The position numbers and the translations under genes are program-made. The notes under the pieces are model-generated. The model was not told the origin of the DNA. It did not search any database and saw only the letters and a program-made list of their open reading frames with translations. A stretch of DNA of 64,000 nucleotides, taken from contig JAFNMF010000030.1 in assembly GCA_026537415.1 (NCBI GenBank), forward strand, positions 124,001 through 188,000, given 5' to 3'. Below, one piece after another: positions 1 through 64,000 of this stretch. Each line of letters begins with the position of its first letter. Position 1 is the stretch's first letter. This DNA is from Acetobacteraceae bacterium B3987. GTDB lineage: Bacteria; Pseudomonadota; Alphaproteobacteria; Acetobacterales; Acetobacteraceae.

Positions 1-348
1 TTCATCCAGCGACTTCACATTCTGCTGTTTGATGAGTTCACGAGGCACCACATCAATCGTCTGCGGTGTATGCATGACATCCTGCGGCATCCGCCCCATG
101 TCATTGCCCGCATGCATCGTATTGAAGGGATGGCCAATCACATGAATGCGTTCCACATGGGTGGCCTGAACACCATTCTGAGCAGCTGTCTGAGATGCCG
201 ATGCTCCGGCCTTGTGTGCTTCCTCTGATGTAGCCGAGCTATCCTGATGCAGGACTGTTGTGTCAGCGGCATATGCGCCCCCAGCGACACCTCCCAGTGT
301 CAGAACAGCCGAAGCCGGCTTTAGGCATTGATGGATAAAACGGCTCAT
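1..348 (-). CDS. TonB-dependent siderophore receptor, N-terminal part (cut by window edge)
   Basis: This is the first 116 codons of an outer-membrane receptor that would import a ferric siderophore with TonB energy. The ATG at 348 opens a protein with an N-terminal signal peptide (about 28 residues, ending in an A-Y-A type site). The start of a plug domain follows and is almost the same as in the two complete receptors downstream (shared run HVIGHPFNTMHA, then QDVMHT and TIDVVPRELIKQQN). The remainder lies before base 1. It is the third member of a tandem array on the same strand. A Fur-box-like palindrome lies upstream at 407-421. Over its first ~95 bases the window repeats the sequence at 2731-2825 with only two or so differences, which suggests recent duplication or gene conversion. 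Confidence 0.9.
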   Translation of the reverse strand, partial: MSRFIHQCLKPASAVLTLGGVAGGAYAADTTVLHQDSSATSEEAHKAGASASQTAAQNGVQATHVERIHVIGHPFNTMHAGNDMGRMPQDVMHTPQTIDVVPRELIKQQNVKSLDE

Positions 349-406
349 ATCAAGGTGCTCCACAGCAGAGTAATGCGACCTCCAGAAGGAGAGACACTCA
401 GATAGA

Positions 407-421
407 TGATAATTATTCTCA
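407..421 (-). promoter_or_regulatory. Fur-box-like palindrome
   Basis: A 7-1-7 inverted repeat, TGATAAT-T-ATTCTCA, lies about 60 bases upstream of the truncated receptor start at 348. Six of seven arm positions are symmetrical. Fur operators in proteobacteria have this form, so iron repression of the receptor is likely. Binding is inferred. Confidence 0.6.
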
Positions 422-656
422 CTTTCAAACGTTAAACGACATATCTAAACGTTTCGTAATGAGATTGTGTCTTAATTGCCACAATTGCCCATATTGAGTT
501 TATCTATCTGTTTTTATTGATTTTTATGTCGCATTTTGCCGTAGGATTATCCTTTATTGAACGGAGCAATCTATCCACAACCAAAATGTGATAGGTAAAT
601 ACGAACTCAAAGACAGGGCTGTTCTGAAATCTGCTATTCGGAAGCAAGTACCTTCA

Positions 657-682
657 GGCCGGGTGGAAAGTGCCACCCGGCC
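657..682 (-). terminator. Hairpin beyond the second receptor gene
   Basis: A perfect 10-bp stem (GGCCGGGTGG with CCACCCGGCC) with a 6-nt loop lies 11 bases beyond the receptor stop. A run of five T precedes it on the minus strand, and no U-run follows. It may act as a terminator or as an mRNA 3' end stabiliser. Confidence 0.5.
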
Positions 683-693
683 TAAAAAGCCTA

Positions 694-3075
694 TCAATAA
701 TCCATGGTCAGACGGCCAAGGAATGTCCGCCCCGGTGCTGGGGTGGCATAACCGCTGAATAATGTATTGTAATTCAGACGGTTCGCCAGATTGTACCCGT
801 TAAGTGAGACCTGCCAATGCCGCCCGAAATGGTGAGAAACGACCGTGTCAAAATCCACATTCGCCGGTACTTTGGAGCTGTTGTTGTTATCCAGATACAC
901 ACCTTGACGCCATGTCAGGCCGCCGCCAATTGTGAAGTTCCACGGCTTACCGGCAAAGGCTTCATAAGCAGACCAGAGCGTCGCCTGATTATGCGGCACA
1001 TACTGAATCTGGTTATACATCCGCCCGCCATTATTGGCAGATGTCTTGGGATCATACAGAGCGTAAGTCGCTGTGACATTCCAACCCGGCAGAATCATAC
1101 CACCCAGAGAGAGTTCCATCCCCTGGTTGCGCTGCTGGGCACCTGTGTTGATGGTAGAGTTGGAAACAGGGTCCGTCGTCAGAGCATTGTCTTTGTCCAG
1201 ACGGAAGAGCGAGATAGTCGCTCCTAGACGATCATGAAACAGGCTAAACTTACTGCCAACCTCATAAAGGCGGGCATGTTGTGGCCGATTGTCTATTGCC
1301 CCCCCCTTGCCCGGCCGGACTGGCACAGCACCACTGGTGACATACATACCTGTCGGTGTCGTGGAGCTAGCATAGGTAAAGTAAATTGTCTGCCAGTTAG
1401 TCGGTGTCAGTACGAGGCTGGCCGTGGGGTTAAAGGTATTCTTCGTCTGTGGAAAATGACGATCCTCATTAGATACGATCTTGTTCTTAGCATTTAAGGT
1501 CGTATCCGGGCCGCCTGTTACAGCATACCCACTCTGCCAGCGGTCCCAACGGAATCCACCCTTAATAGACGCCCATTTCGTCAGCCATATCTGGTCATAC
1601 AGGAAGATACCCGTATCAAACCCATAACCGTGGCTGTCCGGCTTTCTACCCAGCCCGGCAATATACGGCATATTCTTGCTATTCTCTCCCCCCGGAACAC
1701 GTCTGGCCTCCACATCCGTTACCTCATATGGGTTGGGGGAAAGCAAATTCGCCGCCGGGATGGTCCCTGCATAAACGTCCTGATGACGGGAATCATGGAC
1801 ATATTCCATATCAAACCCGGTCACGACTTGATGCCGCAAGAAACCTGTCTTGAAGTCAGCCTGCAAAGAAGCGACATCCTGAAAAGACCAGCTATTCTGC
1901 TTGTAAGGCAGCGGCACACTGTTGCCCGGCGTTGTCCGGTTGACCAACCCTTTGGAGAAATCACCGCCATTGATCGCCTGAACACACCCGGCCCTACACA
2001 CGACTTTGGAGGCTTCAAAATTACGACTGTACTCGCCAAAGCGTAGGTCATTATGGAATGTCAGATGGTCGTTGAAGATGTGCTTCAGTCGCAGCGTCTC
2101 CATCGTATCATCCGTATGGTTGTGGTCCTGCTGCTTGCCGAAGAAGTTATGACGGGGCACGCCATATTCAGACAAGGGACGCCCATAGGCTGATCCCCGA
2201 GCCTGCACGACCGGCATCCCAAAATCGGGCACGCTATTGTCAGTCTGGTGCATGACCTGAAGAACGACCGTTGTCTTTGTACCCAGACCAAAAGCAATAG
2301 AAGGCGCAATACCCCAACGGTGATCCCAGACATGGTCCCGCCCGACCACATTATTAGAGGCTCCCATCCCCTCCAGACGGAAAGCAGTCTTGTCGTTGAT
2401 GCGTTTATTCACATCCACCGTGCCACGGAAATAATCCGCAGACCCGCCACTGAAATCCACATTATAATGGTCATTCACGGTCGGCGTCTTTGTCACGACA
2501 TTGATGGCACCACCCGTCGTCCCGTTACCGAATACCTGTGAAGACGGTCCCTTGATGACATTGACCGAATCATAATTGAAGCTGTCACGAGCATAGACAC
2601 CAAAGTCACGCAAACCATCTTCGTAAATATCGTTCTGCGCCGGGAAACCACGGATGAGGAACTGATCCCCATTCAGACCACCGGCCCCTTCCCCGACAGA
2701 AGCCGTGATGCCGGGAACATTGCGAAGGGCTTCATCCAGCGACTTCACATTCTGCTGCTTGATGAGTTCACGAGGCACCACATCAATCGTCTGCGGTGTA
2801 TGCATGACATCCTGTGGCATTCGCCCCATGTCGTTGCTGGCATGCATCGTATTAAACGGATGGCCGATAACATGAATACGTTCCACATGCGTGGCCTGAA
2901 CACCTCGTGCCTGCGCATCACTGGCAGACTGCGCCGAGTTGGTCGTTCCCTGCCCTGCTGCAGGCATGGTCTCTTCCTGTGGGGAAGCAGACGCTGCGCA
3001 GGCTCCACCTGCCACACTTCCCAAAGTAAGCGCCGCTGAAACTGGGCGAAGACACTGATGAATAAATCGACTCAT
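694..3075 (-). CDS. TonB-dependent siderophore receptor
   Basis: A complete 793-residue outer-membrane receptor for a ferric siderophore. The start at 3075 gives MSRFIHQCLRP, shared with its paralogs, and a signal peptide of about 28 residues (G-G-A-C-A-A-S-A). The plug domain spans roughly residues 85-200 and includes the typical V-I-K-G-P-S-S and G-A-I-N-V-V-T-K-T-P segments. The rest is a 22-strand barrel ending in an aromatic residue (T-M-D-Y), as expected for BAM recognition. It resembles the catecholate/hydroxamate siderophore receptor group, but the substrate cannot be read from sequence. There is no FecA-type N-terminal signalling domain. It sits between two paralogs, and a weak Fur-like site lies at 3135-3149. 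Confidence 0.93.
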   Translation of the reverse strand: MSRFIHQCLRPVSAALTLGSVAGGACAASASPQEETMPAAGQGTTNSAQSASDAQARGVQATHVERIHVIGHPFNTMHASNDMGRMPQDVMHTPQTIDVVPRELIKQQNVKSLDEALRNVPGITASVGEGAGGLNGDQFLIRGFPAQNDIYEDGLRDFGVYARDSFNYDSVNVIKGPSSQVFGNGTTGGAINVVTKTPTVNDHYNVDFSGGSADYFRGTVDVNKRINDKTAFRLEGMGASNNVVGRDHVWDHRWGIAPSIAFGLGTKTTVVLQVMHQTDNSVPDFGMPVVQARGSAYGRPLSEYGVPRHNFFGKQQDHNHTDDTMETLRLKHIFNDHLTFHNDLRFGEYSRNFEASKVVCRAGCVQAINGGDFSKGLVNRTTPGNSVPLPYKQNSWSFQDVASLQADFKTGFLRHQVVTGFDMEYVHDSRHQDVYAGTIPAANLLSPNPYEVTDVEARRVPGGENSKNMPYIAGLGRKPDSHGYGFDTGIFLYDQIWLTKWASIKGGFRWDRWQSGYAVTGGPDTTLNAKNKIVSNEDRHFPQTKNTFNPTASLVLTPTNWQTIYFTYASSTTPTGMYVTSGAVPVRPGKGGAIDNRPQHARLYEVGSKFSLFHDRLGATISLFRLDKDNALTTDPVSNSTINTGAQQRNQGMELSLGGMILPGWNVTATYALYDPKTSANNGGRMYNQIQYVPHNQATLWSAYEAFAGKPWNFTIGGGLTWRQGVYLDNNNSSKVPANVDFDTVVSHHFGRHWQVSLNGYNLANRLNYNTLFSGYATPAPGRTFLGRLTMDY

Positions 3076-3134
3076 GGAACAATCTCTGTCTGAAGAGGAA
3101 CACGCACGCCCTGAAAGGACAGCAGCCCCATAAA

Positions 3135-3149
3135 TGCGAATAATTCTTA
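3135..3149 (-). promoter_or_regulatory. Weak Fur-box-like palindrome
   Basis: TGCGAAT-A-ATTCTTA fits the 7-1-7 Fur layout with five of seven symmetrical arm positions, about 60 bases before the start at 3075. It is the weakest of the three sites in the array, and the assignment rests mainly on the matching location. Confidence 0.4.
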
Positions 3150-3315
3150 ATTTTAACTTTAAGGGTTTCGTTTACCTTCGCTGAGAGACGGTAACTGTGT
3201 CAGAAACAACACATTTATTTTAAGTATTTATTTATTTTCTATAGAATCTGGATTGATAATTAGTATTACCGGTTAATATTTCCTAATGGCATAGGCCCCT
3301 CTCATACATCCTCAT

Positions 3316-3354
3316 AAAAAAAGCTGCGCCCCTCTCATCAAAGAAGAACGCAGC
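3316..3354 (-). terminator. Intrinsic terminator of the third receptor gene
   Basis: On the minus strand the stem GCTGCG / CGCAGC is followed directly by seven T. It lies about 30 bases beyond the stop at 3385, so it should end transcription of that receptor. Confidence 0.75.
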
Positions 3355-3384
3355 CAGAAAAACCGTCTTTTATGATGGGTACGA

Positions 3385-5745
3385 TCAATAATCCATGCTC
3401 AGCCGCCCAAGGAAGGCACGCCCCGGTGCCGGGGTCACCCGATTTGTGAAGAGTGAGTTGTAATTCAGGCGGTTAGAAAGGTTATACGCATTCAACGAGA
3501 CAGACCAATGCCGGTTGATGCGATGCGAAATGTAGGAATCAAACTCTACGTTCGCTGGAACCTTCGCCGTATTAGCAAGGTCCAGATACACACCCTGCCG
3601 CCATATCAAGCCACCACCAATGGTGAAGTTCCACGGCTTACCGGGGAAGGCTTCATAAGCAGACCAAAGTGTCGCCTGATTATGCGGCACATACTGGATG
3701 TTCCGACCACGATTGGCACCAGACATCACCCGTGGGTCATACAGGGCATAAGTGGCTGTCACGTTCCAGCCCGGCAGAATCACACCACCGAGAGACAACT
3801 CTAGCCCCTGATTGCGCTCCTTCACACCCGTGGCCAGAATTTGTCCAGCGATTGGGTCCGTGGTCAGAGCATTATTTTTGTCCAACCGGAACAACGAAAT
3901 CGTGGCACCAAGACGATCATGCAGTAGGCTCATCTTAGAGCCAACCTCATAAAGCTGGGACCGTTCAGGCTGAGTCGCAACCTGCCCATTCACAGGGCGG
4001 ATTGGCAAAGCACCGTTCGTCACATACATACCCATCGGGGTCGTGGAGCTGGCGTAAGTAAAATAAAAGGTCTGCCAGCTATTGGGGGTAATCAGCAGGC
4101 TTGCTGTCGGATTAATGACACCTTTCGTGTCATGATAATCCAAAGCTGCCGAAGGAGCCTTCCCCTGCGGGCCACGTTCAGCCGCACTTTCCTGCCCATC
4201 TGCACCCCATGTCTCATACCGGGTCTGCCAGCGGTCCCAGCGCAGCCCACCCTTGGCAGACAGCCACTTCGTAAACCAGATCTGATCGTACAGGAACACC
4301 CCCGTATCGAAACCATAGCCATGAGAGTCAGGACGACCCAGACTGTAATTGGTATTCTTCCAGCAATTGCCAGAATCAGCACGGCAAGTTGAATAGCCGT
4401 AATTGTCACGCTGCGGATTGTAAGTATTCTGCCACGGGATGGCCCGGTTTGCTCCAACAGCATCATAAGCATATTGCCGCCGGGAATCCTGCACATACTC
4501 TATGTCGAACCCGGTCACGACCTGATGCCGCAAGAAGCCCGTATTAAAGTCTGCCTGCAAAGAGGCGACATCCTGAAAAGACCAGCTCGACTGCTTGTAC
4601 GGCATCGGACCACCATTGAGGCCGATACCCGCTGCCGGATCGACCTTTTTGTAGCCCGGATTATAAATCTGCATTTCCGAACATGATGCATTGGCACATT
4701 GTGGTGAAGACGCCGCAAAGTCACGGCTATATTCACCAAAACGCAGATCATTATGGAATGTGAAATGCCGGTTGAAGACATGCTTCAGCCGCAACGTCTC
4801 CATCGTGTCATCGCTATTATCATGGTCCTGCGATTTACCGTAAACATTGCTCCGGGACACGCCAAAAGACGATTTTTCCGTGATTGGATGGCCATTAACA
4901 ACCGGCACACCATAATCCGGCACATTGCGGGATGTCTGATGCATGACCTGAAGAACAACGGTTGTTTTTGTCCCGATACCAAAGGAGATGGACGGCGCAA
5001 TACCCCAGCGGTGGGAATAGACATAATCACGCCCCACAACCTCGTTGGAGTTCGCCATCCCTTCCAAACGGAACGCTGATGTATCGCCGAGGCGTTTATT
5101 TACATCTACGACACCACGATAGAAATTGCCCGACCCGCCACTAAAGTCAGCCCCATAATGATCACGCAATGTCGGAGCTTTGGTGATGATATTGATTGCA
5201 CCACCCGTCGTACCATTTCCGAAGACTTCCGATGACGGTCCCTTGATAACATTGACGGAATCCTGAAAGAAGCTGTCACGAGTATAAACACCGAAATCCC
5301 GCAAGCCATCTTCATAAATATCGTTCTGAGCGGGAAAGCCACGGATGAGGAACTGGTCACCGCTCATGCCACCAGCCCCTTCCCCGACCGAGGAGGTAAT
5401 GCCGGGAACATTCTTCAACGCTTCATCAAGCGACTTCGCATTCTGCTGCTTGATTAATTCCCGTGGTACGACATCAATCGTTTGTGCCGTATGCATGACA
5501 TCCTGCGGCATACGGCCCATGTCGTTGCTGGCATGCATCGTATTGAACGGATGGCCAATAACGTGAATCTGCTCGACACCCTTGGCCTGAACACCCTTCC
5601 CTCCATCCGTATCCTCGGCAAGTGCCGTTGTATCCTGAGCAACATTCACTGCAGCTCCCGGCTCAGCATGAGCCCCTCCAACGACACCCCCCAATGTCAA
5701 AGCTGCTGATAACGGCTTAAGACCACTACGGATAAAACGACTCAT
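3385..5745 (-). CDS. TonB-dependent siderophore receptor
   Basis: A 786-residue paralog of the receptor at 694-3075 with the same order: signal peptide (cleavage near A-H-A), plug domain with V-I-K-G-P-S-S and G-A-I-N-I-I-T-K-A-P, then a beta-barrel ending S-M-D-Y. I take the ATG at 5745 because it aligns with the MSRF starts of the paralogs and follows AGGTGGGG; the in-frame GTG at 5754 overlaps that ribosome site. It differs from its neighbour mostly in extracellular loops, such as an insertion with a C-R-A-D-S-G-N-C pair of cysteines near residue 455, so a different ligand is likely. It has the best Fur site of the array, at 5785-5799. Confidence 0.93.
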   Translation of the reverse strand: MSRFIRSGLKPLSAALTLGGVVGGAHAEPGAAVNVAQDTTALAEDTDGGKGVQAKGVEQIHVIGHPFNTMHASNDMGRMPQDVMHTAQTIDVVPRELIKQQNAKSLDEALKNVPGITSSVGEGAGGMSGDQFLIRGFPAQNDIYEDGLRDFGVYTRDSFFQDSVNVIKGPSSEVFGNGTTGGAINIITKAPTLRDHYGADFSGGSGNFYRGVVDVNKRLGDTSAFRLEGMANSNEVVGRDYVYSHRWGIAPSISFGIGTKTTVVLQVMHQTSRNVPDYGVPVVNGHPITEKSSFGVSRSNVYGKSQDHDNSDDTMETLRLKHVFNRHFTFHNDLRFGEYSRDFAASSPQCANASCSEMQIYNPGYKKVDPAAGIGLNGGPMPYKQSSWSFQDVASLQADFNTGFLRHQVVTGFDIEYVQDSRRQYAYDAVGANRAIPWQNTYNPQRDNYGYSTCRADSGNCWKNTNYSLGRPDSHGYGFDTGVFLYDQIWFTKWLSAKGGLRWDRWQTRYETWGADGQESAAERGPQGKAPSAALDYHDTKGVINPTASLLITPNSWQTFYFTYASSTTPMGMYVTNGALPIRPVNGQVATQPERSQLYEVGSKMSLLHDRLGATISLFRLDKNNALTTDPIAGQILATGVKERNQGLELSLGGVILPGWNVTATYALYDPRVMSGANRGRNIQYVPHNQATLWSAYEAFPGKPWNFTIGGGLIWRQGVYLDLANTAKVPANVEFDSYISHRINRHWSVSLNAYNLSNRLNYNSLFTNRVTPAPGRAFLGRLSMDY

Positions 5746-5784
5746 GAACCCCACCTAAGAAAGACATTGCTGGGGCCAGCTAAG

Positions 5785-5799
5785 TGATAATCATTATCA
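5785..5799 (-). promoter_or_regulatory. Fur box, perfect 7-1-7 palindrome
   Basis: TGATAAT-C-ATTATCA is a perfect palindrome 40 bases upstream of the receptor start at 5745, embedded in a 19-base stretch that matches the classical Fur consensus at 17 positions by eye. Iron-dependent repression is strongly suggested. Confidence 0.85.
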
Positions 5800-5961
5800 T
5801 TATATACTAAAGTTTAATTTAACGATTGTAGAACCACGCCCTTTATCCCGCTACAATCGGCTATAATTCCCCATTCTCCGCCACATTCAGTCAAAGCAAT
5901 GAATGAATAAACCAGTTAATTTTATTAAATGAAATAGTTTTACCTATAACAAACTATTATG

Positions 5962-6972
5962 TCATTCCTGCTCAAACGCACGGGGGTGGCACAGCCTGAC
6001 CAGATGGCGGCGGCAAAGCAGATCATCAGGCGTACCACTCTGCTTGCAGGCCAACTCCAACTCCTGCGTTGCCTGTGCTGCCTGAGACAAAGCCACCGGT
6101 GACCACCGCCTCATCCCTGCCAAGAACGCATCCTTACGGCGGAAGAAGACGGGCGGTTTCAGCATACCCATCGCCTCCTGCCGAGAGTGCCCGTCCCGCA
6201 CCAGAAGGGCAGCCTGTTGGAACCGCTCCAGCACGGACAATGTCACACGGGCAAAGGCTACAGGGTTAGCCCCATCTCCCATAGCCCTCTCAAAAGCCCG
6301 GTCTGCCTCCAGCCGGTTCCCCGCCAGAGCCGCATAAACGGCATCATCTAATGAGGCCTGCCCAGAATCCCCCACACAAGCCTGCACATCCTCCACACTC
6401 AATGTGCCACCGGGTTCGCCGTACAAGCGCAGTTTCTCAACTTCACCACGGACCAAGGCCCGGTCATTACCCAGATGCTCCAGAAGCCACGTCATACCGT
6501 CACGATCCATGCGGATTCTGTCCTCTGCCAGAATGTCCACCACCGTGCGGGACAAAGAGCGTCCCTCTTCCGGATAGCAGCCAATGGAGGCCACATTCTT
6601 ATCTTTTTCTGCAAACTGCCTCAGTTTGGAACGAGCACCCAATCCCTGCCCTTCCAAAACAATCAGCGTATCACTCTGATGCCCCAGAACCGTCTTTAGC
6701 GTGCCAAGGGCACCATCCTGCACCCCACGCAACCAGACAACGCGCCGCCCACCTGTCAGAGAAAGGGCGAGAGCCTCCTCCTCCAACCTGTCCTGCTCTT
6801 CAGCTTCCAGACGAGCCAGCCGAAACGGATCATCCAGATCACCCAACACGGTTAAGACGGCCTCTTTCGCCCGTTCACGAATCAGGCCGCCATCATCCCC
6901 ATGAAGAAGAATCACACGCCAGCTGCCAGCATCTTTTAGTGTCTGTCTAACAGCCTGCGCCGTGATCTTCAC
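5962..6972 (-). CDS. holA: DNA polymerase III subunit delta
   Basis: HolA (336 residues) is the clamp-loader subunit that opens the beta sliding clamp during replication. The N-terminal segment is typical (K-I-T-A-Q-A-V, then V-I-L-L-H-G-D-D-G and R-E-R-A), followed by the AAA-like fold without a Walker A motif, as is normal for delta. The length matches the family. Its ATG overlaps the stop of lptE by four bases, giving leuS-lptE-holA in the order found in many alphaproteobacteria. No clear terminator is seen after its end. Confidence 0.92.
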   Translation of the reverse strand: MKITAQAVRQTLKDAGSWRVILLHGDDGGLIRERAKEAVLTVLGDLDDPFRLARLEAEEQDRLEEEALALSLTGGRRVVWLRGVQDGALGTLKTVLGHQSDTLIVLEGQGLGARSKLRQFAEKDKNVASIGCYPEEGRSLSRTVVDILAEDRIRMDRDGMTWLLEHLGNDRALVRGEVEKLRLYGEPGGTLSVEDVQACVGDSGQASLDDAVYAALAGNRLEADRAFERAMGDGANPVAFARVTLSVLERFQQAALLVRDGHSRQEAMGMLKPPVFFRRKDAFLAGMRRWSPVALSQAAQATQELELACKQSGTPDDLLCRRHLVRLCHPRAFEQE

Positions 6973-7715
6973 AGACCGTTATCCTCTTCCTCCTCCAGAT
7001 TCCGACTATCTTCCCCGGTCCGGGTGGAGGCATTGTTACTGCTACGGCCTGTTGCATTGGCTGGGAAGCCATCAACACCAAGATATCGCAGATCGGTCCG
7101 CTGCGTACCGGGCAGACGGTCCAGATAAGGGTTACGCCCCGGACGAATGGACTTCTCCGTCCCTAACGACTGATGCGCCCGGAACCACACCGCAACCTGC
7201 ATGGTGATCTCATGCGCCAGACTTTCCCCAATCCGCTTGTACAGTGTCTCGTTATTAAGCGTCTCGGCGAAATACTGCTCGATATTCATATTGTAGCCAT
7301 CCAGCGTCCGCGCATAGCCCTGCGCCAGCACAGTATTGGCATCCCCTACACGATAGAGACGCCAATCCGCCCAACCAACACCACGGGTACGACCCGATGT
7401 ATTGTCCTGATGGATATCAATCGATTCAAGCGAGGCCGTAGCACTCACCTGCAAGATGTAACCCTCTGGGCGTTCCGGCCCATCACCTGCCATTTCTTTC
7501 TGCAGGCCAAGGCGTAACTCCTGACCGAAACGGGTCGGAATGTTCGCTACGTAAACATCCTTCAGCTGATTGCTGACGGCTGCATCCTTCTGCCCCGCCT
7601 GCTTGCCATAAAGAGGCTGGAAGCCGCACGCCCCCAGACTGGCAAGCCCGGCTCCGGCGAACAGAACGCCAAGGCTCCAGCGGACCACCTTCCCCATCCG
7701 GGAAATATTGCTCAT
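6969..7715 (-). CDS. lptE: LPS-assembly lipoprotein LptE
   Basis: LptE is the outer-membrane lipoprotein that plugs the LptD barrel and helps insert lipopolysaccharide. The product (248 residues) has a hydrophobic N-terminus with a lipobox L-G-A-C, lipid-accepting Cys at about residue 30, followed by G-F-Q-P-L-Y-G, the signature opening of LptE. I choose the ATG at 7715, which has GAGAGG just upstream; a GTG at 7727 is also possible. It sits between leuS and holA, its usual place. The last ~40 residues are polar and low complexity. Confidence 0.9.
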   Translation of the reverse strand: MSNISRMGKVVRWSLGVLFAGAGLASLGACGFQPLYGKQAGQKDAAVSNQLKDVYVANIPTRFGQELRLGLQKEMAGDGPERPEGYILQVSATASLESIDIHQDNTSGRTRGVGWADWRLYRVGDANTVLAQGYARTLDGYNMNIEQYFAETLNNETLYKRIGESLAHEITMQVAVWFRAHQSLGTEKSIRPGRNPYLDRLPGTQRTDLRYLGVDGFPANATGRSSNNASTRTGEDSRNLEEEEDNGL

Positions 7716-7729
7716 CCAGCCTCTCACGC

Positions 7730-10345
7730 TCAGCCTGCCACCACGAAATTGACGATCCGGTTAGGCACATGAATCTCCTTAACGATCCGCTTGCCCTCCA
7801 ATGCTTTCGCCACATTCGGCTCCGCTTTGGCCTGTGCCAATACGGCATCTTTCGCTTCATCTGGAGCACATGTGATGGTGCCACGCAGCTTTCCAAGAAC
7901 CTGCACGGCGATGGTCACTTTCTTGACAGCCAATAGACTTTCATCAGCTTCCGGCCAGCTCCGTTCCACCACCATCGGGCCTTCCGGCTCCAGAAGCAGC
8001 ATCAGCTCCTCAGCCAGATGCGGCATCATGGGGGAAACCAGCATAGCTAACACATAAGCCGCTTCACGACGGGCAGCAGACAGACCTTCACCATCCTTGC
8101 CCTCAGCCTCACCCAGTGCAGATGACAGCTCATGCAGACGGGCCACAGCCACGTTTGGGGTGAATCCTTCCAGAGCTTCCGTAACGGCAGCAATGGTGCG
8201 ATGCGTCACCTGACGAAGCTCTTCCCCGGCAGCACCATGAGCCGCATCAGCCTTGTCCTTCACCGCCACAGCCTGCACCTGCCGGTAGAGACGCTGCATG
8301 AAACGGCCAGACGCCGCCACGCCAGCGGCAGTCCATTCCATGTCACGCTCTGGCGGGCTGTCAGACAGCACGAACCAACGGGCCGTGTCAGCCCCGTAAC
8401 GCTCGATGATCTCTACCGGAGACACCGTATTGCGTTTGGACTTGGACATTTTCTCCGAACGTCCCACCGTAACAGGATTGCCATTATCCTTGCGGACAAC
8501 CTGCTCCCCACGATGCTCGACCTCTTCGGGATAGAGCCACTGGTTTCCATCACGATAGCTCTCGTGCGTTACCATGCCCTGCGTGAACAGCCCGGCGAAT
8601 GGCTCGCTGACATCCAGATGACCTGTCTTCTTCATCGCACGGGTAAAGAACCGGGCATAAAGCAGATGCAGGATAGCATGTTCGATGCCACCAATATACT
8701 GGTCCACGGCCAGCCAGCCATCAGCAGCCTTGCGGTCGGTCGGTGTTGCTGCCTTCGGAGCCGTAAAGCGGGCAAAATACCATGAGCTGTCCACGAACGT
8801 ATCGCAGGTATCCGTCTCACGCCGTGCTGCTGCACCGCATTTCGGGCAGGAAACATGCTTCCATGTCGGGTGGTGATCCAGCGGGTTACCCGGCGTGTCG
8901 AAACTCACATCTTCCGGCAATGTCACCGGCAGCTGATCTTCTGGCACCGGAACGGCACCACAGGAATCGCAATAGATGATGGGGATCGGGCAGCCCCAGT
9001 AACGCTGACGGGAAATCCCCCAGTCACGCAGACGCCAATTGGTCACGCCCTGACCAACGCCCAGCTCCTCCACCCGCTCAATGGCAGCACGGATGGCGTC
9101 TTTCGTGGTCTTCCCGCTCAGGAAGCCGGAATTATAAAGCGTTGCCTCGCCCGTGACGGCCTTTTTCCCCACGGTAAAGCTGGCTTCATCCTCACCCGCA
9201 GGCAACAGGACGGAAGGAACATCCAGACCATATTTACGGGCGAAGTCCAGATCACGTTGATCCCCACAGGGGCAACCGAACACAGCACCCGTGCCATATT
9301 CCGTCAGAACAAAATTAGCGATCCAGACCGGAGCCGTCTGTTCCGGATTCAGCGGGTTCACTACACGCAGGCCGGTATCGAAGCCACGCTTCTCCATCGT
9401 ACTCAGAGCTTCTTCAGACGTGCCAACACGCTGGCATTCCTCAACAAAGCTCTGTGCTTCCGGATTACCCGCCGCAATCTTGCGGGCCAACGGATGGTCC
9501 GCCGCAATACCAATGAAGCTCAGCCCGAACAGCGTATCAGGACGTGTGGTAAAGACCTCGGTGGAATCTTCATCCACGTCATAACCCTGCGGCGGGTTAT
9601 GCAGGCTGAAACGGACCTTCGCCCCCTCGGAACGGCCAATCCAGCGTTCCTGCATGGTGCGGACACGCTCAGGCCATTTATCAAGGTCCTTCAGCCCTTC
9701 CAGCAGAGGCTCGGCAAAATCGGTAATCTTCAGGAACCACTGGGAGAGTGTCTTCTTCTCCACCAGCGCACCAGACCGCCAGCCTCGCCCATCAACTACC
9801 TGCTCATTGGCAAGGACAGTCTGGTCCACAGGGTCCCAGTTAACAGATGAATCACGCCGTTCCACCAACCCGGCAGCCAGCATATCGAGAAACAGCTTCT
9901 GCTGCTGGCCGTAATAATCCGGCAGACAGGTGGCGATCTCACGCTTCCAGTCCAGCGAGAAACCGAGCCGCTGGAGCGTCCCCCGCATAGTAGAAATATT
10001 CTGGAGCGTCCACTTACCCGGATGCACACCCCGTTCCCGGGCAGCATTTTCTGCGGGCAGGCCGAAAGCATCCCAGCCCATCGGGTGCATCACGGCATAG
10101 CCACGTGCCCGCTTATACCGGGCAACAACATCACCCAGCGTGTAGTTGCGTACATGCCCTACATGCAGCTGCCCCGAAGGATAGGGGAACATTTCCAGAA
10201 CATAATATTTTGGCTTATCGGCAGGAGGAACATCCGGAACATGGAAAATATCGGCATCCGCCCACCGGGCCTGCCAGTGAGGCTCACGGGCATGGAAGTC
10301 GAAATTGGAAGAATCAGAAATGTTATTAGCTGTCATGTCACTCAT
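7730..10345 (-). CDS. leuS: Leucyl-tRNA synthetase
   Basis: LeuS (871 residues) charges tRNA-Leu in the cytoplasm. The class I signatures are present: the HIGH-like H-V-G-H at about residues 61-64 and the K-M-S-K-S loop near residue 632. The connective editing domain contains the F-T-T-R-P-D-T threonine-rich motif needed to hydrolyse mischarged amino acids. There is a zinc-like C-D-S-C-G / C-P-K-C-G pair around residues 460-510. The length is normal. It is followed at once by lptE and holA on the same strand and preceded by a DUF3576 lipoprotein gene 10 bases upstream. Confidence 0.97.
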
Positions 10346-10354
10346 TGGATTATC

Positions 10355-10948
10355 TTATTTCCCACCGCCATTCTCGGCCCGCAGCTGACGGGCACGCTCC
10401 AGAATACGGGCCGTAATGTCTGCTGCCGTGTTAGGGGCAGCAGGTGTATCTTCCCACTCTCCCCCATTGATACGTGTCTGACGGAAGACACTCAGGCGAA
10501 TGGCATCCGAACGCAGGCGGCGATCCAGCACATAGGCAGCAATCTTAAAACGCTCATCCTGCGCCCCCGGGGGCTGGTACCAGTCTGTCAGGATGACACC
10601 ACCCTGTGCATCGGCAGAGGCCATGGGCATGAAGGAAAGCGTATCAATCGCCCCACGCCAAAGATAGGCATTCACCCCACCACGAAGCTGATCGTCACCA
10701 CCCTGTGCGCCACGGTCCACACCAAGAAGGTGGTTACGAGGCAGTGTCAGCGAAGATGGGTCACGTGGCTTTCCGCCACAACCAGCCAATCCTCCAACAG
10801 TCATCACCGCCAGCAGCGACAGCACCATAGGACGACGTAGACCGTACCAGAGGACAGAAGAACGGGATACTGGGCGTGATGATGAAAGGAACATGGGCAA
10901 ACCTGCAAAGGCCGTGCCAGGGCCGGTCTTAAACAAGGCTTCCAGCAT
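10355..10948 (-). CDS. DUF3576 lipoprotein
   Basis: An envelope lipoprotein of unknown role, 197 residues if started at 10948. A membrane-export segment ends in the lipobox L-A-G-C (Cys at about residue 57 from this start), followed by a folded domain with the DUF3576 pattern: L-L-G-V-D, A-Y-L-W-R-G-A-I-D-T-L-S-F, then G-G-V-I-L-T-D-W-Y. The long sequence before the lipobox suggests that the true start is one of two downstream ATG codons, at 10894 or 10828. No start has a strong ribosome site. It lies 10 bases before leuS and is probably in the same transcript, an order seen in other alphaproteobacteria. Confidence 0.8.
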   Translation of the reverse strand: MLEALFKTGPGTAFAGLPMFLSSSRPVSRSSVLWYGLRRPMVLSLLAVMTVGGLAGCGGKPRDPSSLTLPRNHLLGVDRGAQGGDDQLRGGVNAYLWRGAIDTLSFMPMASADAQGGVILTDWYQPPGAQDERFKIAAYVLDRRLRSDAIRLSVFRQTRINGGEWEDTPAAPNTAADITARILERARQLRAENGGGK

Positions 10949-11035
10949 GGCAGGGGTGGAAGCATCAACTGTCAGAACAATTCCTTCTTATCGTGTTCCC
11001 CCTCACAGGCCAAGGGACATGGTACGGTGACAGGC

Positions 11036-11064
11036 TTGCGAAAGTGTAAAAAAAACGCTAGCTA
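11036..11064 (+). promoter_or_regulatory. Possible tRNA-Arg promoter
   Basis: TTGCGA at 11036-11041 and TAGCTA at 11059-11064 are 17 bases apart and end 10 bases before the tRNA. The -10 match to consensus is poor, so this is a weak call based mainly on position. Confidence 0.3.
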
Positions 11065-11074
11065 GATGCTGCGT

Positions 11075-11392
11075 GTCCACGTAGCTCAGCAGGATAGAGC
11101 ACAGGATTCCTAATCGTAATTGGGCACCGGGATGGCAAACCGCCCGGTGAATTCGCTCAAAGTCGGGGAACGCTAACGCCGTTTTCGGCCAGGCCAATCC
11201 CGAGCCAAGCCCGCCCTCACATGGGCGGGAAGGTGTAGAGACTGTACGGGCGACACCATGGCAGGCAAAAGCCTGTGGTGAAGAGACAGTCCAGACCACG
11301 AACGACACCTCTGCTATCAAGAGGCGGCGGCGGTGAAAACCGAAGTGGTATGAATCCTGGGGTCGAGGGTTCGAATCCCCCCGTGGACACCA
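11075..11392 (+). tRNA. tRNA-Arg(CCU), interrupted by a group I intron
   Basis: Joining 11075-11111 to 11353-11392 gives a complete cloverleaf. The acceptor stem is GTCCACG / CGTGGAC. The D-arm is GCTC / GAGC. The anticodon stem is CAGGA / TCCTG with loop TTCCTAA, hence anticodon CCU, which reads the arginine codon AGG. The variable loop is GGGTC and the T-arm GAGGG-TTCGAAT-CCCCC has one A-C mismatch. Discriminator A and an encoded CCA end at 11392. The gene is not functional unless the 241-base insert after anticodon position 36 is removed. An orphan protein gene starts 28 bases downstream. Confidence 0.95.
11112..11352 (+). other. Group I self-splicing intron (IC3-like) in tRNA-Arg
   Basis: The insert follows U36 of the anticodon and ends in G (omega-G) before A37, both standard for group I splice sites. 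The first GGG after the 5' splice site (11122-11124) can pair with exon CCU with a G-U wobble at the splice site, the three-base guide seen in Azoarcus pre-tRNA-Ile. The catalytic core is clear: the P7/R segment GTGTAGAGACTG (about 11233-11244) with its partner GAGACAGTCC (11283-11292), P8 as CAGGC-AAAA-GCCTG (11262-11275), and an outer P9-type helix ACCAC / GTGGT (11295-11299 with 11345-11349). No homing endonuclease is encoded; 241 nt is close to the size of tRNA introns in other bacteria. Subgroup IC3 is inferred by resemblance to the tRNA introns of Azoarcus and Agrobacterium. Confidence 0.93.
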
Positions 11393-11419
11393 CACGGAAC
11401 GCCGATAGGACAGACCAGA

Positions 11420-11983
11420 ATGACCCAGCGAGACACGGAGACCCTGCGCGCTTTCCAGAAATGGTTTCTCTCTCTCTCCGGTCCCGGCTTGATGCGTATA
11501 CCCCTCCATCAACCAATTTCTCAAAAGGACGGAGTGGTTGCCATCACCCTTTACCGGCGTAACGGCTATCAGGCAGAACTTTGCTATATCCCTCAGGGAA
11601 GGGAATACACTTTCGCCTTTCCTAAGGAGCAATCCGCAATCATGGCGTTCCTTGGTGGCTCATTTGACTGTGATACATCCACAGTACCCAACTTTATTGA
11701 AACACATGGGCGTGATCTGGTGCCAGACCGACTCCTAGAACAGAAGGAGATCGACCCCCATGAACCGCAGCTAGAGCAGGCACACCCAGCTATGAAAATG
11801 GCCGAAGAGCTACGCACCATAGACCTCACAGATGGCGACAAAGCCCGTGTAACCTTCTTTTCCCCCAAGGGGGATGGTGTTGTTCTGGTGTGTAGCTTTT
11901 ATGAAAACGACACCAATCTCAGCAGTATGAATTATCTCCACATGATATCCGAGAAGTGTAGCAATTCCTCTGGAGATTCTTAA
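11420..11983 (+). CDS. Hypothetical protein
   Basis: A 187-residue acidic, soluble-looking protein that I do not recognise. It has no signal peptide, membrane segment or obvious catalytic motif. The N-terminal ~90 residues alternate short hydrophobic and charged runs as in an alpha/beta fold (V-V-A-I-T-L-Y-R-R-N-G-Y, then Y-T-F-A-F-P). A second strand-rich part begins near residue 125 (A-R-V-T-F-F-S-P-K-G-D-G-V-V-L-V). It starts 28 bases after the intron-containing tRNA and ends 62 bases before the repeat-Hint gene on the same strand. That spacing would allow co-transcription, but no functional link is visible. Confidence 0.6.
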   Translation: MTQRDTETLRAFQKWFLSLSGPGLMRIPLHQPISQKDGVVAITLYRRNGYQAELCYIPQGREYTFAFPKEQSAIMAFLGGSFDCDTSTVPNFIETHGRDLVPDRLLEQKEIDPHEPQLEQAHPAMKMAEELRTIDLTDGDKARVTFFSPKGDGVVLVCSFYENDTNLSSMNYLHMISEKCSNSSGDS

Positions 11984-12045
11984 AACGTTCATTTATATTT
12001 ACTTAATCTTGCCTGCCACAGCATAGTCTAAGGATTCCTTGCATC

Positions 12046-15000
12046 ATGGCCGATTCCTACACCTACGACCCCTATTACGATAGACTTTACGCCCTAAATT
12101 CCGCTCCTAAAGGGTGGCATAAGGTCACCAATGGTGGCACAAACAGCTCTTACACAAAAAACACTTACGTCAGTGGTACTAACTTACTTGGCGAGAACAG
12201 CCTCTTTTATCAGTACAACGACCCCATAAATAATGGTATCGCCGTTAATGGTGGTTCCATAGCTATTATCGGCTCAAAGGGCTTACTTACTGGTGGTACG
12301 GCACTCTACAATGCTTCAATCGAAGCACTCGGTAGCGGTGTCATCTCCCGCGGAATTGTTGGCTCATCTGGAGCTATCTTTGCTGGGGGCGTTACCGCCA
12401 AGACCTATGGGGCTTACGTCAGTGGCGGTGGTACTGCGTTGGATCCTGTTGTTGGCTCCGCTGGTTATGCACTCGCAGGCGGTGGCGCAGCTGACTTCGT
12501 CGTTAAGGGCTACGCAGTAGACGGATCTGGTGGGCTGATTAGTGGTGGGACATTCAACCCGGGCAGCCTTTACGGTATCGGTAATGGAGGAACAGGAAGC
12601 GGCGGCACCATCTTTGGTAGTCAGGCTGTCTTCTCCGGTGGCCTTTCCAAAGATCTGCTGTTCACAGACAGCAAGGCAGTCCAGCTGGTTGTCAGTAACG
12701 GTCTGTCCTCACGGTCCACCATATTGGGTGGTACGCTCCTCAACTCTGGCGGAACCACGTCTGGTGCCGTCATTAAAAATGGCGGGACAATCCGAGTTGC
12801 TGGTGGAACATATTTCAGCTGGCTTAACGCCAACTACCAGCAGGTCTATGGTGGTTACGGTCTTGGCTCCTCGTATGATGATATCATCTCATCCGGTGCG
12901 ACCGAACTTGTCTATAGCGATGGGGCTGTAACACGCTCCATTCTCTCAAGCGGGGCACAGGGCACGATTTTCAATGGCGGTACGAGCCTGTCTCCCACCA
13001 TTGCAGGTGGCACAGAAACCGTCAGCTCTGGCGGGAGTCTTCTCAACGGGGCTATTAACAATAACGGTACTGTCTTTGTTGGCTCGAGTGGCTATGTTTC
13101 TGGCCTGAGTGCCAGCCGGGGCTATGCTGAAATTCAGTCCGGTGGTGTTGGATCCGAATTTGTCGCTAATAATGGCGGGACCATCCAGATTGATAATGGC
13201 GGTAGTGCTAGTCACCTCACTGTAAATAATGGTGGTACTCTGTCGCTTCTCTCCGGCGGTAGCATCATAAACGGTGCTACCATCATCGCCAATTCGACTG
13301 ACAATGTCGTCTTCTCGTCTGGAGGAGTCGTAGACTACATCGTGGCCAGTGGTGGGACGTCAGTCATCACGTCGGGTGCCACAATTCTTAACAACACTGT
13401 TTATGCTGTTGGCAGTGGTACAGCTCTTCTCTCGGGCTCGGGGGTTAGCGTCGGAACTGCCCTGGCCGGAACAGACCCCAATAACTCCAATGCCCGCGGC
13501 GGTACAGTTGCTATCAGCAATGGGGGAGCCGTATCCTCCGCAACAGCACAGCCAGCGGGTGCTGTCATCCTCGGTTCAGGGGGAACAATTGGTGGGTCCC
13601 TCTCCATCGTAGGTGGTACGGGTAGCCTCATGTCCGGCGGCCTGATTGATACCTCCATACCGCTGCAAGTCTCCGCTGGCGCTGTATCTGTAACAGCAGG
13701 ATCTTGGTGGGGCGCACAAACAACGACATCAGCTGTTGGTGGGTATCTCTACGTCGATTCTGGCTACAGTTTCAAAGAAATTGATCTCGCCTCCCAGGGA
13801 ACAGCTACCATTAATGGTGCCATTGTCAGCGGCATGAGCATGGCCTCTAACGCTGTTAACACCATTACCGGCGGTGGTACTGTGCTGTCTATTACAGCCT
13901 CGGGTGGAACAAACAGCATCGGTGGAACAAACAGTGCCGGCAGTAAGTCCATCGCATTCACCCTCAATGCGACGGGCGGGACAAATATTGTCTCCAGTGG
14001 GGGAAGCATAGGGACTCTCAGTGCGACGGGCGGAACAAACAATATTCTCGCTGGTGCCACCGTTACGTCTCTTACGGCCTCAAATGCGACAAACAGCGTC
14101 TCCAATACGGCCGTTGTAGGCAGCCTCAATGCGACGGGGGGGACAAATATTGTCTCCAGCGCAGCTGTCCTCCAACTCAACGCTACGAGTGCAACAAACA
14201 TCCTTGCCTCTAAAGCACTCGTCCAAGACTTCAACGCTATTGGCGGCGCAAACACCATTGCCTCCGGTGCGCGTGTTCTCAACACGCTCAGCGCAAGCCA
14301 GGGAGCCTCTCTCTCCATTGCCAGCGGTGCTACCGTGATGCATGTCACGCTCGATAGCGTCAATGCAGACATCCCCCAGGGTGGGGCAGGCATTCAGACC
14401 CTTTCCGCTGTCAATGGGGCGACGAGCATCATCAACTCCGGTGCTAACCTCAACAGCGTGTTCCTCTCATCTGGTAATGCGACTGTCGCCTCTGGTGCCT
14501 TCATCAGCCGCCTGACCATTATGAGCGGGGCTTCTGGCGTTCTGAACTCCGGGGCATCTGTCCAGCACATCGATGTGGCTAATGGCGGATGGGTCAGCGG
14601 GGCGCGTGTTGCCAATAACAGCGAACTGGCTGTGTCTTCTGGCGGAACGGCCATACAGACCCTCGTCACATATGACTCGGGCACTGGGCAGCACGTTTCC
14701 AGCCCCTACACCATGGTTCAGTCCGGCGGTACGGTATCCGGTGCTACGATTGCCGGCGCACCAGATGGTGCTGGAACGAACAATCTGGGTGGCCTGTTGA
14801 CCATTGCCTCCGGTGCTGTACTCGTCGACACCTCCATGGGCTACAACGCTCGTATCCGTGTTGATGGCCTGAAATATAGCAACTCTGGTAGCGTCAGCCT
14901 CAAACAGGGAATCCTGACAGTCTCAGAAAACGGCCAAACCTGGCAGATCAACCTGACAGGTAACTACGAAGCCAACGGGTTCATCCTCAATGATGACGGG

Positions 15001-16068
15001 AACGGCAACACCATCGTTGTTTACCAGAAGTGCTTCCTTGCTGGCAGCATGATCCGTACCCCCAAGGGTGAGAAGGCTGTGGAGCGGCTGCGTAAGGGCG
15101 AACAGATCTGCGTCTTTGCAGATGGAAAAGAAGATGTTCGTGAGATTACGGCTGTCATCCAGCGTCGTGCCCGTGTGAACACCTCTCAGCCTGAGGATAT
15201 GGCTGGTTGGTCCGTCATCGTGGCAAAAGACGCCTTTGGCGAGGGTCTGCCCAATAAGGACCTCTCTGTCACACCGGAACATTGCTTCTATTTCGAAGGA
15301 CGCTTCGTTCCTGCTCGTATGCTCGTCAATGGCACATCGATCCGCTACGATCACAGCCAAGTAGAGTATGACTACTATCATGTGCAGACAGCACCTCATT
15401 CTATTATCTGGGCCAATGATGTTCTGACGGAAAGCTGGCTGGATACGGATGAGGAACAACTCTACAAACCGGAAAGTTCCTCGGAAGACGTCCTGAGCCT
15501 GGCAGATCGTCAGCAGCTCAACTGGAACGAGCATGCTGCGGCACCGCTTGATGTGTCTCAGGCCTTCGTGAAGCCGCTTCATGAACGTCTCGCTGCACGA
15601 GCCGTTGAACTGGGCATCACAAAGGCCGAGACGGCTGCTGATGTGTCCCATGATGGCATGACGGCAGACCCGGCACCTTACATCCGGTTGGAAGATGGGC
15701 GGACCATCCGTCCCCAGCGGCATGAAGCAGGCCGTTATATCTTCTCTCTGCCTGCCCATGCCCGCCGTGTCATACTGGGTTCCCGGACATTCCGTCCTTC
15801 CGAGAATATCGGGCCGCATATGGATGACCGGCGTGAACTCGGTATGCTAGTCGGCCAGGTGTCTGTCTGGGCTGGTGGTCGTGAGTACGTCATGACCCGT
15901 CATCTGACAGAAAAGCACCTGAAGGGCTGGGATGTCATTGAAGCTGGCCCTCATCGTTGGACGCAGGGAGAAGCAGAACTCCTCCTGCATGATGCTCCGT
16001 CCGCTAATGTCGGCCAGAACATGGTCAGCATCGAAGTACAGGCTGGCGGTCCTTACCGGCAGGCTTAA
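12046..16068 (+). CDS. Giant repeat protein with C-terminal Hint (Hedgehog/intein) domain
   Basis: A 1340-residue protein. Residues ~30-985 are built from dozens of imperfect ~18-22-residue repeats around N-G-G-T or S-S-G-G motifs (for example V-S-S-G-G-S, A-S-G-A-T-V), the pattern of AIDA-type right-handed beta-solenoids. At residue 996 a Hint_2-type domain begins at a Cys (C-F-L-A-G-S-M-I-R-T-P-K-G), with a T-P-E-H-C block near residue 1083 and H-S-I-I-W-A-N-D-V-L-T-E-S-W further on. Roughly 200 more residues follow. Hint domains cleave peptide bonds through the leading Cys; this layout is widespread in Acetobacteraceae. No signal peptide and no autotransporter barrel are visible, so the export route is unknown. 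It may be a surface adhesin or a matrix protein. Confidence 0.85.
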   Translation: MADSYTYDPYYDRLYALNSAPKGWHKVTNGGTNSSYTKNTYVSGTNLLGENSLFYQYNDPINNGIAVNGGSIAIIGSKGLLTGGTALYNASIEALGSGVISRGIVGSSGAIFAGGVTAKTYGAYVSGGGTALDPVVGSAGYALAGGGAADFVVKGYAVDGSGGLISGGTFNPGSLYGIGNGGTGSGGTIFGSQAVFSGGLSKDLLFTDSKAVQLVVSNGLSSRSTILGGTLLNSGGTTSGAVIKNGGTIRVAGGTYFSWLNANYQQVYGGYGLGSSYDDIISSGATELVYSDGAVTRSILSSGAQGTIFNGGTSLSPTIAGGTETVSSGGSLLNGAINNNGTVFVGSSGYVSGLSASRGYAEIQSGGVGSEFVANNGGTIQIDNGGSASHLTVNNGGTLSLLSGGSIINGATIIANSTDNVVFSSGGVVDYIVASGGTSVITSGATILNNTVYAVGSGTALLSGSGVSVGTALAGTDPNNSNARGGTVAISNGGAVSSATAQPAGAVILGSGGTIGGSLSIVGGTGSLMSGGLIDTSIPLQVSAGAVSVTAGSWWGAQTTTSAVGGYLYVDSGYSFKEIDLASQGTATINGAIVSGMSMASNAVNTITGGGTVLSITASGGTNSIGGTNSAGSKSIAFTLNATGGTNIVSSGGSIGTLSATGGTNNILAGATVTSLTASNATNSVSNTAVVGSLNATGGTNIVSSAAVLQLNATSATNILASKALVQDFNAIGGANTIASGARVLNTLSASQGASLSIASGATVMHVTLDSVNADIPQGGAGIQTLSAVNGATSIINSGANLNSVFLSSGNATVASGAFISRLTIMSGASGVLNSGASVQHIDVANGGWVSGARVANNSELAVSSGGTAIQTLVTYDSGTGQHVSSPYTMVQSGGTVSGATIAGAPDGAGTNNLGGLLTIASGAVLVDTSMGYNARIRVDGLKYSNSGSVSLKQGILTVSENGQTWQINLTGNYEANGFILNDDGNGNTIVVYQKCFLAGSMIRTPKGEKAVERLRKGEQICVFADGKEDVREITAVIQRRARVNTSQPEDMAGWSVIVAKDAFGEGLPNKDLSVTPEHCFYFEGRFVPARMLVNGTSIRYDHSQVEYDYYHVQTAPHSIIWANDVLTESWLDTDEEQLYKPESSSEDVLSLADRQQLNWNEHAAAPLDVSQAFVKPLHERLAARAVELGITKAETAADVSHDGMTADPAPYIRLEDGRTIRPQRHEAGRYIFSLPAHARRVILGSRTFRPSENIGPHMDDRRELGMLVGQVSVWAGGREYVMTRHLTEKHLKGWDVIEAGPHRWTQGEAELLLHDAPSANVGQNMVSIEVQAGGPYRQA

Positions 16069-16076
16069 AACCTGCC

Positions 16077-16104
16077 TCCAAGGGAACAGAACTGTTCCCT
16101 TGGA
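16077..16104 (+). terminator. Inverted repeat after the Hint gene
   Basis: A 13-bp perfect stem (TCCAAGGGAACAG with its complement) with an AA loop begins 9 bases after the stop. A smaller GCAGG / CCTGC hairpin overlaps the stop codon. No U-run follows, so it is terminator-like rather than a certain terminator. Confidence 0.5.
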
Positions 16105-16160
16105 AGCTGAAACGTCATAGGCTGTTCCATCTCTTCCCAATGCAGGACTGATGGCAGCCC

Positions 16161-17141
16161 ATGACGACAGCCCTTTTCCTGACAATTATAGAAGCCATCC
16201 TGCCCATACTGGTTACACTTGGGTTGGGCTATCTGGCTGCATGGCGCAGGGACTTCGACTCCCATCAAGCTGGTGTTCTCATCCGGCTTGTTATGCTCTA
16301 CGCCCTACCACTGGCTCTTCTGGCCTCTATTCTCAGCACACCACGAGAGCGAGTGCTTTCAGCCGGACCGCTAGCAGGCTTAATCCTCATAGCCATGCTC
16401 GGCGTCTATTGTGTCCTCTTCGCCATTCTTCGTTGGGGGATAGGGCGCAGGCAAGGTGAAGCCGCCCTCATCACCATGACCGTGACTGGCCCGTCTGTTC
16501 CCTTTATTGGGATTCCTGTTCTTGGGCAGCTCTTCGGCCCTACCAGTGCCGTACCTATCTCAGTAGCATCTCTCATCATGAATCTGTGTCAGATTCCTTT
16601 GACACTCATCCTGATGAACCACGATCAGCAACGCCAGCAGCGTCAGAATGATGAGACAAAGCCCACATGGCAGGCCACATTACGGGAGCTGAGTGGCCAT
16701 CTCCTTCATTCCTGCAAAGAGCCTGTTGTCTGGGTTCCCATGCTGGCCTTCCTAATGGTACTGGCCAATATCCACCTTCCTCTGCCGCTCAAAAGCTCCC
16801 TCCAGCTTCTGGGCCATGCCACAGGGGGAACGGCACTCTTTGCCTCTGGTGTGGTCCTCTGTGCCCGGCAAGTCCGATTCAGCCTGCCTGTTGGCCTTAT
16901 GGTTCTAGGAAGGAATATCCTCATCCCGCTTGGCGTCTGTGCGCTGGCTTTCCTCTGGCACCTCCCCGCCCTGACTATGCAGCAAGGGGTCCTCGCCATG
17001 GCCATGCCCAGTGCCGCCATGAATGTCATCCTCGCCATGCGCTATCACATGATGGAGCGCGAAATCGCTTCAGTCCTTTTTTTCGGCACGATCAGCTCCA
17101 TATTGACTCTGGCATTCTTCATCTGGCTGACAAACGCATGA
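16161..17141 (+). CDS. AEC-family transporter (auxin efflux carrier type)
   Basis: A 326-residue inner-membrane transporter. About ten hydrophobic segments are seen, arranged as two bundles around a polar cytoplasmic loop near residues 150-175 (M-N-H-D-Q-Q-R-Q-Q-R-Q-N). The N-terminus (I-L-P-I-L-V-T-L-G-L-G-Y) and the late segment A-M-P-S-A-A-M-N-V-I-L-A are typical of the AEC / malonate-carrier family, whose members move small organic anions or acids. The substrate is not predictable. Its stop overlaps the ATG of the following phosphatase gene by four bases, so the two are translationally coupled. Confidence 0.85.
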   Translation: MTTALFLTIIEAILPILVTLGLGYLAAWRRDFDSHQAGVLIRLVMLYALPLALLASILSTPRERVLSAGPLAGLILIAMLGVYCVLFAILRWGIGRRQGEAALITMTVTGPSVPFIGIPVLGQLFGPTSAVPISVASLIMNLCQIPLTLILMNHDQQRQQRQNDETKPTWQATLRELSGHLLHSCKEPVVWVPMLAFLMVLANIHLPLPLKSSLQLLGHATGGTALFASGVVLCARQVRFSLPVGLMVLGRNILIPLGVCALAFLWHLPALTMQQGVLAMAMPSAAMNVILAMRYHMMEREIASVLFFGTISSILTLAFFIWLTNA

Positions 17142-17629
17142 CACACTCTCCCTCATTCCCGTCCTTCCTTTTTGTCTGCACCGGCAATATCTGCCGCTCT
17201 CCCTTGGCCGAACTCGCCATGCGGCGAGAGGCTGAACAACGAGGTCTGACGGTAGATATTGATTCCGCAGGGACAGGAAACTGGCACGAAGGCGACCGGC
17301 CAGACCCACGCGCCCGTGCCACAGCACGGCGTCATGGTCTGGATGGCAACCCTTTACGGGCACGTCAGGTCAGAACTATGGATTTTGACCGGTTCGACCA
17401 TATCATCGCCCTGGACCGGTCTCACCTTGCCGCCCTGAAAAAGCTTCAACCTTTTGGTAGCAAGGCCCATGTCAGCCTTCTGTTAGACCACGTTCCGGGT
17501 CAGCAAGGGCGAGATGTCGTTGACCCCTATTATGGTTCTGAAGATGGCTTTGAAACCACATGGCGGGATGTCGAAGCAGGCTGCAAAGCCTTGGCTACCC
17601 GTTATCTGGACACACCGTCTTCACGCTGA
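17138..17629 (+). CDS. Low-molecular-weight protein-tyrosine phosphatase
   Basis: A 163-residue cytosolic phosphatase. The P-loop C-T-G-N-I-C-R-S is at residues 14-21 (nucleophile Cys14, Arg20), and the general-acid Asp lies in the V-V-D-P-Y-Y-G motif in the last third. The length is normal for the family. I start at the ATG at 17138, which overlaps the transporter stop; longer in-frame extensions upstream are read-through of the transporter region. Bacterial members often act on exopolysaccharide tyrosine kinases or on arginine phosphate, but no such partner is nearby. Confidence 0.9.
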   Translation: MTHSPSFPSFLFVCTGNICRSPLAELAMRREAEQRGLTVDIDSAGTGNWHEGDRPDPRARATARRHGLDGNPLRARQVRTMDFDRFDHIIALDRSHLAALKKLQPFGSKAHVSLLLDHVPGQQGRDVVDPYYGSEDGFETTWRDVEAGCKALATRYLDTPSSR

Positions 17630-17687
17630 GTGATAACCGGAACCTGCCTTAAAACCGGCTATCTTCTTTTTTCTGAAAGTATGCATC

Positions 17688-18635
17688 ATGACTGCATCAT
17701 CTTGGACAAAACAGCATCTTCTTCTGCTGGAGCCTCTTCCAGAACCCACACTGGCCGCACTGGCAGATCATTTCATCATCCACTCTTTCACCAATATGGA
17801 TGATCTGGCGAAGATTGCACCGGATATTCGGGCCATCGCTACGGGAGGCTCCTACGGTGTTGCCCCTGAGGTCATGGCCGCTCTGCCGCATCTGGAGATT
17901 ATCGCCGTCAACGGGGTTGGGCTGGACAGGATCGACCTTACAGAAGCCAAAAAGCGACATATCCGGGTTACCGTCACCACGGATATTTCCACCAACGATG
18001 TCGCCGATATGGCCATGCTCCTCCTGCTGGCTCTAAAGCGCAATCTCAGATCGAATGAACAGTTTCTGCTTGATGGCAACTGGGCGACTGGAAAACTGCC
18101 CCCTCTGGCCCATTCTCTCAATGGTCGAAAGCTGGGCATTGCCGGTTTTGGCCGCATCGGTCAGGCCGTCGCACGACGGGCACAGGCCAGTGATATGGAG
18201 GTTGCCTACTTTAACCCCCATCCTCGGGAAGGTAGTTCCCTGACATTTGTGCCTGACCTCAAAGAACTGGCCGCTTGGGCAGATGTCCTCATCATCACGC
18301 TTCCCGCCACAGCTGCGACAAAACATATCATCAATGCCGACATACTGGCAGCACTCGGTAAGGATGGTGTGTTAATCAACACAGCCCGAGGCAGCGTTAT
18401 CGATGAAGAAGCCCTTCTGGCAGCTCTGAAAAGCAAAAGCATTGCCGGAGCCGGGCTTGATGTCTTCCAGAACGAACCAACAATCAATCCAGCCTTCCTA
18501 ACGCTGGATAATGTTGTTCTCCAGCCGCATCAGGCATCTGCCACGATAGAAACACGGTTGGCCATGGGGCAGAATATCATCGACAATCTGCTGGCCCATT
18601 TCAGCGGGAAGCCCCTGCTCACACCGGCTTGCTAA
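17688..18635 (+). CDS. D-isomer-specific 2-hydroxyacid dehydrogenase
   Basis: A 315-residue NAD(P)H-dependent reductase, probably acting on glyoxylate or hydroxypyruvate. It has the Rossmann motif G-I-A-G-F-G-R-I-G near residue 150. The catalytic Arg is in N-T-A-R-G-S (about residue 235), the Glu in F-Q-N-E-P-T (about 263), and the His in Q-P-H-Q-A-S (about 281). The segment after the Rossmann strand beta-2 (Y-F-N-P-H-P-R-E-G) lacks the acidic residue of NAD enzymes, so NADP preference is possible. It stands alone, 58 bases after the phosphatase gene, and is followed by a strong hairpin. Confidence 0.88.
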   Translation: MTASSWTKQHLLLLEPLPEPTLAALADHFIIHSFTNMDDLAKIAPDIRAIATGGSYGVAPEVMAALPHLEIIAVNGVGLDRIDLTEAKKRHIRVTVTTDISTNDVADMAMLLLLALKRNLRSNEQFLLDGNWATGKLPPLAHSLNGRKLGIAGFGRIGQAVARRAQASDMEVAYFNPHPREGSSLTFVPDLKELAAWADVLIITLPATAATKHIINADILAALGKDGVLINTARGSVIDEEALLAALKSKSIAGAGLDVFQNEPTINPAFLTLDNVVLQPHQASATIETRLAMGQNIIDNLLAHFSGKPLLTPAC

Positions 18636-18656
18636 TAAGCCTCTAAACGCATGACA

Positions 18657-18689
18657 GCCCGGAACACCTCATACAAGAGTGTTCCGGGC
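18657..18689. terminator. Hairpin between convergent genes
   Basis: A perfect 11-bp stem, GCCCGGAACAC with GTGTTCCGGGC, and an 11-nt loop lie between the converging dehydrogenase and TM2 genes. There is no long U-run, but the position fits a terminator serving one or both strands. Confidence 0.6.
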
Positions 18690-18722
18690 TGTCTATCATC
18701 TAGCCTGCCGTAACAGGAATAA

Positions 18723-19199
18723 TCAGAACCATTCCTTACGATTCTTGACGTACGTCATGTAAAAATCCTCATCGGATTTTGTCATGTAGATAATGCCTTC
18801 AATGAAGGCAATACCCGCGATGATAAAGCTTGGAAGCCCCAAAAGGATAATCCCGAACACTGTCACCAGCAGCATGATGATACCAGCGCGGTTGTAACCC
18901 AGATAAAATTTGTGGACACCCAACCCGCCAAAAAAGAGTGCCAACAGCCCAGCAACCATTTTTGACTTTCCGCCAATCTCATCAAAAGCGTTCCCCAATC
19001 CCCCTTGCCGAGCTGTCGGAACTACAAAGATGGACTGGGCCTCATCATCCTGCACTTCAAAATCAACCGCAGTGCCATTACGCAGCAAAGCACCGTCAGA
19101 CCCGAAGCTGATACCCTTGAAAGAGTAACGCTTGCCGTCATCCCCACTAATAATGCCCTCACCTTGCTTCACGTCGTAATTCAGAATGGTCCCACGCAT
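18723..19199 (-). CDS. TM2-domain membrane protein with N-terminal OB-like domain
   Basis: A 158-residue protein. Residues 1-62 look like a small beta-barrel (R-G-T-I-L-N-Y-D, E-G-I-I-S-G-D-D-G-K-R-Y-S-F), reminiscent of a cold-shock domain. Residues ~85-145 form the TM2 module: K-S-K-M-V-A-G-L-L-A-L-F-F-G-G-L-G-V-H-K-F-Y-L-G, a loop, then a second hydrophobic pair containing I-L-L-G-L-P. The function of TM2 proteins is not established. The cold-shock likeness is my inference from pattern; only the TM2 part is certain. It is a single gene, convergent with the dehydrogenase. Confidence 0.8.
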   Translation of the reverse strand: MRGTILNYDVKQGEGIISGDDGKRYSFKGISFGSDGALLRNGTAVDFEVQDDEAQSIFVVPTARQGGLGNAFDEIGGKSKMVAGLLALFFGGLGVHKFYLGYNRAGIIMLLVTVFGIILLGLPSFIIAGIAFIEGIIYMTKSDEDFYMTYVKNRKEWF

Positions 19200-19321
19200 C
19201 TCATCTCTCCATCTCTACTGAGAAAATCGAGGGTAAAAGAGAAATGACCAGACATAAAGCAACATTTCCGTCAAACATCATTGGGCAGGCATAAAATGCA
19301 CCAGCCTGCAACCGATGCGCT

Positions 19322-20080
19322 CTATTCGGCAAACTGTTCCGCAATAATCCGTTCGGACAGGCTGTGATCCGGATCGAACAGAAGCGTTACTTTCTTCTCA
19401 TTATCCAACCGGACAACCACTTCATCCACATCACGGATTTCCTCCGGCCCTGCAACAGCCGAGGCCGGACGCTTCTCTGTTTCAGACAGGGTAAAACGAA
19501 CCGTCACCCCTGCGGGCAGAAGGGCACCCCGCCAATGCCGGGGATGAAAGGGAGATATGGGTGTCAGAGACAAAAGCTCCGCCCCCAAAGGAATGATCGG
19601 CCCATGAGCCGAACGATTGTACGCCGTTGAACCTGCCGGGGTCGATAGAATGATACCATCGCAGGTCAGACGGGGCATACGCATCCGACCATCAATCTCA
19701 ATACCTATATGCACCGTCTGACGGGTTTCCCGGTACAGGAAGACATCATTAAAGCCAATGCCCTCATGTATCTCCCCAGATTTGGTCCGTGCCCACATAT
19801 GCAAAGGAGCAATTTCCGTATGCTGGGCATAGGCCAAACGTTGCGGAAGATGATCTTCTTTCGGGTTATTCATGAGGAACCCGATCGTCCCGTAATTCAT
19901 GCCAAAAACAGGGAGATCACTACCACAGATATGCAGTAATGTCTCCAGCATGAATCCATCGCCCCCCAGACACACCAGCACCTCAGCCTGATCCAGCGGC
20001 ACATTACCGTACCGCCCAGTAAAACGCTTTAGTGCCTCCTGAGCAGCCTCGGTAGGCGCAGCAACGAACGCTATGTTCAT
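19322..20080 (-). CDS. nadK: NAD kinase
   Basis: NadK (252 residues) phosphorylates NAD to NADP in the cytoplasm. The diagnostic G-G-D-G (residues 39-42) and G-T-I-G-F-L-M-N motifs, and the S-T-P-A-G-S-T-A-Y-N active-site segment (about residues 150-160), are all intact. It is the last of three closely spaced minus-strand genes after purH and a small exported protein, and starts 8 bases beyond the stop of the latter, so it is probably in the purH transcript. Confidence 0.93.
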   Translation of the reverse strand: MNIAFVAAPTEAAQEALKRFTGRYGNVPLDQAEVLVCLGGDGFMLETLLHICGSDLPVFGMNYGTIGFLMNNPKEDHLPQRLAYAQHTEIAPLHMWARTKSGEIHEGIGFNDVFLYRETRQTVHIGIEIDGRMRMPRLTCDGIILSTPAGSTAYNRSAHGPIIPLGAELLSLTPISPFHPRHWRGALLPAGVTVRFTLSETEKRPASAVAGPEEIRDVDEVVVRLDNEKKVTLLFDPDHSLSERIIAEQFAE

Positions 20081-20088
20081 ACGCCGCC

Positions 20089-20478
20089 TCAGGGAGCCCC
20101 ACTTCCCTGCGGCTGAATCACATCATACGCCGCTGAACCGGGATAAGCCCCCTTGCGGACATCCAATGCCGAAGGGCAAACCAGCCTGTCTTTATCATAA
20201 AGAGCCAAAACCCAGATTTTCCGCCCATCAAGGCTGAGCAGCCCATGCACTTTCACGTCATTAGACAGACGGACGAAAGGCAGAAGGGACTCCGGCATGA
20301 CAACATCCCGTCCATCAGAGAACAGAACACCATCACCCGTAATCCGGCTGACCGTGCCTGTAAAAACGGGCACGGGCTTCACGTCATACTGACAGTCTGC
20401 GGCCTGAGCCGCCAGAGGCATCAGAGCGGACAGGCCACAAACCAGCACGAAAAAAGCAGAAAACCGGGTGATCATCAT
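20089..20478 (-). CDS. Small exported protein of unknown function
   Basis: About 129 residues, with a signal peptide ending near A-A-Q-A-A. The mature part begins with a Cys (A-D-C-Q-Y-D) and has strand-like segments (F-T-G-T-V-S-R-I-T-G-D-G-V-L-F-S-D-G-R-D), so it is probably a periplasmic beta-rich domain with a second Cys for a disulfide. A TTG at 20487 overlaps the purH stop, but GAGG lies just before the paired ATG codons at 20478 and 20475, so the start is one of these. The gene lies between purH and nadK. I do not recognise the family. Confidence 0.75.
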   Translation of the reverse strand: MMITRFSAFFVLVCGLSALMPLAAQAADCQYDVKPVPVFTGTVSRITGDGVLFSDGRDVVMPESLLPFVRLSNDVKVHGLLSLDGRKIWVLALYDKDRLVCPSALDVRKGAYPGSAAYDVIQPQGSGAP

Positions 20479-20483
20479 AAACC

Positions 20484-22073
20484 TCAATGTCTGAAGTGGC
20501 GCATCCCCGTAAAGACCATGGCGATACCTGCGGCATCAGCAGCATCGATCACTTCCTGATCCCGAATGGACCCACCGGGCTGAATGACAGCCGTAGCCCC
20601 TGCTGCAACCACGCTCTCCAGCCCATCGGCAAAGGGGAAGAACGCATCAGAAGCAGCAACGGACCCTTTGGTCAGAGCCTCAGACTCTCCAGCTGCGTGA
20701 GCGGCATCTTCACTCTTACGGGCGGCAATCCGTGCGCTGTCCACGCGGGACATCTGCCCGGCACCGATGCCCACCGTAGCCTGATTCTTCACATAGATCA
20801 CGGCGTTGGATTTCACATGTTTGGCAACACGGAAGGAGAACAGAAGGTCTGCCATTTCCTGCGCCGTCGGCTTACGCTTCGTCACAACCTTCAGCATGTC
20901 TTCCGTCACATGCCCATTATCCCGGCTCTGGGCAAGGAACCCGCCAGAAACAGAGCGGAAGGACAGACCCGGTGCCTGAGCATCCGGCACACCACCCGTC
21001 AACAGCAGGCGCAGGTTCTTCTTCTTCGCCAGAATGGCCTTCGCCCCTTCATCAGCGTCAGGGGCCACGATCACCTCGGTAAAGATCGCACTGATCTGCT
21101 CAGCCGTGGCTTCATCCAGCGTACGGTTCAGGGCCACGATGCCACCAAAGGCGGAAACCGGGTCACAGCGCAGAGCAGCCTTCCATGCCTCCACCAGCGT
21201 AGCAGCAGACGCCACACCACACGGGTTGGCATGCTTGACGATCACCACGGTCGGCTCATCAAACTCTGCCACAGCCTCAAAGGCGGCATCTGTGTCATTG
21301 AGGTTGTTATAGCTCAGGGCCTTCCCCTGAATCTGCTTGGCCGTAGCCAGACCGGGCCGTGCGCTACCATCCCGATAGAAAGCCGCTGCCTGATGAGGGT
21401 TCTCACCATAGCGCAGCAGCTCGTCACGCTGACCGGACAGCGTCAGGACCGGCGGCAGAGCAACCTTGCCCGGCTCGCCATTCTGCTGGGTGAACCATGC
21501 GGAAATCATCCCGTCATAAGCTGCCGTATGGGTGTAGGCCGCAGCCGCCCATTCCCGACGTTCGGCCAGTGTCGTACCGCCCTGTTCCAGAGCGGCAAGG
21601 AAGCCTGCATACTGGGCAGGGCTTGTCAGAATGGCAACAGACGCAAAGTTCTTGGCAGCCGCTCGCACCATGGCCGGACCACCAATATCAATATTTTCAA
21701 CACACTGTTCCGCATCAGCCCCTGAGGCCACAGTGGCAGCAAAGGGGTAGAGATTAACGCAGACCAGATCAATCGGCGCAATGCCGTGTTCCTGCATCTG
21801 CGCCTTATGCTCTTCCTTGTCCCGCCGGCCAAGAATACCACCATGAATCCAAGGCACCAGTGTCTTGACCCGGCCATCCAGAATCTCGGGGAAACCTGTA
21901 TGCTCGGACACTTCCTTTACCGGTAGGCCAGCTTCACGCAATGTACGGGCTGAACCACCAGTAGAGAGGATCTCGACATTCCGGGCCACAAGGGCACGAG
22001 CCAGATCAACCAGCCCTGTCTTGTCGGAAACAGACAAAAGGGCACGACGGGGAGAAAAGCGTGTATCAGTCAT
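20484..22073 (-). CDS. purH: Bifunctional AICAR formyltransferase / IMP cyclohydrolase
   Basis: PurH (529 residues) performs the last two steps of purine synthesis, formylating AICAR and closing the ring to IMP. The N-terminal MGS-like cyclohydrolase domain starts [10 protein letters not shown] and includes L-S-T-G-G-S-A. The formyltransferase domain carries V-K-H-A-N-P-C-G (Lys and His of the active site). The ending, G-M-R-H-F-R-H, is typical of the family. The length is normal. It heads a likely three-gene transcript with the exported protein and nadK. Confidence 0.97.
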
Positions 22074-22161
22074 GATTGTGGCATATCCCCCACCTTCCCA
22101 CTGTGCAAGACAGATTCATGTAATACAGACCGCAAAAAGCCACTTTCTCACCATCTCTGCC

Positions 22162-23694
22162 TTATCGGGCCACTTTCTCTTCTTTTTCATCCTTGGCCTC
22201 AGCCACCATGCGCTGCTCGGTGGCGGCAAGCACGGGCTGCCAGCCCCCGCCCAATGCCCGATAGAGGCTGACAGCGGCCAGTGTCGTCTCCATCCGCAGA
22301 TCCGCCAACGTCACCTGACTGGAAAGCAGCATGGATTCCGCCCGGTCCACCTCCAGAAACGGCACGGCTCCATCCTCATATTGCAGACGGGCCGCCCTGT
22401 AAGCCTTCCGGTTCTGCTGCACCAGTTCCGAAACATGCTGATAGCGGAGCTGAATTTGGGCCAGCCTTGTGATGGCGTCATCCACATCCCGCCATGCATT
22501 CAAAACCGTCTGACGATAGGCCAGAGCGGCTTCCTTCTGCTCGGCTTTCTTCAGGGCCAGCGTGCCCCTCAGCCGTCCTCCTTCAAAGATCGGCACATTC
22601 ACGGTTGGGCCAAGGGTGAAATATTTGGCCGCAGGCATGAAGAAATCCCCTGCCGAAAGGCTCTGCGTCCCCAGATTGCCCGCCAGATTGATATCCGGAT
22701 AGAACGCCGCCTTCGCTGCCCCCACCTCAGCCGTGGCCGCATGAAGGCGGGCATCCGCCACCATGATGTCCGGCCTGCGCTGCGCCAGACTGGAAGGCAC
22801 ATCCACCCCGACCGAAACAGGCACATCCAGCTGTGACCTGACGGGCAGCAGCTCTTCCTCCAGCGCACGGGGCGGCAGGTCCAGCATGACGCCCATCGTG
22901 TTGATCAGGGCTGCCTGCATGTCCCTCAGGGGTGGCAGGGCACTGTCTGTCTGCTCCACCTGCCCACGGGCCTGTGCCACTTCCAGATCATTCGCCGCCC
23001 CTTCCTTCTGGCGGGCCAGAACGAGAGCCAGATCATGCCGTACAAGAGCCTGATGCCGTTCCGTCAGGCCTATCTGCGCCTGAACCGCCCTCAGCCTCAG
23101 ATAGGCCTCCACGAAATCAGCCAGACGGGCCAGCGCAATGCCACGGGCATAGGCCTGCTGCTCGTCCACACGGGCCTTTCCGGCTTCCACAAGGCGACGG
23201 ATGCGACCAAAAACATCCATGTCCCACGAGGCCGAGCCAATATTGGCATATTGCTCATATTGCAGATTGGACCCCGGTGCAGGCTCGGCCAGTGTCAGAA
23301 AGCCCTTCCGACTCTGCTGTGTCCATGTATAAGACCCGGCCCAGTTGAGGCTTGGCACCCCCTCTGCAGCCACGACCTTCAACTGCCCACGGGCCTGAAG
23401 CACACGGGTCGCCGCCTGCCGGATATCCAGATTCTCCCGGGAAAGCCGGTCCACCAGCCTGTTCAGGACGGGGTCATGCCATTGCTGCCACCAGCTAACA
23501 TCCACCGCTGCGGGACCTGTGAAACCACGGTTCCGCTTCTCCCGTGCATCAGCAGCCTTCTGCCATACGGCGGGCTGGTCGGCCTCCTTCGGCGTGTGAT
23601 AGTCCGGCCCCATCCGCACACATCCACCCAGAGCCAGCAGAACCAGCCCCACCACTCCCTGCCGACCACGAACAGACAGACCTTTCACGCTCAT
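22162..23694 (-). CDS. Outer-membrane efflux lipoprotein (NodT/OprM family)
   Basis: A 510-residue TolC-like outer-membrane channel of a tripartite efflux pump. The N-terminus carries a lipobox L-G-G-C (Cys25), then V-R-M-G-P-D-Y, a common NodT-family opening. Two outer-membrane efflux repeats rich in R-Q-A-A-T-R-V-L-Q-A-R-G-Q-L type helices follow. The last ~15 residues are charged. Its ATG overlaps the HlyD gene stop by four bases, making it the third gene of a permease-adaptor-channel operon. Confidence 0.92.
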   Translation of the reverse strand: MSVKGLSVRGRQGVVGLVLLALGGCVRMGPDYHTPKEADQPAVWQKAADAREKRNRGFTGPAAVDVSWWQQWHDPVLNRLVDRLSRENLDIRQAATRVLQARGQLKVVAAEGVPSLNWAGSYTWTQQSRKGFLTLAEPAPGSNLQYEQYANIGSASWDMDVFGRIRRLVEAGKARVDEQQAYARGIALARLADFVEAYLRLRAVQAQIGLTERHQALVRHDLALVLARQKEGAANDLEVAQARGQVEQTDSALPPLRDMQAALINTMGVMLDLPPRALEEELLPVRSQLDVPVSVGVDVPSSLAQRRPDIMVADARLHAATAEVGAAKAAFYPDINLAGNLGTQSLSAGDFFMPAAKYFTLGPTVNVPIFEGGRLRGTLALKKAEQKEAALAYRQTVLNAWRDVDDAITRLAQIQLRYQHVSELVQQNRKAYRAARLQYEDGAVPFLEVDRAESMLLSSQVTLADLRMETTLAAVSLYRALGGGWQPVLAATEQRMVAEAKDEKEEKVAR

Positions 23695-24878
23695 TTGTCC
23701 GTCACCGCCCGGTCTGTCCGTATCTGTGCCCTGACCACGGAACTCAGCCCCGTATCCACGGTTGTCTCAACGGAAAAACCCATCCGCAGCAGACGGGCCA
23801 GAGGCTGACCCGGCACCAGCGTGATCTTGACGGGCAGACGCTGAACGATCTTGGTAAAATTGCCCGTGGCATTTTCAGGGGCCAAAGGCGCAAAAGCTGC
23901 GCCAGACGCAGGCGGAACACTGTCCACGACACCATCCAGATCAATATCATAGGCATCCACATGGATACGGGCTTTCTGGCCGGGGCGCATATGCTGGAGG
24001 GCAAGCTCCCGATAGTTCGCTTCAATCCAGAGCTGATCCATCGGGACCACCACCATGAGGGCAGCACCATCCGGCACATAATTGCCGCTCTGCACCGTAC
24101 GTTCCCCGACCATGCCATCAAAAGGGGCACGGATGGATGTATAAGACAGATTCAGCTCGGCCTGATGCACCCGTGCCTGGTCCACATCCACCTGACGACG
24201 GCTGGAATCCTGTCGTGCCTCCAGCACACGGAGCTGCGCCTCTGCCGCATCCCTCTGCGCCTCTGCCGCCTGAAGGGAGGCTGTCAGATCATCCAGACTG
24301 GCACGGGTCCGCTCGCCTTCTTCCCGGCTTCCTGCACCATTGAGGGCCAGATGGGCATAACGGCTGGCATTCTGTTTCGCAAAAAGCAGCTGGGCGGAGA
24401 GTTGAGCCACACGGGCCTTTGCCTCGGCGATGATGGAAGGCTGACGAGCCACGCTGGCAGCGGCATCCATCACAAGGGCACGGTCATGTGCTTCCACCGC
24501 CCGAGCTTGATCCAGTGCCGTCTGGTAGTCCCGTGGGTCCAGCTGCACGAGGATGTCCCCGGCATGAACGGTCTGGTTGTCATCCACCTGAACGGACACG
24601 ACCTGTCCGGGCACACGGGGCGCGATGACGCTGTAATGCGCCGTCACATAAGCATCATTCGTCCATACATGCGCTGCCGGGACGAAAACGATGACCAGCA
24701 CACTGATGATGAAGGTGAAAATGATGCCACCAGCCAGCAGGAACGGCCAACGCTTCCGCCTCTTACTGGCCAGTGCCGCACCATCAGCAGGCACCGTCTT
24801 CGTACCATCGGCCAGTGGATGGGCCTGTCCTGCCTGCTTCCCTGCCTTCTGTGTCATCCCTGTGTCTCCCGCTTTCAT
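23691..24878 (-). CDS. HlyD-family membrane fusion protein (EmrA type)
   Basis: The 395-residue periplasmic adaptor linking the inner-membrane permease to the outer-membrane channel. One transmembrane segment lies at about residues 46-68 after a short cytoplasmic tail. The biotinyl-lipoyl half-motif follows (V-D-D-N-Q-T-V-H-A-G-D-I-L-V-Q-L-D-P), then a coiled-coil hairpin rich in Ala and Gln, and the returning lipoyl half (S-I-R-A-P-F-D-G-M-V). The layout is that of EmrA. The ATG at 24878 overlaps the permease stop; an ATG at 24857 after GGGAGA is an alternative start. Confidence 0.9.
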   Translation of the reverse strand: MKAGDTGMTQKAGKQAGQAHPLADGTKTVPADGAALASKRRKRWPFLLAGGIIFTFIISVLVIVFVPAAHVWTNDAYVTAHYSVIAPRVPGQVVSVQVDDNQTVHAGDILVQLDPRDYQTALDQARAVEAHDRALVMDAAASVARQPSIIAEAKARVAQLSAQLLFAKQNASRYAHLALNGAGSREEGERTRASLDDLTASLQAAEAQRDAAEAQLRVLEARQDSSRRQVDVDQARVHQAELNLSYTSIRAPFDGMVGERTVQSGNYVPDGAALMVVVPMDQLWIEANYRELALQHMRPGQKARIHVDAYDIDLDGVVDSVPPASGAAFAPLAPENATGNFTKIVQRLPVKITLVPGQPLARLLRMGFSVETTVDTGLSSVVRAQIRTDRAVTDK

Positions 24879-26494
24879 AGTCTGATGCTCTCCTTGCGAT
24901 GAGCCACTGGCTGGTCAGGTGATGCGGCCCCACGGGGGGCAAAAACGACCCACGGCGGATAGGTCCGCACAGGCACCAGCAGAATGAAGAACATCAGCAC
25001 CACCAACAGAGCCGCCAGAACGCAGAAAAGGTCCGACAGGGTCAGCACGGCGGCCTGATGATGAAACTGTTCCTTAAGGTAGCCCATGCTCCCCCGGTAA
25101 CGGGGCCTTCCATCCGGCAGAAGCGGGGTCGGACTCTGGATGAGCGGGCTGCTCCCCTGCACCAGTGAGTACCGGTACTGACCCAGATGATCCGCCAGAC
25201 GGTCTGAATGGAGACCGCCCCGCCAGCGGCCGACCAGCTCCATCAGCCAGCTTCCGCTGACCATCATGAAAGCACGGGGCATGTTCACCAGCGCCACGGC
25301 AAAAGGAGATTCTTCCGCCACCACGGCATTGGTAGACATCAGCAGCAGGGAGGACAGCACCATCACCCCGCCAATCCCCTGAAGGAACTGCCAGACATAG
25401 AATTCCGGCCTCTGCCACACGGACGTGACCAGTGAATCCCCACAGCAGGCAATGAACATGCACGCCATGCCGACAAACCCGACAATCCGGCAGTCCACAT
25501 CCCGCCGGTTGAGCAGATACCCCACCAGCGGGGCAATGGCGATCTCCACGGCGGCAACTTCCAGCGTCACAAGGTAGCTCTGCTCTGGCCGGTATCCCAC
25601 GACCTTTGTCAGAAACTGCAAGGGCACGGCAGACGCTGAAAGGGACACCACCACAAACAGGCTGATCCCCCCGACCCCGTAAATGTAATTATTCCGGCTG
25701 AGCAGCTGGAAGCGGAAGAAGGGTAACGGATGCTTCCATTCATTCCAGATCAGCAGCGGCACGGCCACCAGCCCGATGGCTCCCAGAACACAGATCAGCG
25801 GTGAATTGAACCAGTCCAGCCAGTCCCCAAGAGACAGAACGGTCGTCAGACACCATGCAGCAACCGCAAAAAAGAACAGGCCAGAACCATTGAAAATCTG
25901 AAGCCGATGATGCTGCGGTTCCATGACGGGCATCCCGTACCAAATCAGCAGCCCTGCCAGTGTCCCCAGCGGGATGGCCTGAAGAAAAATGAACTGCCAG
26001 CTCAGCAGGTCCGTCCATAATCCGGCCAGCATCGTTCCGAGATAGGGGAAACAGGTGGAAACCAGCGTATAGGCCACCAGCCCGTAAGCCCGCAGATTGA
26101 AAGGCAGTATCTTGAGAATGGAAAACATCAGAAGCGGAATGGCAAAACCACCCGCCAGCCCCTGCACACTCCGCAGGACATAAAGCAGGAATGGCGTCTG
26201 GCAAAATGCCATGGGAACGATGCTGCATACGGCCAGTGTCAGCACAAAAAAAGCCCAACGCCGCAGACTGAACGTGATGGCCATCCACGGAGACAGCCCA
26301 GCCCCAATGACCTGTGCGGATGTATAGAGACTAACGAACCAGCGGGATGGGTCATGGCTCAGCCCCATACCCCCCATGATGTCATTAAGGCCCTGTGCCG
26401 ATACCTGTTCGTTCAGTGTCGTCATGATGGCTGTCAGCAACACGCCGGACAAACCAATAATTGACGTCATATGGGCACGAACAGCTTTCAACAA
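24875..26494 (-). CDS. DHA2-family drug efflux permease (EmrB type)
   Basis: A 539-residue major facilitator with about 14 hydrophobic segments, as in the DHA2 proton-antiporter family. It is the permease of the three-gene efflux operon with the adaptor and channel genes downstream. The N-terminal start is a TTG: GGAGGG lies just upstream, with TTG codons at 26494 and 26491 and an ATG at 26470 as alternatives. Substrates of such systems are usually hydrophobic toxins, and the specificity cannot be read here. Two inverted repeats lie in the upstream region, but no regulator gene is adjacent. Confidence 0.88.
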   Translation of the reverse strand: MLKAVRAHMTSIIGLSGVLLTAIMTTLNEQVSAQGLNDIMGGMGLSHDPSRWFVSLYTSAQVIGAGLSPWMAITFSLRRWAFFVLTLAVCSIVPMAFCQTPFLLYVLRSVQGLAGGFAIPLLMFSILKILPFNLRAYGLVAYTLVSTCFPYLGTMLAGLWTDLLSWQFIFLQAIPLGTLAGLLIWYGMPVMEPQHHRLQIFNGSGLFFFAVAAWCLTTVLSLGDWLDWFNSPLICVLGAIGLVAVPLLIWNEWKHPLPFFRFQLLSRNNYIYGVGGISLFVVVSLSASAVPLQFLTKVVGYRPEQSYLVTLEVAAVEIAIAPLVGYLLNRRDVDCRIVGFVGMACMFIACCGDSLVTSVWQRPEFYVWQFLQGIGGVMVLSSLLLMSTNAVVAEESPFAVALVNMPRAFMMVSGSWLMELVGRWRGGLHSDRLADHLGQYRYSLVQGSSPLIQSPTPLLPDGRPRYRGSMGYLKEQFHHQAAVLTLSDLFCVLAALLVVLMFFILLVPVRTYPPWVVFAPRGAASPDQPVAHRKESIRL

Positions 26495-26501
26495 TCCCTC
26501 C

Positions 26502-26515
26502 TGACTGAGTAGTCA
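26502..26515. promoter_or_regulatory. Inverted repeat upstream of the efflux operon
   Basis: TGACT-GAGT-AGTCA is a 5-bp-arm palindrome within the leader of the efflux operon, just before its ribosome site. It may be a regulator operator or a chance repeat. Confidence 0.3.
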
Positions 26516-26579
26516 AAGCTGTATCAGGGAACGAAATGTATTTTAACCGAAAGATCACTTTCCTATGATTATCCGACCA

Positions 26580-26603
26580 GTCTGTTACTTTAAAACAACA
26601 GAC
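26580..26603. promoter_or_regulatory. Inverted repeat, possible operator
   Basis: GTCTGTT and AACAGAC form perfect 7-bp arms around a 10-base AT-rich spacer, about 90-110 bases upstream of the efflux permease start. The symmetry and position suggest a repressor site, but no regulator is encoded nearby. Confidence 0.4.
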
Positions 26604-26636
26604 CATTCACCTCCCTTCCATCTTGGAGCAGACAAT

Positions 26637-26678
26637 AAAAAAATAGCGGGACACACAGCCGTACTGCATGTCCCGCTA
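26637..26678 (-). terminator. Intrinsic terminator of edd-eda
   Basis: On the minus strand a 10-bp stem TAGCGGGACA / TGTCCCGCTA is followed by seven T. It lies about 50 bases beyond the eda stop, so it should end the edd-eda message. Confidence 0.85.
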
Positions 26679-26728
26679 CCTCTAGATAGAGAGACCCGAG
26701 AGCCTCCCTATCCCATCATAAGCTCGCC

Positions 26729-27349
26729 TTAGCGCAGGCCCAGAGCCTTGGTCCGCTTGGCAACTTCCTCAGGGGACGCATCGCCAGATGTCAGCCAGGA
26801 ACCACCGACACACCCAACGGTCGGCAGGGCCAGCCAATCCTTATAAGTGGCTTCAGTGATGCCACCTGTCGGGCAGAAACGCACGCCAAGGTTACCGAAC
26901 ACGGCGGACAGACCCTTGAGGGCCGGAATGCCACCGTTTGTCATGGCCGGAAAGAACTTGAAGCGGCGCAGCCCCAGGTCCAGACCCATCATGATGTCGC
27001 TGGCATTGGCCGTGCCGGGCAGGAACGGAATGTCACGCTCCAGCGCACCTTTGGCCAGAGCCGGCGTGATACCGGGGCTGACGATGAACTTTGCACCGGC
27101 CTTGATAGCCTTATCCATCTGCTCGGTGTTCAGCACCGTACCGGCACCAACCAGTGCGCCTTCCACCTTGGACATCTCGGAGATGACATCCAGAGCAGCC
27201 GGTGTACGCAGTGTCACCTCCAGAGTGGAGATACCGCCAGCGACCAGAGCCTCGGCAATCGGGCGGGCCTTGGCCACATCCTCAACAACCAGAACAGGCA
27301 TAATCGGGCTGCGGTCCATCACCGCATCCAGTCTCTCGATGTAGCTCAT
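26729..27349 (-). CDS. eda: KHG/KDPG aldolase
   Basis: Eda (206 residues) cleaves 2-keto-3-deoxy-6-phosphogluconate to pyruvate and glyceraldehyde 3-phosphate, the last step of the Entner-Doudoroff pathway. Typical motifs are P-V-L-V-V-E-D, S-T-L-E-V-T-L-R-T (catalytic Glu), F-I-V-S-P-G, and F-K-F-F-P-A with the Schiff-base Lys at about residue 132, followed by the C-P-T-G-G-I phosphate site. It overlaps the edd stop by four bases, so the two are co-translated. Confidence 0.96.
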   Translation of the reverse strand: MSYIERLDAVMDRSPIMPVLVVEDVAKARPIAEALVAGGISTLEVTLRTPAALDVISEMSKVEGALVGAGTVLNTEQMDKAIKAGAKFIVSPGITPALAKGALERDIPFLPGTANASDIMMGLDLGLRRFKFFPAMTNGGIPALKGLSAVFGNLGVRFCPTGGITEATYKDWLALPTVGCVGGSWLTSGDASPEEVAKRTKALGLR

Positions 27350-29214
27350 ACCTCGGTTCCTTTCTCAACATCATCACCGATTTCTTCAAGCTCACGATCC
27401 ATCATGAACTGCATCGGTGAAGCACCCTCTTCGGCGGACGGAGCCGCCTCACGCATGAGGGCGAAAAGCTCACGCCCCGTACCGGCTGTCGCACGGTGCG
27501 GCTTGGTCGGCGTACGGGATGCCCATTCCTTCTCATCCACCAGAGCTTCCAGCTTGCCGGTGCGGGCACAGACACGGATGACGTCGCCATCACGCACCTT
27601 GGCGAGCGGACCACCCACCTGTGCTTCCGGCCCCACATGCACCACAGCTGGAACCTTACCGCTGGCACCAGAGAGACGGCCATCAGTCACCAGTGCGATC
27701 TTAAAGCCCTGATCCAGCTCGACACCGAGGGATGGGATCAGGTTGTGCAGCTCTGGCATACCGTTACCACGGGGGCCCTGACCAATGACGACCACCACCA
27801 CGTCACGATGCAGCTCGCCAGCCTTCTGGGCTTCCTTCACGGCTGTCTGAGACTGGAAGACACGGGCCGGAGCCTCGATGGTCAGCAAGTTATCTGCCAC
27901 GGCACTGGACTTGTACACACCACGGCCCAGATTGCCCTGAAGCAGCTGGATGCCACCGCCCGGATGGAACGGCTCTTTCGCACCACGCAGGATTTCCACA
28001 TCGCTGGAAGGCTTAGCAGGGGTGTAAACGACATTCTTGTCGTTACCCATCAGGGCACGCTTGGCGTAATCATCCAAACCATTTTCGGAAATGGTCGGTG
28101 CATCACGATGCAGCAGGCCAGCACCAGCCAGTTCAGAGATAACTGTCGGCAGACCGCCAACTTCGTTGAACTTGTTCACATCGGACGGGCCGCTCGGATA
28201 AACCTTGCAGAGTGTCGGCACAACAGCAGACAATTCAGCGAAGTCTTCCCAGTTCACGATGATACCAGCAGCACGGGCCACGGCCGGGATGTGGATGGTG
28301 TGGTTTGTGGACCCACCGGTTGCCATCAGACCAACAATCGCATTGACGATGGCCTTCTCATTGACAACCTCAGCCATTGGGCGAGGGTCTTTACCCTTGT
28401 TGCTGATTTCGACCAGACGATGCACCCCAGCACGGGTCATAGCCTGACGCAGCGGCGTATCAACCGGGATGAAGGAGGAATCCGGCATCATCAGCCCGAG
28501 GAACTCGGCCATCATCTGGTTGGTGTTGGCTGTACCGTAGAAAGTACAGGTCCCTTCGCTGTGGTAAGAGGCCATTTCGGCCTTCATCAGCTCGTCCTTA
28601 CCAATCTTGCCCTGCACGTAGAGCTGACGGACACGGACCTTTTCCTTGTTCGGCAAGCCGGATGTCATCGGGCCAGACGGGATCAGCATACCCGGCAGGT
28701 GACCGAAGCGCAGCGCACCCATCAGCAGACCCGGCACGATCTTATCGCAGATGCCCAGCAGAGCCACACCGTCATACATGGCATGGCTGAGACCAACAGC
28801 CGTGGACTGGGCGATCACGTCACGGGAGAACAGGGAGAGGTCCATCCCTTCCTGCCCCTGCGTGACACCGTCACACATAGCCGGGGCACCGCCAGCAACC
28901 TGTGCTGTGGCACCAACCTCGCGTGCAAAGACCTTCATCTGCTCTGGATAACGGCCATAAGGCTCGTGTGCGGAGAGCATATCGTTATAGGTCGTAATAA
29001 TCCCCAGATTGGGACGTTGCTCAAACACCAGCTCCTGCTTATCGGCAGCACTGGAGGCAGCAACGGCGTGAGCCAGATTGCCACAGGTCAGCCGGGACCT
29101 GTCTGCACCTTTTTCACGATTACGCTCCATAAGAGTGAGGTAACGACGGCGGGACGTCTTGGACCGCTCAATAATTCTGGACGTTACACTCTCAACAACG
29201 GAATTCAGAGACAT
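27346..29214 (-). CDS. edd: Phosphogluconate dehydratase
   Basis: Edd (622 residues from the ATG at 29214) dehydrates 6-phosphogluconate to KDPG with an iron-sulfur cluster. The start at M-S-L-N-S-V-V matches known Edd N-termini; a GTG-initiated extension of 21 codons to 29277 looks spurious. Family signatures are present: T-A-Q-V-A-G-G-A-P-A-M-C-D-G-V-T-Q-G, G-I-C-D-K-I-V-P-G and T-G-G-S-T-N-H. Conserved cysteines for the cluster are in the C-D-G and C-D-K motifs. It forms an operon with eda. In acetic acid bacteria this pathway is the main route for sugar-acid breakdown. Confidence 0.96.
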   Translation of the reverse strand: MSLNSVVESVTSRIIERSKTSRRRYLTLMERNREKGADRSRLTCGNLAHAVAASSAADKQELVFEQRPNLGIITTYNDMLSAHEPYGRYPEQMKVFAREVGATAQVAGGAPAMCDGVTQGQEGMDLSLFSRDVIAQSTAVGLSHAMYDGVALLGICDKIVPGLLMGALRFGHLPGMLIPSGPMTSGLPNKEKVRVRQLYVQGKIGKDELMKAEMASYHSEGTCTFYGTANTNQMMAEFLGLMMPDSSFIPVDTPLRQAMTRAGVHRLVEISNKGKDPRPMAEVVNEKAIVNAIVGLMATGGSTNHTIHIPAVARAAGIIVNWEDFAELSAVVPTLCKVYPSGPSDVNKFNEVGGLPTVISELAGAGLLHRDAPTISENGLDDYAKRALMGNDKNVVYTPAKPSSDVEILRGAKEPFHPGGGIQLLQGNLGRGVYKSSAVADNLLTIEAPARVFQSQTAVKEAQKAGELHRDVVVVVIGQGPRGNGMPELHNLIPSLGVELDQGFKIALVTDGRLSGASGKVPAVVHVGPEAQVGGPLAKVRDGDVIRVCARTGKLEALVDEKEWASRTPTKPHRATAGTGRELFALMREAAPSAEEGASPMQFMMDRELEEIGDDVEKGTEV

Positions 29215-29544
29215 TGAAGCACTCGCTGTTCGGCTGGACACCCCACAGACAGACGGATAATTCCCCCTGAGAGACACGGCATCATATTATCATCCGCTCG
29301 CTTTCCATTTCTAACCAAGGAAAGCATGCACCGCCTTTTGTAAGGAAAGACGCTTCCACGGGCAAGCGGGCCACCTATGCACATCTTGGTCATCACCGTC
29401 TCATTCATGACAAAGCCACGCCATAAAAAACCGTAGTTTTTGAGGGTTTCTCAAGAAAAAACCCAGCTGAAGCCTCATGCTGCCATGCATGAAACTCCAG
29501 TCTGGGCTTTGTGAAACGAACCCCTCCACATGGCGGAGAGGACC
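29215..29544. other. Intergenic region upstream of edd
   Basis: This spacer holds the leader of edd and the terminator of the lytic transglycosylase gene (29450-29506). I looked for a clear promoter for edd-eda and did not find a convincing -35/-10 pair. Confidence 0.5.
29450..29506 (-). terminator. Intrinsic terminator of the lytic transglycosylase gene
   Basis: On the minus strand a long stem (CCCAG with CTGGG, inner CATGC with GCATG) is followed by TTTTTT. It lies about 40 bases beyond the stop at 29545. Confidence 0.7.
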
Positions 29545-31488
29545 TTAACTGGGCGAGTCACGCCCCTGTTCCTCCTCCCGGAAGCTTGGCCACTGCCCAT
29601 CCGCCAGAGAAACGAGCGATGGCGTAGCAACATGGAGACGGCGGCCATACACCCAGTCATTGGTCAGAACATTACGGACATATTGCCGTGTTTCCGCACT
29701 GGGCAGACACTCAATGAACATCAGCGGATCCTGAAGGCCCTTCTGCCCGCTTTCCCACCGGATGATGGCCTGCGGTCCCGCATTGTAAGACGCCAGAACC
29801 TTCAGCAGGGAAGCTCCATCGCTCTGCTCACTCTGAGCGAGGCTGCGGGCCAGATAGAGCATATAAAGCTGGCCAACCTCCAGATTGTAGCCCGGCTCCC
29901 TCAAACGCTGCTGCATTGCCTGATTGAAGTCGTCGCTAGAGGCCGCTGCCACTGTCTGCGGGAGGTGATACTGCTCACTCACAAAGCTGGCCGTCTTGGG
30001 GCGTACCTGCATCATCCCATAAGCCCCGGCGGCAGAAGAGGCAGCAGCATCAAAATTAGATTCCATCCGGGCCACCGCATAAACCAGAGCCGAAGACAGG
30101 CGGAACCCATGGTGAGGATGGAGGTCAGGCAGTGGCCCCAGAACATCCTTGAAGCCTTTATGGTCCAACTTTGCCAGAGCTTGCTGCATTTGGTCAGCCA
30201 AGGAGCGCATCCCCGCCTTCCTGACGACAAGCTGGAGAGAATGTGCCCGGACAGGGTCCACAAGCGCATCCTGCCACATCTGTCGAGCCAGCATCTCAGC
30301 CCGTCCCTGCTCCCCAATCTGGATCAGAGCGAAAAGATGCGCCCCCTCAGCCATAGCGGAAACAACATTGATATCCACTTCACTCAGAGTCGCCTGCTTT
30401 GCCCCAGCCCGCCCAATCGTGGAAAGGACACCGGATACAGCAGCCGCTTCCCGTGACTTATCTGAATGGAGCAAACGCCCAGCCAACAGGCCATAAAAAC
30501 TTTCACTCTGTACCGAAGCCCGACGCAGCCATGTATGGTACAAGGCCATATTACCGTGCCGCTCTGCGACACGTCCGGCCCAGAAGGACGCTGCCGCCTG
30601 TATGTCACCATCCGTCTGCTCAGCATTGGCGGCTGTCTCAAACAAGCTATAGGCAGCATCAAGCTGTCCCTCTCGCCATGCTGCAAGACCGGCAGCATAG
30701 GCAGGAAACCCGACCCGATATTCTCCCTTCTCCAGCCCAGCAGACCCGACACGCAGTGCCGTCCGGGTATCCCCCTGGCTAAGAGCCTGCATAGCAATCT
30801 CACCATGCAGCTGCGCCGCATAAGCGGAAGATATACCTGGCACGGCACGCAACTGAACTAGTGCCTGACGGACACCTTTCTCACCAGAGGAAGCCTTGTC
30901 CAGAAGGTCCCGTTCCAGCAATCCATTACGTATCAGTGTCTGGGAAAAAGGAACAACCCGATCGGACTGCTGAATATCTGCAACATCCCGATACCCAGAG
31001 GAGAAAGAGACACTAGGGGCAGAGCCCCCCTTACGAAGCTCTTCCAGCTTCTGCTTCAGCAGTGGGGCATCAGGAAGAGCAGGATAACGGTGAAGCCAAT
31101 CTGTAAGCTGGGCCTCGGATGGGTGAAAATATATGCTCAGATAGCGTTCTGCCAGATAATCTGACAATAGGAGCTGCCCTGCTGTACCATCCGTTCCCGG
31201 ACCGTGAGTAAGCTCCCCCAGCCGGGCAACATCCCCAGCACGCACCGCCGCAAAGAGCGTCTTATAGTGTCTAGCTACCGAAGCCGACAACGGATGTGGC
31301 AGGGAAACCCCCGCCGTGGAAGAAGGTGGTGCATCGTGGCCCTCACCGTCTGGATGCTCCGGCACGTGGGACGGAAAAGGAATAGCCTGCCCCTGCGCCG
31401 GAAAAACAGTGTTTCCCGCCAGAATGGCAGCACCGAGAACGGCACCACGCCACGCTGCGGGAGACCCACATGGCAATATCCATCGCAT
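29545..31488 (-). CDS. Soluble lytic murein transglycosylase (Slt70-like)
   Basis: A 647-residue periplasmic enzyme that cleaves peptidoglycan glycan strands to anhydromuropeptides. The N-terminus has an export signal of about 34 residues (A-W-R-G-A-V-L-G-A-A-I-L-A-G-N). A long alpha-helical superhelix (U-domain like) fills residues ~60-430. The C-terminal SLT domain contains R-M-E-S-N-F-D with the catalytic Glu near residue 478, followed by A-A-G-A-Y-G-M-M-Q-V, and N-A-G-P-Q-A-I near residue 567. The domain order and length fit Slt70. It is monocistronic, with a hairpin-plus-T-run terminator. Confidence 0.92.
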   Translation of the reverse strand: MRWILPCGSPAAWRGAVLGAAILAGNTVFPAQGQAIPFPSHVPEHPDGEGHDAPPSSTAGVSLPHPLSASVARHYKTLFAAVRAGDVARLGELTHGPGTDGTAGQLLLSDYLAERYLSIYFHPSEAQLTDWLHRYPALPDAPLLKQKLEELRKGGSAPSVSFSSGYRDVADIQQSDRVVPFSQTLIRNGLLERDLLDKASSGEKGVRQALVQLRAVPGISSAYAAQLHGEIAMQALSQGDTRTALRVGSAGLEKGEYRVGFPAYAAGLAAWREGQLDAAYSLFETAANAEQTDGDIQAAASFWAGRVAERHGNMALYHTWLRRASVQSESFYGLLAGRLLHSDKSREAAAVSGVLSTIGRAGAKQATLSEVDINVVSAMAEGAHLFALIQIGEQGRAEMLARQMWQDALVDPVRAHSLQLVVRKAGMRSLADQMQQALAKLDHKGFKDVLGPLPDLHPHHGFRLSSALVYAVARMESNFDAAASSAAGAYGMMQVRPKTASFVSEQYHLPQTVAAASSDDFNQAMQQRLREPGYNLEVGQLYMLYLARSLAQSEQSDGASLLKVLASYNAGPQAIIRWESGQKGLQDPLMFIECLPSAETRQYVRNVLTNDWVYGRRLHVATPSLVSLADGQWPSFREEEQGRDSPS

Positions 31489-31739
31489 AATGCTGGGGGG
31501 AGTAACCCGGTTTTATGTTTCTGACAACCCTTGACGTTCGGGCACATAATTCCAGTGTGCCTTTTACACTAACGCCTCCCTAGTGAAGAATCCAGAATAT
31601 TCTTTTGATTTTACACGCTGTTAGTCTTTTTTTTACTCTCGGCCACCGACAAGATTAAAAAACCGTCAATTTTATCTCCGTCGTATCCCTCATACCCCCT
31701 TTTCAGGGTTTATCGCCATAACGACTCGGCGACTCACCC

Positions 31740-32537
31740 CTACTTTGGAGACAGAGTCTCTCCCAGAAAGAGCATATCCACCCACAGGGTCTTCCGCCGC
31801 CCGGCATTCTCACCCAGCTGAGCCGGATGCCAAAGAGGCAAGAGAGGAACAGGCTCATCCAACCCGGGGATATGCGCCTCATGCCAGCGACCACGCAACT
31901 GGCTCAGACGAGATGTTTTCTGCAACAACATGAAGGTAGGCGTACTGCCCATCGTGACGATCCGTTTAGGGCGTGCCAAAGCGACTGCCCTATGCAAAAT
32001 AGGCAGGCAGGCTTCCACATCACGTTGCGACACACGCTGCCCCCCCGGCGGCCGCCACGGAATGGCCGGTGCCATGGAAAGCTGTGCCCGTTCCAGCCCT
32101 ATGGAAGACAGAATCCTGTCCAGCAGCCCCCCCATAGGGCCGGCAAACAACGTCCCGTGTCTGTCTTCATCTTCGTTTGGAACATCCCCGACCAGCAGAA
32201 ACGGTGCATCCTCCACAATGACCGGTGCCAGATGATGCTTAGCTGTCCGCATCAAGCTAACCCCCGGGAGCTGCTGGCTGGCCTTCATCAGGGCAGGCAC
32301 ATCCTTAGCAGTAGCAATCTCTGCTAGAACCTCATCCAACCCTTTTATGACACGGCGGGGCGCAGCAGGCCGCCGCACAGAAGCAGGCGGGCGGACGGGA
32401 GACTGCCTGAGCTGGACAGGACTCTCCTCCCAGACATCCCACGGCATATCTTCCATAAGGCCATCAACCCCCCATTCCTGATGGAGACGGAGAGCAGCAA
32501 GGGCGTCCTGAGCGGAACAGGCCGGGAAAGATGCCAT
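31740..32537 (-). CDS. Uracil-DNA-glycosylase-family protein
   Basis: A 265-residue protein of the family 4/5-like uracil-DNA glycosylase superfamily. The catalytic region carries V-G-D-V-P-N-E-D-E-D-R-H-G-T-L-F-A-G-P-M-G-G-L-L, matching motif I (G-E-A-P-G-x-x-E-D...G-x-P-F-V-G). A late H-P-A-Q-L matches motif II (H-P-x-x-L). Only two cysteines are visible (residue 7 and about residue 185), so the four-cysteine iron-sulfur site of classical family 4 enzymes is missing. It may therefore be a diverged or cluster-free member, and uracil excision is not certain. The first ~90 residues are variable and Pro-rich. It stands alone. Confidence 0.75.
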   Translation of the reverse strand: MASFPACSAQDALAALRLHQEWGVDGLMEDMPWDVWEESPVQLRQSPVRPPASVRRPAAPRRVIKGLDEVLAEIATAKDVPALMKASQQLPGVSLMRTAKHHLAPVIVEDAPFLLVGDVPNEDEDRHGTLFAGPMGGLLDRILSSIGLERAQLSMAPAIPWRPPGGQRVSQRDVEACLPILHRAVALARPKRIVTMGSTPTFMLLQKTSRLSQLRGRWHEAHIPGLDEPVPLLPLWHPAQLGENAGRRKTLWVDMLFLGETLSPK

Positions 32538-32722
32538 AATGAACGAGGACTCTTCTCTACAGTTCCAAGGGGATGAAGGGACGACTTCCGCCCCTCATGG
32601 TCTTTGACCTCCCAATTTGTTACATAGCCTCATTAGAAATGAACACCCCTCCCCCGGACACGAAGGCCGTACAGACGGCTTAGCCCACCCTGTCCGCCCT
32701 TTTTCTGCAAGGATGCCCTGAC

Positions 32723-33619
32723 ATGGCGATGCATCAGGATATGGCTCACGCCAAAATCAATCTGTACCTTCACGTCACCGGTCGCCGTGAGGATGGGTAC
32801 CATCTGTTGGATAGTCTGGCTGTCTTCGCCGGGGCTGGTGACCGCCTTCACCTTTCCCCTACCACACAGGGTCATGAAGATCATCTTACGCTTCAGGGGC
32901 CTTTCTCAAAGGGGCTGGAGGCTGATGGGGACAATCTCGTCCTGAAGGCAGCACGAGGCCTGCGCCAAACTCAGGGAGATACCGGAAACACCTTCCCCGC
33001 CGCCTCCCTACTGCTTGAGAAACATCTTCCCGTTGCGTCTGGCATTGGTGGTGGCTCTGCTGATGCCGCCTGTGCGCTGCGCCTACTCACCCATTTCTGG
33101 AATCTACCGCCAGAAACAGCCATCCATGTTGCTCCCACCCTTGGAGCGGACGTTCCGGTCTGTCTGGCGCAAAAAGCCACACGCATGGAAGGCATTGGCG
33201 AAATCCTAACGGCTGCCCCACCTCTGCCAAAAATGGGCATGATATTGGTTAATCCGGGTGTCAGCGTCTCAACCCCCAGTATCTTCAAACGACTGGCTGC
33301 AACAGGAGGCATCAAAGCCCGTACCCCCCTTACATTCCCAGCAGAAGGCTGGCCTTCGCTGGATGCTCTGGTCAGCTTTCTGGACCAAACAGACAATGAC
33401 CTCCAACCCCACGCCATCGCTCAGGAACCTGTCATAGCCACGGTACTAGAGCATCTGGCTGCGCTACCGCATGTAAGGTTCAGCCGCATGAGTGGTTCTG
33501 GTGCCACCTGTTTTGCCCTGTTCGACAGTGCAGAACAGGCAGTCCAAGCCGCAAAGCAGCTTGCAGAACAGGATGCCGCCCAAACATGGTGGCACTGGGC
33601 TGGCCCCGTCCTGCCCTGA
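32723..33619 (+). CDS. ispE: 4-diphosphocytidyl-2-C-methyl-D-erythritol kinase
   Basis: IspE (298 residues) phosphorylates CDP-methylerythritol, the fourth step of the non-mevalonate isoprenoid pathway. It is a GHMP kinase with the family opening A-H-A-K-I-N-L-Y-L-H-V-T-G-R-R-E-D-G-Y-H and the glycine-rich ATP loop V-A-S-G-I-G-G-G-S-A-D-A at about residues 105-116. The C-terminal M-S-G-S-G-A-T-C-F motif is present. It is a single gene, convergent with the small exported protein at 33697 and separated from it by a bidirectional terminator. Confidence 0.96.
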   Translation: MAMHQDMAHAKINLYLHVTGRREDGYHLLDSLAVFAGAGDRLHLSPTTQGHEDHLTLQGPFSKGLEADGDNLVLKAARGLRQTQGDTGNTFPAASLLLEKHLPVASGIGGGSADAACALRLLTHFWNLPPETAIHVAPTLGADVPVCLAQKATRMEGIGEILTAAPPLPKMGMILVNPGVSVSTPSIFKRLAATGGIKARTPLTFPAEGWPSLDALVSFLDQTDNDLQPHAIAQEPVIATVLEHLAALPHVRFSRMSGSGATCFALFDSAEQAVQAAKQLAEQDAAQTWWHWAGPVLP

Positions 33620-33638
33620 CCTCACCCACTCCGCCAAC

Positions 33639-33670
33639 AAAAAAGGCCCGCTACAGGAGCGGGCCTTCTT
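33639..33670. terminator. Bidirectional intrinsic terminator
   Basis: An 8-bp GC-rich stem (GGCCCGCT / AGCGGGCC, extended by AA/TT) has a run of A on its left and T on its right. It can terminate ispE on the plus strand and the facing gene on the minus strand. Confidence 0.85.
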
Positions 33671-33696
33671 CATATTTAGAGGAACCGGAGAGCCGC

Positions 33697-34200
33697 TTAC
33701 TGCGCTGCTCCCTTCAGATGAGCGTTACATTCGGAGTAATACCCGCCGCCCTTCTGAATCCATTTCAGATTACCATTCCGTCCACTGCTCTTGTTCGCAT
33801 TATACTGAGCCAGACACGTCTTCATACGAGCCTTGCCCGGTGAGAGAGAGGCAAACTCTGGTGCAACCCGAGCCGGAAACAGAGCAGAGCCACTGGCAAC
33901 AGGAGCAATGGCAGATGCAGCAGCCGGTTTACTGGCTCCAGCAGGTGCAGGCTGAGCCGAAGACGCTGGGGCCGGAGACTGGGACGGGGCTATACCGGCA
34001 CCCCCAGCGCAGTACCCTGTCTTGAAGTCAGCGTATTTCTGGCCACTCAGCGTATTGGCCTTTTTGGCCTCGTTAAAAGCCTTACGGCAGGCCTCAGCGG
34101 ACAATTTCCCCGCCGGGGCTGAAGCCGGCACCGCAAAGGCACCCTGAACACCCAATACAGAACATGCCACCATAGGCAGGCACAGACGCAGCAGCTTCAT
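33697..34200 (-). CDS. Small exported protein with two Cys-containing repeats
   Basis: A 167-residue exported protein. The ATG at 34200 (preceded by AGAAGGGG) opens a signal peptide of about 23 residues ending near A-F-A. The mature protein has two Cys-bearing helical segments, one at each end (E-A-C-R-K-A-F-N-E-A-K and R-M-K-T-C-L-A-Q-Y-N-A-N-K). A linker of about 50 residues rich in Ala, Pro and Ser lies between. The segments recall PsiF-type repeats, but the likeness is weak. No function is known. It ends at a bidirectional terminator shared with ispE. Confidence 0.75.
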   Translation of the reverse strand: MKLLRLCLPMVACSVLGVQGAFAVPASAPAGKLSAEACRKAFNEAKKANTLSGQKYADFKTGYCAGGAGIAPSQSPAPASSAQPAPAGASKPAAASAIAPVASGSALFPARVAPEFASLSPGKARMKTCLAQYNANKSSGRNGNLKWIQKGGGYYSECNAHLKGAAQ

Positions 34201-34321
34201 AGACGTACCCCTTCTCATTGTTCGTGATCAGGCTGAATGCCGGACACCAAAATAGAAGATTCCAGCCTTATAGGGCTGTCCTGCCTCCGACAAGAGGCAA
34301 AACATCCCCTAACGCTCACCC

Positions 34322-35593
34322 TTAGTTCAACCGTTCACCATGCTGGGTCAGATCAAGCCCCATCTGTTCCTCTTCGGAAGAGACACGCATCCCGATCAAC
34401 CGATCGACAACCCAGAAGATGAGAGCTGTCAGCAGAACGGACCAGACGACCGTTACACCAACAGCCTCGGCCTGCCGGAGCAGCTGGCTCCACCCGCCGC
34501 TCACGCCAGCCGGGCTGGAAGCTGTGGCAGAAAGCGGCCCATAGGCGAACACACCTGTCAGAAGGGCACCAACGATACCCCCCACACCATGCACACCGAA
34601 GGCATCAAGACTGTCATCATAGCCCAGCTTATTCTTCAACACCGCTGCGCTATAGAAGCAGATACCACCCGCAGCTAGCCCAATAATCAGTGCGCCACCG
34701 GGCAGTACGAAACCAGCAGCCGGCGTCACAGCTACAAGGCCCGCCACCGCACCGGACACAATGCCAAGTGCTGTCGGCTTACCATGCCGCCACCATTCCA
34801 CCAGCATCCAGCCAACACCACCGCCAGCCGCAGCAATCTGCGTTGTCAGCATGGCCATGCCCGCACGGCCATTCGCTCCCAATGCCGACCCGGCATTGAA
34901 ACCAAACCAGCCCACCCAGAGCAAAGAGGCCCCGATAATGGCATAGGCCAGATTATGCGGGGACATATCATCACGCTTCAGGCCATAACGACGGCCAATC
35001 ATGATGGCACAGACCAGACCAGCCACACCGGAATTGATATGAACGACCGTTCCACCGGCAAAATCCACAGCACCAAGACCGGCTACCCAGCCCAGCGGAC
35101 TCCAGACCCAATGAGCAATGGGGGAATAAACCAGCAAGGACCAGAGGATTGTAAACACGCAGAGTGCCGAAAAACGGATTCGCCCAGCGAAAGCACCTGT
35201 CAGCAGGGCAGGCGTGATAATGGCAAAAGTCATCTGATACATCAGATAGACACTTTCCGGGATAGTCATAGGCGTTTCGGCGGAAGTACCAGCCCCCAGC
35301 GTGAAAGCACCATCCGCTCCCTGATGAATATGGTCCGCAATCCCCCGCAGGAAGAAGCGAGACATATCTCCAATCCATGCCGTGCCTGTCGTAAAGGCCA
35401 GACTATAGCCCAGCACGATCCAGACAATGCTGACGATACAGCATATCCCAAAAGACTGAATCATGGTGGACAGTACGTTCTTCCGCCGCACCATACCGGC
35501 ATAGAACAATGCAAGACCGGGAATGGTCATCAACAGCACCAGAGCCGTGCTGACCAGCATCCATGAGGTATCACCCGTATCAATCGCACGCAT
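34322..35593 (-). CDS. amtB: Ammonium transporter
   Basis: AmtB (423 residues) conducts ammonium into the cell. About 11 membrane segments are seen, with the A-L-F-Y-A-G-M-V-R-R-K-N signature at the start and the twin-histidine channel region (D-F-A-G-G-T-V-V-H-I-N-S-G and a later D-A-F-G-V-H-G-V-G-G). The gene overlaps the upstream PII gene at TGATG, the classical glnK-amtB arrangement; PII blocks the channel when nitrogen is plentiful. Confidence 0.96.
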   Translation of the reverse strand: MRAIDTGDTSWMLVSTALVLLMTIPGLALFYAGMVRRKNVLSTMIQSFGICCIVSIVWIVLGYSLAFTTGTAWIGDMSRFFLRGIADHIHQGADGAFTLGAGTSAETPMTIPESVYLMYQMTFAIITPALLTGAFAGRIRFSALCVFTILWSLLVYSPIAHWVWSPLGWVAGLGAVDFAGGTVVHINSGVAGLVCAIMIGRRYGLKRDDMSPHNLAYAIIGASLLWVGWFGFNAGSALGANGRAGMAMLTTQIAAAGGGVGWMLVEWWRHGKPTALGIVSGAVAGLVAVTPAAGFVLPGGALIIGLAAGGICFYSAAVLKNKLGYDDSLDAFGVHGVGGIVGALLTGVFAYGPLSATASSPAGVSGGWSQLLRQAEAVGVTVVWSVLLTALIFWVVDRLIGMRVSSEEEQMGLDLTQHGERLN

Positions 35594-35931
35594 CAGAGAG
35601 CCCCCTCACCGGTTTCGCCCGTCCGAATACGGACCATCTGTTCCACATTGGTAACCATGATCTTCCCGTCACCGATGCGCCCTGTCCGAGCTGCCTCGGT
35701 GATGGCATGAATAATGTCGGGCACACGTTCATCCAACACGACCGTTTCCACCTTAATCTTGGCAATGAAATTGATCGTATATTCCGCCCCACGGTAAATC
35801 TCCGTCTGGCCTTTCTGACGCCCAAAGCCACGAACCTCCGTTACCGTAAGGCCATGAACACCAAGCTCAGCAAGAGCTTCCCGTACATCATCCAGTTTGA
35901 ATGGCTTTATGATCGCCGTTACAAGTTTCAT
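35593..35931 (-). CDS. glnK: PII nitrogen regulatory protein
   Basis: A 112-residue trimeric signal protein that senses 2-oxoglutarate, ATP and nitrogen status. Tyr51 in R-G-A-E-Y-T-I-N-F is the site of uridylylation, and the T-loop is complete. Its stop overlaps the amtB start by one base, so its main partner is the transporter. I use the name glnK because of that linkage; sequence alone does not separate it from GlnB. Upstream there is a TGGCACG half-site but no proper sigma-54 promoter. Confidence 0.93.
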
Positions 35932-36121
35932 CCCCTACAGCCCCTCTCCCATGGCTCTTTACTCTGCTTGAAGATGAAATCGTGCCACCTTCATAACGAT
36001 TTCTGCAAGACTTTCTTTTCGGTAAGGATGGCGTTAGACACGGTAGACCAGCTCCCCAGCCGAAAGTGCCACTATAGTGGGAGCATCCTGCCATCCGTCA
36101 GGCCAGGAAGGAGCATCTGTT

Positions 36122-37342
36122 ATGGGCACAGATTACGACCTCTGCATCAATGGTGGTGGCCCCATCGGGGCGACGCTGGCCTGCCTTCTGGCACAGAAGG
36201 GACTGCGCATCCTCTTACTGGAACGCGCGCCCCTCTCCCCCGTTCCCACCCAGAATCCTGATGGTCGGGCCTATGCTCTTGCCGAAGGTATCCGCCCCCT
36301 GTTGGAAGATGCCGGAATCTGGCAGGCTCTGCCGCTTTCTCCACAGCCTATCACCACCATTCATGTCACAGATGGTCAGGGTCGTATTCCTTCGGCCTCC
36401 CGCACCACCATTGCGGACGGGCTGAGCTTTACAGGCGAAGACGCCCCGGAAGACCGCCCCTTCGGCTGGATGGTGGAGGCCCATAACCTGCTTGCAGCCA
36501 TTGCCCGCACCTTGATGAATCAGCCAGGACTTGATGTCCGGGCACCGGCGACAGGCCGCTTCACCTTCTCGCCCGACCAAGCCCAGATTACCCTTGATAC
36601 GGGAGAAACCGTTACAGCCTCTCTCGTCATTGCAGCAGATGGGCGGCGGTCTCTACTCCGCCAGCAGGCAGGAATCGGCCTGACCCGTATTCCGTATCAT
36701 AAAGTCGCTCTGGTCAGCGTTCTGGCTCATGAGAAACCTCATTACGGCAGTGCACTGGAAAACTTCCTACCTCAAGGGCCATTCGCCCGCCTGCCGCTCC
36801 CCGGCACCGATGCCCACCCTCATCGCTCCGCCATTGTCTGGACAGACCGCCCCGAACGCATTGAACGCTTCACCCGGCTTGATGCCAGCCACTTCACCCA
36901 GTTGGTACAAGACCGTCTCTGCGGGGAAGACCTCGGCACGCTGGAGCAGGTCGGCAGCCATTGGACATACCCTCTGGCCTCGCAATATGCCCACCGCTAT
37001 TACGCCACACGCCTGCTTCTGGCCGGAGATGCCGCCCACGGGCTACACCCTGTTGCTGGGCAGGGCATGAATCTCGGCTTCCGTGATGTCCGTACTCTCA
37101 ATGACCTTCTGGGAGAGGCCTATGCGCACGGAGAAGACCTTGGGGCTCCTGCCCTGCTCCAACGTTATCAACAGCTCAGCCGCCCGGGCAATCTCGCCAT
37201 GCTGGCAGGCTGCGACATAATGGAACGCCTCTTCAGCACCGACATGCCCCTCATCCGCCATGCCCGCCATGCCGGACTCATGGCTCTCAAACGTCTGCCT
37301 GCCCTGCGACATGGTTTTGTGCAGCGTGCCATGGGATTATAA
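36122..37342 (+). CDS. FAD-dependent UbiH/UbiF-type hydroxylase
   Basis: A 406-residue flavoprotein monooxygenase, likely hydroxylating the ubiquinone ring. The FAD site N-G-G-G-P-I-G-A-T-L-A is near residue 9, and the second FAD motif G-D-A-A-H-G-L-H-P-V-A-G-Q-G-M-N-L-G-F-R-D, diagnostic for the UbiH/Coq6 family, is near residue 303. The ATG at 36122 is chosen: an upstream ORF extension to 36077 has no ribosome site, whereas AGGAG precedes 36122. Which ring position it modifies cannot be said. cysE begins 10 bases after its stop. Confidence 0.9.
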   Translation: MGTDYDLCINGGGPIGATLACLLAQKGLRILLLERAPLSPVPTQNPDGRAYALAEGIRPLLEDAGIWQALPLSPQPITTIHVTDGQGRIPSASRTTIADGLSFTGEDAPEDRPFGWMVEAHNLLAAIARTLMNQPGLDVRAPATGRFTFSPDQAQITLDTGETVTASLVIAADGRRSLLRQQAGIGLTRIPYHKVALVSVLAHEKPHYGSALENFLPQGPFARLPLPGTDAHPHRSAIVWTDRPERIERFTRLDASHFTQLVQDRLCGEDLGTLEQVGSHWTYPLASQYAHRYYATRLLLAGDAAHGLHPVAGQGMNLGFRDVRTLNDLLGEAYAHGEDLGAPALLQRYQQLSRPGNLAMLAGCDIMERLFSTDMPLIRHARHAGLMALKRLPALRHGFVQRAMGL

Positions 37343-37352
37343 AGCAACAGCT

Positions 37353-38159
37353 ATGGCCAATTTTCTCGACAGATTTCCACAATCCTCATCAGAACCCGGA
37401 TTTCTGGAAGAATTCTGGGTCAATATGCGGGCACAGGCCTGCGGTTGTTCCGACGCTCTGATTCAGGGACTTTTTGCCGTGAATATCTGCAATCACGCAG
37501 ATTTTGCCTCGGCACTAGCCTCCCTCATCAGTGCCAAACTCGCCGACCGTGCCATGACGGAACCGGCCTTGATGCACCTTATCGCCTCCATACTGGAGGT
37601 CAGCCCTGGCATCATACGGGCGGCTGCCTCAGACATCGTGGCCACCCTCCAGAGGGACCCGGCCTGCCCGGACCTCGCCACGCCTTTCCTGTTCTTCAAA
37701 GGCTTCCATGCCCTACAATCTTACCGCGTTGCTCATCATCTCTGGCAGGCGGGTCGCAGACCATTGGCTTATCATTTCCAAAGCCGTGTGAATGAGAAAT
37801 TCGGAATCGACATTCATCCGGCGGCCCGGATTGGCCAACGCATCACCATCGACCACGGAACAGGCATCGTCATCGGGGAGACCACCATCATTGAGGATGA
37901 CGTGTCGCTCTTTCAGGGTGTCACGCTGGGGGGAACCGGTAAGAATAGCGGGCAACGCCATCCCATCATCCGTCAGGGCTGCATGATTGGCGCAGGGGCC
38001 AAAATATTGGGCCATCTGGAAATCGGTGCCCATGCCCGTGTCGGAGCTGCTTCGGTCGTGCTGGGCAACGTCCCACCCTGCTCCACCGCTGTCGGCAACC
38101 CCGCCCGCATCGTCCGTTTTGGCGATATGGATCAGGACTTCACGAACTACCAGATATAA
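37353..38159 (+). CDS. cysE: Serine O-acetyltransferase
   Basis: CysE (268 residues) acetylates serine with acetyl-CoA, the first step of cysteine synthesis. The N-terminal alpha-helical domain is followed by the left-handed beta-helix of hexapeptide repeats, with H-P-A-A-R-I-G, D-H-G-T-G-I-V-I-G-E-T and Q-G-V-T-L-G-G-T-G-K; the catalytic His and Asp lie in D-H-G. I start at the ATG at 37353; longer in-frame readings overlap the hydroxylase. The gap to the hydroxylase stop is 10 bases, so the two are probably co-transcribed though functionally unrelated. Confidence 0.95.
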   Translation: MANFLDRFPQSSSEPGFLEEFWVNMRAQACGCSDALIQGLFAVNICNHADFASALASLISAKLADRAMTEPALMHLIASILEVSPGIIRAAASDIVATLQRDPACPDLATPFLFFKGFHALQSYRVAHHLWQAGRRPLAYHFQSRVNEKFGIDIHPAARIGQRITIDHGTGIVIGETTIIEDDVSLFQGVTLGGTGKNSGQRHPIIRQGCMIGAGAKILGHLEIGAHARVGAASVVLGNVPPCSTAVGNPARIVRFGDMDQDFTNYQI

Positions 38160-38308
38160 CTAACCGCCTCACTTATCCCCAGTTCGGGGGACAGGTTGGG
38201 GCATCATCCTGTGTGCCAGGGCGGGAGAAATGTGGATAGATTCAGAGGACTCCTGAGAGTCCGCCGCATGTGGCTGTTGATGAGTCATTCCGGGGCACAT
38301 AGCGTCTA

Positions 38309-38346
38309 TAAAAAAGGCTGGACCAGTGCCCTGCACCAGTCCAGCC
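38309..38346 (-). terminator. Intrinsic terminator of the aldose epimerase gene
   Basis: On the minus strand an 8-bp stem GGCTGGAC / GTCCAGCC, with additional inner pairing, is followed by TTTTTT. It lies about 35 bases past the epimerase stop. Confidence 0.8.
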
Positions 38347-38381
38347 CCTCTCTTAACAAAAAGTGGTAAAAGCCCTAGCCC

Positions 38382-39554
38382 TTACTGCTGACGGGAGAAA
38401 TGGAAGCTCATCCCATAATCATAGGTCTGACCCGGCTTCAGCTCGATGCTCGGGAAGCTCGGCATGTTCGGGCTGTTGGGGTAGAATTCCGGCTCAAATG
38501 CCAGAGCGTCCCACTTATTGTACGGATGACCTGACGGCCCCTGATAGTTACCATACAGGTGGTTTGCAGAATAAAACTGCATTCCCGGCATGTTGGTCGC
38601 CACTTCCATCACACGGCCAGAACGTGGATCGGTCACACGAGCCACGACACGCTCCGTATTACCCGGCTGGGACGGGCCAATGAGAACCATGCACTTATCA
38701 TAACCACCCTGCGGCACCATCTGCGGGTCACGGCTCGTCAGGCCTTCACCCACCGTGCGGGGCTGGCGGAAATCAAACGGTGTTCCATCAACAGAAGCCA
38801 GCTCACCCGTCGGAATGGAGTGATCGTCCGTCCGCAGGTAGCGGTCGGCGTAAATCTGCACCACTTCCGGAGCGATGGTCCCAGACCCCTCACCATTGAG
38901 GTTCCAGTAGTTATGTGTGGACAGGTTCACAACGGTCGGAGTCTTCGTAACCTCTGCATTAAACTTCAGACTCAACGTATCATTGCCACTCAGACGGTAA
39001 GTAACCTGCGTTGTCAGCTCACCAGGGAAGCCCTGATCGCCAGAGGGGCTAACCAGCTTCAGCACGACATAGGCACCCTGAGAGTCCACGCCCTTACGTA
39101 CGATCTTCCAGAGTTTACGGTCGAAACCCTCGACACCACCATGCAGGGTATTCGGCCCTTCATTGACACTCGTATGGTACTTCTCACCTTCCAGAGTGAA
39201 CGTACCACCGGCAATGCGGTTAGCAACACGCCCCAGAACGGCACCGAAATGCGGGTCGGCGTTATGATTTTCATACCCGGCAAGATTCGGGAAACCCAGA
39301 GCGATGTTACCCAGACGACCGTGACGGTCCGGCACATCCACCTCGTGAATGATCGCCCCATAAGTCAGCACAACGGCCTTCACGCCATGATCGTTCTTCA
39401 GGGTGATGGCCTGCACCTTCTGGCCAGTGGAAAGACGGCCCCAGTCCTTCGTCTGGACCGTTGGCACTGCGGAGGCCATACCGGACAGGGCCACACTGGC
39501 AACCAAAGCACTGGCAGACAGAAGCCAATTACGACTCTTCAGAAAACGGGACAT
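38382..39554 (-). CDS. Exported aldose 1-epimerase (galactose mutarotase family)
   Basis: A 390-residue periplasmic epimerase that interconverts alpha and beta anomers of aldoses. The start at 39554 follows GAGAG and opens a signal peptide of about 29 residues (L-S-A-S-A-L-V-A-S-V-A-L-S-G-M-A-S-A). The mature domain has the mutarotase hallmarks: N-R-I-A-G-G, H-G-G-V-E-G-F-D, S-T-H-N-Y-W-N-L (catalytic His) and A-F-E-P-E-F-Y-P-N-S-P-N with the catalytic Glu. Export fits acetic acid bacteria, which oxidise sugars in the periplasm and gain from fast anomer exchange; that link is inference. Confidence 0.92.
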   Translation of the reverse strand: MSRFLKSRNWLLSASALVASVALSGMASAVPTVQTKDWGRLSTGQKVQAITLKNDHGVKAVVLTYGAIIHEVDVPDRHGRLGNIALGFPNLAGYENHNADPHFGAVLGRVANRIAGGTFTLEGEKYHTSVNEGPNTLHGGVEGFDRKLWKIVRKGVDSQGAYVVLKLVSPSGDQGFPGELTTQVTYRLSGNDTLSLKFNAEVTKTPTVVNLSTHNYWNLNGEGSGTIAPEVVQIYADRYLRTDDHSIPTGELASVDGTPFDFRQPRTVGEGLTSRDPQMVPQGGYDKCMVLIGPSQPGNTERVVARVTDPRSGRVMEVATNMPGMQFYSANHLYGNYQGPSGHPYNKWDALAFEPEFYPNSPNMPSFPSIELKPGQTYDYGMSFHFSRQQ

Positions 39555-39890
39555 AAAATCTCTCATAACTTTATGAAAATACATAACCCATCAGCGTGAG
39601 ATGGCCCGAAAACCCGTTTCTCGCCGGGGTTGACTTTCATCAGAAACCCTATCGATGCAAAAATGCAATACTTCTTTTTCTTAATATTCCTGAATATCCG
39701 AAAGGGGTAGGCAGCATGGAGCAAGTGCCATATGCTTACAGAGTGTCAATCTCTTGGATTGCGCGCATAGAATCAATTATGTGTTACGGCCCGTTCCCGT
39801 TTAGGCTCGCCATTGTTCCCTTATGGGTAGCCGTGGCAACGCCTCCCATAGCCGGGCCTTGAAGAAAGAAGAGACAGGAGCGGCAGTAGC
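39555..39890. other. Intergenic region between divergent genes
   Basis: This AT-rich spacer lies between the divergent epimerase and mlaA genes. It must hold both promoters, but I see no convincing pair of boxes, riboswitch or small gene. Confidence 0.5.
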
Positions 39891-40688
39891 ATGGCGTGCA
39901 TAGGCAGCACAGAACGGCATCATCGAGGCAGACTCCCTGTACTTTCCGCAGTGGTCGGCTGCCTGGCTCTGCTGTCCCTTAGCGGGTGTGGCTCCCTTCA
40001 TGCCAAACCACCGACTGACCCGGATGACCTGGCAGACTACAAGGCTGTCAACGACCCCTACGAGCCGTTCAATCGTAAGATGTTCAACCTCAATATGTGG
40101 GTCTATCACAAAGCCCTGCGGCCAGTAGGTCGGTTCTGGAAGAACAATATCCCCGAGCCTATCCGCACATCCGTGGCCACGCTGAATGAGACATGGCGTC
40201 AGCCAGCCGTGTTCTTCTCCGATGTCGGAGCCGGACGCCCACGACGTGCCGGTGACTCCTTCATGCGTTTCCTGTTAAACATGACAACAGCCGGTTTCTA
40301 TGATGTAGCCCAGCATCTTGGCTACAAACAGCATGAAACAGACCCCGGCATGGTCATGGCACTTTGGGGCATCAAGTCCGGGCCTTATATCTTCCTGCCC
40401 GGTCTGGGACCTACCAATTTCCGTGATGCCGCAGGCTATGCCATTGGTCAGGGGCTGACACCCATCAATTATGTTCCGAGAGGGTATGGCCTCATCAGCT
40501 TCAACTGGGGCTATAACATTCTCGGTACCTTCAATACTTTTGCAGACAGTACAGACCAGCTCGACCAGCTGGAACACCAGAGCCTAGACCCTTACGCCTT
40601 CATGAGAAGTGCATGGCAGCAGCAACGTCAGAGCCAGATCGACGCCCTTAAGGCTGACCACCGCGCCACTACCCCTGACTGGTACTGA
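39891..40688 (+). CDS. mlaA: MlaA/VacJ-type outer-membrane lipoprotein
   Basis: A 265-residue outer-membrane lipoprotein that removes misplaced phospholipids from the outer leaflet and passes them to MlaC. Lipobox L-S-G-C is present with Cys33. Then come the family blocks N-D-P-Y-E-P-F-N-R-K-M-F, V-F-F-S-D-V, R-F-L-L-N-M-T-T-A-G-F-Y-D, and G-P-Y-I-F-L-P-G-L-G-P-T-N-F-R-D-A. An MlaC-like gene follows about 50 bases later. The inner-membrane MlaFED complex is not in this window. Confidence 0.9.
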   Translation: MACIGSTERHHRGRLPVLSAVVGCLALLSLSGCGSLHAKPPTDPDDLADYKAVNDPYEPFNRKMFNLNMWVYHKALRPVGRFWKNNIPEPIRTSVATLNETWRQPAVFFSDVGAGRPRRAGDSFMRFLLNMTTAGFYDVAQHLGYKQHETDPGMVMALWGIKSGPYIFLPGLGPTNFRDAAGYAIGQGLTPINYVPRGYGLISFNWGYNILGTFNTFADSTDQLDQLEHQSLDPYAFMRSAWQQQRQSQIDALKADHRATTPDWY

Positions 40689-40736
40689 CCAGTCCATCCT
40701 CCCCGAGGATAGACTTTATTGGAAGGATCCCTACAT

Positions 40737-41342
40737 ATGATGCTCCGTCAGCTTACACGCCGCACCATTCTGGGAGCTGCCAGCCTGTTCGCTCTCATCC
40801 CTACGCTGGCCTTTGCCGCCCCCTCTGGCAATGAAGCCAAGGCATTCGTCAATGATTTTGGTGGGAAACTTGTCACCATTCTCAATAGTGACAACTCGCT
40901 TGAAAAGAAACGTGAAGTCATTCTGCCGCTTCTTCTTGCAAACGTGGATGTACAGGGAATCGGTCGTTACTGCCTCGGTCGTTTCTGGCGGGTTGCCACA
41001 CCGGAACAGCAGAAGCTCTATCTTGAACTCTTTCAGGATGTCCTGCTGAATGCTGTTATGGCCCGTGTGGGAGAATACCAGAACATTTCCATCCGTCTGG
41101 TGGATACTGTACCTTCACCGGCAGGCCAGAAAGTCACTCTTGAGATTTCCCGCCCGCATCAGCCACCTATCATGATGACGGCTGTCATCGATGGAGAGCC
41201 GCCCAAGGTCGTAGATCTGTATGGTGAGGGTGCCAGCATGCGCCTGACACAGCGCAGTGACTACACAACTTACCTTACACGTCATGGCGGACAGGTGCAG
41301 ACGCTCATCATGGCTCTCAAACACCAGCTGGGTCGTGACTGA
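40737..41342 (+). CDS. mlaC: MlaC/Ttg2D-type periplasmic phospholipid-binding protein
   Basis: A 201-residue exported protein of the ABC-associated toluene-tolerance family, which carries phospholipids across the periplasm. The ATG at 40737 has GGAAGG upstream. The signal peptide runs to A-F-A-A. The body has the typical R-Y-C-L-G-R-F-W-R and late G-E-G-A-S-M-R-L-T-Q-R-S-D-Y segments. Its role in the Mla pathway is inferred from the adjacent MlaA gene. It is followed by a strong terminator. Confidence 0.88.
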   Translation: MMLRQLTRRTILGAASLFALIPTLAFAAPSGNEAKAFVNDFGGKLVTILNSDNSLEKKREVILPLLLANVDVQGIGRYCLGRFWRVATPEQQKLYLELFQDVLLNAVMARVGEYQNISIRLVDTVPSPAGQKVTLEISRPHQPPIMMTAVIDGEPPKVVDLYGEGASMRLTQRSDYTTYLTRHGGQVQTLIMALKHQLGRD

Positions 41343-41372
41343 ACACATCCTGTGACGCATGAACCAGTGGAA

Positions 41373-41392
41373 GGGGGCTCCGGCCCCCTTTT
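41373..41392 (+). terminator. Intrinsic terminator of mlaA-mlaC
   Basis: The stem GGGGGC / GCCCCC with a 4-base loop is followed by TTTT, about 30 bases after the mlaC stop. Confidence 0.85.
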
Positions 41393-41459
41393 CTCTAATC
41401 AGCTGAATGAAACCTCTACCATTCACCTCCCCCTGCACTCCCCACCATCATCACCCTGA

Positions 41460-42524
41460 ATGACTGACGATCTCGCACTTTTTGACTTCACCCTCCCTCG
41501 GGATCATATCGCTACAGAGCCTGCCCGTCCCCGTGACATGGCGCAGCTCCTGCATGTCGTCCCACCCGCCCTTGCTGGAACTGATGAAGCAACTCTCTCC
41601 CTCCATCGCATCCGCAACCTGCCCGACCTACTGAAAGAAGGCGACCTCCTCATCGCCAATGATACGGAAGTCATCAGGGCCAAGATGGAAGCCCGCCGGG
41701 GTGAGGCAAAAATCGGCATCACGCTGGACCGCATCCTGCCAGATGGCCAGTGGCACGCCCTCGCCCGCAACGCCCGCAAGCTTCGCCCCGGCGATCAGCT
41801 CCACTTTGAGGATGACCCCGTCACCGCCGAGGTACTGACCAATGAGGGCGATGGTGCCGTGACCATCCGCTTCTCAGTCGAAGGCGATGAGTTTGATGCG
41901 TTTCTGGAGCGGCGGGCTGCTCTCGCCTTGCCACCCTACATCGCCCGTCCCAATGGCCCGACCGAGGCGGATAATAGCGATTACCGCACCATTTTTTCCC
42001 GCTTCCGTGGGGCAGTAGCCGCCCCGACAGCGGGGCTGCACTTCACGAAAGAATTGCTGGAAGCCCTTGCAACCAGAGGCATCAGGAAACAGACCCTCAC
42101 CCTGCATGTCGGAGCTGGTACGTTCCTGCCCGTCCGCAGCACCATTGCCGAACATAAAATGCATGCGGAATGGGGTCATATTGACGAAGATACGGCCCGT
42201 CTCATCAACGAGACCCGTGCCAATGGGGGCCGTGTCGTTGCCGTAGGCACGACCAGCCTGCGCCTTCTGGAAAGTGCCGCTGATGAGCAAGGCATCGTCC
42301 ATCCATGGACAGGCGAAACCTCCATTTTCATCAAACCCGGCTATCGCTTCCGGGCCGTGGATGCCCTGCTAACCAACTTCCACCTGCCCCGCTCTACCCT
42401 TTTCATGCTGGTCTGTGCTTTTGCCGGTACGCAGACCATGCGCCATGCCTATCATCACGCCATTACCGAAGGGCTGCGCTTTTATTCCTACGGTGATGCC
42501 TGCCTTCTGGAACGTGCCCCATGA
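41460..42524 (+). CDS. queA: tRNA preQ1(34) S-adenosylmethionine ribosyltransferase-isomerase
   Basis: QueA (354 residues) transfers and rearranges the ribosyl group of S-adenosylmethionine onto preQ1 in tRNA to make epoxyqueuosine. Family motifs are clear: D-F-T-L-P at the start, [31 protein letters not shown] and N-F-H-L-P-R-S-T-L. The length matches. Its stop overlaps the tgt ATG by four bases. Confidence 0.97.
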
Positions 42525-43714
42525 CGACTGAGTCCATCCGCCCCACCCTGACCCCGTCCGATCGTATGCATTGGCAGAAAGATGCCCAATGCGGGCAGGC
42601 ACGTGCTGGCTGGCTGCATACCCGCCACGGCAGTGTGCCGACACCAACCTTTATGCCAGTTGGTACGGTCGGAACCGTCAAAGGCATCACGATGGACAAT
42701 GTCCGTGCCACCGGGGCAGGCATCGTGCTGGGCAATACCTATCACCTCATGCTCCGCCCCACGGCTGAACGGGTCCAACGTCTTGGCGGGCTGCATCGCA
42801 TGATGGACTGGCCCGGCCCCATCCTGACAGATTCAGGCGGATTTCAGGTGATGTCTTTGGGGCCATTGCGGAAGATGGATGAGGATGGTGTCACCTTCCG
42901 CTCCCATATTGATGGCAGCTCCCACCGGCTGACGCCAGAAAGCTCAACGGACATCCAGTACAAGCTGGATGCCACCATCACCATGGCCTTTGATGAATGT
43001 CCGGCTCTCCCCGCCACAAAGGAGGTTCTGGAAGCCTCCATGGAACGCTCTATGCGATGGGCCGCCCGCTCCCGTGACGCCTTCATTGCCCGCCCCGGCT
43101 ATGGACAGTTCGGCATCGTGCAGGGTGGCACGGAACAGGACCTGCGGGAACGCTCCGCCCTCGCCCTGCGGAAGATCGGCTTTGAAGGCTATGCCATTGG
43201 CGGTCTGGCCGTAGGGGAAGGTCAGGAACTGATGTTCTCCACGCTGGATTACACCACCCCCATGCTGCCCGAAGATCAGCCCCGCTATCTGATGGGCGTT
43301 GGCACACCGGATGACCTGCTGGGTGCCGTCATGCGTGGGTGTGACATGTTCGACTGCGTCATGCCCTCCCGTGCAGGCCGTACCGCCCGCGCCTATACCG
43401 AGCGGGGCACGCTGAATCTCCGCAATGCCCGCTTTGCCGAGGATACCCGCCCCATCTCCCCCGAGGATGACAGCCCGATGGCGGGCCGGTACAGCCGTGC
43501 CTATCTGCATCATCTCTTCCGGGCCAATGAGATGCTGGGGCCGATGCTCCTGACCCTTCATAATCTCGCCTATTATCAGCGGCTCATGCGCCAGATTCGT
43601 GCCGCCATCATGGCCGGAACGCTGGAACAGACCGCCACTGAACTCCGCCAGAACTGGGCAAAAGGCGACTGGAGTGAAGATGAATGGCCCATGCCCCGCT
43701 ATCAGCAGGGCTGA
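42521..43714 (+). CDS. tgt: tRNA-guanine transglycosylase without the usual zinc cysteines
   Basis: Tgt (397 residues) replaces guanine 34 of GUN tRNAs by preQ1, the step before QueA. The catalytic core is intact: [10 protein letters not shown], the nucleophile-bearing D-C-V-M-P-S-R, and G-G-L-A-V-G-E-G. Unusually, where nearly all bacterial Tgt have a C-x-C-x-x-C zinc site before S-R-A-Y-L-H-H-L, this one reads [11 protein letters not shown]. All three cysteines are gone, though the fourth ligand, the His in L-H-N, remains. Either it works without zinc or it uses another fold-stabilising contact. It is co-translated with queA. Confidence 0.93.
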
Positions 43715-43723
43715 ACCGTTCCT

Positions 43724-44827
43724 TCAGGGCACCTGCCCTTCATATCTCCCCCAATGGGTGGCCAGCTCCCGCACGATGGGACTGGCCACCTGATAAGCTG
43801 CGCTGGTGGAGGCATAAAGGCCCGGTAGGCTTTCCTCATGCGCTGCATTGGCCAACATGGTCTCTGGTGCCACACCGCTGGGCGGCATGTCGAAATTGCT
43901 GGTCGTCCGCAGAACAAGAAGACGCTGATTATCCACACGCCCCGCTCTGGCCTGCAACGCCAGTGCCTGACAAAGGGCGATATCTTCCTCCGCTGTCGTG
44001 ACCATCTCACCTTGATGATCCGTCCAGTAAGCAACCCAGCGTTCCGCCCACTGGTTCATCCGGGCTCCCAGCCAGTATGTTTCACTGGAAATCGTATCCC
44101 CCATCATAACATGCGGCGGCTTCAACGCTTCAGGAAAGCTCTGATAAGCCCGACGATGAGCCTGAAACTTCTCATTATCCGGCAAAGCGATATGCCGTGT
44201 CTTTTCATAAGCCCAGCGCACAAGAGAAGGCCGCAGCGTATAGGCCATATCCCCAGCGATGGAGTGAAGCGGCGGCCTTGGCTGCTCATCAGGTACATGC
44301 CCCTGCAACGGCGTAAAACCATCCGGCCAATCGGACGGGATTTCACGTGAATCAATCAGGTGGGCAGCACCCCCATTCACAACATGCAACGCCCAAGCGG
44401 CCGATCCGACACTGCCTTTATTGGGGTTCACACCGGCAATCCCTGCCAGCACGAAATAGGCATGTCGCAGATCAAATCGAGGGTCCAAAGCCAGCGCAGT
44501 AATGGCTGCCGCCATGTGGCTTGGCCCTTCACCACTGACCAGACCTAGCACATGGTCCTTCGCATTATAGCGCAGAACACCATGTTCCGTACCCGGTGCA
44601 GGCAGTGTCTGTTCCAACGGGTACTGTTCCACCCAATGTTGGAACTCCCCCGGCATGTCACCGCTATCCTGCCCCAGCTCGAATGTTGTCACCACAACCA
44701 CATGCACATCCAGCGGCGCAGCCTGTGCAGAGCGAGACGTCTCTCCCCAGGCTCCAGCTACCACCAATCCAGCCGCCACGGCGAGACCGCCCAGCTTGCC
44801 CCATCTGCCTGCCCGTTCTGCCCTCAT
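43724..44827 (-). CDS. Purine nucleoside permease (NUP family), exported
   Basis: About 367 residues, NUP-type (nucleoside phosphorylase-like fold). An export signal of about 27 residues is present (G-G-L-A-V-A-A-G-L-V-V-A-G-A-W). The body has V-V-V-V-T-T-F-E-L-G-Q-D-S-G-D-M-P-G-E, G-E-G-P-S-H-M-A-A-A and A-G-I-A-G-V-N-P-N-K-G-S-V-G-S, the NUP signature region. The name permease comes from fungal genetics; no membrane spans other than the signal are seen, so it may bind or process nucleosides in the periplasm. I prefer the ATG at 44827 (GGAAAGG is six bases before it); 44833 is the alternative. The exported adenosine deaminase gene lies just upstream on the same strand. Confidence 0.82.
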   Translation of the reverse strand: MRAERAGRWGKLGGLAVAAGLVVAGAWGETSRSAQAAPLDVHVVVVTTFELGQDSGDMPGEFQHWVEQYPLEQTLPAPGTEHGVLRYNAKDHVLGLVSGEGPSHMAAAITALALDPRFDLRHAYFVLAGIAGVNPNKGSVGSAAWALHVVNGGAAHLIDSREIPSDWPDGFTPLQGHVPDEQPRPPLHSIAGDMAYTLRPSLVRWAYEKTRHIALPDNEKFQAHRRAYQSFPEALKPPHVMMGDTISSETYWLGARMNQWAERWVAYWTDHQGEMVTTAEEDIALCQALALQARAGRVDNQRLLVLRTTSNFDMPPSGVAPETMLANAAHEESLPGLYASTSAAYQVASPIVRELATHWGRYEGQVP

Positions 44828-44861
44828 GGTCATCCTTTCCGTTATGCTCTGCCTACCTTTA

Positions 44862-46427
44862 TCACTGTGGAGGCAGCAGCAGAGGATTCATCATCACATC
44901 CTGCCTGAAGTCCTGAAACCGTGCCTCCAACTGCCATTGCAGCCGTGCCTTTAGGTTACCCTGCAAAAACCGTTCGCAAGCAGGGGGTGCGTTCCCTCCC
45001 AGTATCACTCCCGCACAGGCCGGAATAACTTGCCCCAGATGATGTCCTATCCAAAGGCTCTGCCCCGGCATGAAGCCATATTCCAGCCCCGCACGGGAGA
45101 GCTGAATAAGTGTCGGGTAATCCAGATGATAAGCCATCACGGCCCGCATATATTCCTGTGTCAAATCGCTCCGGGAAACACCCTCATCATCCGTGGAAAG
45201 AGCCACAGGCACACCGGCTTGCCTGTAAAGCGAGAAAGGATGCCGCCCATCCCTGACACCCAGAATCTCATCATTGCTGGTCAGGTTGATTTCCACCAGA
45301 ATGGAACGCCGTGCCATCTCCTTCAGCAAAGAGGCAGGGTCATGCTCCCAGAGAACATCCACACCGTGACCGATACGCTTGGCCCCTGCAACATCAATGG
45401 CGGCCCGGATATGATGATCCAGATCGCCTGATGGTACGAGAGAAGGCGTCATCTCGCCCGCATGAAGGCTCAGATTCGTGCCCGGATACAGTCTGTTCAG
45501 ATACTGAAACATCTGCATATGCAGGTCATAATCCCGCAAGGCCACCGGGTCGTCTTCCGGAGCTACGATATTGACGCCAACCAGCCGGGGATCCTGCCGG
45601 GTACTTTCATAAGCCGCCACAAGCTGTACCCAGACAAAAGGTGCCGGGAATGTCCGCAAGGCAGAGTACTGATACCTTACCGTCACCCGACATCCAGCAG
45701 AGGCCTGCGCTGTTCCACATTTCATGATGGCTCTGGCACGATTTTCCATCTCATCAATGGAGGCACGAGAGAGTGCCGCCATCCGGCCCAAAGCAGGCTT
45801 CAACGCCGCATAAGCCTGAGCAAAATCCGCTTCACTCCTCAGCGAAGGAAGAGCCGCAGACTTCATCATGCCACCCAGCACATCGAAGCCAATGGGGGCG
45901 ATCTGCAATTCCAGATACTGCACATTATCCCGGGCAGCCCGCTCGGCGGCCTCAGCCAGCATGTCGCCCTGGTGCCGTGGCTCTACAGCCATAAACCGCA
46001 AAAATGTCGAAAAGAAATGATCGTGACCGGAGCGGTCATGCTCTGTAGGGATAAAGCTGCGCATGGAAAGCGCATTGACCATCTCATTCCAGCCCGCTTC
46101 ATTCCCCGCCAGACCATCCGCCGGGGCCTGGCCCTCACCCGGCTTCGGACAAGGGCTGGACAGGATGGTCCGTTTTTTCAAAGAAATGCAGAGGCCGTCT
46201 TCTGCCGCCCATTTGAGAAAACTCTCCGCATAAACAGCACCAGACAGATGATTATGCAGGTCCGCCCCTTTGGGAAAGGCCCTTAAAAATAGCTCCAACC
46301 GGACAGGATCAAGCTTCACCTTCTCAAACAGTGCCGCCACGGAGGACGGTGCCTCCACCGGTTCAGCAACCGCCTGATTTACAAGAACAAGAGCGACAAT
46401 AGCCGCAAAGAGACGCAAGAAAATCAT
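44862..46427 (-). CDS. Exported adenosine deaminase-family protein
   Basis: A 521-residue hydrolase, much longer than cytosolic adenosine deaminase (about 340). A signal peptide of about 21 residues (I-V-A-L-V-L-V-N-Q-A-V-A-E) precedes the metal-dependent TIM-barrel domain. The zinc HxH motif is D-L-H-N-H-L-S-G, the catalytic block L-H-A-G-E, then R-I-G-H-G-V-D and the S-T-D-D-E-G aspartates, all expected for adenosine deaminase. The extra length is N-terminal and internal. It sits beside the exported nucleoside permease, suggesting extracytoplasmic purine salvage. Confidence 0.85.
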   Translation of the reverse strand: MIFLRLFAAIVALVLVNQAVAEPVEAPSSVAALFEKVKLDPVRLELFLRAFPKGADLHNHLSGAVYAESFLKWAAEDGLCISLKKRTILSSPCPKPGEGQAPADGLAGNEAGWNEMVNALSMRSFIPTEHDRSGHDHFFSTFLRFMAVEPRHQGDMLAEAAERAARDNVQYLELQIAPIGFDVLGGMMKSAALPSLRSEADFAQAYAALKPALGRMAALSRASIDEMENRARAIMKCGTAQASAGCRVTVRYQYSALRTFPAPFVWVQLVAAYESTRQDPRLVGVNIVAPEDDPVALRDYDLHMQMFQYLNRLYPGTNLSLHAGEMTPSLVPSGDLDHHIRAAIDVAGAKRIGHGVDVLWEHDPASLLKEMARRSILVEINLTSNDEILGVRDGRHPFSLYRQAGVPVALSTDDEGVSRSDLTQEYMRAVMAYHLDYPTLIQLSRAGLEYGFMPGQSLWIGHHLGQVIPACAGVILGGNAPPACERFLQGNLKARLQWQLEARFQDFRQDVMMNPLLLPPQ

Positions 46428-46505
46428 ACCTCATCATGGCTGTCTGCGCTGGAACTGACAAGAAAATCCCTTCCCTTATACAGTACCAGCTGTCACACTT
46501 CCTAA

Positions 46506-46763
46506 ATGCACGAAAAACCTGCACCGCCCCAGCTTCAGAAACGCAGTCTCAGCCTGTATGGGCACAGGACATCCATCGCTCTGGAGCCCGAATTCTGGCA
46601 CGTGGTGGAGGGAATGGCCCGTTCCAAAAATCTCGCTCTTGCGGCCTTCATCGCCCAGCTGGACCGGCACCGCCCTCCGGAACAGACTCTAGCTTCGTTG
46701 CTCCGCCTTACGGCACTACGCTTTGCTCTACGCCAGCCCCCCATCAGCCCAGAAGGAGCATGA
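46506..46763 (+). CDS. Ribbon-helix-helix domain protein
   Basis: An 85-residue protein fitting the RHH_4 family, which is common in alphaproteobacteria. The strand R-T-S-I-A-L-E-P-E-F-W is followed by two helices ending in L-L-R-L-T-A-L-R-F. It probably binds DNA as a dimer; targets are unknown. The start has no clear ribosome site. It lies between the adenosine deaminase (divergent) and the DnaJ-like gene. Confidence 0.75.
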   Translation: MHEKPAPPQLQKRSLSLYGHRTSIALEPEFWHVVEGMARSKNLALAAFIAQLDRHRPPEQTLASLLRLTALRFALRQPPISPEGA

Positions 46764-46826
46764 TATTCCTGTTCCGCCTCCTCCATCCCCGTGATAGAGT
46801 TTTTGACCATGTGAACAGGGAGGGCG

Positions 46827-47663
46827 ATGATGGCTTTCTGGGGTAAGATGTTTGGTGGCATTGCCGGATTTGCCGCAGGGGGGCCTATTGGCGGCCTTCT
46901 AGGGGCGGCTCTTGGGCATATGAGCGATACAGACAGGCTGCTCACCCCGCTTTCTGGCACATGGGGAGACCGTTTCCCTTCACGGGGGCAGCCGGACCCG
47001 CATAATGCGGCCTTCTTCACCGCTGCCAAACTCTCCGCCCTACTGGGCAAGACAGACCAGCTTTATGGACTTGGTGTCGTCACGCTCTCGGCCAAGCTGG
47101 CCAGAATTGATGGCCCCGTGAACCGAGCCGAGATTAATGCCTTCAAAGGGGCTTTTCGTTTTCCCGAAGAGAACCAGAAGGAAATCGGGCTGCTCTTTGA
47201 CCGTGCTAGAAACAGGACAGACGATTTCGAGCTTTACGCACGGGAGCTAGGCCGTGCCTTTGCCGACAAGCCGGAACCGCTGGAAACGCTGCTCAGCGTT
47301 CTGTTCCGCATCGCCAAGGCAGACCTGCCCGCCGGTGCCCCGCTGCATCCCGCAGAAATGGATTATCTCCGCCGCACACATGCGGCCTTCCGCCTCTCAA
47401 AACGGGCATGGGAACGGGCCGAAGAAGGCCAGTCCCGGGCGGCCTCTACCTCATCAGCGGCAGAATGTTATCGTATTCTAGGTATCAGTGCGACAGCCAG
47501 CGACGGAGAGGTTAGAGCCCGCTGGCGCATATTAATTCGGGAATATCACCCGGACCGTCTTGCCCAGCGACCCATGAGTGAAGCCCAACGTCAGGCGGCG
47601 CAAGAGCGTGTAGCTCGCATTAATGCCGCATGGGACCAGATAAAACGGGATCGAGGCCTGTAA
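46827..47663 (+). CDS. DnaJ-domain protein with TerB-like region (DjlA type)
   Basis: A 278-residue protein, probably membrane-anchored by a short Gly-rich N-terminal segment (G-G-I-A-G-F-A-A-G-G-P-I-G-G-L-L-G-A-A). The middle (residues ~70-180) resembles the TerB helical domain. Residues ~210-278 are a J-domain (Y-R-I-L-G-I-S-A-T-A-S-D) with the essential H-P-D motif. This is the DjlA architecture: a co-chaperone that stimulates DnaK at the inner membrane. GGGAGG precedes the paired ATGs at 46827 and 46830. Confidence 0.88.
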   Translation: MMAFWGKMFGGIAGFAAGGPIGGLLGAALGHMSDTDRLLTPLSGTWGDRFPSRGQPDPHNAAFFTAAKLSALLGKTDQLYGLGVVTLSAKLARIDGPVNRAEINAFKGAFRFPEENQKEIGLLFDRARNRTDDFELYARELGRAFADKPEPLETLLSVLFRIAKADLPAGAPLHPAEMDYLRRTHAAFRLSKRAWERAEEGQSRAASTSSAAECYRILGISATASDGEVRARWRILIREYHPDRLAQRPMSEAQRQAAQERVARINAAWDQIKRDRGL

Positions 47664-47680
47664 AACAGGCCTTTCCCCTT
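47655..47680 (+). terminator. Terminator of the DnaJ-like gene
   Basis: The stem GGCCTG / CAGGCC encloses the stop codon region and is followed by TTTCCCCTTTT, between two convergent genes. Confidence 0.6.
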
Positions 47681-49309
47681 TTATGGCTGGGGCTGTCCTC
47701 CCAACGGCACGGCCACCCAGCGCAGCCCCTCACCATCCTGCACCAACAGCAGAATATCCGCCTTCTTCAATTCACGGGCACGGTCCAACGCAGTCTGTAG
47801 GACCTCTGGCGTATTGACCTCCTGCTGACCGACCTGAAGAATCAGATTCCCTTCCGCCAATCCACGGCTGGCAGCCGGACTACCATCATAAACCCGCATC
47901 ACCAGCACGCCACGCTGGCTATCTGTCAGACCGTACTGTGTGCGGGCTGTCTGATCGACAACGCCCAGCTTCACACCCAGTTCCCGCAGCGTTTTCACCG
48001 GATGCTCCGGCGGATGCGTATCGGAAGGAAGCGGGTCTTTTTCCTCAGGATTCCGACCCAATGTCAGGTCCAGATTCTGATAACTCCCTCGCCGCCAGAG
48101 GGTGAAATGCACCATCTCCCCCGGCTGATACCCAGCCACAAGCCGAGGCAGCGTCTGGCCTGTCACGGGCTGACCATTCAGGGCTGTCAGAATATCGCCA
48201 ACCTGTAACCCCGCCTTTTGAGCAGGGCCATCCTTGTCGATTTCCGCCACGATGGCCCCTGTGCCCTGCTCCTTACCAGCATCAGCCTTATGGAAATCAA
48301 GGTCTTCCGCCATGCTCCGAGTAACATCCTGATAGCGCACTCCAAGCCAACCTCTCCGGACATAACCCGTCTGCCGAAGCTGGTTGATGATGCCCCGTGC
48401 ATCATCAGAGGGAATAGCAAAACCAATCCCGATGGAATCCCCACCAGAGCCACCATAAATCAACGTATTGATCCCGATGACCTCACCCTTGAGATTAAAA
48501 AGCGGTCCCCCCGAATTCCCGTGATTGATAGCGGCATCTGTCTGAATGAAATCATCATACAGACCATGATCCACATTACGCTTACGGGATGAGATGATGC
48601 CCGCCGTCACCGTACCGCTCAGCCCAAACGGATTACCAATGGCCAGCACCCAATCACCAATGCGGGCTTCATCACTATGACCCAGAGGAACAGAAGGCAG
48701 AGGCCGATCAGCCTTCACCTGTAAGACGGCAAGGTCCTCCTTGCTGTCCCGCCCGACAATCCGGGCTGGGTACTCCGTCCCATCTGATAGGGTCACGCTC
48801 ACCTTCTGGGCATTGTCGATGACATGATTATTCGTCACCACCACACCGGAAGGATCGATGATAAACCCGGACCCCAATGCCTGCACCTGCCGGGTCGGCT
48901 TACCATCACCATGACGACGATGGAGATAGTCATGAAAGAACTTCTCCAACGGTGAACCCGGCGGGAAAGGTGAGGATTGCGGCCCGGACGGCGTGCTGCC
49001 ATCTGGCCCGTCCGGCTGGTGGTCATCAGGATGAATCACGCTGGAGACGGAAATATTCACCACCGCCGGCAGCAACCTTTCCACCAATGCCGCAAAACCG
49101 GGCATCATGGCTGCCTCATGCGCTGCACGGGTCGTTGCACTGCCCCCCTGCGACGTCTCCTCAACCGGCAAAGTCGGCTCAGGTTCAGAGGCCTGCGCCC
49201 AAGCTCCACCAGCATTCCCTAGAATACCAGATACGACAGCACAGGACAGCCAGCGGGCTACCCTCTTGCGGGAGGAAGACGGAAGACAGGAAGACATGAA
49301 TCGGCTCAT
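47681..49309 (-). CDS. DegP/DegQ-type periplasmic serine protease
   Basis: A periplasmic protease-chaperone, 542 residues from the ATG at 49309. The trypsin-like triad is intact: His in N-N-H-V-I-D-N, Asp in K-E-D-L-A-V-L, and Ser in N-H-G-N-S-G-G-P-L. Two PDZ domains follow in the C-terminal half. The signal peptide is S-C-A-V-V-S-G-I-L-G-N-A-G-G-A-W-A. A TTG/GTG start further upstream (to 49381) or an ATG at 49345 would add residues without a better ribosome site. It is monocistronic and degrades misfolded envelope proteins. Confidence 0.92.
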   Translation of the reverse strand: MSRFMSSCLPSSSRKRVARWLSCAVVSGILGNAGGAWAQASEPEPTLPVEETSQGGSATTRAAHEAAMMPGFAALVERLLPAVVNISVSSVIHPDDHQPDGPDGSTPSGPQSSPFPPGSPLEKFFHDYLHRRHGDGKPTRQVQALGSGFIIDPSGVVVTNNHVIDNAQKVSVTLSDGTEYPARIVGRDSKEDLAVLQVKADRPLPSVPLGHSDEARIGDWVLAIGNPFGLSGTVTAGIISSRKRNVDHGLYDDFIQTDAAINHGNSGGPLFNLKGEVIGINTLIYGGSGGDSIGIGFAIPSDDARGIINQLRQTGYVRRGWLGVRYQDVTRSMAEDLDFHKADAGKEQGTGAIVAEIDKDGPAQKAGLQVGDILTALNGQPVTGQTLPRLVAGYQPGEMVHFTLWRRGSYQNLDLTLGRNPEEKDPLPSDTHPPEHPVKTLRELGVKLGVVDQTARTQYGLTDSQRGVLVMRVYDGSPAASRGLAEGNLILQVGQQEVNTPEVLQTALDRARELKKADILLLVQDGEGLRWVAVPLGGQPQP

Positions 49310-49410
49310 GTTGTAAAATCTACTCCACGGCAGAGCGGACGTCATCCTTCCAGCCGATAAGTTTATGTTTTTTTGCCTCACAAGGGGCGTTGCATGAGAG
49401 GTCTTGCCCC

Positions 49411-50529
49411 ATGACAGCTACCGACATGTCTTCTCTGAAAGACCTCATATCCGAATTTCTCACACAAGAAGGGCCTTCAACCCGAACCAGCATAGAGGCC
49501 CTCACGCTGGAGAATGGGCATCTCCATCTCATTCTCCGGACTACCGCAGAGGGGGCAGCCTTTCTTCAAAAGGCTCAAGCGGCATTGGAGGAGAGGCTCC
49601 AACAACACCCTTCAGTCAGCAGCCTGACCTTGTCCCTGACCGCCCACCGCCCGGCTACATCCATGCCCCGCAAGGCCAACGCAGAAAGCGGGCACCGCCC
49701 TCTGGCACTGGGAAAACGACCAGCAGGCCGCTCAGCCCCGCCGGAAGCCTGCCTGCCGGACGTCCGGGCCGTCATTGCTGTGGCCTCGGGGAAAGGCGGT
49801 GTGGGGAAATCCACGACAGCCGTCAATCTGGCATGCAGTCTTGCCCGACTAGGTCTGAAGACTGGCCTGCTGGATGCAGACATCTATGGTCCCTCCCTGC
49901 CTCACATGCTGGGAGAAGACCAGAAACCCACCGTAGAGAATGGCAAATTACGCCCGCTGGAACGTTGGGGCATGGAGACCATGTCCATCGGCTATCTGGT
50001 TGACAAGGAACAGGCAATGATCTGGCGTGGTCCGATGGTCATGGGTGCCCTGACCCAGCTGATGAGTGATGTCTCATGGGGGGCGTTAGATGTGCTGGTG
50101 GTCGACCTGCCACCCGGCACGGGCGATGCTCAACTGACCCTGACCCGCAAACTTTCAGACAAATTGCAGGCTGGCGGTGCTGTCATTGTCTCCACACCGC
50201 AAGACATTGCCCTTCTGGATGCCCGTAGGGGTGTCACTTTATTTGAAAAAACGGACACACCCATTCTAGGGTTGATTGAAAACATGTCCTATTTCTGCTG
50301 CCCACACTGCCAAGGACGGACCGACCTGTTCGGACATGGCGGGGCACGGAAGGAAGCTGAAAAACTCAATATTCCTTTCCTGGGGGAGATTCCTCTCCTA
50401 CGGGATATAAGATGCAGTGCTGATGAAGGCACACCTCTTGTGCTGCGGGAGCCGGAACATCAAGCGTCCCAAGCCTATAGAGCCATCGCCCATACTTTGA
50501 AGGATAGGCTGTTTCCCTCTAAAGCCTGA
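49411..50529 (+). CDS. Mrp/ApbC family ATPase (iron-sulfur cluster carrier)
   Basis: A 372-residue P-loop protein with an N-terminal MIP18-like domain (residues ~1-90), then the MinD-like deviant Walker A, G-K-G-G-V-G-K-S-T-T, at about residue 129, G-D-A-Q-L-T-L, and a C-terminal C-C-P-H-C motif for cluster binding. The Mrp family carries Fe-S clusters to apoproteins. The ATG at 49411 has GAGAGG nearby; a TTG at 49390 is unlikely. A 70-residue lipoprotein gene follows. Confidence 0.9.
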   Translation: MTATDMSSLKDLISEFLTQEGPSTRTSIEALTLENGHLHLILRTTAEGAAFLQKAQAALEERLQQHPSVSSLTLSLTAHRPATSMPRKANAESGHRPLALGKRPAGRSAPPEACLPDVRAVIAVASGKGGVGKSTTAVNLACSLARLGLKTGLLDADIYGPSLPHMLGEDQKPTVENGKLRPLERWGMETMSIGYLVDKEQAMIWRGPMVMGALTQLMSDVSWGALDVLVVDLPPGTGDAQLTLTRKLSDKLQAGGAVIVSTPQDIALLDARRGVTLFEKTDTPILGLIENMSYFCCPHCQGRTDLFGHGGARKEAEKLNIPFLGEIPLLRDIRCSADEGTPLVLREPEHQASQAYRAIAHTLKDRLFPSKA

Positions 50530-50575
50530 CCGTTAGCAACGCCCTCTCCCCTTCTGATTAACCATTGGAAAGACC

Positions 50576-50788
50576 ATGTTCCGTTTCCCTCTTTCATACG
50601 CTTTTCTCCCGACCGGGCTGGCCATCCTGTCCCTGCTCAGCGTGAGTGCCTGCACAAAACCTGCCCCGGACATCAGCCATCGTGGTCTTTCTTCTGATGG
50701 CTACGGCTTCGTTCAGAATGGCCCTGTTCTGGCCCCGCCAGAACATCTCATGCAACATCAGACCTCTACCACCTCCACAGGTCATTGA
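50576..50788 (+). CDS. Small lipoprotein
   Basis: A 70-residue lipoprotein: an N-terminal hydrophobic segment (L-A-I-L-S-L-L) and lipobox S-V-S-A-C, with Cys26 as the probable lipid site, then a polar tail without known motifs (S-S-D-G-Y-G-F-V-Q-N-G). GGAAAG lies before the ATG. It is 46 bases after the Mrp gene and is followed by two hairpins. Confidence 0.7.
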   Translation: MFRFPLSYAFLPTGLAILSLLSVSACTKPAPDISHRGLSSDGYGFVQNGPVLAPPEHLMQHQTSTTSTGH

Positions 50789-50794
50789 TATTAC

Positions 50795-50850
50795 GGAGTG
50801 GATTTTCCACTCCTTTCCTGTCCCGGCTTTGCCTATGGCCGGGATTTTTT
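50795..50850 (+). terminator. Double hairpin terminator
   Basis: A first hairpin (GGAGTGG / CCACTCC) is followed by a second (TCCCGGC / GCCGGGA) and then TTTTTT. They lie just past the small lipoprotein gene and before tRNA-Thr. Confidence 0.8.
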
Positions 50851-50910
50851 CTCCACTTCATGATTTTTCACTTGATTCCTAAAAGAAAAAGTGAGATGTA
50901 CGCCTCCGTC

Positions 50911-50985
50911 GCCGGATTAGCACAGTGGTAGTGCAGCGGTTTTGTAAACCGAAGGCCGGGAGTTCGAATCTCTCATCCGGCACCA
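50911..50985 (+). tRNA. tRNA-Thr(UGU)
   Basis: The acceptor stem GCCGGAT / ATCCGGC, D-arm GCAC / GTGC, anticodon loop TTTGTAA (anticodon UGU, codon ACA), T-arm GGGAG-TTCGAAT-CTCTC and an encoded CCA form a full cloverleaf without an intron. Confidence 0.96.
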
Positions 50986-51501
50986 TTTTCCCCTACATTC
51001 TACCATTTTTGGGCATTTTCGTTCCGCCATCAGTCACGTCAACAGCGGCGATTCGGACATATGTCCCGGCACTAAAGCCGTCACCTCTGCGAATCGTTCC
51101 TTATTAGAATCGCTTAGCCAGCCGACTCTCATATATCTCAATCAGTTTCACAGAACGTGCCCTAACCAGTATCAGGCCACGTCATTGATTGGTATTTCTG
51201 TCTGTACAGCCTTAATCAACTGTATGAGTACCGTACTCAGATCATTCAGAAACAAATTTTATTCTAAATACGCAATGAAGCATAAAATTTGTCCTTGAAA
51301 ACTTACTCTATCTCCATACCATCTGGCGTTTACTTTCACAGCCACACCGTATGCACTGCCATAACAAATAATAACTTTCCATTTTTAAATAACCATAAAA
51401 ACATCAAACAACCTCTCCCCTCTGCTTTCCCTCCTTCGGCAGAATCAGTTAGAAGCGGCATAATTTCATTCCCCTTCCACAACAGAGGCATCCTCTACCC
51501 T
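50986..51501. other. Gene-poor region after tRNA-Thr
   Basis: About 515 bases with no intact gene. On the minus strand near 51000-51240 there are short in-frame runs that look like eroded coding sequence (for example S-V-K-L-I-E-I-Y-E-S-R-L-A-K-R-F before a stop, and V-L-I-Q-L-I-K-A-V-Q-T-E-I-P-I-N-D-V-A before a stop). The region downstream (51240-51500) is AT-rich and leads to the next gene. A decayed insertion next to a tRNA is possible. Confidence 0.4.
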
Positions 51502-51993
51502 ATGAAAAACACCCTGCCCGGCTTCATCGGACTAGCCCGCCTATTCGACATGTTCGAAGGGGCCGCTATGCTGATCCTGTCCATCTGCATCACACTAGTG
51601 GCGTGCCTCGGGCTGCTGCATGTCGTGGTGGCAGTGGCAAAGCTCATCATCCATGCCGGTCTCGCTCCCACAGAACCAGCCGTTCTTCAGGAGATCTTCG
51701 GACTCTTCTTTACTGTCCTGATTGCACTGGAGTTCCGTCATTCCATTCTCGTTCTCCCCGGCTCTGAATCGCAGGGGATGGTCCGTATGCGCTCCGTTCT
51801 GCTCATTGGTATGATGGCCGCTGTGCGAAAATTCATCGTGTTGGACCTGAACGGTGTGAATGTCAGGGAACTTCTAGCCCTTTCAGCGGCTGTTCTGTCC
51901 CTCTCCGCCGCTTACTGGCTCGTCCGGGGCAAGGCCATGGCCCGTACGGACCCTTCTGCACCTCCCCAGCAGACAGCATCCCCCAACCAGTAA
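51502..51993 (+). CDS. PsiE-like membrane protein
   Basis: A 163-residue membrane protein of the PsiE (phosphate-starvation-inducible) family. Four hydrophobic segments are seen: residues ~17-43 (M-L-I-L-S-I-C-I-T-L-V-A), ~59-78, ~96-110 and ~125-145. E-F-R-H-S and R-K-F-I-V-L-D are conserved-type polar motifs. The ATG at 51502 is chosen; an earlier TTG reading would include the AT-rich leader. Its function is unknown beyond the phosphate-starvation label from E. coli. Confidence 0.82.
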   Translation: MKNTLPGFIGLARLFDMFEGAAMLILSICITLVACLGLLHVVVAVAKLIIHAGLAPTEPAVLQEIFGLFFTVLIALEFRHSILVLPGSESQGMVRMRSVLLIGMMAAVRKFIVLDLNGVNVRELLALSAAVLSLSAAYWLVRGKAMARTDPSAPPQQTASPNQ

Positions 51994-52002
51994 TCACCTT
52001 AC

Positions 52003-52039
52003 AAAAAACCCCCTCTCCAGCCATAAGCCGGAAAGGGGG
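52003..52039 (-). terminator. Terminator of the OprB gene
   Basis: On the minus strand the stem CCCCCTTTCC / GGAGAGGGGG (one internal mismatch region) is followed by TTTTTTG. It lies about 50 bases past the porin stop. Confidence 0.75.
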
Positions 52040-52086
52040 TAAAAAGACCCGGCTCCTTCATCAGGAGCAACAGGCTGTATCCTTCA

Positions 52087-53877
52087 TCAGAACAGCTGGA
52101 TGTGTGACTTGAAGCCCAGCATGGCTGCATCCTTCAGAACCCGCTGCATACCCGGGTTGAAGAAGTACTGGAAATCCGGTGCAAAGGTCACACCCCGCAT
52201 AACATGGATGCGATACGTTACCTCAAACGTACCGCCCCAACGCTGCTCACCATAAGAGCCCCACATGAGCGGTGCGCCACCGCTTTGATAATAGGCACTG
52301 CCCGGGGCTGGAGCCATGCCATGTTCAATCTGGAAGCGTTGAGCATCACGTGTGTAACGGCTGGAGCCAGTATAGGAGAAGGAAACACCCACCGTATCCA
52401 GCGGACGAGCGGGCCAAAATCCCGTATCAACCAGTCCGAAAGCATAAAACTTGCCGCGCATGGCCGTGTCTGCCTTGTTCCAATAGGCATCAAAGAAGGC
52501 GACAAGACCTCCTTCCAGCGTATCCGCCGTCTTGTGCTTCATAATCATCTGATCCGCCAAGAACCAGAGACTCCAATTGAAGTTACGGCGAATACCCGTA
52601 CCCGGCACCTCATCACCAACCCCCTGACAGGTCGGACAATTAGGAATAGTCATCCGGGTCTGCCACGCATTACGACGGTTCGGTGGGTTATACACGCCTA
52701 GATAATGGTCAGACGTATCCGGAGCAAAACCAAATTTATAATGACCCGGCAACTTTGCCTTACCGAACTCAGGCTCCCAGCCAACTTCAATCGGGGTCAG
52801 AACACCGCTGATGTTAGCTCCATTGAATTTGAAACCCGTGCGATTTTCCTGCACCCCGTAGATGCCTCGCTCGGGAAAATAGATACCTACCTGAATATAA
52901 GTGCTATTCGTGGGCCGTCCACGGACACGGGCACCCCAGCTCGATCCCGGATAGGATGAGCGTGTGTACGAATCCGTAACCGCCTTGGGATTTCCACAGA
53001 AGGCGTTGTTCATGAAGTTACAGTAGATCGGGCTGTTGGCGAAGTCCGTATTGGTAGACATACGGCCTGCAGCAATATTCAGCCGCCCACCCCAAAGGGT
53101 TTCTTCCCCGTAAAAGTGGATAAGGTGGAACACCACATTACCACCACCCCCATAGATTTCCTGACTGGGGTTCACATTATCGCCAAACATCCTGCTGGCC
53201 GGAATACCGTAACGGCCAACACCGATGATATGAGTCTGGAAACCACGAATTCCGGCCAGTTTATTCCAGTCAATATCGTTTTCAAGGCTGTACTGCCCCG
53301 CATTGGAAGAACCCTGCTTTAACCCTAGGCCCTTCGTAGGAGACGTAATGGCACCAGAAAATTCATTGGTGTTATCCAGCATGATGGCCACGCCACGCTC
53401 ACGCAGCCATTCATTCCAATGCATTTTCTGCAAGATGGCTTCTGGTCGGGGCAAAGGAGGACCATCATTATTGAGCGGATCACCTTCATGCAAAGGAATG
53501 TTCACACGCTCCAATAGTTCCCGCCCGTTCTCACCAAAAACGCCGAATTCTTCGGAAGGGTAATTGGAGTAGGGCCGACGTTGCAGGCCCATATGACGGA
53601 GATAGGAATCCGCCGCCTTTTCAGCATCCACCATTTTCGGCTGCTGAACCACAGAGGGGCGGGAGACCAGCTTACCATCCCGTGAGAAAGTAGCCTGCTT
53701 TCCAGAGGTTTTCTCTGTCTGCTTTACAACAGCAGGCGTCTGCATAGCGTGGGACAATGCACCCTGTGCCGAATAAAGCAAGGGCTGACCGGCCTTGCTA
53801 CCATCTACCGCCCACGCAGACGAAACCCCCAGGCACATGACAGCCGCAGCTGATAGGTAAGAAGACCTTGTTCCCAT
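52087..53877 (-). CDS. OprB-family carbohydrate-selective porin
   Basis: A 596-residue outer-membrane porin for sugars. The ATG at 53877 opens a signal peptide of about 24 residues (A-A-A-V-M-C-L-G-V-S-S-A-W-A). The body has the OprB pattern: W-L-R-E-R-G-V-A-I-M-L-D-N-T-N-E, a series of aromatic beta-strands, G-L-V-D-T-G-F-W and a final strand ending S-H-I-Q-L-F with terminal Phe. A longer N-terminal reading to 53967 lacks a good start. Glucose uptake by this porin supports periplasmic sugar oxidation in acetic acid bacteria. Confidence 0.92.
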   Translation of the reverse strand: MGTRSSYLSAAAVMCLGVSSAWAVDGSKAGQPLLYSAQGALSHAMQTPAVVKQTEKTSGKQATFSRDGKLVSRPSVVQQPKMVDAEKAADSYLRHMGLQRRPYSNYPSEEFGVFGENGRELLERVNIPLHEGDPLNNDGPPLPRPEAILQKMHWNEWLRERGVAIMLDNTNEFSGAITSPTKGLGLKQGSSNAGQYSLENDIDWNKLAGIRGFQTHIIGVGRYGIPASRMFGDNVNPSQEIYGGGGNVVFHLIHFYGEETLWGGRLNIAAGRMSTNTDFANSPIYCNFMNNAFCGNPKAVTDSYTRSSYPGSSWGARVRGRPTNSTYIQVGIYFPERGIYGVQENRTGFKFNGANISGVLTPIEVGWEPEFGKAKLPGHYKFGFAPDTSDHYLGVYNPPNRRNAWQTRMTIPNCPTCQGVGDEVPGTGIRRNFNWSLWFLADQMIMKHKTADTLEGGLVAFFDAYWNKADTAMRGKFYAFGLVDTGFWPARPLDTVGVSFSYTGSSRYTRDAQRFQIEHGMAPAPGSAYYQSGGAPLMWGSYGEQRWGGTFEVTYRIHVMRGVTFAPDFQYFFNPGMQRVLKDAAMLGFKSHIQLF

Positions 53878-54022
53878 AAATGCTTTTTTCTCAAAAAAAC
53901 GCAGAATAGCCAGCATGGAAGACGCTGCCATATTCCTAATTCTCCCCAAATTACCACAGAAACGCACTGTAAAGCGGTGTTCAGTGCCTCCTTATAGGGA
54001 AAATCTGATAAAAAAAAGTGAT

Positions 54023-54856
54023 TTACACGGGCTGTTCGCTTTGAAAAAAATTAAGTGACTTATTCAGCACATCACGGCACAGCCTCTCGGGGCTGACAGA
54101 GGTCTGAAGGATGTCATCCTCCGAACAACAGGCGAGCATTCTGGCTACCCGGTCCATCATGCCAGGATAGGCCCCCATAAACGCTTCCACCAGACATGTT
54201 TCGGATGCAGTATTATTATAGGCACGGGGCCCTAGCTTCAGAGCCGCCAGATTCTCCATGATAATCCCGCAGATTGCCAGACGCATCTTCTGTAGTGCCC
54301 TACGAGAGAGGACATCCATACCATAAAGCCATGTCACCAAAATATTTGTCAGGATGCCCAATGACAAAACTTTAACATCCCGCTTTGTCAACTCATAAAA
54401 TCCACTACTAGTATGTCCCGGCAATGTATCAACAAACCATGCCGCAAGATCAAAACACGCTGACAACCGACCTATATTCAAAGCTTCACTTACAGAGCAA
54501 CGCTGAAACATATCAACAGGAATAAAGGATATGACAATTTCATCCACCTCTCTTATTAACGGTGGATGCTGACGCAAGATTGAATCATAAATACTATTAT
54601 TACCACTACCGTCATTCAGCCCGACAAGGCACCGCTTCTCATGCCCCGGCCTGCCCGTGCCAGGAAAAGGCCACTGCCCTTCCAAAAGGACAGGAAGCAT
54701 CTGCACGCCCATCCCCACAAGCCCCGCCGACTCATGATATCCTGCTAAAAAACGGTCCGCTGGCTCCTCAATACGGCCCTGCGGCTGGAACACAGCACCA
54801 TAGGCGGTTTCAGCAATGACACCAATCAGATCCGTTCTCTGTTCTCTGCCTGCCAT
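54023..54856 (-). CDS. Hypothetical protein downstream of the chemotaxis operon
   Basis: About 277 residues, unrecognised. It has no signal peptide or membrane segment that I trust. A long helical part (residues ~120-230) contains Leu-rich runs such as L-G-I-L-T-N-I-L-V-T-W-L-Y and A-L-Q-K-M-R-L-A-I-C-G-I-I-M-E-N-L. The ATG at 54856 has GGAGG six bases upstream. It lies 97 bases after the last gene of the chemotaxis operon on the same strand, so it could be a late operon member. It could also be a chemotaxis-linked regulator, but no motif supports that. Confidence 0.6.
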   Translation of the reverse strand: MAGREQRTDLIGVIAETAYGAVFQPQGRIEEPADRFLAGYHESAGLVGMGVQMLPVLLEGQWPFPGTGRPGHEKRCLVGLNDGSGNNSIYDSILRQHPPLIREVDEIVISFIPVDMFQRCSVSEALNIGRLSACFDLAAWFVDTLPGHTSSGFYELTKRDVKVLSLGILTNILVTWLYGMDVLSRRALQKMRLAICGIIMENLAALKLGPRAYNNTASETCLVEAFMGAYPGMMDRVARMLACCSEDDILQTSVSPERLCRDVLNKSLNFFQSEQPV

Positions 54857-54953
54857 CACCTGCCTCCAGATACTCCAAGATGGTCAGCCACAACCATGCA
54901 GTGCCATCCACGGATAACCTTGCTCTACCCGCCACATAGAGCATAGGTTGGGG

Positions 54954-55343
54954 TCAAAACAATGTAAAATTACCCCTCTCCTCCTGCCTGGCCACTATCT
55001 GACCATGCGACAGCATGTCCCTTATCTGAGAGAGCCTTACTCTATCAAGAACAACCCCCAAGCCATAACATGGATTTCCAGTCTCTAGGGCTGCATGTTC
55101 CACCTGTTCCAACACAGTGCGGACAGCCTCAACCTCCTGCGTCAGGGCATCGAGACTCTGGAGGCGTTCCATCTGATTATGATCAAGCTGCCCTGTCCCG
55201 ACATAATCTGAAACAACTGCCTGAACATCGGCAAGCCGGCTACAGACATCATCCAGAATACCCCCCAGCCTCTTCATCAGCACGGAAGTCCTTATAGTAT
55301 CTGCCCCTCCGACAGGCTGAACCCCTGTTTCCTTGGACATCAT
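54954..55343 (-). CDS. Small helical chemotaxis-operon protein with D-x-x-x-Q motif
   Basis: A 129-residue, largely alpha-helical protein I do not recognise. GGAG lies before the ATG at 55343; longer readings overlap cheD. Residues ~20-95 are amphipathic helices. In the second, R-L-Q-S-L-D-A-L-T-Q (residues 60-69) gives the acid-amide pair Asp65-x-x-x-Gln69, the same spacing as the catalytic pair of CheZ. A Gln sits three residues before the Asp. It follows cheD in the operon and no CheZ, CheC or CheX is seen in the window, so a CheY-P phosphatase role is a reasonable guess, not a demonstrated one. Confidence 0.65.
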   Translation of the reverse strand: MMSKETGVQPVGGADTIRTSVLMKRLGGILDDVCSRLADVQAVVSDYVGTGQLDHNQMERLQSLDALTQEVEAVRTVLEQVEHAALETGNPCYGLGVVLDRVRLSQIRDMLSHGQIVARQEERGNFTLF

Positions 55344-55386
55344 CTTTCTTTCTCCATACCAGTGCCCCGGCTTTTCGGACCAGACC

Positions 55387-55848
55387 TCAGCACAAGCTCT
55401 GCAAGACTTTTCCTGTCGTCGGCCAGAAACGGATACGCCGTACCTGACTACCACCAAAACTGTAAGACACGCAGCGAATGTCCTCCCGCTGGAAATAATC
55501 CAGAAGAAAACCGACATTCTCCTGGCCAACATCACTTGCAATGGACAGCACAGCAGCTCCGCCAAAAGCCTTGCATTGCAGACGCTCCCGCACACCCCCT
55601 GCCTTTATAATCCCGTCCTCCAGTGCTTTCATGGCGTTGATCCCATACAGATAGGCTGCCGCATCCGTCCTCCCCAGGCAGTCTTCTCCCGGTAGGAGAA
55701 AATGGTTCATTCCCCCCACACCTACCTGAAGATCATACATGCACACTGAAATGCACGACCCCAGCAACGTGCCGAACACCACGCCGGGGTCATCCGAAAT
55801 GGCAATTTCCCCCTGAATGATAGTCGTGATCTTCAGCTCCGCCGTCAC
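55387..55848 (-). CDS. cheD: Chemoreceptor glutamine deamidase
   Basis: CheD (153 residues) deamidates glutamines of chemoreceptors and works with CheB. Signatures are L-L-G-S-C-I-S-V-C-M-Y-D with the nucleophile Cys, G-G-M-N-H-F-L-L-P with the catalytic His, and the later A-K-A-F-G-G-A-A-like segment (C-K-A-F-G-G-A-A). Its start overlaps the CheY-2 stop (ATGA). Confidence 0.94.
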   Translation of the reverse strand: MTAELKITTIIQGEIAISDDPGVVFGTLLGSCISVCMYDLQVGVGGMNHFLLPGEDCLGRTDAAAYLYGINAMKALEDGIIKAGGVRERLQCKAFGGAAVLSIASDVGQENVGFLLDYFQREDIRCVSYSFGGSQVRRIRFWPTTGKVLQSLC

Positions 55849-56234
55849 CTGATGGATCCGAAGACTTTCTCCAGAGTTTCCTTCAGCTTGGCGACCGTAT
55901 AGGGCTTGGCCAGAAAATTATTGACCCCGGCTGCCACAGCCTTCTGAACGAGTCCGGCATTGGCCTCACCCGTAAGGATGATGAACGCCAATTTGGCCGT
56001 CTTCGGGTTAGAACGTACAGCTTCCAACAGGGCCAGACCATCCATCCCCGGCATATTGAAATCTGAAATCACCAGATGGATAGGGTTAGTCTCCAGATAA
56101 TCCAGAGCCTCTTTTCCATCCTTACGCTGCACAACTCCCTTAAAACCAAGAGCGGCCATATGACTGGCCAGAACCTGCCGGATGGAAGCCTGATCATCTA
56201 CAATTAAAGCTCGAATCTGAGATGCGGACGGCAT
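55845..56234 (-). CDS. cheY: CheY-like single-domain response regulator (second copy)
   Basis: A 129-residue receiver domain. Acid pocket D13-D14, phospho-acceptor Asp58 (S-D-F-N-M-P-G-M-D), Thr in I-L-T-G-E-A, and Lys in A-K-P-Y are all in place. It lies between cheB and cheD in the chemotaxis operon. With a second receiver encoded at 61007-61390, one is probably the motor-binding form and the other a phosphate sink or feedback module; which is which is not known. Confidence 0.9.
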   Translation of the reverse strand: MPSASQIRALIVDDQASIRQVLASHMAALGFKGVVQRKDGKEALDYLETNPIHLVISDFNMPGMDGLALLEAVRSNPKTAKLAFIILTGEANAGLVQKAVAAGVNNFLAKPYTVAKLKETLEKVFGSIR

Positions 56235-56314
56235 TTATGAACCTTTCTGCCTTCTGATAATCATTCGTCAGGATCGCCTGACATCAAGAACGCCATGTCG
56301 GGCACTCATCTCTT

Positions 56315-57361
56315 CTAATGCAGGCCCATAGCAAGGCCGGGGATCTCCATCAAAGAGCCCACTTTCTCTACAGCACCCAGCTCAGCAGCGACACGGGGCA
56401 TCCCATACACCACCGAGGAAGCCCTGTCCTGCCCGATGGTCCGTGCCCCGGCTTGCCTCATAGCCAGCAACCCTTCAGCTCCATCCTGCCCCATCCCCGT
56501 CAGGATGATACCCAGCGCACTACTACCTACCGTCTGAGCAATGGAATGGAAGAGTCTATCCACCGAGGGGCGATGCCCGCCAACAGGCTCCTCCGCCCGC
56601 AGCTTCGTAAAGAGCCGTGGGGCGTGGCCTTCCACAACAAGATGAGTTTCTCCACCGGGGGCAATACGGACCATACCGGGGGACAACATTTCCCCATCCT
56701 GCGCCTCAGCGACAGAAAGCTGAGGAATAAGGCTGTCCAGCCGTGCGGCAAAGCTGGATGTGTAAAGTGATGGCATATGCTGACAGATGAGGATAGGCGG
56801 ACTGTTGGCCGGAAAATCCTTGATGACCTCCTCCACCGCTTCCACCCCACCAGTGGAAGAACCAATGCCCACTACATCGAACGATGTCCGCCATGCGGCT
56901 GTACCACCTCCTGTAAAAGGCTCCGTCCGCACAGGGCGTCCCCCCGCCGGGACAGCATGCCGCAAGCCCGGCTGATACCGAGCAGCCTCCAGCACAATCT
57001 GCCCCAAACCAGCGAAAGCCTCCCCAGCCCCGCCCTGCTTCGGGAAACATTCAAAAGCCCCCATCTGAAGAGCGGTGATAGCCGTATTGGCCCCCCGTGT
57101 GGTCATGCTGGACACCATCACTACCGGGATCGGTCGTAGCCGCATGATCTTCTCCAGAAACTGGAGCCCATTCATGCCCGGCATCTCGATATCCAGCGTA
57201 ATGACATCCGGCTGGTCAGCAATGATAAGATCCCGTGCCTCAATCGGATTCGAGGCCATACCAATGACATCAATCTCGGGATATTTGAGAAAAGAGCGTC
57301 TAATCAACTCTCTGGCGGTTCTTGAATCATCCACTACAAGAACCTTGACCCGTTCTTTCAT
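56315..57361 (-). CDS. cheB: Chemotaxis response regulator methylesterase
   Basis: CheB (348 residues) removes methyl groups from chemoreceptors. The N-terminal receiver domain has D11-D12 and phospho-Asp57 (T-L-D-I-E-M-P-G). The C-terminal methylesterase domain has the catalytic triad Ser (G-S-S-T-G-G), His (C-Q-H-M-P) and Asp (G-M-G-Q-D-G-A-E-G). The linker is Gly/Pro-rich. It follows cheR by 4 bases. Confidence 0.96.
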   Translation of the reverse strand: MKERVKVLVVDDSRTARELIRRSFLKYPEIDVIGMASNPIEARDLIIADQPDVITLDIEMPGMNGLQFLEKIMRLRPIPVVMVSSMTTRGANTAITALQMGAFECFPKQGGAGEAFAGLGQIVLEAARYQPGLRHAVPAGGRPVRTEPFTGGGTAAWRTSFDVVGIGSSTGGVEAVEEVIKDFPANSPPILICQHMPSLYTSSFAARLDSLIPQLSVAEAQDGEMLSPGMVRIAPGGETHLVVEGHAPRLFTKLRAEEPVGGHRPSVDRLFHSIAQTVGSSALGIILTGMGQDGAEGLLAMRQAGARTIGQDRASSVVYGMPRVAAELGAVEKVGSLMEIPGLAMGLH

Positions 57362-57365
57362 GGCC

Positions 57366-58214
57366 TCAACCCTTTTTCATGTAGATTGTCGGTGCCACAG
57401 CCTCAAGGTGACATTCCCTGACACAGTCCACCCGCTCGGAATGACCGACATAGAGAAACCCACCCGGCACCAGCCGGTCAGCAAGCCGTTTCCACAGCGC
57501 ATTACGGGTTTCGTCATCAAAATAAATCACAACATTCCGACAGAAGATAACGTCAAACTGACCTTTGAAAGGCCATTCCCGGTTCAGGTTGAGCGACCGA
57601 AACGTAACAAGACGCCGTATCTCCCGCGCCATGCTGAACTGTTCCATCGCCGCAGATTCCATATAGGCATCCTGCCAGCGTTGGGGCACACTTCGGACCT
57701 CCTCGGCAGGATACTGGCCGATACGCCCTGTCTCCACCACGGCATGATTGATGTCCGTAGCCAGAATCTTCAGGTCCATCCGCAGGGCATCCGGTAGCTC
57801 CGCCATGACGGACATGGCCATGCTCCACGGCTCCTGCCCTGTCGAGCAGGCTGCCGACCATAGCCGTACCCGTCCTCCCGCACGCAGTTTTTCCCCTAAC
57901 TGCGGCAGAACATGCTGCTCCAGATGCTCAAAATGGCTTTTCTCCCGGAAAAACTGCGTCACATTGGTCGTCAGAACGCAGATGAGTTCCTTCAGCTCCT
58001 CCTGTCCCTCCGGCCTGCTGACGTAATCCAGATAATCACGAAACGAATTCCGTTCAGTTGCACGGATGCGCCGTGACACACGGGAAAAAACGAGACTACG
58101 CTTAGAGAGCGGCAGACTGATTCCTGCCTCCTGCCGAGCAATCTCCTGCACCCGCCGGAAATCAGCCGCCGAATAGGAAAAGCCGCCTTGTGGCTCCATA
58201 TCCGTCATTGACAT
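57366..58214 (-). CDS. cheR: Chemoreceptor methyltransferase
   Basis: CheR (282 residues) methylates chemoreceptors with S-adenosylmethionine. The N-terminal helical domain (R-S-L-V-F-S-R-V-S-R-R-I-R) and the SAM-binding domain with W-S-A-A-C-S-T-G-Q-E-P-W-S and C-R-N-V-V-I-Y-F-D are typical. The ATG at 58214 follows GGATGAGG and lies 4 bases after the cheW stop; a start at 58247 would overlap cheW. Confidence 0.95.
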   Translation of the reverse strand: MSMTDMEPQGGFSYSAADFRRVQEIARQEAGISLPLSKRSLVFSRVSRRIRATERNSFRDYLDYVSRPEGQEELKELICVLTTNVTQFFREKSHFEHLEQHVLPQLGEKLRAGGRVRLWSAACSTGQEPWSMAMSVMAELPDALRMDLKILATDINHAVVETGRIGQYPAEEVRSVPQRWQDAYMESAAMEQFSMAREIRRLVTFRSLNLNREWPFKGQFDVIFCRNVVIYFDDETRNALWKRLADRLVPGGFLYVGHSERVDCVRECHLEAVAPTIYMKKG

Positions 58215-58218
58215 GCCC

Positions 58219-58746
58219 TCATCCTGCTGCCGCGGCGATGGCCTCATCCCCCAGCAGGCGGCTCAGGACAGTATCCAACCGCAGGATGCGGATGACACGC
58301 TCACCTATGCTGACAAGACCGCTCAGCTCAGCCGCACCACCATCAACGGAAATAGGCTGGATTTCATCCAAAGCAATCTCCGTAATGCCGATGACACTAT
58401 CTACCAGCAACCCGCAGGTGGCACGGTGCGCACCATCCTCTATAATGATGACCACACGTCGCTCATTATCGGCCTGTGGGGCTGTACCAAGATAATTGGC
58501 AAGATTAACAACCGTAACAATATTGCCACGGATATTGATGGCTCCCTCCACATAGGTGGGGCAATGCGGCAGATAGGTCGGGTCTTCAAACTCCCTGATT
58601 TCCTTGATGCTCAGGATAGGGATGCAATATCGCTGGTCACCTACCGTGAAAATAATCATCTGCTCCCGTCCCCCTGAGGGTACGGAAGAAGCCCCGTCTA
58701 CCTGTCCGTCCGTCTGTTTCTTTTCTTCCAGAGACATAAGATCCAT
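58219..58746 (-). CDS. cheW: Chemotaxis coupling protein
   Basis: CheW (175 residues) links chemoreceptors to CheA. Typical motifs: F-T-V-G-D-Q-R-Y-C-I-P-I-L, I-K-E-I-R-E, and the middle I-N-I-R-G-N-I-V-T-V-V-N-L-A. A ~25-residue polar tail precedes the domain. It lies 23 bases after cheA. Confidence 0.95.
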   Translation of the reverse strand: MDLMSLEEKKQTDGQVDGASSVPSGGREQMIIFTVGDQRYCIPILSIKEIREFEDPTYLPHCPTYVEGAINIRGNIVTVVNLANYLGTAPQADNERRVVIIIEDGAHRATCGLLVDSVIGITEIALDEIQPISVDGGAAELSGLVSIGERVIRILRLDTVLSRLLGDEAIAAAAG

Positions 58747-58769
58747 GACTTTCTTTTCTAACCCGCCTG

Positions 58770-60995
58770 TTACGCTGCCCGCTCTGCGATAGCTTCCAGA
58801 GCGCGAGTGTCCACACGTTTCGTTGCAGAAACAATCAATGTTGACACATCAAGAATGAGCGACACGCTGCCATCCCCAAGAATGGTGGCAGCCGAGACAC
58901 CGTTAATCTGACGATAATTCTTCTCAATGCTCTTGATGACGACCTGAGCCTGATCCCGAACACCATCCACAACCAATGCCGCCCGGGCTCCAGCCTCATT
59001 CTCTACAACGAGAACAATCATCTGCCCTTCTTCCCCGGCACGGCCCATATGGTGGGTTTCCTCCTGTAGGCCGCCATCATCGGGAAGAGTCAGCTCATCA
59101 CCCAGATAAATCAGCGGAATACACCGGCCCCGCACAGAAACGACATGACTTCCATCGGGAATGGTATACACGTCATCTTTCTTCTGTACCGTCACCAGCT
59201 CCACAACAGATGAAACCGGTACAACCATAGTGGAGCCACGGCACTCGATGAGCATCCCATCCAACACAGCCAGTGTCAGCGGTAGGCTGAGGGTAAAGAG
59301 CGTCCCCTTACCCGGGGTACTCTTGATGTTCACACGCCCACCAAGATTCTGGATAGCCTGCTTGACCACATCCATCCCCACGCCTCGACCGGAAAGGTCA
59401 GATACGGTTTCTGCCGTGGAGAAGCCGGGAGCAAAAATCAGCTCATTGATTTCATTCTCCCCAAGCGATGCACCCGAAGCAACAATGCCCCGCTTGATGG
59501 CTGTCTGTAGGACACGCTGAGTGTTGATCCCACCACCATCATCACGAATCTCGATCAAGATACGCCCGGAACGATGCCGCGCAGAAAGCCAGATTGTGCC
59601 CTGCGTCGGTTTCCCCGCTGCCTGACGAGCCTCCGGGCTTTCAATCCCGTGATCCACCGCATTACGCAGCATATGGGTCAACGGGTCTGTCAGATTCTCG
59701 ATCAGAGTACGGTCAACTTCCGTTTCCTCTCCCTCCAGCACGAGAGCAACATCCTTGTTCGCCAGACTGCTAGCCTCCCGCACCACACGCTGCATCCGCT
59801 GGAACACATTGCGAACAGGCTGCGCGCGGATTGCCATGACTGCTTCCTGAATATCCCGTGTCAGTGTTTTGATGACAGCCAGACGCTTGAGCAGCTCCGG
59901 GTCATACAGGGCATCCCGTGTCAGGGCAGATTCAAGAGAGGCCTGACCGATGACCATTTCACCGACCATATCCATCAACATACCAATCCGCCCGATATCC
60001 ACACGAATGGAAGCATTCTGTTCCCGCTTGCGCCCTACCTTCGCAGGAGCAGCAGCGGGAGCAGGAGGAGAAGAATCTGCCTGTGCAACACGCTCCACCA
60101 CCTCGACCGGAACCGGAGCAGCCGGTGCGTTTTCCTGAATGGTGGTATCTTCTACAGGCTCCGGCTCTGTTTCACCCTCGGGCTGACCATCTCGGACAAT
60201 CTGGAAATCACAGACATCACCGACCCAGTCGAATACAGCCTGAATCTCATCCTCAATCCCGCTACTCGATAGCTCTGGCAGACGGACTGTCCAACCCAGA
60301 CGGGCATCTTCAGCAGGAAGATCAGCCAAAGCAGGCAGGTCCTGCATGTGGCAGACGACGTCCATTGCGCCGGCCTCTTCTACTGGCAAAAGCTCTTTCA
60401 GCCCCATCAGCAGATTCCGGGCATCGTCACCACGGCTATAAAGGTCGCTATGGGGCCGGAAGGTCACCGTCAGCATCTGCGGCGGCTCACCGCCCCCTTC
60501 GGCCGGCTCGTCAAAGTCAAACCCACCCAAATCGACCGTGACGGGAGTAAAATCGTCCGGTACGGGCGTCTCACCAACCTCTGAGGAAACTGGTGCCCCC
60601 CCTCCTTTACCGATAATCGCTTCCAGCTTGCGGACATTCTCATCTATCCGACCTTCATCAACCTCATCACCCGTATGTTTTGCTTCGGCAACAAGATCGC
60701 TGAGGACGTCCATCGCAAGGAAGAACGTTTTAATGATGGCCGGATCCGGCTCTACCTTACCAGACCTGAGGCCATCCAACGCACTCTCATACACATGGGC
60801 GAAACGGACAAGACGGTCGAGACCGAAGGACGCTGCACCACCCTTGATGGAATGTACCGCCCGGAAGATAGCATTGATTGTCTCCTGACTGGACTCTTCC
60901 GCAGAGAGTTCGCCCAATCCCCTTTCCAACTCAGGGAGGAGCTCATCACATTCCTCAAAAAATATCTTGAGAATATCATCCATGACATCGCCCAT
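58770..60995 (-). CDS. cheA: Chemotaxis histidine kinase
   Basis: CheA (741 residues) autophosphorylates in response to receptor signals and passes the phosphate to CheY and CheB. The HPt domain holds the phospho-acceptor His48 (R-A-V-H-S-I-K-G-G). A linker and P2-like region (residues ~165-290) come next, then the dimerisation helices and the ATPase domain (N-A-V-D-H-G-I-E, G-R-G-V-G-M-D-V-V). The C-terminal CheW-like domain starts near residue 600. The ATG at 60995 follows GGGAG; the N-terminal extension to 61070 overlaps the CheY gene. Confidence 0.96.
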   Translation of the reverse strand: MGDVMDDILKIFFEECDELLPELERGLGELSAEESSQETINAIFRAVHSIKGGAASFGLDRLVRFAHVYESALDGLRSGKVEPDPAIIKTFFLAMDVLSDLVAEAKHTGDEVDEGRIDENVRKLEAIIGKGGGAPVSSEVGETPVPDDFTPVTVDLGGFDFDEPAEGGGEPPQMLTVTFRPHSDLYSRGDDARNLLMGLKELLPVEEAGAMDVVCHMQDLPALADLPAEDARLGWTVRLPELSSSGIEDEIQAVFDWVGDVCDFQIVRDGQPEGETEPEPVEDTTIQENAPAAPVPVEVVERVAQADSSPPAPAAAPAKVGRKREQNASIRVDIGRIGMLMDMVGEMVIGQASLESALTRDALYDPELLKRLAVIKTLTRDIQEAVMAIRAQPVRNVFQRMQRVVREASSLANKDVALVLEGEETEVDRTLIENLTDPLTHMLRNAVDHGIESPEARQAAGKPTQGTIWLSARHRSGRILIEIRDDGGGINTQRVLQTAIKRGIVASGASLGENEINELIFAPGFSTAETVSDLSGRGVGMDVVKQAIQNLGGRVNIKSTPGKGTLFTLSLPLTLAVLDGMLIECRGSTMVVPVSSVVELVTVQKKDDVYTIPDGSHVVSVRGRCIPLIYLGDELTLPDDGGLQEETHHMGRAGEEGQMIVLVVENEAGARAALVVDGVRDQAQVVIKSIEKNYRQINGVSAATILGDGSVSLILDVSTLIVSATKRVDTRALEAIAERAA

Positions 60996-61006
60996 ATCAC
61001 GCTCCC

Positions 61007-61390
61007 TTACGCTGTAACTCGCCGAATAGCCCACACGAGCTTCTCGGCATTGAAGGGTTTGGCTATCCATCCCGTAGCCCCAAGAGACCGGGCACGGTTC
61101 TTTTTCTCCTCGTCTATTTCGGTGGTCAGACAGATGATAGGAATGTTGGCGAAAGCCTCCAGTTTCCTCACAGCCTCAATGAACTGGAAACCATCCATCC
61201 GGGGCATATTGATGTCCGTAATAATGACCTGTGGCACTGGAGAAGCCTGTTGCAGCACCTCCAGTCCCTCGACACCATCACCACCCTGAATGACATCATA
61301 ACCAGCTTCGCCAAGTGCCTTACGTAGAACGCCCTGCATGGTGCGGGAATCATCTACCGTCAGGACTCTCACCTTCTGTTCATCCGTCAT
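61007..61390 (-). CDS. cheY: CheY-like response regulator (first copy)
   Basis: A 127-residue receiver domain directly before cheA. D13-D14 and phospho-Asp59 (T-D-I-N-M-P-R-M-D) are intact, with T in C-L-T-T-E and K in A-K-P-F. I choose the ATG at 61390, which overlaps the end of the STAS gene by 11 bases; an upstream reading overlaps that gene much further. Confidence 0.93.
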   Translation of the reverse strand: MTDEQKVRVLTVDDSRTMQGVLRKALGEAGYDVIQGGDGVEGLEVLQQASPVPQVIITDINMPRMDGFQFIEAVRKLEAFANIPIICLTTEIDEEKKNRARSLGATGWIAKPFNAEKLVWAIRRVTA

Positions 61391-61679
61391 GGCGGCTCTC
61401 CTTCTCGTCCATCCCTTCCAGAAGCTGCTTCTGAACACCAAACAGCGCAAAGGCTTCCGCTGCCTTTTCAGAACACGGGCCGACTTTCAGTCCGCTGGCT
61501 AGAAGAAGCTGAAGGCAGAGCCCTCCAACGTAATCGACCCCAGAAGCATCAAGCAGCGGCACTGTGCCTTCTGCTGCACTGGTCTTTTCCTGTAGAAGAG
61601 CCTTCAACCCTGCCGCTGCACCGGTATCCAGACGCTGCGGCAGAAAAATGAGGGGGCATCCCTGTGCTGCCGCCACCAT
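61380..61679 (-). CDS. STAS-domain protein (anti-sigma-factor-antagonist type)
   Basis: A 99-residue STAS domain: V-P-L-L-D-A-S-G-V-D-Y-V-G-G-L-C-L-Q-L-L matches the core strand-loop-helix, but the loop lacks the Ser/Thr that is phosphorylated in classical antagonists (here V-G-G). The ATG at 61679 overlaps the MCP stop (TGATG), so it is translationally coupled. STAS proteins of this type precede cheY-cheA in several alphaproteobacterial chemotaxis operons; their role is unclear. Confidence 0.82.
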   Translation of the reverse strand: MVAAAQGCPLIFLPQRLDTGAAAGLKALLQEKTSAAEGTVPLLDASGVDYVGGLCLQLLLASGLKVGPCSEKAAEAFALFGVQKQLLEGMDEKESRHDG

Positions 61680-63205
61680 CAGAAATGATCCCACCCTGCT
61701 TCATCATCCGAATGAGTCGGCAGAACCTTGCCATCCTGCTGAATCTCACCACGCTGGCTACTGAGCATCGGTGTTCTGCTCTTCGGCGGCGTCTGGGCAG
61801 GTACCTCACTGGCAAGAGCCGGTCTCTCATGAGAGAGCTTCAATGCCTGATTGGAACCAATGGTGAAGGTCGCCAGTGTCTGACGCAGCTTGACGGTCTG
61901 CGTTGTCAGGTTATGGCTGGCAGCCGTTGATTCTTCGACCATGGCAGCATTCTGCTGAGTCATGCCATCCATGCTGCTCACAGCATCCGACACTTCCGCC
62001 AGACTACGAGCCTGCTCTTCGGTCGCTTTGGAGACAACCTCAACCCGGTCTGCCAGAGCTTCCGTCCCTTCTTCCACATCCTTGAGAAGGCCGCTGGTCC
62101 GAGCCACAAGGCGGACACCTTCCTGCACATGGGCTGTTGCTGTTTCCAGCACATCACGGATCATATCGGCAGCCTTGGCGGACTGCTCTGCAAGGGACTG
62201 AACCTCCTTGGCAACCACGGCAAAACCACGTCCAGCCTCACCCGCACGGGCAGCCTCAACACTAGCATTAAGAGCCAGTACGTTAGTTTTGAAGGCAATA
62301 TCGCTAACAGACCGCGTGATCTGCACAATATCATCAGATGAAGTCTTGATGGAGTTCATCGCTACGCTGGTCTGTTCCATCCCATTGGAAGCCGTCTTGA
62401 CCTTTTCCAGCGTTGCCTTGGTTTCGCTACTCGCATGGGAACAGTTACTAGCCGTAACCTTAAAGCCGGAAGCAATGGACTTAACAGAAGCCGTAACCTG
62501 CCCGAGGCTTGCAGCCTGACGCTCCGTACGTTTTGCCAAATCATCTGATGCCGTGGAAATCTCACTGGCCCCATTGGCAATCATGTTGGAGCTTTCCGCC
62601 ACAACAGACAGAGCACCACCCAGCCCAGTCAAAGACTCATTGAAGGCCTCACGTACGGGACCAAACTCACCATCGAACAACGCACTGGTGATGCGGATGG
62701 ACAGATTACCCTGAGCCAGCTTCTGCATGACACGGTTCAGCTCTTCCACAACGGCGTGCGTGCGTGCCTCACGCTCCTTGAGTTTCTCCGTTGTGTCCAG
62801 AGCTTTATTAACAGCCTCACTATGCGCTTTTTCCGCCGCCTTCTGCTCCTGAAGGCTCAAGGCAAAAGAGGCCAGCATCTTGCCAACCCGTCCAACACAG
62901 TTTGTCCTATTCTCATACAGGCTGAGGTCCGGTGCTTCCCCACGACCTAGAGCCATACCCATGTCAGTCAATTTTTCGATAGGTTCGGTCAGGACCTTGG
63001 TCAGAAAAAGCCAAACTGCCCAAGTAAGCACCATGCCGAAAAGAAGTGTTGCCATATTAATGATAGCAACACGATTGAATATACCACTCTCCAAATAACC
63101 TACAGTCTCCACAGCGAGCTGCACAGCCAGATAAAACTCAATAGCCAGCATTGCCACCCGCACCTGCATGCGAAACGAAGCTGATCTGTATAACCAGTTA
63201 AACAT
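61679..63205 (-). CDS. Methyl-accepting chemotaxis protein with minimal periplasmic loop
   Basis: A 508-residue chemoreceptor and the first gene of the chemotaxis operon. Two hydrophobic segments (residues ~16-37 and ~47-70) are separated by only about ten residues, so there is no periplasmic ligand domain. HAMP-like signal converters follow (about 70-125 and 150-210), then the methylation helices and the conserved tip (F-A-V-V-A-K-E-V-Q-S-L-A-E-Q-S). The C-terminus is G-W-D-H-F, which fits the xWxxF pentapeptide that docks CheR and CheB. It may sense from within the membrane or cytoplasm, as in Aer-like receptors, but no PAS domain is seen. Confidence 0.92.
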   Translation of the reverse strand: MFNWLYRSASFRMQVRVAMLAIEFYLAVQLAVETVGYLESGIFNRVAIINMATLLFGMVLTWAVWLFLTKVLTEPIEKLTDMGMALGRGEAPDLSLYENRTNCVGRVGKMLASFALSLQEQKAAEKAHSEAVNKALDTTEKLKEREARTHAVVEELNRVMQKLAQGNLSIRITSALFDGEFGPVREAFNESLTGLGGALSVVAESSNMIANGASEISTASDDLAKRTERQAASLGQVTASVKSIASGFKVTASNCSHASSETKATLEKVKTASNGMEQTSVAMNSIKTSSDDIVQITRSVSDIAFKTNVLALNASVEAARAGEAGRGFAVVAKEVQSLAEQSAKAADMIRDVLETATAHVQEGVRLVARTSGLLKDVEEGTEALADRVEVVSKATEEQARSLAEVSDAVSSMDGMTQQNAAMVEESTAASHNLTTQTVKLRQTLATFTIGSNQALKLSHERPALASEVPAQTPPKSRTPMLSSQRGEIQQDGKVLPTHSDDEAGWDHF

Positions 63206-63543
63206 GGAAAACGCCTATCCCTCCAGAAAATTCATTCCTTCCGTCAGCATGGCCAAAGGTTTGGATGATGACAGAGGCTCAAGACATAACTTCTGAAAAA
63301 CCATACAAATGCATGGAATTAGTTTTTCTTAGGCCTGAAACATGATAAAATTTTTAATGGAAGAAAAGACATTTTTTGGAGTATATGAACAATATGCCTT
63401 AAACTAAGGGATAATTTAAGATTTATGTCATATATTATTTACAGTTTATTATTTAGTAACGCTTCTGTATTCGTTCATGTAGACTTGGACAACACTCTGC
63501 GATAATCCCCCACGATTCTTTATCCCCCTCAAAAACCCAATTA
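63206..63543. other. AT-rich leader of the chemotaxis operon
   Basis: About 340 bases with no gene. It must contain the promoter of the chemotaxis operon on the minus strand. I looked for a flagellar sigma-28 promoter (TAAA, 15 bases, GCCGATAA) and did not see one. Confidence 0.5.
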
Positions 63544-63861
63544 TCATCTCGCCTTGCAAGATTGCCCTTGTTTGGCATCCTTCTGGCAATCCGCCATGTT
63601 AGCAATGACACTGCCCGCCCCTATGAAACGAGGAGACTGTGTTACGGGTGTCTTCTTGCCAGCAGACGAACGGACTGACACGATTTCCTGCTCCTTCGAG
63701 TGAAATCTCGGCAGATGTATCCGGCTGAACAGCCTAAAAGCACCCCGGACTGGAAAGGTCAGACGTCCCGCTATTGCAGTATCTGGGGACAGTCCTCCCA
63801 CAAACACTAAAAAAGACAATAATACGATAAATACCCTATGTTGAGCATTGTTTTCCGACAT
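63544..63861 (-). CDS. Small exported protein of unknown function
   Basis: A 105-residue protein with a signal peptide of about 31 residues (V-F-I-V-L-L-S-F-L-V-F-V-G-G-L-S, ending at A-I-A). The mature part is basic and has one Cys pair near the C-terminus (A-D-C-Q-K-D-A-K-Q-G-Q-S-C). There is no recognisable domain. Confidence 0.6.
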   Translation of the reverse strand: MSENNAQHRVFIVLLSFLVFVGGLSPDTAIAGRLTFPVRGAFRLFSRIHLPRFHSKEQEIVSVRSSAGKKTPVTQSPRFIGAGSVIANMADCQKDAKQGQSCKAR

Positions 63862-63908
63862 AATATTAACCTACGCTATAATAAGACATACACCCTGAGT
63901 GAGGCATC

Positions 63909-64000
63909 ATGACCACCGCATTACACTATGAAGCCCTGAAAGAAAGACAACGTACTCTTCGGCATGATTTCCCCGAAACTATGGGGTTACGCGTTCATCG
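63909..64000 (+). CDS. Start of an unidentified protein (cut by window edge)
   Basis: An ATG at 63909, preceded by GTGAGG, opens a reading frame that runs to the window end: about 30 codons, starting M-T-T-A-L-H-Y-E-A-L-K-E-R-Q. The piece is helical and charged (R-Q-R-T-L-R-H-D-F-P-E-T-M). Too short to identify. Confidence 0.5.
   Translation, partial: MTTALHYEALKERQRTLRHDFPETMGLRVH

Follow-up and report, generated by a model that had tools for sequence, protein, structure and literature searches.

In a 64,000-nucleotide stretch of Acetobacteraceae DNA (the window, which is part of contig C27 in a genome of 2.04 Mb and 30 contigs), the two halves of a tRNA-Arg(CCU) gene stand 241 nt apart. 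This raises the questions of what the intervening sequence is, how a mature tRNA could be made from such a gene, whether the reading of AGG codons depends on it, and how it came to lie at this site. A sequence-only reading had proposed a self-splicing group I intron; its observation was confirmed, and its interpretation is partly supported. The intervening sequence almost certainly belongs to the alphaproteobacterial family of tRNA-Arg(CCU) group I introns, that is, it is a self-splicing P1-P9 ribozyme inherited with its locus and without a mobility gene.

When introns were permitted, ARAGORN called tRNA-Arg(cct) with intron (38,241), so the coordinates read earlier from the bare sequence are exact: the gene occupies 11075-11392 on the plus strand and is interrupted after U36 by 241 nt (11112-11352). 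Without introns, ARAGORN yielded the tRNA-Thr of the window alone and missed the split gene, and the same tRNA-Thr was the sole scorer in the window when Rfam was searched at gathering threshold. With introns of 180-400 nt permitted over the whole window, the split tRNA-Arg(CCU) was the only gene called with an intron; a tRNA-Gly with a 1,287-nt "intron," called in the window at 100-1500 nt, was taken as chance. Applied to 70 fetched intron loci, ARAGORN returned "cct" in 47 and displaced the junction in 23. The parts of the gene and two neighboring genes are as follows:

7730-10345, minus strand: leuS (Pfam), used as a synteny and host marker
10355-10948, minus strand: gene with DUF3576 (PF12100, E 1.2e-39), between leuS and the tRNA
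11075-11111, plus strand: exon 1 (5') of tRNA-Arg(CCU), 37 nt, final base U36
11112-11352, plus strand: group I intron of 241 nt, ending in the omega G (11352)
11353-11392, plus strand: exon 2 (3') with encoded CCA (sequence and ARAGORN)

Exon 1 ends with GGATTCCT (plus strand) and, in an alignment of 30 genes (A1), varies only at positions 4, 5, 16, and 17 of its 37, while exon 2 starts with AATCCTGG and encodes the CCA end. The intron-terminal G is an invariant column of the same alignment. No sense frame of endonuclease size lies within the 241-nt intron, which is therefore not of the endonuclease-bearing mobile type, in agreement with the earlier statement that a homing endonuclease is absent. 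A consensus scan of 10900-11500 found no sigma-70-like promoter, and this was counted against the best explanation. On the minus strand, two antisense frames run across the tRNA gene (11003-11632 and 11217-11516), with no Pfam match; one of them contains GDSNPRP, which commonly marks a false frame over a tRNA. Elsewhere in the window, a repeat-rich frame of 1,340 aa (12046-16068) has a Hint_2 domain (PF13403) at residues 996-1134.

The Rfam model Intron_gpI (RF00028) matched 11099-11302 from its first to its last position, with 32.3 bits and an E value of 1.1e-6 in a short search, and this was the only Intron_gpI match of the genome at E values up to 10. The covariance-model search that had been proposed as a check thus succeeded over the whole model but did not reach the gathering score of 50. 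Among 20 related loci, 14 matched at E values up to 0.001 and 6 did not, and since none of the 20 attained 50 (the top score was 49.6), the cut-off is strict for the tRNA-Arg(CCU) subfamily. The gathering score is a curation line that Rfam draws for a single general model and does not define what a group I intron is; the gathering search alone would have led to rejection of the intron, which the permissive search and the relatives overturned. The helices P1 to P9 were drawn on the window sequence and then counted over the 30 genes of A1:

11109-11124, plus strand: P1, exon CCU (11109-11111) and AAU with AUU and guide GGG (11122-11124), U.G at the 5' splice site
11119-11121, plus strand: putative P10, AUU able to pair with exon-2 AAU (11353-11355), inferred from sequence
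11125-11131/11143-11149, plus strand: P2, inner GG/CC and loop CAAA, two-sided changes in 5/7 pairs
11153-11158 with 11248-11253, plus strand: P3, 100% paired, two-sided changes in 3/6 pairs
11163-11167/11199-11203, plus strand: P4, invariant in A1
11172-11173/11193-11194, plus strand: P5, invariant in A1
11178-11181/11186-11189, plus strand: P5a, two-sided changes in 4/4 pairs, 81.5% of cells paired
11204-11206/11232-11234, plus strand: P6, invariant in A1
11210-11216/11223-11229, plus strand: P6a, two-sided changes in 7/7 pairs, 84.2% of cells paired
11240-11244 with 11287-11291, plus strand: P7, the G-binding helix, invariant in 30/30
11254-11258/11276-11280, plus strand: P8, two-sided changes in 4/5 pairs
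11262-11266/11271-11275, plus strand: P8b (inner), 41.7% of cells paired as drawn, a weak point
11295-11299/11345-11349, plus strand: P9.0, 92.7% of cells paired
11308-11312/11320-11324, plus strand: P9b, 74.3% of cells paired, a weak point
11331-11334/11339-11342, plus strand: P9 with GAAA loop, 100% of cells paired

With the P3/P7 pseudoknot included, 91.3% of the cells in A1 were standard pairs, and two-sided changes were seen in 40 of the 92 pairs. Cells with such changes numbered 236, compared with a shuffled mean of 82.8; none of 500 shuffles was as high as the real fold on any of five measures, and sliding the partners by 1-3 columns brought pairing down to 36-42%. P3, P4, P5, P6, and P7 were paired in all 30 rows; P7, being invariant, gives no covariation either way. 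Within P1, the CCU:GGG pairing was kept in 30/30 genes, and the inner three pairs failed in 6, 2, and 12 of the 30, respectively. A core model (R1) built from 33 sequences of this intron family, one of them from a plasmid, scored 154.8 bits over 11148-11303 of the window, whose own sequence is among the 33. The U at the 5' splice site, the intron-final G, the CCU:GGG pairing, and P7, all named by the sequence-only reading, are present, as is the P3-P8 core, and the assignment to group I is upheld by the RF00028 match, although below gathering, together with the covariation across 30 genes.

In the precursor tRNA, the intron would fold into the P1-P9 ribozyme, and the guide GGG would pair with the anticodon CCU, leaving a U.G pair at the cut. 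By analogy with the family, an external guanosine bound at P7 would attack after U36, and the freed U36 would attack after G11352, so that the two exons are ligated and give a mature tRNA for AGG codons; the AUU of P1 may pair with the exon-2 AAU as P10. The Bartonella bacilliformis member (BbgpI) is reported to be self-splicing, with splicing both in vivo and in vitro (PMC7717549), and guanosine-dependent self-splicing of the window intron is predicted from this relative.

How far does the reading of AGG hang on this reaction? The genome gave 50 tRNA matches, of which 49 lay within 48 loci run through ARAGORN and one was the tRNA-Thr of the window. A tRNA was called in 46 of the 48 loci; of the remaining two, one is a fragment at a contig end and the other matched only weakly (31.8 bits). 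The tRNAs identified for Arg were ACG (two copies), CCG, and UCU. No intact tRNA-Arg(CCU) was found among the 50 matches, which answers the proposed search for a second copy; its absence is not proven, because the assembly consists of 30 contigs. A UCU anticodon is able to read AGG by wobble, and since a tRNA-Arg(UCU) gene exists (C28:792495-792568), AGG reading need not depend on splicing, and the suggestion that its decoding depends on ribozyme activity was too strong. Across 39 long window frames, picked by length and not by annotation, 80 codons out of 17,361 are AGG.

First found in Agrobacterium, the tRNA-Arg(CCU) intron family became known in related bacteria decades ago. The introns of Agrobacterium and B. 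bacilliformis (BbgpI) have the same tRNA, site after U36, GGG guide, and core as that of the window but differ in loop lengths and sequences; two Agrobacterium introns measure 223 and 236 nt (L197 and L255), against 241 nt in the window, and the CAAA L2 loop belongs to the window's genus. The earlier statement that Agrobacterium has an intron in this tRNA gene is supported, the site being the same. Homology to the Agrobacterium and Bartonella members was shown on several species of each, with no B. bacilliformis locus among them. Introns of other acetic acid bacteria show only sequence and loop-length differences, and one of them (L125) aligns throughout. According to a table footnote in PMC4596401, one Arg tRNA is interrupted by a group I intron homologue in Asaia, Acetobacter, Gluconobacter, Komagataeibacter, and Gluconacetobacter; Granulibacter has no such mark there.

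Outside this family, the tRNA-Leu(UAA) introns of alphaproteobacteria have a core homologous to that of the window but are inserted after U34 of another tRNA; those of cyanobacteria and plastids are a related system, the homologous core being shown for the alphaproteobacterial ones only. The Azoarcus tRNA-Ile(CAU) intron is inserted after U36 and has a three-base anticodon guide and a compact core, and the IC3 subgroup label for such introns is taken over from the Azoarcus literature. It interrupts a different tRNA from that of the window, and the likeness is one of description; crystal structures of this IC3 intron are cited in PMC3984707. One locus of the same genus (L016) recurs in full and without a mismatch inside a contig of Bombella saccharophila TMW 2.2558 (L268), so the window's genus is that of Bombella; a literature search that covered few subscription papers found no paper on tRNA introns in Bombella. 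The window intron is real, well explained, and belongs to an already known family.

The description of such introns as scattered and rare did not hold, although their distribution is patchy. With the 318-nt gene as query, the split gene was found full length in at least 113 of 299 sampled genomes of the bacterial family and partially in 2 (matches listed). A joined-exon query found an intact gene over 69-77 nt in 144 of the 299, with no overlap between the 113 and the 144 genomes among the matches listed; the other 42 comprise the 2 partial cases and 40 not assignable. All 20 fetched intact loci read tRNA-Arg(CCT). A scan of named records for the intron-exon 3' junction gave at least 119 stretches. 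Of the 119 listed, 115 held the R1 core (one stretch, L234, is cut by the locus end) and 113 had exon 1 213-264 nt upstream; the R1-positive loci listed include Agrobacterium, Rhizobium, Phyllobacterium, Bartonella, Rhodobacter, Azospirillum, Magnetospirillum, Gluconobacter, Komagataeibacter, and Bombella. No R1 core was found in the junction stretches L244, L280, L285, and L298. Two of these, L280 and L298, come from records titled Clostridia and Lentisphaeria and show the 3' junction pattern without the R1 core in the stretch searched.

At E values up to 0.001, R1 matched 50 of 387 genomes in a class sample and 36 of 299 in a phylum sample, the window's genome being counted in both. Of 30 class loci with R1, 27 were readable (3 had no reading motif), and their junctions, read by eye, belonged to tRNA-Leu (mostly UAA), tRNA-Arg(CCU), and tRNA-Thr. 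Second introns of relatives, read in the same way, lie in Leu(UAA) after U34, Thr(GGU) after U36, and Arg(UCU) after U34; the labels Phe, His, and Ser given to them by ARAGORN were rejected on the by-eye junctions. At one locus (L092), a C precedes the junction. One genome (G169) has at least 841 identical nt twice (L090 661-1501 and L140 799-1639), running from mid-intron through exon 2 and downstream.

Could the arrangement be something other than a working, inherited intron? Two tRNA-like halves that fold together by chance, or that belong to a trans-split tRNA, would account for the spacing and nothing more; this reading is refuted by the covariation and the homology, and we give it practically no credence. 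A decayed intron in a tRNA pseudogene, with splicing lost, would fit a score under the Rfam gathering line and an L2 loop and T-stem pair that deviate from most relatives, all of which were also counted against the best explanation. The L2 loop is CAAA instead of GNRA: position 11136 is C in 6/6 same-genus rows and G in all 24 others (CAAA versus GAAA, the others having GNRA). The T-stem A.C mismatch (11366/11380), which the sequence-only reading did not mention, occurs in 7 of the 30 A1 genes, the window's among them: five of the six same-genus rows show it, as do L018 and L026 of another genus, whereas L013 has A-U there. Because both features recur among same-genus rows, they are not fresh decay of the window copy. 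The full pairing of P3, P4, P5, P6, and P7 in every row and the failure to find a further CCU tRNA in the genome also speak against decay, which is very improbable.

The patchiness within the family might instead mean that the intron arrived recently, through horizontal transfer or transposition, as might the carrier G020, which lies amid intronless genomes on a leuS tree, and the title of Paquin et al. 1999 names horizontal transmission and transposition in alpha-purple bacteria. However, the intron is present in 8/8 same-genus genomes of the family search (matches listed), the gene of the 7 others being 81-93% like that of the window, and the same-genus introns form one clade of 8 (SH-aLRT 92). 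Synteny and the leuS tree were studied in 30 hand-picked genomes (18 carriers and 12 intronless). In 16 of the 18 carriers, leuS lies 0.7-3.2 kb from the split tRNA, being on another contig in 2; of the 12 intronless genomes, two from a single genus (G029 and G116) have leuS within 1 kb, three have it on another contig, and seven have it at least 84 kb away (in G100, at 84 kb if the contig is circular). Intron presence on the unrooted leuS tree takes 3 changes, against a shuffled mean of 9.5, with 0 of 500 shuffles as low. A recent arrival thus appears highly unlikely, and the earlier wording, "inherited or recently fixed," is supported in its first part but not in its second.

Under the family-intron explanation, the intron would have been passed on with its locus in the acetic-acid-bacterial part of the family, with no mobility gene. 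The data are most simply read as an old intron passed down in what we label the part of the family around the acetic acid bacteria, lost once in place and, separately, gained or retained once; which changes were gains and which were losses is an inference, the leuS tree being unrooted. In G029 and G116 (L154 and L153, respectively), tRNA-Arg(CCU) lacks the intron but stands next to leuS and the DUF3576 gene, just where the window has its split gene; the two genomes group with a carrier on the leuS tree. Their rows have a long branch and an odd letter make-up, so their placement next to G066 deserves less trust than its support value suggests. In the intron tree, 44 of 82 inner branches are open, two long branches are joined, and there is no clean Arg(CCU) clade (3 changes, with one Thr row within Arg rows and four Arg rows beside Leu rows). 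Because of this poor resolution, no claim is made on the order of transfers between tRNAs, and the tree is too poorly resolved for comparison with host trees beyond the genus.

Relatives of the intron on resistance plasmids and phages are more surprising than the window intron itself. A plasmid segment with a split tRNA-Leu(UAA) was found in 1,280 of 72,556 plasmid records, 1,268 of them at ≥99% identity and 1,257 over ≥80% of the length, mostly in enterobacteria and also in Acinetobacter. The tRNA-Leu(UAA) with its related group I intron is unannotated (L040 2926-3226, equal to NZ_CP139688.1 13523-13823, and L311 4001-4299), and it adjoins an AAA ATPase gene and aac(3)-IId in both plasmid records that were opened. 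In Gordonia phage Daredevil, a related group I intron, inserted after U34, interrupts an unannotated tRNA-Lys(UUU) beside the integrase (NC_048021.1 41820-42131, minus strand; L310 1420-1731). Daredevil, with two records, was the only phage matched by the window gene among 50,697 phage records.

A core scan of IMG/VR gave at least 120 stretches (L362-L481, e.g., L383, L388, L417, and L374). In the 120 listed, ARAGORN called a split tRNA in 47 and none in 73, Arg(UCU) being commonest (18); the labels were checked by eye for part of the 47. The contigs of L374 and L383 have phage-like replication genes nearby, with 8/8 proteins matching PHROGs, and neither of the two proteins on the L395 contig matched PHROGs. 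All phage introns known by 2014 are placed in protein-coding genes by a review of that year (PMC3984707), and the titles and abstracts in our literature search revealed no paper with phage tRNA introns as its subject. Phages and conjugative plasmids carrying split Arg(UCU), Leu(UAA), and Lys(UUU) genes, and not endonuclease homing, might conceivably feed intron transfer between bacterial tRNA genes, including the origin of the tRNA-Arg(CCU) copies later inherited by acetic acid bacteria, an idea that we consider rather unlikely.

The finding matters mostly for how the tRNA sets of these bacteria are recorded: because both ARAGORN without introns and the Rfam cut-off miss the split gene, their genomes may seem to be without tRNA-Arg(CCU). 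In one genus, the corresponding position next to leuS holds an uninterrupted gene, which is useful for studies of loss versus inheritance, and the related introns in phage and plasmid tRNA genes offer a wider lead.
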